Shown here: positions 1 to 39,082 of the stretch, in pieces | How positions within the stretch are numbered: the first letter of the stretch is position 1 | Layout: each line of letters starts with the position of its first letter | Assembly: GCA_021300175.1 (NCBI GenBank) | Contig: JAJTIC010000005.1 | Location: 1-39,082, forward strand | From: Pseudomonadota bacterium | GTDB taxonomy: Bacteria; Bdellovibrionota; Bdellovibrionia; Bdellovibrionales; Bdellovibrionaceae | DNA length: 39,082 nucleotides | Direction of reading: 5' to 3' | Program-made: the position numbers and the translations under genes | The notes under the pieces: generated by a model | Seen by the model: only the letters and a program-made list of their open reading frames with translations | What the model was told of the DNA's origin: nothing | The model's database searches: none

Positions 1-416
1 GTTGCCAGAACCTTCGAATCCGCCACTGGAGGATAAAATGTCGCTTGGCCAATAGCTTCGTGAAAAGAAGCTCCCATCGGAGCTGTTGCTGCTGACGGAG
101 CAGGTGCTTTCTGTGCAGCAGGAGTTTGAGCAGGTGCTTTTTCAGCAGTTGCGGGCTTTGCAGGTGCCGCCGTTGCGCCAGCGCCGTCCAAAGTAAGAAT
201 GACAGATTCTACTTTGATCACATCCCCTGTTTTGAATTTCAAATCTTTCACAACTCCACCGACGGGAGAAGGAACTTCAACAGTGGCTTTGTCTGTCATG
301 ACTTCTGCAACAGGTTGATCAGGCCTCACCGTGTCACCGGGTTTAACGAGCCATTTTACCAATTCACCTTCTGTGACGCCTTCACCGAGTTCTGGTAATT
401 TCACATCAGTAGCCAT
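1..416 (-). CDS. Dihydrolipoamide acyltransferase (E2), N-terminal part
   Basis: This is the first 138 codons of an E2 subunit of a 2-oxo acid dehydrogenase complex; the rest lies beyond the window edge. Residues 1-78 form a lipoyl domain, with the lipoylated lysine expected at K43 in the motif [11 protein letters not shown]. An Ala/Pro/Lys-rich flexible linker follows at about 80-120, as usual between the lipoyl and peripheral-subunit-binding domains. The ATG lies inside the end of lipA (11-base overlap), so the two genes are probably translated together. This makes sense because LipA makes the lipoyl group that E2 carries. Which complex it belongs to (pyruvate, 2-oxoglutarate or branched-chain) cannot be told from this part. 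Confidence 0.9.
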
Positions 417-1347
417 GCTGTTTCTCTCCTTGAGTCGTTTCTGATTTTATAGCTTCTTGTTGTTTTCTTTTCTCAATCACACCTTTCATGAAAAACTCAC
501 CAGCACGGTAAGAGCTTCTCACGAGAGGACCGCTGGCCACATATAAGAATCCCATGGCCTCAGCAGTGTCTTGCCACCACTTAAATTTTTCTGGAGTGAT
601 GTACTCCTTCACTTCTAAGTGTCTTTTGGTCGGTTGTAAGTATTGGCCAAATGTGACCACATCGCAGTCAATTTTTCGGAGATCTTTCAAAGTTTGTAGA
701 ACTTCTTCATCGGTTTCTCCAAGGCCAAGCATGATCGACGTTTTCGTGTAACGAGTGGGGTCATATTTTTTTACGTGCTCCAGCACGCTCAAAGACTGTT
801 GATAATTCGCTCGTGGGTCACGCACTGTTTTCTGCAGGCGTTCCACAGTTTCCACGTTGTGAGCGAAGACATCAGGCCTGCTATCCACCAATTGTGACAC
901 TAAATCCAATTCGCCACGAAAGTCAGGGGTGAGAATTTCAACAATCACATGCTGATCGAGTTTTTTGATCGTTCGAATGGTTCGGGCAAAGTGTCCGGCA
1001 CCTTGATCGGCCAAGTCGTCGCGGTCCACAGAAGTGATCACCACGTACTCAAGTCCCATCTGCGCTATTGAGTAGCCTACTTTTTCAGGCTCGAGGGGGT
1101 CGAGCTTCCCTTTCGGATTGCCGGTCTTCACGTGACAAAACTTGCATCCGCGAGTGCAAACTTCGCCCATCAGCATGAATGTGGCCGTGCCACCACCCCA
1201 GCACTCTCCCATATTCGGGCATTTCGCTTCTTGGCAAACAGTGGCAAGCTTGAGGTCCCCCAGCATATTTTTAATACGATTGTAATTCTCACCCGTGGGC
1301 GCGCGAACTTTGAGCCAATCTGGTTTTGGAATATGAGTTTTTGACAT
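406..1347 (-). CDS. lipA: Lipoyl synthase LipA
   Basis: Radical SAM enzyme that inserts two sulfurs into protein-bound octanoyl groups to make lipoate. The auxiliary iron-sulfur cluster cysteines are C38, C43 and C49 ([12 protein letters not shown]). The radical SAM cysteines are C64, C68 and C71 (CTRGCKFC). The C-terminal RSSY motif at about 277-280, whose serine ligates the auxiliary cluster in known LipA, is present. At 313 residues it has the usual length and all key residues. It overlaps the downstream E2 gene by 11 bases. Its start faces sfsA across an 87-base divergent intergenic region. No lipB is seen in this window. Confidence 0.98.
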
Positions 1348-1434
1348 GGTCTTTTTTTATGCTTAAGTCATTGTAATGTCCATGAACTTTTGAATTTTAG
1401 ACCATTTGCTCAGAGCGCCTCTTGGAGTGGTAAA

Positions 1435-2163
1435 ATGCAGTTTGAAACAGAACTTTTAACAGGAGTGTTTTTAAAGCGTTATAAGCGCTTTTTTGCGGAT
1501 GTTGAGCTCGGGGGGCAAGTGGAGGTCGCCCATGTTGCCAACACAGGTTCCATGAAAGGCGTGAATAACCCAGGGGTGCATTGTCTTGTGTCAAAATCCA
1601 AAAATCCCGAGAGAAAGCTCAAGTTCTCACTCGAGGCTTTGATGGATCCTCAAAGTGGGGAATGGGTGGGGGTCAACACTTCATGGCCTCATCAGCTGGC
1701 TCAAGAGATTTTCAAAGAAAAGCGGCTCTCTCATTGGCAGAACTACGATGTGATGAAGCCTGAACACAAAATTAATGCCGAGACCCGATTGGATTTACTT
1801 TTAACCAATTCGAAAACTCAGCAACAACATTTTGTTGAATTGAAAAATGTGACACTGGCGATTGGGGACTTGGAAACGAAGCAGGGGGTCGCTCTTTTTC
1901 CTGATGCTGTGACCGAGCGTGGGCAAAAGCATTTGCGAGAGCTCACCGAGCTTGTGAAGCAGGGGCACACAGCAGAGATCTTATTTCTCATTCAGCGAAA
2001 TGATTGTGCCAGTTTTAAAGCGGCCAAAGATATTGATCCAGAATACGCAGAACTTCTCAGAGTCGCACGGAAATCAGGGGTGACAATCACTTGCGTCTGC
2101 GCGGAAATTTCACCTCGGGGAATTGAAATAAAAACTCAGCCAGTCCCATACCTGCAGGAATGA
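1435..2163 (+). CDS. sfsA: SfsA family protein (sugar fermentation stimulation protein homologue)
   Basis: SfsA homologue of 242 residues. The family has a DNA-binding-like N-terminal barrel and a nuclease-like C-terminal domain; its role is poorly defined, with the E. coli protein linked to maltose gene expression. Seen here: the N-terminal LLTGVFLKRYKRFFADV block, the VANTGSMKG motif and WVGVNTSWPHQLAQE, all typical of the family. An in-frame TTG at 1390 would add 15 residues. I chose ATG 1435 because GGAG lies a few bases upstream and the protein then starts where other SfsA proteins do. It is divergent from lipA and a single gene; the neighbour downstream is convergent. Confidence 0.9.
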   Translation: MQFETELLTGVFLKRYKRFFADVELGGQVEVAHVANTGSMKGVNNPGVHCLVSKSKNPERKLKFSLEALMDPQSGEWVGVNTSWPHQLAQEIFKEKRLSHWQNYDVMKPEHKINAETRLDLLLTNSKTQQQHFVELKNVTLAIGDLETKQGVALFPDAVTERGQKHLRELTELVKQGHTAEILFLIQRNDCASFKAAKDIDPEYAELLRVARKSGVTITCVCAEISPRGIEIKTQPVPYLQE

Positions 2164-2203
2164 TCGATGAATTCAAAGTGGTGGACGAGCTCAAGTGGGG
2201 CAG

Positions 2204-2644
2204 CTAGCTCGACTTTTGGCTCACGTACATATTGATCGAAGCTTTCATCACGACTTGATTGTTGAGATCAGTGACAGGAACTTCAATCCAGTTGTCTCCT
2301 AGAACCAAAGAATCAGGTTTAAATTCCACCACGGCTTTCAAATGAGTGGTGGCTTTTTTTAAGTACTGAACTTTCATTTCTTTAGGGATCCAGCGACGTG
2401 TTTTGACGAGGGACCACTCCATGGCGAGACCCGCCGTCAGTTCGCATAAATTGCACATGGCGATCGCGTGAACGGTGCCGATGTGATTAGTCACGCTCCA
2501 TCGCTTTTTCATATGGATTTCACAGCGCCCTGGTTTTAAGTCTTCGATACGAGGGCGGATAGTGCGAAAGTAAGGCGCTTTGAGAGAGACAACAAACGAA
2601 AAAAGCCTTTTCCCGAGTGGAAATTTCGAGAATTTTTCAAACAT
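2204..2644 (-). CDS. DUF4442 hotdog-fold protein (thioesterase-like)
   Basis: A 146-residue protein whose pattern matches the DUF4442 group of hotdog-fold proteins, related to PaaI-type acyl-CoA thioesterases. The block VTNHIGTVHAIAMCNLCELTAGLAM at about 51-75 corresponds to the hotdog helix region, where N-H-G-x-x-H-A is usual. The following strands (KEMKVQYLKKATTHL) fit the hotdog sheet. Its start overlaps the end of the upstream DUF4442 gene by 8 bases, so the two are co-translated and may form a mixed dimer. Substrate unknown. The family assignment comes from motif pattern only. Confidence 0.75.
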   Translation of the reverse strand: MFEKFSKFPLGKRLFSFVVSLKAPYFRTIRPRIEDLKPGRCEIHMKKRWSVTNHIGTVHAIAMCNLCELTAGLAMEWSLVKTRRWIPKEMKVQYLKKATTHLKAVVEFKPDSLVLGDNWIEVPVTDLNNQVVMKASINMYVSQKSS

Positions 2645-3101
2645 AGTTTGTCTCCTTCTTCTTTTTTCGGATGTAAAGAACTTTGCTGACTCGAGCGATG
2701 GTCATCTGATTTTCATCGAGGATTTCAATGGTTCGATGCCAGTCCATTTTTTCCTGGGTTTCCAGAGCTAATTTGATGTTATTCAGATCTTTGTCTGTCA
2801 GAAGAAATTGAGCGTACAAGTGGGTTTTTCCAGGCTTTAAGTATTCAATCGCGGCTGATTTGTCCCACACGATAAAGCCGGGTCCAAGGTTACGAAGAAG
2901 CATCACCATATAAAACGGATCCGTCATCGAAAACATCGATCCACCGTAGGCAGAGCCCACGTAGTTTCCATTCCACCATCTTTTCTTGAGGACTACTCTC
3001 ATTTCACGAAAGTCAGGTGTGACTTTCTCAATACGAATGCCAGCCCCAAAAAGCGGAGGCCAAAAGTTCCACAATCCAAGAAGCTTTGCGCGCCAATTCA
3101 T
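2637..3101 (-). CDS. DUF4442 hotdog-fold protein, second member of pair
   Basis: A 154-residue protein of the same fold group as its downstream neighbour. It has the DUF4442-like core RWWNGNYVGSAYGGSMFSMTDPFYMVMLL (about 42-70), followed by IVWDKSAAIEYLKPGKTHLYAQF, which matches the strand that hotdog dimers use. Unlike the neighbour it has no histidine in the helix-start motif (G-S-A-Y-G-G in place of G-T-V-H-A), so the two copies have diverged. The 8-base overlap with 2204-2644 suggests coupled translation and perhaps a heterodimer. It ends in a basic KKKK tail. Function unknown; an acyl-thioester-binding role is inferred. Confidence 0.72.
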   Translation of the reverse strand: MNWRAKLLGLWNFWPPLFGAGIRIEKVTPDFREMRVVLKKRWWNGNYVGSAYGGSMFSMTDPFYMVMLLRNLGPGFIVWDKSAAIEYLKPGKTHLYAQFLLTDKDLNNIKLALETQEKMDWHRTIEILDENQMTIARVSKVLYIRKKKKETNYV

Positions 3102-3146
3102 CAGAAATAGCTTGCATCTTTTTCATCTCAAGATCAGCATCTTTTT

Positions 3147-3917
3147 ATGTCAGATCAGATATTAAGTAATCCTCCCAAAGTCAGTTACCACGAAGATGCA
3201 CCTGCGACGAATTTTGTCGAGTTCAAAAAAATTGTTGAATCTCGAAGAAGTGTTCGTATTTTTAGTTCTGAAAAAATTCCGGATGATGTGGTGATGAGCT
3301 GTTTAGATATGGCACTTCTTGCGCCAACGTCGAGCAATCTTCAATGTTGGGAATTTTGGTGGGTGCGAGATGAGGGCAAGCTTAAAAAAATGCATGAAGC
3401 TTGTCTTGGGCAGCCTGCAGCTTCGACAGCGCAAGCTCTGATTGTGTGTTTGGCAAGAACTCAGACATGGAAAAAACATCGGGAGCAGATGCTTGAAGTG
3501 CTGCGAGCAAGTCCTGGAACACCGAAATCAGCTCTGATGTATTACGAAAAGCTCGTTCCTTTTGTTTATGGACAAGGGCCATTGGGGCTGTTCGGTCTTT
3601 TGAAGAAATTTTTGATCACGCCAATTTTAGGAGTATTCCGAGTCGTGCCTCGGGGGCCTTTTGGTGAATCGGGAATGCTTCAGTGGGCACATAAGACGAC
3701 GGCTTTGGCGTGTGAGAATCTGATGCTCGCGTTTCGCGCGGCGGGATATGATACTTGTCCGATGGAAGGCTTTGACGAAGTTCGAGTGAGAAAAATTTTG
3801 GATTTACCTTCTGACGCTTCAGTCTGCATGATCATCGGGGCTGGGAAGCGCGCGCCCGGAGGCATCTACAGCCCCCGGATTCGTTTCCCCCGCGATCAGT
3901 TCATCAAAATCAAATAG
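3147..3917 (+). CDS. Nitroreductase family flavoprotein
   Basis: A 256-residue member of the FMN-dependent nitroreductase superfamily, which reduces nitro groups, quinones or similar substrates with NAD(P)H. The N-terminal FMN-binding signature VESRRSVRIFSSEKIP is at about 30-45, followed by APTSSNLQCWEFWWV at about 60-74. The FMN-phosphate-binding C-terminal region is MIIGAGKRAPGG at about 229-240. There is an extra stretch at about 120-175, with a hydrophobic loop LFGLLKKFLITPILGVF that may associate with a membrane or cover the active site. It stands alone, divergent from the DUF4442 pair across a 45-base gap. Substrate cannot be predicted. Confidence 0.85.
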   Translation: MSDQILSNPPKVSYHEDAPATNFVEFKKIVESRRSVRIFSSEKIPDDVVMSCLDMALLAPTSSNLQCWEFWWVRDEGKLKKMHEACLGQPAASTAQALIVCLARTQTWKKHREQMLEVLRASPGTPKSALMYYEKLVPFVYGQGPLGLFGLLKKFLITPILGVFRVVPRGPFGESGMLQWAHKTTALACENLMLAFRAAGYDTCPMEGFDEVRVRKILDLPSDASVCMIIGAGKRAPGGIYSPRIRFPRDQFIKIK

Positions 3918-3932
3918 GAATAATCTTCATTT

Positions 3933-4130
3933 TTAAGAAGCACGCCCACGAAAGTGCTCGTAAGCTCTCTCGATGCGGTGAAGTTCTTCTGGGGTGTGTA
4001 GTTTAGATTCGTACCAATGAGAAAGCTCTGCGAATTTATCTTTTCTCTTTGCACGGACAAAGAGAAGTGCCGCGGATAAAAAGAACAACATTAGACCAAA
4101 GCAAACGACAATTTGTGCCTGCCAACTCAT
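3933..4130 (-). CDS. Small single-pass membrane protein, unknown function
   Basis: A 65-residue protein with one N-terminal hydrophobic segment (about 5-26), then a basic cytoplasmic-type stretch RAKRKDK and a charged helical tail (about 35-65). A good ribosome binding site, GGAGGG, lies 4 bases before the ATG on the minus strand, which supports a real gene. It lies downstream of the dsbA-like gene but beyond that gene's terminator, so it is probably transcribed on its own. I do not recognise the family. Confidence 0.6.
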   Translation of the reverse strand: MSWQAQIVVCFGLMLFFLSAALLFVRAKRKDKFAELSHWYESKLHTPEELHRIERAYEHFRGRAS

Positions 4131-4274
4131 AAGCCCTCCACATTCAGGACTTAGATCGGTATTTCAGGATAAAAGTTGAGGCTCTGCTCGCTTTGGGAAA
4201 TACGGTTCAAGAAGAAATTCAAAAATTTGATAATGTGTCGAACTTTTGAAACTGATCCTCTTGAAGGTCAGTTT

Positions 4275-4305
4275 AAAAAAAAGCCCAGATTTCTCTGGGC
4301 TTTTT
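4275..4305 (-). terminator. Rho-independent terminator after the DsbA-like gene
   Basis: A perfect 7-bp GC-rich stem (GCCCAGA at 4283-4289, TCTGGGC at 4294-4300) with a TTTC loop is flanked by 8 A on one side and 5 T on the other. Read on the minus strand this is a stem followed by a U-run, 27 bases past the stop of the DsbA-like gene. It could also work on the plus strand. A second 9-bp stem with one G-T pair (4249-4257 with 4266-4274) lies next to it, making a tandem hairpin block. Confidence 0.88.
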
Positions 4306-4332
4306 CTAGTGTTGGCTCAGTTCAGTTAAACG

Positions 4333-5106
4333 TTACTGGCCGAGGTGCTTGTCGATGATCTTTTTGAATTCTGAGAAAGGGTAGGCGCCTTTCAAGGAAA
4401 CACCGTTGATGATAAATCCAGGTGTTCCTGAGATGCCGAATTTCTGAGCTTCTGCGATATCAGCATTGATACGCTCAGTGATCGATGCATCTTCAAGATC
4501 TTTCGCTAAACGTTTCATATCAGCTCCTGCTTTTTTAGCAGCTTCTTTCATGAAAGCTTCACCTTGAGACTTCAGCTTATCCTGATTTTCAAAAATGATG
4601 CTGTGATACTTGTAAGCTTTTGCATGATCCTGGTTTGCAATAGCTTCAAAGTATTTTGAAGCAGGGAGAGCTTTCGGGTGAAAATCCAAAGGCAAGTGTT
4701 TAAAGATAATTCGCACTTTGTCTCCGTAAGCTTTTTTAACTTCTTCGATTGTTTGATAACCCCGAGCACAGTAAGGACACTCAAAATCTGAATACTCAAC
4801 AATCGTCACTGGAGCATTGACGTTTCCATAGATAGCTCGTCCGTCTTGGATTTCCGGTTTCAGAGGATTCTTGAATTCCTCATCACGTTTTTTATCCTCT
4901 TCCGCCTGTGCATTTTGAGAAGCTTTCATTTGGGCATCTCGAGCCGCTTTATTCACCACTTCGATGAATTTTTCTGGATCTTTTTCGATCGCGACGAAAA
5001 CAATCGAGGGATCCTTTTCGATGGCTTTTTTAAGTTGATCTGAAGAGGGGGCACACGCAGAAAGGGCGAGCGCTATTCCTGCTAAAGAAAGAATCAGTTT
5101 TTTCAA
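4333..5106 (-). CDS. DsbA-like thioredoxin-fold lipoprotein
   Basis: Envelope thiol-disulfide oxidoreductase of the DsbA/BdbD type (thioredoxin_4 group). A lipoprotein signal peptide ends in the lipobox LSAC (acylated C18). A charged linker (about 20-90) leads into the thioredoxin domain with the active site C110-P-Y-C113 and the cis-proline loop GTPGF at 227-231. An alpha-helical insert lies at about 140-215. CPYC rather than CPHC suggests a redox potential different from classic DsbA, so it could act as oxidase or isomerase. 257 residues. Transcription ends at the terminator at 4275-4305. No DsbB partner is seen in the window. Confidence 0.9.
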   Translation of the reverse strand: MKKLILSLAGIALALSACAPSSDQLKKAIEKDPSIVFVAIEKDPEKFIEVVNKAARDAQMKASQNAQAEEDKKRDEEFKNPLKPEIQDGRAIYGNVNAPVTIVEYSDFECPYCARGYQTIEEVKKAYGDKVRIIFKHLPLDFHPKALPASKYFEAIANQDHAKAYKYHSIIFENQDKLKSQGEAFMKEAAKKAGADMKRLAKDLEDASITERINADIAEAQKFGISGTPGFIINGVSLKGAYPFSEFKKIIDKHLGQ

Positions 5107-5264
5107 AATTTCCTCCTGGTGTTAGTAATTCACTGAAGCTTTAAAATAGTGACACAACTCGGATTTAAGCGAAACAAAAAATCACCCCGACCATGGTCCA
5201 GTCCATAGGACTTTTCATCTCTCACCTCTAGGTTTAGACTACAGAAAAGTAAAGAGGTGATCTG

Positions 5265-5837
5265 ATGTCTCAGTTAGTTGTTGGTCTCTTGATGATTGCC
5301 AGTCTTTCAGTTCAAGCAGGATTGCTCTACAAATATCCTCAGTTGGCCCTTAAGGATCTGGATCAGATGAACAAGATCGTACGATCAAAGATTGCTGAAT
5401 CTAAAAAATCTGGTGGCGACAAAGTCATTCCCTTGAAAGAAGCTTTTCAAGCCGTTTTTTCGCGTCCTAACGATGATTTGATGATTGAGAAGATTGTATC
5501 GCCTCTCAAGACTGAACTTGAGGAGCATGATGCTTACGAAGATACGGTCAGAGCTTTGGTCAAAGAAGCGATCTCTGCTTTGAAAAATCCCAAAGCATTT
5601 CAGCCGGTCGTTCAAGTGACCTATGTGGTTTTCTTAGAAAACATTATTTCTGAATTTCGGCCGAAGGCTGGTGAAGAGTTTGAAAAATCAATCATTGCTC
5701 AAATCAGAGATGCGAAGATACAGCTCACGAAAGGGGCCCGCGACGAACGCACTCTGAGAATGATGAAACAGAACCCATCACCCTCAGATATTGCTGCAGC
5801 TATTTTGCCTTACAAAGAAGCTCCGTCGACAAAGTAA
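5265..5837 (+). CDS. Exported alpha-helical protein, unknown function
   Basis: A 190-residue protein with a likely signal peptide (MSQLVVGLLMIASLSVQAG, cleavage near residue 18). The mature part is nearly all predicted helix, rich in Lys and Glu. A good ribosome binding site (AGAGGTGA) precedes the ATG. Its last 28 bases overlap the end of the convergent lytic transglycosylase gene. I do not recognise the family and see no catalytic motif. The pairing with a peptidoglycan enzyme hints at an envelope role, but that is only context. Confidence 0.7.
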   Translation: MSQLVVGLLMIASLSVQAGLLYKYPQLALKDLDQMNKIVRSKIAESKKSGGDKVIPLKEAFQAVFSRPNDDLMIEKIVSPLKTELEEHDAYEDTVRALVKEAISALKNPKAFQPVVQVTYVVFLENIISEFRPKAGEEFEKSIIAQIRDAKIQLTKGARDERTLRMMKQNPSPSDIAAAILPYKEAPSTK

Positions 5838-6559
5838 GGAGCTTCGGTGGCCTTCGCGACCAGGCTCACTGTGGACGTATTCACAATTCGAGCATAAGTG
5901 TCTTTGTAGTGCCTCATGACTTTACGAGAATACTCCCGAGGTTTTGTTTCCGCGGCATACATCCTTCGTACTTTGGTGGCACCCATGTTGTAAGCTGACA
6001 GATATTTGTTCGCGTAGCCATCAAACTTAGTTCGCAAATAATCAAGGTACGCGATTCCCAAGCGGACATTGTCCACTGGATTTTCTAGTGTTCTCTTGCC
6101 ATGCCACTTTAACTTGAATTTCTTGGCAACCCACTCAGCCGTCTCAGGGCGTAACTGCATCAGGCCAATCTCTCCAACGCCACCACGAGCCAGCGGATTA
6201 AAGCTCGACTCGGTTTTGATCACGGCTACCACAAAAACAGGATCAAAATCATGGACTTCGGCTTCTTTGATGAGCGTGGTCGCGAGTGCGCTCGCTTGAT
6301 GCTTGTATTTTTTCGGAAGAGAGCGATAGATCTCATTGTAAAGAGACATATGAAGAGCCGGAATATCTTCCGCCCGCTCGGCCCATGAGCCAGCATAGAA
6401 TTTCCCGAGCAGTTCTTTGGCATGATCACGTCGAGCTTGCTCATCAATAGGCGTCACTTGCGCTTTCCAATATTGTGAAAAGTCGAAATTCTGATAAAGC
6501 ATAAAAAGAGTCGAAAGACTGAGAACGACAGTGGCTTTCTTGAGTGTCGTCTGTGTCAT
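5810..6559 (-). CDS. Lytic murein transglycosylase (SLT domain)
   Basis: A 249-residue enzyme of the Slt70/MltC-like lytic transglycosylase family, cutting the MurNAc-GlcNAc bond of peptidoglycan to give 1,6-anhydroMurNAc. One N-terminal hydrophobic segment (about 8-22) anchors or exports it. The SLT domain spans about 95-225: catalytic glutamate E117 in TESSFNPLARG, then GEIGLMQLRPETAE, GIAYLDYLRTKF and the YLSAYNMG motif. ATG 6559 was preferred over one 15 bases upstream because AGGAGG lies directly before it. In a predator such enzymes may serve cell-wall growth or prey wall remodelling; the sequence does not tell which. Confidence 0.92.
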   Translation of the reverse strand: MTQTTLKKATVVLSLSTLFMLYQNFDFSQYWKAQVTPIDEQARRDHAKELLGKFYAGSWAERAEDIPALHMSLYNEIYRSLPKKYKHQASALATTLIKEAEVHDFDPVFVVAVIKTESSFNPLARGGVGEIGLMQLRPETAEWVAKKFKLKWHGKRTLENPVDNVRLGIAYLDYLRTKFDGYANKYLSAYNMGATKVRRMYAAETKPREYSRKVMRHYKDTYARIVNTSTVSLVAKATEAPYFVDGASL

Positions 6560-6775
6560 TTGGCCCTCCTCCAAGTGTCCCAGAGTTAAACAATTTCTTC
6601 GCCGATACCCCTCTCTACTTCAAGAGCCGTGCCGAGATCCTAAGATCCTGGAATGATTGAATTCTCATAAATAAACACTCGCCAAAAACAACCTAACCCC
6701 GACCCCTGATAAATATGTCAACGCGAGTCTGGACAAACGTCGAAAAGTTAGAGCCTCAGACTGAAATGGCTCATT

Positions 6776-7129
6776 TTGACTCAAGATTTTTCTTCATCTA
6801 ACCGAAAGAAACTCAAGCAACCCAGATGGATTTGGGAAGGGGCAGTCAGCATGTTCATTCAAGGTAATCTTCAGGCTCTTTTTGATGCTCTCTATGAAAT
6901 TGGCGCGATCGATCCTGTTCTCAAACAGGATTGGCGTAAGGCGAGTGAGGAAATGTACCGAGCGCCAGATCACTTATCCCAAGTGGTTTCCGCCGTGAAC
7001 GCCTGTGGTGGGGATCTACAAATGTTGGTTAATCGACTTAAGCAAATGGATACGAAGTCAGTTAGTTTTCTCGCTCTGGAGGTAGCTCGTGAATTCGCCG
7101 AATTTCAAGACCGCAAAGACCTTCATTAG
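6776..7129 (+). CDS. Small helical protein, unknown function
   Basis: Up to 117 residues if read from TTG 6776. A second possible start is ATG 6851 (92 residues), preceded by GGAAGGGG, which I consider as likely. The protein is soluble, mostly helical and without cysteine clusters or membrane segments, apart from a single Cys. Its end overlaps the start of the cupredoxin-like gene by 41 bases, an unusually long overlap that still leaves the ribosome binding site of the next gene intact. It thus heads the cupredoxin/CpaF gene group. Family not recognised. Confidence 0.6.
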   Translation: MTQDFSSSNRKKLKQPRWIWEGAVSMFIQGNLQALFDALYEIGAIDPVLKQDWRKASEEMYRAPDHLSQVVSAVNACGGDLQMLVNRLKQMDTKSVSFLALEVAREFAEFQDRKDLH

Positions 7130-7601
7130 AATCGGTCTGTTTATTCTCTTTTCCACTGCACATGTACAAGTGCGCGCATGGGATGTGGATTTTTCTAGAA
7201 GAACAAAAGATCTAAAAACTTTGCGTTTGCCTGCAAGCATTGTGGATCAGCCTCAAGAAAAAGAAGCGAGTCTCTTTGGATTGGGTCCCGTGTTCGAGTC
7301 TTTAGATCCCGCTCAAGAGATTGTGATTCTCAACACAGACTCAGGTTTTGTTCCTTCGACTTTGAAACTTCGTCGAGGACAAAACTACCAGATTCATATT
7401 GTGAATGTGAATGAGAAAGAAAAGAATACAAGTTTTATTTTAGATGCATTTTCTGAGCATCATGCCACTTATTTTGGACAGAAGAAGTCTTTTACAATTT
7501 CACCGAAGCAAGACGGAATTTTCTCTTTTGTGTGTCCTGAAACGGCCAAACAAGGGCGATTGGTCATCTTTTCGGATGATCGAAAACCTGCGAGTCAGTG
7601 A
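7089..7601 (+). CDS. Exported cupredoxin-like protein
   Basis: 170 residues starting at GTG 7089, with the strong site GGAGG 6 bases upstream. A signal peptide covers about 1-30 (FIRIGLFILFSTAHVQVRA). From about 75 to 165 the strand pattern VILNTDSGFVPSTLKLRRGQ ... FTISPKQDGIFSFVCPET resembles the cupredoxin-like domain of EfeO and related periplasmic proteins. The HH pair and one Cys could be metal ligands, but the usual C-terminal His/Met ligands are not obvious, so metal binding is uncertain. It stops directly before the ATG of the CpaF-type ATPase (TGA then ATG, no gap), so the two are surely in one operon. Confidence 0.72.
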   Translation: MNSPNFKTAKTFIRIGLFILFSTAHVQVRAWDVDFSRRTKDLKTLRLPASIVDQPQEKEASLFGLGPVFESLDPAQEIVILNTDSGFVPSTLKLRRGQNYQIHIVNVNEKEKNTSFILDAFSEHHATYFGQKKSFTISPKQDGIFSFVCPETAKQGRLVIFSDDRKPASQ

Positions 7602-8702
7602 ATGAGTGAAGGTGTCTTTAAGTCCGCCATTCGACAGTTTCTAGGACCTGTGGTTCCGCTTTTGGAAGATCCCGCAGTTTCCGAAATTTTGATCAATGGA
7701 CCTAAAGACATTTTTGTCGAAAAGAGCGGAAAGCTTCATCGCTCTGAGGCCCAATTTCCTGATGAAGATTCGCTTCGCGCCGCTGTCAATAGCATCGCTC
7801 AAAGCGTGGGTCGTCGTATTGACAATGATGAGCCTAGGTTAGATGCTCGTTTACCCGACGGATCTCGCATTGCCGCGGTCATTCCTCCATGCGCACGCAA
7901 TGGAACTTGCGTCAGTATTCGTAAGTTCACTCAGAAAACAATCACTTTCAAAGACTATATTCAGATGGGAGCCCTTACCCAGGATGCTGCCCAGTTTTTG
8001 GATATCTGTATGTTCCTCGGAAAAAATATATTGGTGAGTGGGGGCACAGGTTCTGGGAAGACCACATTACTTTCGTTATTGTGCTCGCGCATTCCCAAAG
8101 GTCAGCGTGTGATCGTGATTGAAGATTCTTCAGAGCTCACCATAAATTATGATCACATTGTGAGTTTTGAAACTCGTATGGCTGATCAGTTGGGACAAGG
8201 CGAAGTCTCGATGAAAGATCTTCTTAAGAGTTCACTTCGTCTGCGACCGGATCGAATCATTGTGGGGGAAGTTCGTTCCTCAGAAGCCATGGAGCTCATC
8301 AATGCGATGAATACGGGACACAAAGGTTGTTTGGGAACTGTTCATGCTAATTCGCCAGAAGATGCCATGGTTCGCCTAGAGTCGCTCGCGCAGGGTGGAG
8401 ATGCAAAGATCAGTGAAAGAGCTTTGCGGAGCCAAGTCGCTTCCGCTATTGACTTGATCGTGCAGATTTCACGCTACGGAGATGGTTCTCGCCGGATTGC
8501 ATCGATTGCGGAAGTTCGTGGGCTGGCCGCCGATGGCGCTTACGAAGTTGCACCCATTTTCAGCATGTCGCGAATGGTCAGGGGTGCCGACGGGAAACTT
8601 TCGGGCCAATTGCAACCCATTGGCGAAATTCCGAGCTTTATGGGTGAGATTGTCGATAATAACCTCCCATTTCCACAAAGTAAATTCGTGAAAGCCGCCT
8701 GA
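7602..8702 (+). CDS. CpaF/TadA-type secretion ATPase
   Basis: A 366-residue hexameric ATPase of the type II/IV secretion superfamily, CpaF/TadA branch, which powers assembly of Tad/Flp pili or related machines from the cytoplasm. Seen: N-terminal domain with VSEILINGPKDIFVE (about 26-40) and LDARLPDGSRIAAVIPP, Walker A GGTGSGKT at 147-154, Asp box VIVIEDSSEL at 170-179, Walker B RIIVGEVR at 218-225, and His box GTVHANS at 245-251. It lacks the long N-terminal extension of many CpaF proteins. No TadB/TadC, pilin, secretin or prepilin peptidase gene lies nearby; its only partners here are the cupredoxin-like protein and a small unknown. Confidence 0.92.
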   Translation: MSEGVFKSAIRQFLGPVVPLLEDPAVSEILINGPKDIFVEKSGKLHRSEAQFPDEDSLRAAVNSIAQSVGRRIDNDEPRLDARLPDGSRIAAVIPPCARNGTCVSIRKFTQKTITFKDYIQMGALTQDAAQFLDICMFLGKNILVSGGTGSGKTTLLSLLCSRIPKGQRVIVIEDSSELTINYDHIVSFETRMADQLGQGEVSMKDLLKSSLRLRPDRIIVGEVRSSEAMELINAMNTGHKGCLGTVHANSPEDAMVRLESLAQGGDAKISERALRSQVASAIDLIVQISRYGDGSRRIASIAEVRGLAADGAYEVAPIFSMSRMVRGADGKLSGQLQPIGEIPSFMGEIVDNNLPFPQSKFVKAA

Positions 8703-8723
8703 TTTTAAGCTATCCCTTCGAAG

Positions 8724-11007
<2,284 letters not shown>

Positions 11008-11061
11008 ACTCGACCACCGAGTTCTCGTGGGGTTAGAGATATTATTGTATTCTATTCACCT

Positions 11062-11367
11062 ATGGCGAAGTTCGCATTAGCATTGCATCGCTTTCTTTAT
11101 CGACCGGGGAGGGTCTTTCTGGCTTGCTTCTGCTTGGGGCTTTTGAGCCTTTTTTCCAATGGGACTTTCATGCAGCTCTATAAGTTAGAGCGGGACCGGG
11201 AAACTTTGGTGAGTCAGATTGTGAAAGCTCAGCAGGACATTGCAGAGCTAGATCGTCAATTGAAACTTGCGAAAGATCCTGCCTTTATTGAGAAGCAAGC
11301 TCTCGATCGCTACGACTTGATTGATGAGAATGACTTGATGTTTGTCTTTGCTGATGATGCATCCTGA
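11062..11367 (+). CDS. ftsB: FtsB/DivIC-type cell division protein
   Basis: A 101-residue bitopic membrane protein of the septum formation initiator family. FtsB forms a complex with FtsL and FtsQ in the periplasm and helps activate septal peptidoglycan synthesis. It has a short cytoplasmic N-terminus, one membrane segment (about 15-36) and a periplasmic coiled coil (about 38-70, LERDRETLVSQIVKAQQDIAELDRQL). The family tail DPAFIEKQALDRYDLIDENDLMFVF fits the pattern in which an incorrectly placed R/K-Y-x-L/M segment ends FtsB proteins. Position after eno supports the call. Confidence 0.87.
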   Translation: MAKFALALHRFLYRPGRVFLACFCLGLLSLFSNGTFMQLYKLERDRETLVSQIVKAQQDIAELDRQLKLAKDPAFIEKQALDRYDLIDENDLMFVFADDAS

Positions 11368-11422
11368 AAAAATTACAAATATATAAAATTACTAAGAAAA
11401 GCGATGAAATTGCCTGTCTAAA

Positions 11423-11444
11423 AATTAGAGCATGAGCTCTAATT
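11423..11444. promoter_or_regulatory. Perfect 9-bp inverted repeat, candidate operator
   Basis: AATTAGAGC and its exact reverse complement GCTCTAATT are separated by 4 bases (ATGA). The repeat ends 1 base before a possible -35 box of the XRE-family gene. Its size, symmetry and position fit the operator of a small dimeric helix-turn-helix repressor. It has no following U-run, so it is not a typical terminator of ftsB. Confidence 0.6.
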
Positions 11445-11445
11445 G

Positions 11446-11474
11446 TTGACGAAAAGGACCTTTGAAAGCAAAAT
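11446..11474 (+). promoter_or_regulatory. Candidate sigma-70 type promoter of the XRE gene
   Basis: TTGACG at 11446-11451 and CAAAAT at 11469-11474 are 17 bases apart. The -35 matches consensus in 5 of 6 bases and the -10 in 4 of 6. Transcription would start about 6-7 bases later, at or next to the ATG at 11481, which has no ribosome binding site at normal distance. This suggests a leaderless mRNA. Confidence 0.5.
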
Positions 11475-11480
11475 GCCCCT

Positions 11481-11783
11481 ATGGTTTGGGATAGCGAAAA
11501 AATCAGAGATTTAAGATTAAGAATGGGCTGGAGTATTTCTGACCTCGCTCGCCGATTGCAGTTAGATTCTCAAGAGGTCAAATCTTGGGAAGTTGGTGAA
11601 AAAGAACCTGCTTCGTCGCAGTCCCAGCTCTTGGATCTTTTGAATAAACAAGCTGAAATGGCCGCGGAAGAGATCTCGGCCCAAGCCCTGGCTGATGAGT
11701 ACTACAAAGATTCAGATGCTGGCCAGTGCGACCTCGAGCATATCTCTCAAGAGACTTCTGATCGAGCAGTGCAACGAGGGTAG
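11481..11783 (+). CDS. XRE-family helix-turn-helix protein
   Basis: A 100-residue protein with an N-terminal Cro/C1-type helix-turn-helix at about 5-55: IRDLRLRMGWSISDLARRLQLDSQEVKSWEVGEKEP. The recognition helix and the W-E-x-G-x-x-x-P end are typical. The acidic C-terminal half (about 56-100) is a possible dimer or partner-binding region with no known domain. It likely binds the palindrome at 11423-11444 and controls its own gene, perhaps also polA, which starts 33 bases after its stop codon. Target genes cannot be inferred from the sequence. Confidence 0.82.
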   Translation: MVWDSEKIRDLRLRMGWSISDLARRLQLDSQEVKSWEVGEKEPASSQSQLLDLLNKQAEMAAEEISAQALADEYYKDSDAGQCDLEHISQETSDRAVQRG

Positions 11784-11816
11784 GAAAATCTCTTTTCCCT
11801 CGCTAGTTTACTCCTG

Positions 11817-14384
11817 ATGAAAAAAATTTATCTGATCGATGTGAGCTCTCTTTTTTTTAGGGCTTTTTACGCCATCCGCCCGCTCACTTCGAGCAAAGGT
11901 GTGCCCGTTAACGCCATTTACGGTTTGCTTTCGATGCTTTTGAAAATCATGAAAGATGAAAAACCTGATTACATGGCTATCTGCTATGACCGCAAAGAGC
12001 CGAGCTTTCGCAAAGAAATTTTTGATGATTATAAAGCCAATCGCACTGAAATGCCGGAAGACTTGGTTCCCCAAGTCCCGTACATGAAAAAACTCGCAGA
12101 AGTTTTAGGGATCCCCGGTTTTGAAGTCGAAGGTTTTGAAGCCGATGACCTGATCGGCAGTCTTGCGCAAATTGCGCACGATCAAGAATTTCAAGTTTAT
12201 ATTGTGAGTGGGGACAAAGATTTTGGTCAGCTGATCAAGCCTGGAATTTTCCTGATGGATACCATGAAAGAAGTGGTGATGGGCCCCAATGATGTGAAGG
12301 AAAAATGGGGTGTTCCGCCACAGCAGTTTATCGACTACTTGGCTCTGGTGGGGGATAGCTCTGACAACGTCCCTGGTGTGAAGGGCATTGGACCCAAAGG
12401 GGCTGTGAAGCTCCTTGAGCAATATGGCACTCTTGAAAATATCTATGAGCATATTTCGGAGATCAAAGGAGCCACACAACAAAAGCTGATCGATTCAAAA
12501 GAAATGGCTTTTCTCTCGCGGAAGCTTGTCACGATTGTCAAAAACGTTGCTCTTTCAAAACAGATGGAAGATTACAAATGGAAAGGGTTCCAAAAAGCTC
12601 AACTTTTTGATTTGTTGGCAGAGCTTAATTTTAAAAACTTTGACAAATCTATCGCAGCCATTGAGCTGGGAATCACTTTGCCATTATCTCCAAAGAGCAG
12701 GGCTCGAGTCAATCTCGATACAGAAACTCCTGTGAATTCGAGACTGGATTTGCCAGCGGCATCAGAAACTCAGACTGAAGAAATCACAAGTGAAGAACTG
12801 TCACAAAAGTTGCCGGCAAATCCTAGTTGCTGGGTTCATCACTCCTCTTCAGGACGGCTCTGGATCGCCTGGGATCAGCACTTGTATAGACTCAGTGGAG
12901 ATCCCCTTGAATTTGGGAAAATTTTTGATGTTCAAAAGATCAAGTGGAATGGTTACCAACTCAAGTCCCTTTGGCACTTGTTTCAAGTGAAAAGTCCACT
13001 GATCGAATGGGACGGAGAATTGGCGAGCTATGTTGTTAAAGCTGGGGAATCCACCGAGTTCTCCCGAGTGCTCGTTCATTTCACTGGGTATTTGCTCTCT
13101 GAGCTCCCGACCCCTGAAGAAGAGCTGAAAGCTCTCAAAGAACTCAAAAAGGCGCTCCACACGAAGCTCGAAGAAACTCACCAAGCAGAGATACTAGAAA
13201 AAATTGATCTTCCTTTGGCCCCGATTTTGTTTGAGATGGAAGAGGTGGGTGTTGGTCTTGATCAAGAGCTGCTCAAAGCTCAAAGCCAAGAGCTTGCAAA
13301 GGACATTCAAAAACTGGAGTCCCAAATTCATGAACTATCTGAAGAAGTTTTCAATATTGGAAGTCCTAAGCAATTGGCACAAGTGCTGTTCGAAAAGCTC
13401 AAGCTCACTCCGGGTAAGAAAACAAAAACAGGATTTTCAACAGATAATGAAGTTTTAGAAAAGCTCAAAGCAGAGCATCCCATCGCAAAGCTTCTCATCG
13501 AGTACCGCGAGCTCACGAAGCTGAAGTCAACGTATGTGGATGCACTCCCTTTACTCGTCAAAGCGGATGGTCGAATTCATACTCATTTCAATCAGGCGTT
13601 GACGGCCACAGGGCGATTATCATCTACCGAACCCAACTTGCAGAATATTCCTATCCGCACCGAGCGGGGAGCTAAAATTCGAAAAGCTTTCAGGGCCGAT
13701 GGATCGAATGTGCTCCTCAGCGTGGATTATAGCCAGATTGAACTCAGGATTTTGGCCCACTTTTCGTCGGATAAAAATTTGATCAAAGCTTTTGAAGATA
13801 ATCTCGATATTCACGCAGCCACTGCGGCCGAAGTTTTCGGAGTGGCGCTCACTGAGGTAACTGCAGATCAGCGCCGAACGGCCAAAGCCATTAATTTTGG
13901 AATTGCTTATGGACAGGGCCCCTTTGGCCTAGCTGAAAACTTAGGAATCTCAAGAACTGAAGCGGGTGAAATAATTAAGCGGTATTTTACAAACTTCCCA
14001 GGGGTTAAAGATTACATCGAGTCGACGATTCAAGCGGCCCGAGCCACAGGATTTGTGAAAACTCTGATTGGTCGACGCAGATACATGGATGAACTTCAAA
14101 GCAAAAACGTCGCCATTCAAAAATTTGGGGAGCGCGCAGCGATCAATGCCCCTATTCAGGGAACGGCTTCTGATATCGTGAGAAAGGCCATGATTGAAGT
14201 AAAGCCTGTGATCCAGTCTCGGATGATTCTTCAGGTTCACGATGAATTGATCTTTGAAGGTCCTGAAGAGCTTTTGAGGGCAGAAATGGGTCGTATCGTC
14301 CAATTGATGGAAAACGTCACTCTCTTGAAAGTTCCTCTCAAAGCCAATGCAGCAATTGGGAAGAACTGGGATGAGGCTCATTGA
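11817..14384 (+). CDS. polA: DNA polymerase I
   Basis: 855 residues. An N-terminal 5'-nuclease domain (about 1-290) has YLIDVSSLFFRAFYA, the acidic EVEGFEADDLIGSLA block and GDSSDNVPGVKGIGPKGA. The middle region (about 325-470) corresponds to the 3'-5' exonuclease fold but lacks the motif I D-x-E and the motif III Y-x3-D, so proofreading is probably lost. The polymerase domain has motif A VDYSQIELR (near 636), motif B RRTAKAINFGIAYG (near 686, with the Phe that favours dNTPs over ddNTPs) and motif C QVHDELIFE (near 806). Role: Okazaki primer removal and gap repair. It has no clear ribosome binding site at its ATG. Confidence 0.97.
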   Translation: MKKIYLIDVSSLFFRAFYAIRPLTSSKGVPVNAIYGLLSMLLKIMKDEKPDYMAICYDRKEPSFRKEIFDDYKANRTEMPEDLVPQVPYMKKLAEVLGIPGFEVEGFEADDLIGSLAQIAHDQEFQVYIVSGDKDFGQLIKPGIFLMDTMKEVVMGPNDVKEKWGVPPQQFIDYLALVGDSSDNVPGVKGIGPKGAVKLLEQYGTLENIYEHISEIKGATQQKLIDSKEMAFLSRKLVTIVKNVALSKQMEDYKWKGFQKAQLFDLLAELNFKNFDKSIAAIELGITLPLSPKSRARVNLDTETPVNSRLDLPAASETQTEEITSEELSQKLPANPSCWVHHSSSGRLWIAWDQHLYRLSGDPLEFGKIFDVQKIKWNGYQLKSLWHLFQVKSPLIEWDGELASYVVKAGESTEFSRVLVHFTGYLLSELPTPEEELKALKELKKALHTKLEETHQAEILEKIDLPLAPILFEMEEVGVGLDQELLKAQSQELAKDIQKLESQIHELSEEVFNIGSPKQLAQVLFEKLKLTPGKKTKTGFSTDNEVLEKLKAEHPIAKLLIEYRELTKLKSTYVDALPLLVKADGRIHTHFNQALTATGRLSSTEPNLQNIPIRTERGAKIRKAFRADGSNVLLSVDYSQIELRILAHFSSDKNLIKAFEDNLDIHAATAAEVFGVALTEVTADQRRTAKAINFGIAYGQGPFGLAENLGISRTEAGEIIKRYFTNFPGVKDYIESTIQAARATGFVKTLIGRRRYMDELQSKNVAIQKFGERAAINAPIQGTASDIVRKAMIEVKPVIQSRMILQVHDELIFEGPEELLRAEMGRIVQLMENVTLLKVPLKANAAIGKNWDEAH

Positions 14385-14407
14385 TCAATTTCAGTGGCTC
14401 TGGAAAT

Positions 14408-14971
14408 TCACTCAACTTCCCAGCCAACGACTTTGCCACCTTCAAAATAAACAATTTTCTTTTCGGGCTTAAAGCCGTCTTGTGTGGATACGTATTTGAA
14501 GTACTTCCAGCGCTCATTCTTAAATTTTGGATTTCCAGAGATTTCAACACTGTCAGGTTCGCCCCAACTTTGTCGGACCAGTGAAAAAGGCATTCCTAAA
14601 GCTATGTCCTGAGCTTGAACGAGATCCTGGAAATTCTGTCTTTGTAGATTATTTCTTTCGAAAACAGAATTTTGTTGTAGCCATTTTTGGCGAGATTCGA
14701 ATCCAGATAGGGAAAGAAACTCAATTCTTTCTTGCTCACTTTTAAACAGGGGCAGTACTTTCGAGTACTGGTCCACTTCTTTGTTGGAGACCAACATGTT
14801 TTCCAGTTGTTTGAGCCGGGCCTTGTCGGAGGCTGAAGCCGGCGCTGAGCGTGAACCAGATTTTTCACTTTTGACAGAGTATCCACTGTCAAAACTTCTT
14901 TCAAACATGGAACAACTCGACAAGCTGATGAACCCAAGAACAATTAAGACATTAAGTCGTTGGAATTTCAT
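14408..14971 (-). CDS. Lipoprotein with SmpA/OmlA-like C-terminal domain
   Basis: 187 residues from ATG 14971, which is preceded by GGGAG; the open frame extends further upstream but without a good site. A lipoprotein signal peptide ends in LSSC at about residues 17-20. A low-complexity Ser-rich linker, a helical part (about 45-110) and a C-terminal domain follow. The C-terminal pattern ALGMPFSLVRQSWGEPDSV ... KKIVYFEGGKVVGWEVE resembles the BamE/SmpA or DUF2845 fold, in which a G-x-P helix leads into three strands. It is convergent with polA across a 23-base gap. Function unknown; an envelope structural or assembly role is inferred. Confidence 0.72.
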   Translation of the reverse strand: MKFQRLNVLIVLGFISLSSCSMFERSFDSGYSVKSEKSGSRSAPASASDKARLKQLENMLVSNKEVDQYSKVLPLFKSEQERIEFLSLSGFESRQKWLQQNSVFERNNLQRQNFQDLVQAQDIALGMPFSLVRQSWGEPDSVEISGNPKFKNERWKYFKYVSTQDGFKPEKKIVYFEGGKVVGWEVE

Positions 14972-15106
14972 ATCACTCCCTTGCTCTTTTGATGTTAAGG
15001 AATTCCCTGATTCTTGAGAATCCTCTTGCTTGCTCGAAGAAGCATTTCTAGAATGAAGGACAGGCAATTTTTTTATTGATAAGGACTTAAGTCGAGCGAG
15101 GGCCCG

Positions 15107-16084
15107 TTGGCAGAGAGTAAACCGACTTCACCCAATCAAGTGTCCGTCGCTCTGGATGAGACACTGGATCTCGAGGGAATCGACAAAATTCTAGAGGAAG
15201 AAGATCCCGAGTTCGCCAAGGCTTTGGGGGATATCTCAAAAGATAAATCGCTTTCGATTGTTGAAATCAGCCTTACCGATCAAGAATCTGCACTGGCCGA
15301 AGAAAAAGAAAGATGGGCAAACAGTCAGGGTATCAGAAAACTGATCTACAAACTGTTCCCTTTAGCCCCCCGGTTTTCATTGCTCTTCAAAAAACTCAAG
15401 TTTCGCTTGTTTGCGCTTGCTCGATCTCTTTTTATTCGGCTCAAAAATTTTGGATATTTCTTGGCGACAGAAGGAAAGAAAAAAGCTCTCGAAAAAGTGA
15501 AGGCTGGTGGAAAGGCCGCGAAAGACTCTATCGGAAGTGGAGTTAAATCCTTTTCCCGATTTTCTCTCAAGCTCAAGTTTTTTCTTCTAGCCATAATTAT
15601 GTTTGCTGGTGGAGCAGGATTTATCTTGTTTAAAGCGCTCACGGGCCATTTAGTTCCTGAACCAAAAGATCTCTTTCTGGTGTCTATTGAAGAAGTGGCT
15701 GATAAAGTTGAAACTTTCGATCCCTCAAAATTTGAGGATGTAGAGCCGTTCTATGATAACTTACGAGCAGCTGCGAATTTGATTCTTCTGCCGAAAATGG
15801 TCGTGAACTTGAAGCCAACGCCCGGAGTTCACCCAAACCCGATGGCCGCTTTCGAATTTTTTGTCGAGGGGATGGCTCCTGAAGTGATTGTGACCATAAA
15901 AATGAATGAAAGTTTCCTGCGAGATTTTATCCAGCGAATTCTTGAGACATATACTTTTCCAGAGCTCGATGGAGACGAAGGGAAAAGGGCCCTCTGTGAA
16001 CGCATTCGCAGCGAGCTCAATCGACAGATTGAGGGGGCTGCCGTCAAGAGAGTCTACATCAAGACGGCAGTGTTAAAGCCTTAA
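15107..16084 (+). CDS. FliL-domain membrane protein with long cytoplasmic extension
   Basis: 325 residues from TTG 15107, with AGGG upstream. An acidic, then basic, N-terminal region of about 155 residues precedes a single membrane segment (about 157-178). The C-terminal periplasmic part (about 215-325) has the FliL pattern: VNLKPTPGVHPNP, then ESFLRDFIQRILETYTF, DGDEGKRALCERIRSELNRQIEGAAVKRVYIKTAVL. FliL proteins form rings around MotAB-type stators and support torque. Usual FliL is about 140-180 residues with a short N-terminus, so the long cytoplasmic extension is unusual. No flagellar gene is nearby; the only stator genes in the window are aglRQS. Its end overlaps the convergent activator gene by 4 bases. 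Confidence 0.78.
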   Translation: MAESKPTSPNQVSVALDETLDLEGIDKILEEEDPEFAKALGDISKDKSLSIVEISLTDQESALAEEKERWANSQGIRKLIYKLFPLAPRFSLLFKKLKFRLFALARSLFIRLKNFGYFLATEGKKKALEKVKAGGKAAKDSIGSGVKSFSRFSLKLKFFLLAIIMFAGGAGFILFKALTGHLVPEPKDLFLVSIEEVADKVETFDPSKFEDVEPFYDNLRAAANLILLPKMVVNLKPTPGVHPNPMAAFEFFVEGMAPEVIVTIKMNESFLRDFIQRILETYTFPELDGDEGKRALCERIRSELNRQIEGAAVKRVYIKTAVLKP

Positions 16085-17349
16085 GCTTGGCTGGTTCGGA
16101 ATTTAGGAACAAAGTCGCTCAAATTGATTCCATAAGTTTTAATTCGATCGTGGAGAGTTGATTTTGGGATTCCTAGTTCACTGGCTGTTTTTCTTTGATT
16201 TCCTTGATTGGCCATCAAGCGTTTGATGATCATTTGCTTTTCAATCTCTTTAATGACTGGGAGTTGGCCCGGCGTTGTGACTCCAGGGGCGGGGGCCCCT
16301 GCGTGAACGCATAAATCTCGATCAATCAATTGGGAGATCATAGACTCTTGAATATGCATTCGTGGGAAGAGAGCGCTCGCTCGAGCAACGGAGTTTTTGA
16401 GTTCTCGAATGTTTCCTGGCCAAGAGTGTTTTTTCAGAGCTTGAATGGCCCCAAAAGAAAAGCGAACTTTCATTTTTTTCGCAAAATGATAGAGCAAATC
16501 TTCAAAGTCTTCCATGCGATCTACAAGCTTTGGTGAAATGACTTGGATCACATTCAATCGATAATAGAGATCTCCTCGGAACTCGCAGGATTGAACTTTG
16601 GCAGCCAAGTTCTGGTGGGTGGCGGCGATGATGCGCACATCGGTTTCATAATTTCGATCAGAACCCACGGGGCGAATTTCGTTGTTTTCGAGAGCTCTCA
16701 AAAGTTTTGCTTGCATGGGATAAGGAAGATCACCTACTTCATCCAAAAAGAGAGTGCCACCGCGAGCTGCTTCAAAAGCTCCTTTGCGATCATTGATCGC
16801 GCCCGTGAAGGATCCTTTAAGATGCCCGAAAAGTTCTGACTCGACCAGAGTTTCTGTCAAAGCCGAGCAGTTGACAGATACGAAAGGCCCTTCTTTTCGT
16901 ATTGAATTTTCATGAATTTTTTGAGCGAGAACTTCTTTCCCAGTTCCAGAAGCTCCTAAAAGGAGAACTGGAAACTCCGATCGAGCAATATTGGCAAGCT
17001 CCATGAGTCTTGTGTTCCAAATTTCGTTCTTGCTTGAAAGACCAAGGCTCGCTCTTTCAAGAGTGGCACACAAAGAAAAGCACCAGCTTTGTTCCCCGAT
17101 TCGGATGATGTCTGCTTCGTGCAGAATTTTTTCAAGGATAGGCTCTTCATTCACAAAAGTTCCTTGCTGAGTCCGCAAATCGCGCAAGAGCACGAACTCT
17201 CCTTTATTCTCGAACCGGGCATGTCGGTCGTTGACAGAGGGCTCTCTCAGAACAATTTGGCAGTCTTCGCTTCGGCCAATCACAAGGCTTTGTCCGATTT
17301 CAAGGGTCTCGGTTTGTTGGCTGAGGGAATGTAAGTAAAAAGTGGGCAT
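16081..17349 (-). CDS. FHA-domain sigma-54-dependent transcriptional activator
   Basis: 422 residues. An N-terminal FHA domain (about 5-92) has IGRSEDC, the SVNDRHARF block and QGTFVN, so phosphothreonine-binding residues appear intact. A AAA+ domain follows (about 108-335) with Walker A GASGTGKE at 132-139, the RpoN-contact loop GSFTGA at 179-184 (Ser variant of GAFTGA) and Walker B GTLFLDEVG at 198-206. A Fis-type helix-turn-helix is at about 365-412 (NQRKTASELGIPKSTLHDRIK). It should activate RpoN-dependent promoters in response to phosphorylation by a Ser/Thr kinase, as in related FHA activators of myxobacteria. rpoN lies in this window at 35223. Its targets are unknown. Confidence 0.95.
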   Translation of the reverse strand: MPTFYLHSLSQQTETLEIGQSLVIGRSEDCQIVLREPSVNDRHARFENKGEFVLLRDLRTQQGTFVNEEPILEKILHEADIIRIGEQSWCFSLCATLERASLGLSSKNEIWNTRLMELANIARSEFPVLLLGASGTGKEVLAQKIHENSIRKEGPFVSVNCSALTETLVESELFGHLKGSFTGAINDRKGAFEAARGGTLFLDEVGDLPYPMQAKLLRALENNEIRPVGSDRNYETDVRIIAATHQNLAAKVQSCEFRGDLYYRLNVIQVISPKLVDRMEDFEDLLYHFAKKMKVRFSFGAIQALKKHSWPGNIRELKNSVARASALFPRMHIQESMISQLIDRDLCVHAGAPAPGVTTPGQLPVIKEIEKQMIIKRLMANQGNQRKTASELGIPKSTLHDRIKTYGINLSDFVPKFRTSQA

Positions 17350-17389
17350 ATGTTCTCCTATGTTTTGGAGATTCCTATCTGCGATTGCT

Positions 17390-17416
17390 GGACTCAGGGC
17401 ACAGAAGCCCTAGTCC
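17390..17416. promoter_or_regulatory. Strong hairpin in the divergent intergenic region
   Basis: GGACT(C)AGGGC at 17390-17400 pairs with GCCCTAGTCC at 17407-17416: 10 base pairs with one bulged C and a loop ACAGAA. It is followed on the plus strand by CTTTATATTT. It lies between the FHA activator (minus) and engB (plus). It could be a 5' leader hairpin of the activator mRNA, an operator, or the end of a short plus-strand RNA. Confidence 0.5.
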
Positions 17417-17511
17417 CTTTATATTTGAGCCCTTCAGCGTGTTGCTCCAAGACTTAAGAATTCTGTCCGAATGCTAGGATTTTGATGCAAACTCGGATAT
17501 AAATAAAGTCC

Positions 17512-18107
17512 ATGTCAGGACCTGTGAAATTTCTAAAAAGTGCTCTTCTTCCACAAGATTATCCCGATCAGAAACGCCCCGAAGTAGCCCTGGCCGGCAG
17601 ATCCAATTCCGGAAAGTCGTCTTTCTTGAATGCGATTTCAAATAGTAAAGTTGCGATGGTGAGCTCAACACCAGGCAAGACCCGACTTTTGAACTTCTTT
17701 GATTTCGGTCAGCACTACAGAGTTGTGGATATGCCAGGTTATGGTTTTGCCTCTCGATCGATCAAGGAAATGGAAGAATGGACTCAGGCCATCGAAACTT
17801 ATATCTCTGAGCGTGAAAATTTAGTGGGTCTTGTTTTATTGATGGATATTCGACGGGATTGGACTCGTGATGAAAATCTTTTGGTGGATTTTCTTTCACG
17901 GGCGGATCGCCCTTGTTTGGTGGTGCTCACAAAAGCGGACCAAGTTAAAAGAGGGCAGTACAAACAGATCTGTGCAGCGGTGGAAAGAGCTTCGGGCTTG
18001 GCGCCGGTGATGGTTTGTTCTGCGAAGGACAAACTGGGTGTGAAAGAGGTTGAAGATTTTGTTTTCAAGCACTGGGTGAAGCCAGCGCTGGATTCAAAGG
18101 GAATGAA

Positions 18108-18111
<4 letters not shown>
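17512..18111 (+). CDS. engB: Ribosome biogenesis GTPase EngB (YihA/YsxC)
   Basis: A 199-residue TRAFAC GTPase needed for 50S ribosomal subunit assembly. GTP-binding motifs: G1 GRSNSGKSS at 29-37, G2 region STPGKTRLLNFF, G3 DMPGYGF at 73-79, G4 TKAD at 140-143, G5 CSAKDK near 172. The length is usual. There is no clear ribosome binding site; TATAAA at 17498-17503 is 8 bases before the ATG, so the mRNA may start at or near the start codon, although I see no good -35. It begins a long plus-strand array and overlaps kdsB by 4 bases. Confidence 0.96.
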
Positions 18112-20578
<2,467 letters not shown>

Positions 20579-20587
20579 GGAATTCTT

Positions 20588-21568
20588 ATGAGTTTGAAAA
20601 CCATCGAATTGGCGAAAAGCGTCTTAGATATTGAAGCCCAAGCCGTCTTGCAATTGAAATCTCGAATTGATGAACACTTTCTTAAAGCTGTCGATTTGAT
20701 GCTCGCGACCAAAGGAAAAGTGGTTTTGTGTGGGATTGGAAAATCGGGCCAGATGGCAAGAAAGATTTCTTCCACTCTGTCGTCGACAGGAACTCCCTCG
20801 GTGTTTGTACATCCTGCAGAAAGTGCGCATGGAGATCTTGGAACAATCACTAAAGAAGATCTTGTGATAGCGATTAGCTACGGAGGAGAGTCACCCGAGA
20901 TTGTCCCTCTTTTAACTTATGTAGCTCGCAAAGGAATTCCCTTGATTGCAATGACGGGGAAGACACAGTCCTCTTTGGCAAAAGCCGCACAAGTCGTTTT
21001 AGATATTTCCGTTGCGCGTGAAGCTTGTCCTTTAGAGCTGGCACCGACATCTAGCTCCACAGCGACTTTAGCGATGGGTGATGCACTCGCCATGGCTGTG
21101 ATGGATCGGAAAGGATTTTCTGCAGAAGATTTTGCAGAAAATCATCCTGGAGGCTCCCTTGGATTTCGCTTGTCTCGAGTCCGAGACGTCATGCACACAG
21201 GAGCTGGCTTCGTCGTCGTGACTGAAGAGACTCCGCTCAGGCAAGTGATTTCTAAAATGTCGCAAGCAGAAACTCGTGGGGCTGCCAGCATTGTGGGATC
21301 TCAAGGAGATCTCATTGGAATTATCACCGACGGTGATGTCCGCCGGCGTTTAGAGTCTTCCAGTGATCCTCTGAATGGTGTGGCTAAAGATATGATGACC
21401 AAGTCACCTCGTGCGATTGAAGCTGATGAGCTCGTTGAGAAAGCTCTTTTTCTGATGGAGCAATTTCGCATCAACGTGCTTTTTGTACTTGATAGTGCTG
21501 TTCAAGGTTCAAGAAAACCTGTAGGTGTCGTCCATATTCAAGATTTGCTCAGAAACAAAGTTCGTTAG
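20588..21568 (+). CDS. kdsD: Arabinose-5-phosphate isomerase (KdsD/KpsF)
   Basis: 326 residues. Converts ribulose 5-phosphate to arabinose 5-phosphate, the first committed step to Kdo. An SIS domain at about 30-175 has GIGKSGQMARKISSTLSSTGTPS, HPAESAHGDLG and AISYGGESPEI, ending in ELAPTSSSTATLAMGDALA. The linker FAENHPGGSLGFRL leads into two CBS domains (about 200-260 and 270-326). The architecture and length match KdsD/KpsF closely. It follows pyrG after 9 bases. The next enzyme of the pathway, KdsA, is not encoded in this window. Confidence 0.96.
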   Translation: MSLKTIELAKSVLDIEAQAVLQLKSRIDEHFLKAVDLMLATKGKVVLCGIGKSGQMARKISSTLSSTGTPSVFVHPAESAHGDLGTITKEDLVIAISYGGESPEIVPLLTYVARKGIPLIAMTGKTQSSLAKAAQVVLDISVAREACPLELAPTSSSTATLAMGDALAMAVMDRKGFSAEDFAENHPGGSLGFRLSRVRDVMHTGAGFVVVTEETPLRQVISKMSQAETRGAASIVGSQGDLIGIITDGDVRRRLESSSDPLNGVAKDMMTKSPRAIEADELVEKALFLMEQFRINVLFVLDSAVQGSRKPVGVVHIQDLLRNKVR

Positions 21569-21613
21569 CTCCTGCTGTTTGGCCATTTGGTCTGGGTTCA
21601 TTTGTAGTTTGTT

Positions 21614-22159
21614 GTGAATTTGAAAAAACAAAATCACAATGAAGAAATGACCCTGCAAGTTTCTCAGCTCAAAACAGTCAAAATGCTGGTTCTCGATGTG
21701 GATGGAATCCTGACGGATTGCCGTGTTTGGCTTTCTGATTCCGGAGAATGGCGAAGACGTTTTTCGATTCGTGATGGGGCAGGCATCAAGCTTTTGCAAG
21801 AAGCTGGGTACAAAACCGCGATCATTACAGGTTCAAAAGCTGAAGATATTCGCAAACGAGCAGAGCACCTCAAGATCGATTATTTTTTTGAAGGGGCCTT
21901 AGATAAAGAACCCAGCTTTCAGGAACTTCAAAAGAAATCAGGACTTAAGCCTAATGAGATGGCTTACATGGGCGACGATTACTTTGATGTTCCTGTACTT
22001 TCGTCGGTGGCCTTTGCAGCCACGGTCAGTGATGCCATGGAATCTGCCAAAGAAGTGTGTCACTATGTAGCAGCGCGACCTGCAGGAAACGGGGCTGTGC
22101 GCGAAGTGTGTGAGTTAATTTTAAAGTACGGGGCCTTCGCAAAGGGTAAAGCAACATGA
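21614..22159 (+). CDS. kdsC: 3-deoxy-manno-octulosonate-8-phosphatase
   Basis: 181 residues if started at GTG 21614; ATG 21647 (170 residues) is an equally good start, and neither has a strong ribosome binding site. A HAD-family phosphatase of the small tetrameric C0 type without a cap domain, removing phosphate from Kdo-8-phosphate. Motif I is LDVDGILTD, motif II AIITGSKAE, motif III lysine in GALDKEPSF, motif IV MGDDYFDVPVL. The C-terminal tail AARPAGNGAVREVCELIL is the KdsC signature that covers the neighbouring active site. Its end overlaps the gltA start by 4 bases (ATGA), coupling Kdo synthesis genes to the following envelope machine. Confidence 0.94.
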   Translation: MNLKKQNHNEEMTLQVSQLKTVKMLVLDVDGILTDCRVWLSDSGEWRRRFSIRDGAGIKLLQEAGYKTAIITGSKAEDIRKRAEHLKIDYFFEGALDKEPSFQELQKKSGLKPNEMAYMGDDYFDVPVLSSVAFAATVSDAMESAKEVCHYVAARPAGNGAVREVCELILKYGAFAKGKAT

Positions 22160-22884
22160 AGCAACAACTAGTGAATCTCTCTCTGTGTTTCTCGCTCTCA
22201 ATGATGACTGCGCAAGCATTTGCGGAAGTGATCGAGTTCCCCACAGAAGAGTTGGCGCAGGAGTCTGTTCTCCCTAAATTTGATCGACCCGTGTCAGTTA
22301 AAAACAGAAATGTTGAAACCGCTCAAAAAATTGAGCTCGGTGCTTATTACGGTTGGAATGTGCTTGAGCCCATTTTGAATCCTTCAAAATTTGGTCTGAT
22401 CGGTGCTTATCATCTGAATGAAGATGCGGCCATCAGTTTAAATTTTTCTATGTGGATGAAAGGACTTAACTCGCAGTACACGGATGGGTTGAGCGGAGGA
22501 AGCATCGATCTTGATTTTACAAGGGCGCCACAACTGAAATACTCAGCATATGGGTTTTATGAATGGAAGCTTTTTTACGGAAAAATAAGTGTGACCAAAT
22601 CCGCAGTGACCAACACACACATTTATCCCATGCTGGGAGCGGGTGTGACTTCTTATGAAAATAAGACTTATCCGGGCATTGCCGGTGGAGTAGGCCAGAA
22701 GTTCTATTTTGGAAAGGCTTTGGCTTTACGAATTGACTTCAGATATCAGTATGGGCAACAACCGTCTCCATTTCAAAGAGGGGTGATGGGAAACTCAAAT
22801 ACAACAAGACCTTCCAAGTCTTCGTTCCAAGATAAATGGGCTCTGTCAAATCACTTGGAATTTGGCGTGAGTTATTTGTTCTAG
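22156..22884 (+). CDS. gltA: GltA-like outer membrane beta-barrel protein
   Basis: 242 residues with a signal peptide (about 1-23, ending AQAFA). The mature protein has alternating strands (AYYGWNVLEPIL, AAISLNFSMWM, KLFYGKISV, LALRIDFRYQYG) and ends in Phe (GVSYLF), the usual BAM-recognised end of an outer membrane barrel. It resembles the barrel family that accompanies the Glt/Nfs machines of Myxococcus. Synteny with the following gltB-G and aglRQS genes supports naming it GltA; which of the two barrel genes is GltA and which GltB is by order only. It is linked to kdsC by a 4-base overlap. Confidence 0.7.
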   Translation: MKQQLVNLSLCFSLSMMTAQAFAEVIEFPTEELAQESVLPKFDRPVSVKNRNVETAQKIELGAYYGWNVLEPILNPSKFGLIGAYHLNEDAAISLNFSMWMKGLNSQYTDGLSGGSIDLDFTRAPQLKYSAYGFYEWKLFYGKISVTKSAVTNTHIYPMLGAGVTSYENKTYPGIAGGVGQKFYFGKALALRIDFRYQYGQQPSPFQRGVMGNSNTTRPSKSSFQDKWALSNHLEFGVSYLF

Positions 22885-22973
22885 TCCTTTGAAGAGTCTA
22901 GTTTCCGACTCGTAAGATACAAGTCCTTAGAAAAATTAGATATTTTTAAATAAGCAACATCATGAGGTCTTGC

Positions 22974-23807
22974 ATGCTAGAGCTTCGTCGATTCTCTTTG
23001 TGGATATTTTTAGTGATCGTGAATTTTTCGGTGTCGTCTTGGGCCCAGTCCGCCGACGATTCCATATTACCGCCAGAAGCCAATTCAGAACTAGATATCA
23101 TCGAGCAAGAGCTTGAAAAGAATCGAACTCCTCAGCCAGCACCCCTGATTGAAGGACCTCAAGCAGATAATAAGCTAGAAAACTTCACAGGACTTGGGAC
23201 GCTCGCGCCCTTCAGTGAAATCTCAGTGATTCAAAAAAGATTTTTGCCCAAGACAGGGCGCTTTCAAGCGTATGGGTCCTTTGCCAATGTGGTGAATGAT
23301 CCTTGGTTTATGGGAATCGGAGTCAGTGGACGTCTTGCCTATTATTTTACGGAAGCGTGGGGCGTTGAAGCCACAGGAAGCTTTCTTTCAAATTCAGAGA
23401 GGCAATCAGCAAAAGATTTGTATGAAGAGCATCGAGTTCGTCCGGATTCCTTTATTCATGCTAAGAGCTATATGGGACTTGCGGCCATTTGGACACCGAT
23501 TTACGGGAAGACAACTTTGTTCAATCAGCGAATCATTCCATTTGATATGTATTTCACCGCAGGAGCGGGAAGTTCTGCTTTAGATGGCGGAACGGGCGGA
23601 AGTACCATTCACACAGGGACAGGGCAAATTTATGCCATCAACAAGTCCATGGGTTTTCGCTGGGATTTGAGCTGGAATTTTATTCGTGCTCGGGCAACCC
23701 CGAAATCTGATTCTGGTGAAGGAAAACCTGGATCTGAAGGCTATTACAACAATTTAATTCTCAGTGCTGGGATCAGTTGGTTCTTCCCAGAAGCGAAATA
23801 CAGGTGA
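22974..23807 (+). CDS. gltB: GltB-like outer membrane beta-barrel protein
   Basis: 277 residues from ATG 22974, chosen because GAGGT lies 6 bases upstream; an in-frame ATG at 22962 has no such site. A signal peptide (to about SSWAQS, 21-26) is followed by an acidic Pro-rich linker, then a barrel domain from about 75 with GRFQAYGSFANVVNDPWFMGIGVSGRLAYYFTEAWGVEATGSF, typical of the myxobacterial outer membrane barrel family. It ends with the strand LILSAGISWFF. A 77-89-base AT-rich gap separates it from gltA and may hold a promoter. It is predicted to form the outer membrane part of the Glt-type complex with GltA. Confidence 0.7.
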   Translation: MLELRRFSLWIFLVIVNFSVSSWAQSADDSILPPEANSELDIIEQELEKNRTPQPAPLIEGPQADNKLENFTGLGTLAPFSEISVIQKRFLPKTGRFQAYGSFANVVNDPWFMGIGVSGRLAYYFTEAWGVEATGSFLSNSERQSAKDLYEEHRVRPDSFIHAKSYMGLAAIWTPIYGKTTLFNQRIIPFDMYFTAGAGSSALDGGTGGSTIHTGTGQIYAINKSMGFRWDLSWNFIRARATPKSDSGEGKPGSEGYYNNLILSAGISWFFPEAKYR

Positions 23808-23815
23808 GGTGCTGG

Positions 23816-25435
23816 ATGAGATCATCTAAATTACTTCTTGGATGTCTTCTGTTGCTCAGTCTTGCAAGCTCGGCTCAGTCTCAAAGAAAAGCAGCGCCAA
23901 ATGCTGCGAAGAAAGCGCCTACTAAACCTGCTGTCAGTGCCCCAGCCAATCGAGCTCCCGTGGCACAGAGGAAAGGTCCTCAAAATCGAGCGGCGGCTCA
24001 GCTTTCTGAAGCGCTGTCACTCGCGCGCTCTGGGGCCTATGACCGAGCGAGCGTGATGCTTTATCGCTTGTCGAGAAATCCAGAGCTTGCAGCGCAACGC
24101 CAGCAGATTAAGTACTTGCTGGGTGTTTCTTTGATGGAGCAAAAATATTACCAAGTTGCTGCATTTCAATTTGTGGATGTGATTCGTAATGGGGAATCCA
24201 AATACACCAAGCAATCCATCGAAAAATTGTCTTTGGTGGCAGATGCTCTCGGTGATGACAGTCTTTTGAATTATGCCATTTCACGAGTTCGTTTAGATGA
24301 TTTCCCTGAAAAGTACAAAGACATGGTTTACTTTCGACTTGGGGAAATTAAGCTGAAAAACAAAGCTTATGCTGAAGCCGTGCAGAGTTTTGCTCGAGTG
24401 CCAGCTTCCAGTAAGTATTATTCCCAAGCTCTTTATAATAGAGGCCTTGCGCATCTTGAAGCCAATCAGACATCGGAAGCGCAAAAAGTTTTTGAACAAC
24501 TTTTGTCAAATAGAACTAACTCTGGCGTGACCGACACCAATCGAGTGGCAGCACAAATGGCGTTAGCGAGAACTTTCTATCAAGCCCAAAATTGGGATGG
24601 TTCGATTGAAGCTTATCGGCAAGTGCCGAGGGATCATGAGTTCTGGCACGATGCGCTTTTTGAACAAAGCTGGGCTTACCTTAGGGCTGCAAAGTTTCGA
24701 AGTGCTCTTTCAAATTTTCAATCCTTGCACTCTACGTTCTATGAAGATCATTATTTGCCGGAATCTCTTTTACTTCGTTCTATCGTGTTTCTTTACATTT
24801 GTAAGTATGACGAAATGGAAAAGGTTCTCGATCTTTTTGAGAGAAGTTATGGAAGTATTCGTTCGAAACTGGGCACAAAGCTCAGCTCAGTCAAGGATCC
24901 CATCGAGTACTATCAAGAACTTGAAAAAGCGCTTCAGTTTAAAATAGGCAAAAGTGATAAGAGCCAACTGAAAACTCCTTACGCTGTTTTGAGATATATC
25001 CTGGGTCAAGGGGATGTGAAGCGATCGATGACTTATCTGAAAACACTGGGTGATGAGAAGCAAAAAATGGAATCCAATCCCACTTTCAGCCGATCGGCGC
25101 TCTTATCTTACGCGCAAAAGATCCTGAACAATCGAATGAAAAATACTCGAATTGCCATTGGAGAAATGTCTAAAGGACATATGGCAACTGTTCGAGCAGA
25201 GCTACGAGATCTTTACGAGCAAGCTGGATTTGTGAGATATGAAATGATCAATGGTCGTAAAGAAACACTGAAGAAGAAGATCGCTGGTAAAGACATTCCC
25301 ACAGATCAAATTGATGAAAACGTAAAGCGAGATTTCTTTGTTCAAAATGGGTACGAATACTACCCGTTCCAAGGTGAATATTGGTTGGATGAAGTCGGAA
25401 ATTATCATTATTTAGGAAAACAATCTTGTGAGTAG
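23816..25435 (+). CDS. gltC: GltC-like periplasmic TPR protein
   Basis: 539 residues from ATG 23816 (GAGGTG upstream); a TTG at 23777 would extend it into gltB and spoil the signal peptide. A signal peptide covers about 1-22 and an Ala/Pro/Lys-rich stretch about 23-55. Tetratricopeptide-type helical repeats run from about 60 to 340 (for example AYAEAVQSFARVPASSKYY, SQALYNRGLAHLEANQT, WDGSIEAYRQVP). The C-terminal third (about 400-539) is charged and helical without clear repeats. In the Glt model, GltC links barrel proteins to periplasmic partners. Its stop overlaps the possible upstream GTG of gltD. Confidence 0.72.
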   Translation: MRSSKLLLGCLLLLSLASSAQSQRKAAPNAAKKAPTKPAVSAPANRAPVAQRKGPQNRAAAQLSEALSLARSGAYDRASVMLYRLSRNPELAAQRQQIKYLLGVSLMEQKYYQVAAFQFVDVIRNGESKYTKQSIEKLSLVADALGDDSLLNYAISRVRLDDFPEKYKDMVYFRLGEIKLKNKAYAEAVQSFARVPASSKYYSQALYNRGLAHLEANQTSEAQKVFEQLLSNRTNSGVTDTNRVAAQMALARTFYQAQNWDGSIEAYRQVPRDHEFWHDALFEQSWAYLRAAKFRSALSNFQSLHSTFYEDHYLPESLLLRSIVFLYICKYDEMEKVLDLFERSYGSIRSKLGTKLSSVKDPIEYYQELEKALQFKIGKSDKSQLKTPYAVLRYILGQGDVKRSMTYLKTLGDEKQKMESNPTFSRSALLSYAQKILNNRMKNTRIAIGEMSKGHMATVRAELRDLYEQAGFVRYEMINGRKETLKKKIAGKDIPTDQIDENVKRDFFVQNGYEYYPFQGEYWLDEVGNYHYLGKQSCE

Positions 25436-25439
25436 AAAT

Positions 25440-28400
25440 ATGAAACACTTAATATTAGCAGCCCTTCTTGCCCCAAGTCTGGCGCTGATGTCAGAAGTTT
25501 ATGCTCAGCCTAAAAAACAAGCTTCTCAAGGGAAAAAAACCATCGGTGAACTTCTGAAGCAAGCTGATCGAGGTGCCGGTATGTCTTTGGGTGAAAAACG
25601 AGGCATTTCGCTCCCAGGGGGCTCTGCCGAGCCCACGAGTCGCCCTCGAACCAAGGTCGAATTGAATCAAGTGAAACCACCAAGAACTTCCTCATTTTTC
25701 GAGGACGCGTCTTCAGACCAAGCAAAACTTGAGAAGATTACAGACCAGCAAATCAATGAACTGTTTAAACTCACACAGAAGTTTAGAAATTCTCCCCAAA
25801 GAGGAGAGCTTTGGTTGCGCCTTGCGGAGCTTTATGTGGAAAAAGCAGGAGTGATCGACTTTCGCAAGCAAGGGGAGTTCGATCAGAAGCTTCGTGATTT
25901 TCAAGAAGGACGAAGTACAGTCAAACCGAAACTTGACTTAAGAGATGCTAAAGAATTCAATAAAAAAGCGATTCAACTTTATGAATGGTTTCTCAGAGAC
26001 TTTCCTCAAGATGAAAAAACTGATCAAGCTTTGTTTTTTTTAGGCTATAACAATTTTGAAATTGGAGAGCTCAAAAAAGGCACCCAGTATTACTCAAGAC
26101 TGACAAAAGAATTTCCACGGTCACCTTATGTGGTTGAAGCTAACTTTGCTTTGGGTGAGTACTACTTTGAAAATGAAAAATGGAGTGAGGCCCTTAAATC
26201 CTACCGAGAAGTATTAAAAAATCGCAGACATCGTCTTTTCACATTCTCACTTTACAAAGCAGCTTGGTGCGAATTCAGAAGTGGAAATACCGAGAGGGCT
26301 CTCAAGACCATGGAGCTTTTAGTTAAATCGAGTAAAGAAGCAAGTGCGCAGGCCGCAGCTGGTCGCAAGATATTAAACAAAAATCGCTTGGAATCAGAGG
26401 GTTTACGAGACATTGTCTTGTTTTATGCAGAAGTTGGAAATCCTGAACAAGCTCCTGCATACTTTGTCAACTTGGCTGGTAATGATTCAAAAAACTACCT
26501 CGAGAAGCTTGCTTATTACTATGGTGATAAAGGAAATTTGCTTGGGGCAAGAACTGTCTTCAATTATTTGATCAAAGAAGATCCCACAAATCCTAAAGCC
26601 TTTGATTTTAAGTACCAAGTAGTGCGTTTGTACTCAAATGCTCGACGGAGTCGTGAATTTCGTGATGAAATGTTCGCTTGGATCAGAGATTTTGGGGCTG
26701 GCAGCTCTTGGTATCAGGCTAACAAAGGAAACTCGGAACTGGTTGAAAGTTCGGTCCGATTGAGAGAAACAACTTTGAGGAACTATGTTCTGCAGCAGCA
26801 TCAAACTGCTCAGAACTCTCGAGCTGCATTCTCTCAAGGCCTTGCAGTTGAGGGATATCGTCTCTATTTAGGTGAATTTAAGACTTCTCCCAGCATCGCA
26901 GATATGCGGTTTTACTTTGGGGAACTGCTCTACGATATGAAGAGATACGATGATGCCAGTGCCCAATATCGCTGGGTGGTCGAAAACGGGCAAGGCAGTA
27001 AGTTTCAGTTGCAAGCAGCAGAAAATATCGTGATTGCTTTAGAAAAAGACTTACCGAAGGACGAACAGATTGCCGCTAAAGTGGGAAAAACTTTGGACCC
27101 CGTGGCTTTTGATCCTAAAGTTTCTCGATTTGTGGAAACTTCGCTCTGGTACATCAACAAATTCCCGAGCTCTGAAAAGATCGTGGAAATGCAGTTTAGA
27201 ATTGGCCGGCTCCACTATCAACACAACCAATTTGATCAAGCGATTCCCTATTTCCGAGAGATCGTTCAAAAGCACCCACGAACAAAATACGCAGAGTACT
27301 CCGCCAACTTGTTGCTGGATATCTACAACCTTCGTAAGGACTATGAGGGCCTGGCGAAAGCAGGAAATGAGCTTCTTGCATTGCCTGGAATCTCATCCTC
27401 TAAAGCAGGAGGGGATATTCGTGATGTTCTTGAAAAAGCTTCCTTTAAGAGAGCACAGGATATGGAAGTTTCTAAAGATTATGCAGGCTCGGCAGCACAG
27501 TTTGAAGCTTTCTCGAAACAAAACCCATCTTCTCCATTAGCGACTTCAGCCATCTTCAATGCAGCAATTAATTTCGAAAGAGCTGGTCAGAATAGTCAGG
27601 CGATTCGTTCCCACGAAGCCGTATTGGCTTCGAAAGCCAAACCAGCTGAAGCTCTGAAACCAAAATCACGTCGAATTCTTGCTAAACTAAAGCAAGATTC
27701 AGGTCGTTTAGAGGAAGCAGCTCAGCTTTACAGAGCTTCTGCCGTCGAGAGTAAAAATGATCCACTGGCACCGAATATGTACTTTAATGCAGCGATCCTG
27801 TTTGAAGCTTTAGGAAGAAACAGAGAAGCGATCCAAAACTATCGGTCTTTCTTTGATCTGAATAAAAAAGCGGACCGAGTTGATGCTATTTTTCAAATCG
27901 CAACTCTCCATCGAAAAGACGGGCAGTGGACTGTGGCCGTTGAAAAGTATGAAGAGTACTTGCAATTAGGAGCAAGGGATCAGGAAAGAGTCGTTGAAGC
28001 CTCTTACTGGGTTTATGAAGGAAGTCGTCGCTTAGGAAGAAAGAAAGCTGCCGATGAGTGGCAAGGTAAAACTTTAGCGACTCAAAAAAGGTTTGCTCCT
28101 AACCGTAAAGGCGCAGGAGCTCTTTACGCTGCCAGAATTCGTATGAGTCAAGCTCGAGAACAGTTTGAAGATCTAAAGAAAGTTAAAATTCCTGCAAAGC
28201 CCTCTGAGCAGCAAAGAGCGGTCCAGAAGAAAATCGCACTCGTGACCGAACTCAATGGCGCACTCACTGATGTTGTAAAGTTTGATGCCCCTGAGGAGAT
28301 AGTCTCTGCACTTTCTGTTCTTGGTCAGGTGAACATCCATATGTTTGAGGCTCTGATCGGCGCACCTGTGCCTTCAGGGCTCACTGAGGAACAAAAGAAG

Positions 28401-28616
28401 CAGTATCAAGAAGGAGTGGCCAAGATTGCAGATCCCTTTTTGCAAAAGGGGAAAGAAAGTTTGCGCGCCTCCCTAGTGAGGGCCTCGGAGCTGGATGCTT
28501 ACCCACAAGATTACTTTCAGGCACGAACAATTTTAGCTCGTATTGATTCTACTTCAGTTTATGAGCATGGTGAACAAGCCGCTGAAGTGAAGTTTGGCAG
28601 CTGGATGGGGTTATAA
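25440..28616 (+). CDS. gltD: GltD/AgmU-like large periplasmic TPR protein
   Basis: 1058 residues from ATG 25440; an in-frame GTG at 25428 (overlapping gltC) is possible and adds four residues. A signal peptide (HLILAALLAPSLALMSEVYAQ) is followed by a linker (about 25-95), then many TPR-like repeats over nearly the whole length, for example ALFFLGYNNFEIGELKKGTQYYSRLTKEFP, VEANFALGEYYFENEKWSEALKSYREVL, AIPYFREIVQKHP and AIQNYRSFFDLNKK. The length and composition match AgmU/GltD, the large periplasmic scaffold of the Myxococcus machine. No catalytic motif is seen. It is followed after 2 bases by gltE. Confidence 0.76.
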   Translation: MKHLILAALLAPSLALMSEVYAQPKKQASQGKKTIGELLKQADRGAGMSLGEKRGISLPGGSAEPTSRPRTKVELNQVKPPRTSSFFEDASSDQAKLEKITDQQINELFKLTQKFRNSPQRGELWLRLAELYVEKAGVIDFRKQGEFDQKLRDFQEGRSTVKPKLDLRDAKEFNKKAIQLYEWFLRDFPQDEKTDQALFFLGYNNFEIGELKKGTQYYSRLTKEFPRSPYVVEANFALGEYYFENEKWSEALKSYREVLKNRRHRLFTFSLYKAAWCEFRSGNTERALKTMELLVKSSKEASAQAAAGRKILNKNRLESEGLRDIVLFYAEVGNPEQAPAYFVNLAGNDSKNYLEKLAYYYGDKGNLLGARTVFNYLIKEDPTNPKAFDFKYQVVRLYSNARRSREFRDEMFAWIRDFGAGSSWYQANKGNSELVESSVRLRETTLRNYVLQQHQTAQNSRAAFSQGLAVEGYRLYLGEFKTSPSIADMRFYFGELLYDMKRYDDASAQYRWVVENGQGSKFQLQAAENIVIALEKDLPKDEQIAAKVGKTLDPVAFDPKVSRFVETSLWYINKFPSSEKIVEMQFRIGRLHYQHNQFDQAIPYFREIVQKHPRTKYAEYSANLLLDIYNLRKDYEGLAKAGNELLALPGISSSKAGGDIRDVLEKASFKRAQDMEVSKDYAGSAAQFEAFSKQNPSSPLATSAIFNAAINFERAGQNSQAIRSHEAVLASKAKPAEALKPKSRRILAKLKQDSGRLEEAAQLYRASAVESKNDPLAPNMYFNAAILFEALGRNREAIQNYRSFFDLNKKADRVDAIFQIATLHRKDGQWTVAVEKYEEYLQLGARDQERVVEASYWVYEGSRRLGRKKAADEWQGKTLATQKRFAPNRKGAGALYAARIRMSQAREQFEDLKKVKIPAKPSEQQRAVQKKIALVTELNGALTDVVKFDAPEEIVSALSVLGQVNIHMFEALIGAPVPSGLTEEQKKQYQEGVAKIADPFLQKGKESLRASLVRASELDAYPQDYFQARTILARIDSTSVYEHGEQAAEVKFGSWMGL

Positions 28617-28618
28617 TA

Positions 28619-29452
28619 ATGAAAAAGAAAATCACAATATTTCTCTTTCTTGGATTAATCAGTGGCTGCGGAAGCACACCGAAGCAAGAGGTCAGTGAAT
28701 CCATCGATCTTACTCCAGCAGCTCAAGACTCATTGGTTTCAGTCCCGACGACAACAGCTCAGCCTCCCCGTTCAGCACCGGCGCCAGTCGCTCAAAATCC
28801 TCTGACGGATGCCATTAAGTCAGGAAGTGACGAACAGATTTTCAGAGCTGCCACAGAAATTCTTTCAAGTAGTCCGCAAGATCTCAAAGCTTTGAACGCC
28901 ATGGGACTTTACCATTACAGAAAATCACAGTTTCAAGCCGCACTCTTTTTCTTTTCTCGAGGATTGAAGACAGCTCCTAATTCATCAGATCTTTACAACA
29001 ATATTGGCCTGGCTCACTTGGGGTTGGGTGATAAAAGAGAAGCAATTCTCGCTTTTAGAAAAGCCATTGAACTCAATCCTAATGATGCCAATGCCGCGGC
29101 AAATTTGGGGTTCATCTATCTTCAGGATAAAGACCATGTAAAAGCAAAAGTGGCTTTTGAAATGGCGATGAAAAAGCACAGCAAAGATCCACGAGTTCTG
29201 ACGAATTACGGTGTGGCGCTTGCGGCAGCAAGAGATTTTTCAAGCGCAGAAAAGCAGTACCAAGAGGCCTTAAAGCTGAATAGTAACTTCCAACCAGCGA
29301 TGCTGAATCTCGCGATTCTTTATGTTGATCACCAGAAAGAGTTCGACAAAGGTCTAGCTCTCATCAACAAGATGAAGTTCTTAGGACTTTCGTCTGAATC
29401 TAGGTCACTAATTAATGCATTGGAAAATAAAGCAAAAGCTGGTGTAAAATAG
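28619..29452 (+). CDS. gltE: GltE-like TPR lipoprotein
   Basis: 277 residues with a lipoprotein signal peptide ending in LISGC (acylated C17) and a Ser/Pro/Gln-rich linker (about 20-65). Well-formed TPRs run from about 75 to 250: AMGLYHYRKSQFQAALFFFSRGLKTAPN, LYNNIGLAHLGLGDKREAILAFRKAIELNPN, AAANLGFIYLQDKDHVKAKVAFEMAMKKH, and NYGVALAAARDFSSAEKQYQEALKLNSN. Residue 2-3 after Cys is Gly-Ser, so outer membrane sorting is likely under the E. coli rule. It is predicted to hold the periplasmic GltD scaffold to the outer membrane. The start lies 2 bases after gltD. Confidence 0.74.
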   Translation: MKKKITIFLFLGLISGCGSTPKQEVSESIDLTPAAQDSLVSVPTTTAQPPRSAPAPVAQNPLTDAIKSGSDEQIFRAATEILSSSPQDLKALNAMGLYHYRKSQFQAALFFFSRGLKTAPNSSDLYNNIGLAHLGLGDKREAILAFRKAIELNPNDANAAANLGFIYLQDKDHVKAKVAFEMAMKKHSKDPRVLTNYGVALAAARDFSSAEKQYQEALKLNSNFQPAMLNLAILYVDHQKEFDKGLALINKMKFLGLSSESRSLINALENKAKAGVK

Positions 29453-29468
29453 GAACTGAGGTTTCATC

Positions 29469-29750
29469 ATGAAGTTTGCAGCAGTGATTTTCGCAGCATG
29501 GATGTTTTCTTTCTCGAGTAACGCTTTTGCGCAAAATGCACAGAGTGCTGCTGCACCAGGTAAAGAGAGAAAACAAACTTTGAGTTTTGAAGATGAACTT
29601 GTGGAGGGTTCGACCCAAAAGCCTGAACTCTTTTACCTTTTTCAGAAAAAGAACTTCAACTATAAAAGACTGATTCGATTAAGAGAAAATTTTCTTCCTG
29701 AGATGAGAAGAACATCAGAAGATATTCAGCGCAGCCGGAGTTCGAATTGA
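29469..29750 (+). CDS. gltF: GltF-like small exported protein
   Basis: 93 residues with a clear signal peptide (about 1-22, ending SNAFA). The mature part of about 70 residues holds the block LSFEDELVEGSTQKPELFYLFQKKNFNYKRLIRLRENFLPEMR, which looks conserved-type rather than random: charged, amphipathic, with aromatic residues. I cannot assign a domain. The name rests on place in the cluster between gltE and gltG and on small size. Its stop overlaps the start of gltG by 4 bases (TTGA), so the two are translationally coupled. Confidence 0.55.
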   Translation: MKFAAVIFAAWMFSFSSNAFAQNAQSAAAPGKERKQTLSFEDELVEGSTQKPELFYLFQKKNFNYKRLIRLRENFLPEMRRTSEDIQRSRSSN

Positions 29751-31762
29751 AATCGCCAATAATTCTCAGAGTTTTTAAAGGCCAACAGCTAGTCGAAGTC
29801 AAACAGTTCGACAAGGATCAAGTCATCTTTGGGCATGATGCTGAAGTTCAGGTGGAATTGAAGGATGAATCCGTATCCCCAATTCATTGTCTGATTGAAC
29901 TCAGGGGTTCAGGCTACTACTTGTGTGATTTGGGATCTGCATCTGGCACTCGTAAAAATGGAAAGCCAGTTCTTGATGAACCGTTGTCTTCGGGAGAGTA
30001 CATCGAAATCGGACCGTTTCGAATTCAGTTCTTCGTGGGAGTGCCGAAGCCAAAAGAAGCTCCACAGACAGCTGCGACGATTGTCGTGAAGCCGCCTGTC
30101 GAAGCGCCGCCTCCCGTGAAAGCAGAGCCTCCTCAAGTTGTAAAACCCGTGGTCGTTGCTCCTGCTGCCCCCAAAATTCCAGAGCAAAAAACGAGCTCTC
30201 AAAGGCCCGTCAAGAAGTCAAAGCATGAGAAAACATTTGCTCCACCGAGCGAGATTAGAAATCTTAGAGATCATTTGCGTCCGACCAAAGGACCTGTGAT
30301 TGAAGTCATCGTGGCTTGGCAAGAGAGAGTTCTGACCACTTCTCACTTCACTTCTGAAGAAGTGATCACGATTGGCTCAGATGCGAAAGCGGATCTTCAG
30401 ATTCCTTCGCAGTTTTTGCGTGGCCTTCAGCCCTTTATTGAAACAAAAGGTGGAGCCCGAGTACTTGCAGGAATTGAGATGCAAGTGGAAGTTGTAAATT
30501 CTGCCCAGCAGATCTTGAGCCAGGAAGAACTTCTTCGTGTCGGCAAAGCAAATCGAGCAGGTTCTGGCGTATCTGTCAGATTAGATCAAGGCGAGATCAT
30601 TTGCCTTTCTATTGCACAGGGCACCGTGCAAATTTTTGTAAGGAACGTGGCGGCAGCCAATAAACCTCTGATGGCACCGCCGTTGGATCTGAGCTCTGGC
30701 GAGCTCACGGGTTTGGTGGTCGCACTGATGATTGTGGCACTCACAGCTCTTTATATGAGCGTTTACAATCCTCCAGAAATGGCGGAGCAAGAGCCAGAAG
30801 AAGTCGTGAGACTGGCGGAATTTGTTTACAACAAGCCACCCACCCCTGTGATTGAGCAACCTCAGCCGAAACCTGAGCCCACCACGCAAGAGATGGAACA
30901 GAAAACCCCGCCAACCACAGTCCCTGTTCGTGTTCAAGTCACAGACAAGGAGAAGCAAGCGGTGGCCAAAGGGCAGAAAGATTCCATGAATGCTGTGCGC
31001 GAAACAGAAGCTGCGAAAGCTGCGGAGGTCAGGCCTCGTCCTTCGAAAGTGGATCGTCCCAAAAAGTTTACATCAGTCAAGCAGGGCGGAGCTACTAAAG
31101 TGGGTGACACTGCCGGCGCCAACGCTCAAAGCAAAGATGTGAATAATGAAGGACTCTTGGCTGCTTTTGGTGGCGGAGGAATTCGTAAGCAATTGGATCA
31201 AGCGTATTCAGGATCTGGTGAATTGCTCGGAATGGCCAATGAAGCAACAGGCCGTTCTGGACAGAATGAATCTCGCCCTGGTGATGATATTGGATCCAAA
31301 TTTAAGGATACAGGCGCCGGAGGAAAAGGCACAGCGACCCAAGGAATTGCAGGCGTTGGCACCAAAGGCCGGGCCTCTGGAATGTCCAGTTATGGTGGCG
31401 GTGTAGGACTGGGTGGCAAAGGCTCAGTGACCATTGTTCCGGGGGGAGCTGATGAAGGCTGGGTTGGCTCGATTGACAGGGAAGCTGTTCGCCGAGTGAT
31501 TCGCTCGATCTTGAATCAAATCAAAAGCTGTTATGAGAGACAACTCAGAGTGAATTCAACTCTTGAGGGTAAAGTAATTATTCAGTTTGAAATTGCAGAG
31601 CAAGGACGTGTTCGCTCTGCAAAAACGAAGTCAACTTCACTCAATGATTCAACCGTTGAATCATGTGTGGCTTCACGCATTCGTGAAGCCAGATTTCCTG
31701 AGCCACCCTCAGGAACCATCGCAGTCGTTGATTTCCCATTTGTATTTGGAGCTCAAAAGTAA
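29747..31762 (+). CDS. gltG: GltG-like FHA/TonB-type inner membrane protein
   Basis: 671 residues from TTG 29747. Cytoplasmic half: FHA domain at about 5-92 with SVSPIH and SASGTRKNG, but GH in place of the usual GR, so phosphothreonine binding may be weakened; a Pro/Val-rich linker (about 105-165); a second FHA-like fold (about 180-310, VITIGSDAKADLQIP). One membrane segment at about 323-343. Periplasmic half: Pro/Glu/Gln-rich TonB-like stretch (about 350-400), a Gly-rich linker (about 460-555) and the AgmX/PglI-type C-terminal domain (about 573-671; IRSILNQIKSCYERQL ... LEGKVIIQFEIAEQGRVRSA). It is predicted to carry stator force from AglRQS through the periplasm. Confidence 0.82.
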   Translation: MKSPIILRVFKGQQLVEVKQFDKDQVIFGHDAEVQVELKDESVSPIHCLIELRGSGYYLCDLGSASGTRKNGKPVLDEPLSSGEYIEIGPFRIQFFVGVPKPKEAPQTAATIVVKPPVEAPPPVKAEPPQVVKPVVVAPAAPKIPEQKTSSQRPVKKSKHEKTFAPPSEIRNLRDHLRPTKGPVIEVIVAWQERVLTTSHFTSEEVITIGSDAKADLQIPSQFLRGLQPFIETKGGARVLAGIEMQVEVVNSAQQILSQEELLRVGKANRAGSGVSVRLDQGEIICLSIAQGTVQIFVRNVAAANKPLMAPPLDLSSGELTGLVVALMIVALTALYMSVYNPPEMAEQEPEEVVRLAEFVYNKPPTPVIEQPQPKPEPTTQEMEQKTPPTTVPVRVQVTDKEKQAVAKGQKDSMNAVRETEAAKAAEVRPRPSKVDRPKKFTSVKQGGATKVGDTAGANAQSKDVNNEGLLAAFGGGGIRKQLDQAYSGSGELLGMANEATGRSGQNESRPGDDIGSKFKDTGAGGKGTATQGIAGVGTKGRASGMSSYGGGVGLGGKGSVTIVPGGADEGWVGSIDREAVRRVIRSILNQIKSCYERQLRVNSTLEGKVIIQFEIAEQGRVRSAKTKSTSLNDSTVESCVASRIREARFPEPPSGTIAVVDFPFVFGAQK

Positions 31763-31778
31763 AGTCAGGGAGGACTAA

Positions 31779-32441
31779 GTGGAACCAACAGTGAACGACA
31801 GCATGCCTTTTTTGCAGAGAGCCTTTATCGAAGGTGGGCCCGTGATGTACATCATTTTGTTCATCGGGATCATCACACTTTTCTTAGTGATCGAAAGATT
31901 CTTGAAAATGCGAGAACTTTCTGTGGATAAGAAAGATTTTATGGATGGAATTACAGCGGCCATCATGCGTGGAGATTTACGCCAAGCGATTGCGGCCTGT
32001 GATGCAAAGCCAGCTCCGCTCACTTTGACGGTGAAGGCGGGCCTTGTGCAAGTGATGAACAAACGACCTGATGAAGAAGTTCAAGTGGCCATGGATGCAG
32101 CCGTTCTTCGTGAAACACCAAAAATTGAAGGTTGGACATCTTTCTTGGCGGTGACCGGCAATATCGCTGTTCTTGCGGGTCTATTGGGAACCATCATCGG
32201 TATGATTGGTTCATTCCGAGCAGTTTCTGCGGCAGATCCTGCTGAAAAAGCAGCGAAACTTTCGGAAGGTATTTCGCATGCTCTGAACTGTACAGCTTTC
32301 GGTCTCCTGGTGGCGATCATTGCAATCGTCGCTTATGGATACTTCCAGTTGAGAATCCAAAGAGCAGAAAATGAGCTGCATGAGACATCAATGACTCTTC
32401 TGAACTTGGTTGTTTCTAACAGAGATAAATTAAAGGAATAG
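31779..32441 (+). CDS. aglR: AglR-like MotA/TolQ/ExbB proton channel subunit
   Basis: 220 residues from GTG 31779, with AGGGAGGA just upstream. TolQ/ExbB family: membrane segments at about 22-40, 121-146 and 168-190; a cytoplasmic domain lies between the first two. The family signature VLAGLLGTIIGMIGSF at 131-146 and EGISHALNCTAFGLLVAI at 163-180 are present. With the two ExbD-like proteins downstream it should form a proton-driven stator that powers the Glt complex, as AglR-AglQ-AglS do in Myxococcus. TolQ or ExbB of a transport system is the alternative, but the neighbours favour AglR. Confidence 0.86.
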   Translation: MEPTVNDSMPFLQRAFIEGGPVMYIILFIGIITLFLVIERFLKMRELSVDKKDFMDGITAAIMRGDLRQAIAACDAKPAPLTLTVKAGLVQVMNKRPDEEVQVAMDAAVLRETPKIEGWTSFLAVTGNIAVLAGLLGTIIGMIGSFRAVSAADPAEKAAKLSEGISHALNCTAFGLLVAIIAIVAYGYFQLRIQRAENELHETSMTLLNLVVSNRDKLKE

Positions 32442-32444
32442 ATC

Positions 32445-32918
32445 ATGGCACAAATTGAATCCGGCGGTGGAGGAGGAAGAAGAGTGAGCGTAGAGCTCAA
32501 CCTCGTGCCGTTCATCGATTTGATGAGCGTTCTCATCACGTTTTTGTTGATCACAGCCGTTTGGACTCAAGTTTCTATGATCCAGATTGGAACATCTCTT
32601 TACGGAAAGAGATCTGAAGAGACTGTGCCTCAGCTTCCTCCTGACGCTGACTTGGTCTTGAAGATTGATATCACCGACAAAGGATATGTTCTGACAGTGG
32701 GGCGCCAGACAACGCAGCTGCCTCTTCTTAACAGTGAATACGATGAAGCGGGTTTGCTGGCGCAGCTTGAAAAGACAAAACAAATGTATCCTACGAAAAC
32801 AGACGCTGCGATTGCAATGTCTGATGAGCTTCCCTATGAACGTTTGATTGGTGGGATGGATGTTTTGCTCAAAGCTGGCTTTCCGAAAATTTCAGTGCTC
32901 ACTGGAGGGCCTAAGTAA
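32445..32918 (+). CDS. aglQ: AglQ-like ExbD/TolR stator subunit
   Basis: 157 residues. A short Gly-rich cytoplasmic N-terminus, then NLVPFIDLMSVLITFLLITAVW, in which D25 in the membrane segment (about 24-40) is the proton-carrying residue of the ExbD/TolR family. The periplasmic domain (about 60-157) ends with YERLIGGMDVLLKAGFPKISVLTGG, the usual TolR end. Gap to aglR is 3 bases and its stop shares one base with the aglS start. Two different ExbD-like proteins after one TolQ-like protein is the Agl arrangement. Which one is AglQ and which is AglS is by order only. Confidence 0.84.
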   Translation: MAQIESGGGGGRRVSVELNLVPFIDLMSVLITFLLITAVWTQVSMIQIGTSLYGKRSEETVPQLPPDADLVLKIDITDKGYVLTVGRQTTQLPLLNSEYDEAGLLAQLEKTKQMYPTKTDAAIAMSDELPYERLIGGMDVLLKAGFPKISVLTGGPK

Positions 32919-33499
32919 TGGCAATTCATCAGCCGGGTGTTAAATTTCGTAGGAGTCGTTTGCTGAAGAAAAACAAAGGCAAAAGAGATGTGGTTGCGAT
33001 CTTGTCTCTGACTGCAATGGTTGATATGTTCACCGTTCTCGTGATCTTCTTGCTTCAAAATTACAATGTGACAGGTCAAGTTCTCTATCTTCCGAAAGAA
33101 GTGACTCTTCCAAGAGCTGAGCAAATTAAAGAGCTGGCGCCTTCTGTCGTCGTGACGATTTCAAGCAAAGAAGTTTTGATCGATAAAACGCCCATCGTTC
33201 CGATGGAACAGCTGAAAGCCCAGGCAGATTGGATGATTCAGCCATTGTATCAGCAGGTTCGGGAGGCATTGAATAATGCCAAAATAGAATTTGATCAGAA
33301 CGTGCAGACTCGTTTACAAAAAGCCGTCGAGAATGCGCGGGGCGAAATGGATCAGGATCCCCTCGCTTGGAACAAAGTGACAATTCAGGCAGACAAAGGA
33401 ATTGATTTTCTCACTGTTAAAAAAGTGATGTTCACCGTGAGTGAGGCTGGCGCTCGAGAAATCAATTTTGCCGTCACAAAAGAACGTAGTTCCCAGTAA
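32918..33499 (+). CDS. aglS: AglS-like ExbD/TolR stator subunit
   Basis: 193 residues from ATG 32918, with GGAGG upstream inside the end of aglQ. A basic N-terminus (KFRRSRLLKKNKGKR) precedes ILSLTAMVDMFTVLVIFLLQNYNV with the family aspartate at D36. The periplasmic part (about 55-193) is longer than in TolR: after the standard strand VVVTISSKEVLIDKTPIV comes a helical insert of about 40 residues (LYQQVREALNNAKIEFDQNVQTRLQKAVENARGE), then WNKVTIQADKGIDFLTVKKVMFTVSEAGAREINFAV. The insert may contact GltG or peptidoglycan. lptC-like gene follows after 21 bases. Confidence 0.84.
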   Translation: MAIHQPGVKFRRSRLLKKNKGKRDVVAILSLTAMVDMFTVLVIFLLQNYNVTGQVLYLPKEVTLPRAEQIKELAPSVVVTISSKEVLIDKTPIVPMEQLKAQADWMIQPLYQQVREALNNAKIEFDQNVQTRLQKAVENARGEMDQDPLAWNKVTIQADKGIDFLTVKKVMFTVSEAGAREINFAVTKERSSQ

Positions 33500-33520
33500 G
33501 AATTCAGGTATAATCAGTCT

Positions 33521-34483
33521 ATGCAGAAAGTGACAACTCTCATCTTTCTTTTGATGGTTGGGGTGCTATTTTTTCAGGTTCTGGTGGGCTTTCCCGTACG
33601 TTTGGAGAATCCGCTGGATGATATTGTCAGGACAGAGTCTTTGTTTGCAGGGGATAACTCAGCCCATCAGAAGATGAAAGGTGTTCATCTGGTTGAAAGT
33701 AATTCTGGAGAACGGGATTGGGAACTCTTTGCAGAATTAGCTGAAGGCTATGAAGGAAAAGGTTCCTGGCTTCTCAAAAATGTCAGAGTTCTTTTTTATA
33801 ACGACGAAATAGTGGATTTTACCGTCACCGGAGAGTCAGGATCGATCGATTCAAAAACGAAAGACATGACCATCCAAGGTGATGTGAGAACTCAGTCTTC
33901 GAACGGTTATAGGTTTGAGACGCCCTCAATGCAGTACCGAGCTAAGTCTCGAATTCTGCTTTCTCCGGACAAAGTTAAAATGACAGGTCCCCCCGATGTC
34001 CGAGGGGGAGCTCTGTTCCTTGAAGGAGAGCGAATGGAAGCTCAAGTGGATGAGTCACTCATGACCATTGAATCTGGTGTTTTAGCAAAAAAGTCACTTG
34101 TCGGTGGGCGTCGGTTCAAGATTCGCTCTGAAAAAGCAGAGTTTTCAGGAAAAAGCAAGGCCGCAAGATTTTTCAATCAAGTGTCCATTGAGATCGACAG
34201 TATGAAATTAGAAGGGCCTGAAGCGGCTTTTAGTTACAAAGATAGCACTGATTTTCTGCAGTCAATTATGGTTCGTGGGGGAGTCAAAGTGAGTGATGTG
34301 GATAAATATGCCACTGCCGAAAACGTCAGATTTGATCCGAGCGAGAACAAGTTTGTTTTCTCGGGGCAGCCACGGGTGGTGCAGAACAGTGATGAGATCG
34401 TTGGAGATCAAATTGTGTTTATTGATGGTGGAAAACGAGTTAAAGTTGAAAATATTCGAGCGAAAGTAGAGAAAAAAGAATGA
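33521..34483 (+). CDS. LptC-LptA type fused LPS bridge protein
   Basis: 320 residues. One N-terminal membrane segment (about 5-25), then an LptC-type beta-jellyroll (about 55-185; [60 protein letters not shown]). A second jellyroll-like part (about 190-318) follows with LptA/OstA features: [47 protein letters not shown] and the terminal [20 protein letters not shown]. LptC alone is about 190 residues and LptA about 185, so one chain seems to do both, carrying LPS from the LptB2FG transporter towards LptDE. It overlaps lptB by 4 bases. No lptF or lptG in the window. Confidence 0.78.
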
Positions 34484-35202
34484 GTTTGTTGTCGGTGAGC
34501 TCCATTTCTAAAGCCTTTAAAAAACGCCAAGTGGTGAAAGATGTTTCATTTACAGTGACATCGGGTCAAGTGGTGGGTCTGTTGGGTCCTAATGGGGCCG
34601 GTAAGACAACCAGTTTTTATATGGTGGTTGGCCTTGTAAAACCTGATTCTGGTGATATTCAAATTGATTCCGAATCTATTGGTCGTCTACCTATGCACAA
34701 ACGGGCGCGAGTGGGCTTAAGTTACCTGGCTCAGGAACCGAGTATTTTTCGTAAGCTGACTGTTGCTGAGAACATCATCGTAGCCCTTGAAGCCCATGGT
34801 TACTCTGATTCAAGATTGAGTGAAAGATTAGAATCACTCTTACAAGACTTTCGTATAACTCACATCCGCGACAGCTACGGTTATGCTCTGTCGGGTGGCG
34901 AGCGAAGGCGTGTCGAAATTGCGAGAGCTCTTGCGGGTTCACCTAAATTTCTACTTCTTGATGAGCCGTTTGCGGGAATCGATCCAATTGCTGTTGCAGA
35001 TATCCAAGAGATCATTAGACAGCTTAAAGCCAAAGGAATTGGTGTTCTTATTACCGATCACAATGTTCGAGAGACATTGGGCATTTGTGACCAGGCTTAC
35101 ATTTTAAAAGATGGGCAGATTCAAGTCCAAGGTACGGCTTCTGAAATTGCAAATTCCGAACTAGCCAAAAAGTTTTATTTAGGCGAAAATTTTAAACTGT
35201 AA
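34480..35202 (+). CDS. lptB: LPS export ATPase LptB
   Basis: 240 residues, the usual length. ABC ATPase that drives extraction of LPS from the inner membrane with LptF and LptG. Walker [11 protein letters not shown] at about 35-44, Q-loop in [19 protein letters not shown] (typical of LptB), signature [15 protein letters not shown], Walker [13 protein letters not shown] and H-loop [10 protein letters not shown]. The motif pattern [22 protein letters not shown] is diagnostic. The ATG overlaps the LptC-LptA gene by 4 bases and rpoN follows after 20 bases, the frequent lptA-lptB-rpoN order. Confidence 0.97.
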
Positions 35203-35222
35203 GGACACACGAGAGGACTTTT

Positions 35223-36644
35223 TTGGCTAAACTCAGTCAGTCGATGAATTTAAGTCAGACATTGCGGATGACTCCGCAGCTGCAGCAAGCCATTAAATTG
35301 CTGCAAATGTCTCGTCTAGAAATGGAAACGCAAGTCCGAAAGGAATTGGACGAGAACCCAATTCTGGAAGAAGCGCAAGAACTCAAAGAAGAAGACCTTC
35401 AGCGGACCAAAGAAGCGGCTGACACTGTCGAAACACCTGCCGAATCTCAAGATCAAGACCCTCAAAAGCACGATGAGTTTGAGTGGGAATCCTATCTTGA
35501 AAACCAACAGAAACCCCCTCAGCAGAACTTTGGCGGCAACGAAGAGATCATGAATTATGAAAATGTGATTTCGACAACGGAATCACTTTATGATCATCTT
35601 CTTTGGCAAGCTAAAATGAATGGCTTTAATGAAGAAGAAATGGTGCAAGCGGAAATCCTCATCAACTACATCGATGATGATGGTTACATCACCACACCTC
35701 TGGAGGAAATTGCTGCCACCGAGTCCACGACCAAAGAGGAGCTCGAGGGGACGTTAAAGTTCATTCACGAATTCGATCCACCAGGAGTGGGAGCTCGCAA
35801 TCTTCAGGAGTGTTTGTTGATTCAAGCTAAGTTCCTCGAGGAAGATACGAATGATCTCGTTCATTTGATCGCTCACCATATCAAGGATCTCGAGAAGAAA
35901 AACTACGAAGGTATCGCAAAAGCCATGGGGCGCGATATCAGGGAAATCGCTGAAATGTGTAAGATCATTTACTCCATGGATCCAAAACCAGGGCGTGCTT
36001 ATGCGCCCGCTGATACACAGTACGTCACTCCTGATGTTTACGTTTACAAAGTGGGTGATGATTATATGGTTTCACTCAATGAGGATGGTCTTCCGAGGCT
36101 TAAGATATCTAACTTCTACAAGAACATGTTGAAGCAATCCGGGAACGAAAAAACCCAAGAGTACATTCAGGAAAAACTGCGTTCCGCAGTTTGGCTGATC
36201 AAGTCGATTCATCAAAGACAAAGAACCATCTACAAAGTGACTGATAGTATTGTTAAGCATCAACGGGATTTTTTTGATAAAGGCGCCGCCTTTATCAAGC
36301 CTATGGTTTTAAGAGATATTGCTGCGGATATAGGGATGCATGAATCTACTGTCAGTCGCGTTACGACCGCGAAGTATGTGCACACTCCCCAAGGAATTTT
36401 CGAGCTGAAGTACTTTTTTAACTCAGGGATCAATACAACAGATGGAGAGTCTTTGGCTTCCGAGTCTGTGAAGTTAAAAATTAAAGAATTGATCGCAAAA
36501 GAAGATCCCAAGAGTCCATACTCAGATCAGCAAATTGTTGAGCTTCTGTTGAAAGACGGGATTGAGATTGCACGCCGAACTGTTGCAAAGTATCGGGATG
36601 TGCTCAAGATTTTACCTTCAAGCCGTCGCAAAAAGATTTTCTAA
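35223..36644 (+). CDS. rpoN: RNA polymerase sigma-54 factor
   Basis: 473 residues from TTG 35223, with AGAGGA upstream. Region I (about 8-48) has SQTLRMTPQLQQAIKLLQMSRLEM, the Gln-rich activator-response region. An acidic region II (about 50-110) follows. The core-binding part has LYDHLLWQAKMNGF and DDDGYITTPLEEIA. The helix-turn-helix DIAADIGMHESTVSRVTTAKYVHTPQGIFELKYFF comes before the RpoN box ARRTVAKYRD at 450-459, which reads the -24 element. It directs transcription from -24/-12 promoters and needs AAA+ activators such as 16081-17349. Its stop overlaps the end of potD by 4 bases. Confidence 0.97.
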   Translation: MAKLSQSMNLSQTLRMTPQLQQAIKLLQMSRLEMETQVRKELDENPILEEAQELKEEDLQRTKEAADTVETPAESQDQDPQKHDEFEWESYLENQQKPPQQNFGGNEEIMNYENVISTTESLYDHLLWQAKMNGFNEEEMVQAEILINYIDDDGYITTPLEEIAATESTTKEELEGTLKFIHEFDPPGVGARNLQECLLIQAKFLEEDTNDLVHLIAHHIKDLEKKNYEGIAKAMGRDIREIAEMCKIIYSMDPKPGRAYAPADTQYVTPDVYVYKVGDDYMVSLNEDGLPRLKISNFYKNMLKQSGNEKTQEYIQEKLRSAVWLIKSIHQRQRTIYKVTDSIVKHQRDFFDKGAAFIKPMVLRDIAADIGMHESTVSRVTTAKYVHTPQGIFELKYFFNSGINTTDGESLASESVKLKIKELIAKEDPKSPYSDQQIVELLLKDGIEIARRTVAKYRDVLKILPSSRRKKIF

Positions 36645-37675
36645 TCGGTTTTGATTCGAGTCCAAATTTGATCAAAAAGTTTGGTGTTTTCGCCAACATC
36701 TTTAAGGTCCTCGAATTTTGCGAAAGCGGCGGCTTCCGGAAACAGGGGTGCCAAGCTTTGAATTTCCGCAGGAAGATCTTTTTTTACATCTTTCAGAACG
36801 GAACCTGCCAGCACATGACTCACAAACTCAATATTGGTCTTTCTGTTCAACAAGAACTTCAGAAGTTTCAAACCATTTTCTTTGTTCTTGGCAGATTTAA
36901 AGATTACCAATGTGTCCACCGCTCTAGCTCCACCCTCTGAGGGGAGTACAAAAACCACGGAGCCATTGGATTTTCTCTGAGCTTGCAGAGCATCTGAAGA
37001 GTATATCTGCGCGACAGCCACTTCTTTATTCAGCAGAGAATCAATGGGGTCTGAGGTGAACATTTTGACTCGAGGCTTTACCTCTGCCAGAGTTTTTTCG
37101 GCTTTTTTGAGCTCCTCGGGGTTCACTGAGTTGATGGAGTGTCCATGCATTTTCAAAGCAGCACCGATCACTTCTCTGGCATCGTCCATGAGTGAGATTT
37201 TGCCTGAGAGAGCTTTATTGCTGAACAAGTTTGCCCAATCTTTAATCCCTTCAGGGAAAAGATCTTTGTGGTAAGCAATTCCTGTGGTGGTCCAAGCGTA
37301 GGGAAGGGCGTAGGGAGCCGCCAGAGCGCTCAATTGAATTTGAGGATTCAGCTCGCTCGCGATTCCCAGTTCCTGAGCATTCAAGGGCTCGAGAAGACCA
37401 TTTTGGGACATGATTTCCACCATGTATTCAGAGGGAACAGCCACGTCAATTCCAGAAGCCCCCGACTGAACTTTGGCGAGCAGCTCTTCATTCGATGAGT
37501 AATAGGAAATATTCAGTTTGATCCCTGATTCTTGCGTGAATCTTTGAGCTGTATGATCGGAAATATAGTTGCCCCAGATCGCTAAGTTGACTTCATTTGT
37601 AGAGGTTTTTTTTCCCGTGCAGCCCAGACTGAAAGTGACCAACGCCAGTGCCAAAAACTTGAGAAAATGATTCAT
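36641..37675 (-). CDS. potD: Spermidine/putrescine-type ABC substrate-binding lipoprotein
   Basis: 344 residues with a lipoprotein signal ending in FSLGC (about residue 19). A periplasmic binding protein of the PotD/PotF group: VNLAIWGNYISDHTAQRFTQESGIKL, SGIDVAVPSEYMVEIMSQNGLLEPL, LPYAWTTTGIAYHKDLFP and IDSLLNKEVAVAQIYSSDALQA are at the usual places. Substrate could be spermidine, putrescine or a related cation; not decidable here. Unlike the usual potABCD order, it is divergent from potA across about 120 bases and convergent with rpoN (4-base overlap). As a lipoprotein in a Gram-negative it would be held to a membrane rather than free. Confidence 0.9.
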   Translation of the reverse strand: MNHFLKFLALALVTFSLGCTGKKTSTNEVNLAIWGNYISDHTAQRFTQESGIKLNISYYSSNEELLAKVQSGASGIDVAVPSEYMVEIMSQNGLLEPLNAQELGIASELNPQIQLSALAAPYALPYAWTTTGIAYHKDLFPEGIKDWANLFSNKALSGKISLMDDAREVIGAALKMHGHSINSVNPEELKKAEKTLAEVKPRVKMFTSDPIDSLLNKEVAVAQIYSSDALQAQRKSNGSVVFVLPSEGGARAVDTLVIFKSAKNKENGLKLLKFLLNRKTNIEFVSHVLAGSVLKDVKKDLPAEIQSLAPLFPEAAAFAKFEDLKDVGENTKLFDQIWTRIKTD

Positions 37676-37801
37676 GGGTTCTCCTTTTAGTAACGAATAC
37701 TTCTCAAGCTACTGTCACAAGAATAGACACTCAAGAAAAAATTCACACACTAGCCCCAGATTTTATTGCGAAAAATGGCAAGAGGCCTTACATCTGACCC
37801 T

Positions 37802-38887
37802 ATGCTCAAGATTCAATCTCTTTGCAAATCTTTCTCTGAACAAAACTCGGTTCAAGACGTGAATCTTGAAGTTCGCGACGGAGAGTTCTTTTCACTCCTG
37901 GGGCCGAGTGGATGTGGGAAGACAACTCTTCTGCGGATGATCGCAGGTCTTGAAACACCAACTTCGGGAAAAATTTTACTGGATGGCCGGGATCTGACTG
38001 ATTTGCCAACTCAAGAACGTCCTTTCAATATGGTTTTTCAGAGTTACGCTTTATTCCCTCATCTCTCCGTGTTTGAGAACGTCGCTTTTGGCCTGCGCTT
38101 GAAAAAGCTGATTAACAAAGAAGTTCAAGAGAGGGTTGTGGAAAGCCTTGCTCTCGTCAATCTGTCCCATTTGAAAGATCGTCTTCCTGAAACCTTGTCC
38201 GGGGGACAGTGTCAGCGGGTGGCCATTGCAAGAGCTCTCGTCAATCGCCCTCGAGTGATTTTGCTCGATGAACCTTTGTCGGCCCTGGATCAAAAACTGC
38301 GAGAGCACATGCAAGTCGAACTCAAAGCTCTGCAGCAGAGCTTGGGTCTAACTTTTGTTTACGTTACTCATGATCAAGAAGAAGCTCTTGTTTTGTCTGA
38401 TCGAATTGGGGTCATGAATCTAGGTCGACTTGAGCAAGTCAGTGCTCCTCAAGAGCTTTATGATGAGCCTCGATCTTTGTTTGCAGCGAAGTTCGTAGGC
38501 CCCATGACAGAATTTGCAGGCGAAGTTTTACAGGTTGAGGGCAGCATGGCGTCTTTCCGATTTCAAGATCAAGTTTTTAAGGTTCGCGCTCGCCAGCAAG
38601 AGAATCTTAATCATTCTTCGGCGGCTGGAACCATGGCCATGGTGAGACCCGACCGAATCAAAATCTCTCGTGAGGTCTCTGGGGCAGGTGAGGCTAATCT
38701 AATTCCTGGGCGAGTCACGCAAACCATTTTCAGGGGCACTCAGTCCGAAGTCCTCATTGAAGTCTCTGATGGACAAATGGTCAAAGCCCTCATCAGTCGA
38801 CAACAAGGTTCATTTCCGATCGGAGAATATGTCTGGGTGACATTTGATCCCGACGACACTTTCCTCTTTTTAGGTCACCCGAAGTGA
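37802..38887 (+). CDS. potA: Polyamine-type ABC transporter ATPase PotA
   Basis: 361 residues from ATG 37802; in-frame starts at ATG 37775 and TTG 37766 would add 9 or 12 residues, and none has a strong ribosome binding site. The ATPase part has LGPSGCGKTTLLRMIAGLE, Q-loop FQSYALFPHLSVFENVAFGL, signature LSGGQCQRVAIARAL (Cys in the usual Gln place), Walker B VILLDEPLSALD and H-loop VTHDQEEAL. A C-terminal TOBE-type domain lies at about 255-361 (MAMVRPDRIKI ... VWVTFDPDDTFLF). Its last bases overlap the permease start (GTGA). Confidence 0.94.
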   Translation: MLKIQSLCKSFSEQNSVQDVNLEVRDGEFFSLLGPSGCGKTTLLRMIAGLETPTSGKILLDGRDLTDLPTQERPFNMVFQSYALFPHLSVFENVAFGLRLKKLINKEVQERVVESLALVNLSHLKDRLPETLSGGQCQRVAIARALVNRPRVILLDEPLSALDQKLREHMQVELKALQQSLGLTFVYVTHDQEEALVLSDRIGVMNLGRLEQVSAPQELYDEPRSLFAAKFVGPMTEFAGEVLQVEGSMASFRFQDQVFKVRARQQENLNHSSAAGTMAMVRPDRIKISREVSGAGEANLIPGRVTQTIFRGTQSEVLIEVSDGQMVKALISRQQGSFPIGEYVWVTFDPDDTFLFLGHPK

Positions 38888-39082
38888 AAAGCAGGGGTCT
38901 CCACAACTGGTTCGGAATTCCAGCCACAGCCTGGTTGAGCTTGCTGCTCGTCGGGCCCTTGCTCATGGTTTTTCTCTTGAGCTTGTGCACGCGGGGGGTT
39001 TATGGAGGGATTGAATACACGTTCACGATCTCGAATTACGCGAAAGCATTTCAACCTCTTTATGTTGAGATTTATTTGCGCA
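38884..39082 (+). CDS. potB: ABC permease PotB, N-terminal part
   Basis: The first 66 codons from GTG 38884, cut by the window edge. The translation starts with a short basic stretch, has a membrane segment at about 14-36 (TAWLSLLLVGPLLMVFLLSL) and continues with TFTISNYAKAFQPLYVEIYLR, the usual start of PotB-type permeases before the second membrane helix. It overlaps potA by 4 bases, so they are co-translated. potC is expected next, outside the window. Confidence 0.88.
   Translation, partial: MKSRGLHNWFGIPATAWLSLLLVGPLLMVFLLSLCTRGVYGGIEYTFTISNYAKAFQPLYVEIYLR

Follow-up and report, generated by a model that had tools for sequence, protein, structure and literature searches.

The DNA stretch analysed here (the window, 39,082 nucleotides, contig C51) carries at positions 22156 to 33499 ten plus-strand genes that raise two questions: whether they encode a trans-envelope machine of the Agl/Glt kind known from Myxococcus, and why such a machine should lie among genes for LPS synthesis and export. 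The genome is a Bdellovibrionales MAG (2.45 Mb in 150 contigs, 93.5% complete), and the closest named relatives of its GltG protein come mostly from Bdellovibrio MAGs. A 2026 review called the gliding machinery of Bdellovibrio unidentified (PMC13104615). Luciano et al. in 2011 regarded Bd0828-0838 as the best candidate for a Bdellovibrio gliding apparatus, consisting of the gliding genes minus gltH, gltI, gltJ, and gltK, and proposed gltC, gltD, gltE, and gltG together with aglR, aglQ, and aglS as the ancestral core (PMC3169522). A single glt-agl cluster without these four genes, and the proposal of an ancestral core, are therefore already known from that study. We consider it likely that the locus in the window encodes a Myxococcus-kind Agl/Glt trans-envelope machine, an orthologue of Bd0828-Bd0838 of strain HD100 that would serve gliding or prey attachment and that probably moved into a kds-lpt-rpoN operon.

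RESULTS

Ten glt and agl genes within a kds-lpt-rpoN gene run

All ten adjacent plus-strand genes of the original prediction were found at their positions, and they comprise two barrel genes, gltC, gltD, gltE, gltF, gltG, and the aglR-aglQ-aglS stator genes. They form part of a run of seventeen genes in one direction, from kdsB to rpoN (positions 18108 to 36644), in the order kdsB, pyrG, kdsD, kdsC, barrel 1, barrel 2, gltC, gltD, gltE, gltF, gltG, aglR, aglQ, aglS, lptC, lptB, and rpoN. The inter-gene gaps from kdsB to rpoN are only -31 to +77 nt, which makes a single transcription unit plausible. The 3' end of kdsC overlaps the start of barrel 1 by 4 nt, and lptC encodes an extra LptA-like domain (PF06835 and PF03968). 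The gltF gene was missing from the first list of open reading frames because its frame is shorter than 100 aa. The features are as follows.

18108..22159, plus strand: upstream host operon kdsB, pyrG, kdsD, kdsC; conserved in orthologous loci
22156..22884, plus strand: barrel 1 (GltA/GltB type), 242 aa; TIGR04565, 88 bits (cut-off 60)
22962..23807, plus strand: barrel 2 (GltB/GltA type), 281 aa; TIGR04565, 94 bits (cut-off 60)
23777..25435, plus strand: gltC, exported TPR protein; NF033756, 199 bits, residues 46-551; likely start at the ATG at 23816, before the signal peptide
25428..28616, plus strand: gltD, large exported TPR protein, 1062 aa; TPR families
28619..29452, plus strand: gltE, TPR lipoprotein, lipobox ISGC; NF033758, 57 bits (cut-off 225)
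29469..29750, plus strand: gltF, small exported protein, 93 aa; 18 orthologues aligned
29747..31762, plus strand: gltG; NF033760, 257 bits; NF033768, 106 bits; FHA, 49 bits
31779..32441, plus strand: aglR, TolQ/ExbB-like subunit; PF01618, 96 bits
32445..32918, plus strand: aglQ, ExbD/TolR-like subunit; PF02472, 60 bits
32918..33499, plus strand: aglS, second ExbD/TolR-like subunit; PF02472, 48 bits
33521..36644, plus strand: downstream host operon lptC, lptB, rpoN; PF06835, PF03968; conserved in orthologous loci

Envelope proteins of the locus

In profile searches, both barrels score above the curated TIGR04565 cut-off. Barrel 1 consists of a signal peptide, a conserved disordered segment, and a small barrel. 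In its AlphaFold model (pLDDT 82.8) residues 19-42 are disordered, and the Foldseek matches are OmpA, OprF, and OmpW; the protein is thus modelled as an OmpA/OmpW-like small barrel. The motif ELA.ESVLP.FD is kept in the disordered stretch among 18 aligned orthologues. This segment could be a putative TonB-box-like contact, and a contact of this kind has been put forward for GltA/B by the Myxococcus authors (PMC5349195).

On the Myxococcus models, GltC and GltG outscore all the paralogues that were found in this genome. GltC matches NF033756, the Myxococcus GltC model, over nearly its full length, with a score that is below the equivalog cut-off of 450 bits, and the GltC paralogues score 114 and 57 bits on the same model. 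GltG is matched by its Myxococcus model along most of its sequence; the score is likewise below the equivalog cut-off (650 bits), and the paralogues of GltG reach 145 and 138 bits. GltG is composed of an N-terminal FHA domain, one membrane span, a periplasmic linker, and a TonB-like AgmX/PglI C-terminal domain, in which two Cys residues are invariant in the alignment. A search of the PDB for a solved GltG returned FHA domains only, and no plasmid-borne relatives of GltG were found.

GltD, GltE, and GltF were assigned by position, domain, and orthology. Orthologues of gltD hold the same position across the class Bdellovibrionia. The C-terminal half of GltF is conserved in the 18 orthologues; the protein matches no Pfam family, and its predicted structure is helical, with low confidence.

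The Agl-Glt system of Myxococcus xanthus (clusters G1, G2, and M1) shares with the window the GltC, GltD, GltE, GltF, GltG, AglR, AglQ, and AglS types and the barrels, and the gltD-E-F-G order in Myxococcus is the order found here (PMC3169522). In contrast to the Myxococcus system, motor and envelope genes are joined in the window, as predicted originally and as published for HD100 (PMC3169522), gltH, gltI, gltJ, and gltK are not at the locus, and MglB was not found in the genome.

The stator groups with Agl-type stators

The stator is made up of one MotA/ExbB protein and two ExbD proteins. Alignments indicate that both channel Thr residues of AglR and the membrane Asp of AglS are conserved, and that the membrane Asp of AglQ is D25, aligned with the Asp of TolR/ExbD. 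In Myxococcus, the AglQ substitution D28N abolishes both gliding and spore-coat transport (PMC3858216).

On the TolQ equivalog model AglR scores 82 bits, below the cut-off of 221, whereas the TolQ protein of this same genome scores 234 bits, above it. In a maximum-likelihood tree of the TolQ-like subunit, which was built without Myxococcus sequences, the AglR of the window groups with stators from Glt loci and with paralogous Agl-type stators. The TolQ of this genome, TolQ and ExbB from E. coli, and two ExbB-like proteins form a separate group (97/95). A Tol/Exb identity of the stator is thus rejected by the tree, and together with the profile matches of GltC, GltG, and the barrels, the tree agrees with the Glt/Agl-type machine that was originally predicted. 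No tolA, tolB, or pal gene is present at the locus.

Orthology with Bd0828-0838 and further clusters in the genome

The 3,782,950-base chromosome of genome G036, which we take to be that of B. bacteriovorus HD100, contains at 0.78 Mb a locus that matches the window proteins gene for gene. Four strong GltG-type tails are encoded on this chromosome, at 0.39, 0.79, 1.40, and 2.28 Mb, and their positions agree with the four clusters described for HD100, namely, Bd0412-0420, Bd0828-0838, Bd1473-1483, and Bd2368-2377 (Lambert 2010, PMC2797640). The rpoN gene is bd0843 (PMC3464611). As rpoN is located five tags past aglS (Bd0838), the tails lie at the cluster positions, and the match is gene for gene, the window locus is orthologous to Bd0828-0838. 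The two loci share the ten genes, their order, and their flanks (kdsC upstream; lptC, lptB, and rpoN downstream), and their proteins are 42-85% identical over the aligned parts. The genomes differ in that they represent different genera and in that the genome of the window has three Glt clusters, not four, in an assembly that is 93.5% complete.

Orthologues of Bd1473-1483 are found on contigs C63 and C101, and those of Bd2368-2377 on C137 and C26; a Bd0412-type cluster was not found in this 93.5% complete assembly. Both Bd1473-1483 and Bd2368-2377, as well as their orthologues here, harbor stator, GltD, GltG-tail, barrel, and GltC types as in the window, but the identity of their proteins to those of the window is no more than about 20-45%, and their GltG-type proteins (376-494 aa) have no match to the N-terminal FHA part.

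GltH, GltI, GltJ, and GltK are all essential for gliding in Myxococcus. These four proteins are absent from the locus, and so are AglZ, MglA, and MglB, as the original prediction had stated. The absence of MglA does not extend to the rest of the genome, which encodes it at C45:1603-2196, 81% identical to MglA of HD100 and with the same neighbours. No GltJ-length protein is present among the tail-domain matches of the genome, GltG itself aside. With respect to MglB, no Roadblock protein was found in this genome, and MglB has likewise been reported as absent for Bdellovibrio (PMC3983030).

Conservation of the cluster and of its nesting

The ten-gene order is kept in 45 further Bdellovibrionia loci, counted after removal of two duplicate loci and including a few that are cut by contig ends; gltE is sometimes fused to gltD. 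Chance can be excluded as an explanation, as the same ten genes occur in the same order in the sampled Bdellovibrionia genomes. Genes of the kds/pyrG group lie upstream on the same strand in 39 of the 45 loci, and lptC lies downstream in 39 of the 45.

The sister classes largely retain the order barrel-gltC-gltD-(gltE)-gltF-gltG, and some of their clusters have a single barrel. The motor genes are not beside gltG on the same strand in these classes, and where they are seen nearby, they are on the opposite strand. Two sister-class genomes carry kdsB-pyrG-kdsC-lptC-lptB-rpoN without interruption; their kdsC and lptC genes overlap or are separated by 3 nt, and their glt genes are located away from this operon. 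The same kdsD-kdsC-lptC junction is found in E. coli, with a 4-nt overlap. Because the motor genes do not accompany glt in the sister classes, and because two genomes from these classes have the uninterrupted operon, the single-locus form looks derived. In the ancestor of the Bdellovibrionia, the glt and agl genes were probably brought together and placed as one block into the kdsC-lptC junction. The position of the block inside the kds-lpt-rpoN operon suggests that it is probably co-transcribed with the genes of LPS synthesis and export. The nesting in an LPS operon, class-wide in most loci, may be new; within an incomplete coverage of the literature, we found no paper that notes it.

A GYF-GYF-PilZ gene beside the motor genes

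Of 20 loci outside the family of the window (seven families), 14 encode a GYF-GYF-PilZ protein in the aglS-lptC interval downstream of aglS; its gene is convergent and in most cases lies no more than 60 nt from aglS. The same-strand open reading frames seen in this interval in families other than that of the window appeared non-coding, so that the convergent gene is the real one. Two sister-class genomes (L124 and L125) encode a GYF-PilZ protein directly after gltG. In the family of the window the GYF-GYF-PilZ gene is absent from the locus, but a clear orthologue is present elsewhere (C26:37718-38392, 198 bits, and G036 1,910,576-1,911,244, 177 bits). In this genome, the Bd1473-type cluster contains the gene for a second GYF-PilZ protein (L044:8373-8981), which lies upstream of aglR. 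Bd1996 was considered as the GYF-GYF-PilZ orthologue, a guess without confirmation in papers that we did not retain.

PilZ domains commonly bind c-di-GMP. Hobley et al. (2012) suggested that Bd1482, the PilZ gene located at the 5' end of one of the gliding operons of HD100, could be a receptor for the control of gliding, and control of gliding by c-di-GMP has been shown physiologically via Bd0367 (PMC3271064). Bd0836, a reported c-di-GMP binder, is in the list of genes required for predation (Duncan et al. 2019, PMC6561027). Tentatively, and on grounds of gene neighbourhood, we suggest that the GYF-GYF-PilZ protein may be a conserved, hitherto unrecognised partner of the Bd0828-type machine through which c-di-GMP would act on the Agl motor. 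The presence of this neighbour may also be new.

DISCUSSION

Judging from work on Myxococcus, proton flow through AglR-AglQ-AglS would drive GltG, whose TonB-like C terminus would cross the peptidoglycan to reach the outer-membrane barrels. GltC, GltD, GltE, and GltF would transmit the force through the periplasm, and the moving outer-membrane complex would grip a surface or the prey. By analogy with HD100 and Myxococcus, surface gliding and prey attachment are the most likely use of the machine. With a transposon insertion in Bd0838 (aglS), cells are defective in attaching to prey, in killing it, and in rounding it (Duncan et al. 2019, PMC6561027). Gliding of HD100 may be driven by any of its four clusters; proteomics connects Bd2368-2377 with exit and Bd0411-0421 with the early phase of the bdelloplast (PMC12546842).

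Alternatively, the motor might move or pack a polymer at the cell surface (LPS, capsule, or slime, for example) and leave the cell itself in place; its location in an LPS operon would then be explained. In Myxococcus, spore-coat polymer is moved by the Nfs complex, which has the same envelope parts and is energised by AglRQS (PMC3858216), and both the position between kdsC and lptC in most of the class and the lack of GltH, GltI, GltJ, and GltK at the locus would fit. For LPS export, however, the operon already encodes a dedicated LptC/LptB system, and in contrast to Nfs the window locus has its own motor on board and no sporulation context. The phenotype of the Bd0838 insertion also concerns prey attachment, although an LPS defect or polarity on lptC, lptB, and rpoN could give the same result. 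We regard a polymer-moving role as unlikely. Far less credible still is an ordinary Tol-Pal or TonB-Exb energiser with additional envelope proteins and no relation to gliding. Such systems belong to the same fold family, and the best PDB matches of AglR are indeed TolQ and ExbB, but the genome has a TolQ of its own from which the tree separates AglR, and a single TolQ-like subunit combined with two ExbD-like subunits, together with the GltC and GltG matches, argues against it.

The original prediction had also proposed that the locus may be a minimal, perhaps ancestral, version of the Myxococcus machine in a single locus. The core genes do lie together, and the core also forms one cluster in Gammaproteobacteria and Geobacter (PMC3169522). 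Nevertheless, the form can hardly be called minimal, with two further Glt clusters and MglA elsewhere in the same genome and with single-barrel clusters in the sister classes that are smaller still. Nor does it appear ancestral, as glt and motor genes are separate in the sister classes, where two genomes show the kds-lpt-rpoN operon uninterrupted. This proposal is therefore improbable, and we favor an Agl/Glt machine for gliding or prey attachment that was probably placed in the LPS operon secondarily.

The locus is a very well conserved candidate for the gliding machinery; it includes a motor of its own, is present in nearly every sampled Bdellovibrionales genome, and in most cases lies inside an LPS operon. 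From this position, co-regulation with LPS assembly is predicted, and possible polar effects of transposon insertions in the operon on lptC, lptB, and rpoN need to be considered. The GYF-GYF-PilZ neighbour provides a concrete candidate gene for the control of gliding by c-di-GMP.

Gene order in sister classes

In two sister-class genomes the kdsC-lptC junction is unbroken and the glt cluster lies at another place, without the motor genes beside it (compared stretches L161 and L162 versus L130 and L131).

Linkage of the GYF-GYF-PilZ gene

Seven families and two sister-class genomes show linkage between the GYF-GYF-PilZ gene and the glt/agl locus; in the window's family the gene is unlinked. Its positions are as follows.

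Gap between aglS and lptC: L072, L073, L075, L076, L078 to L082, L084 to L087, L133
L124:12914-13804, sister-class genome
L125:5386-6204, sister-class genome
G000:C26:37718-38392, unlinked copy in the window's genome

Additional observations

The window LptC (33521-34483) has an extra LptA/LptD-N domain, and the window's operon contains no separate lptA. Elsewhere in this genome (L045:8282-8977, G000:C32) lies an orphan gene for a stator subunit of AglR-like type, which shares 42% identity with the window AglR; no ExbD-like partner was seen nearby. A Bdellovibrionales-typical glt locus was also found in L029 (CALQIT020000007.1), a record labelled as a Streptomyces griseus MAG; that label looks wrong. 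In families f4 and f5, the end of gltD apparently carries a fused gltE, giving a single ORF of approximately 1,280 to 1,300 amino acids (apparent fusions in L072, L076, L084, L085, L087, and L135).
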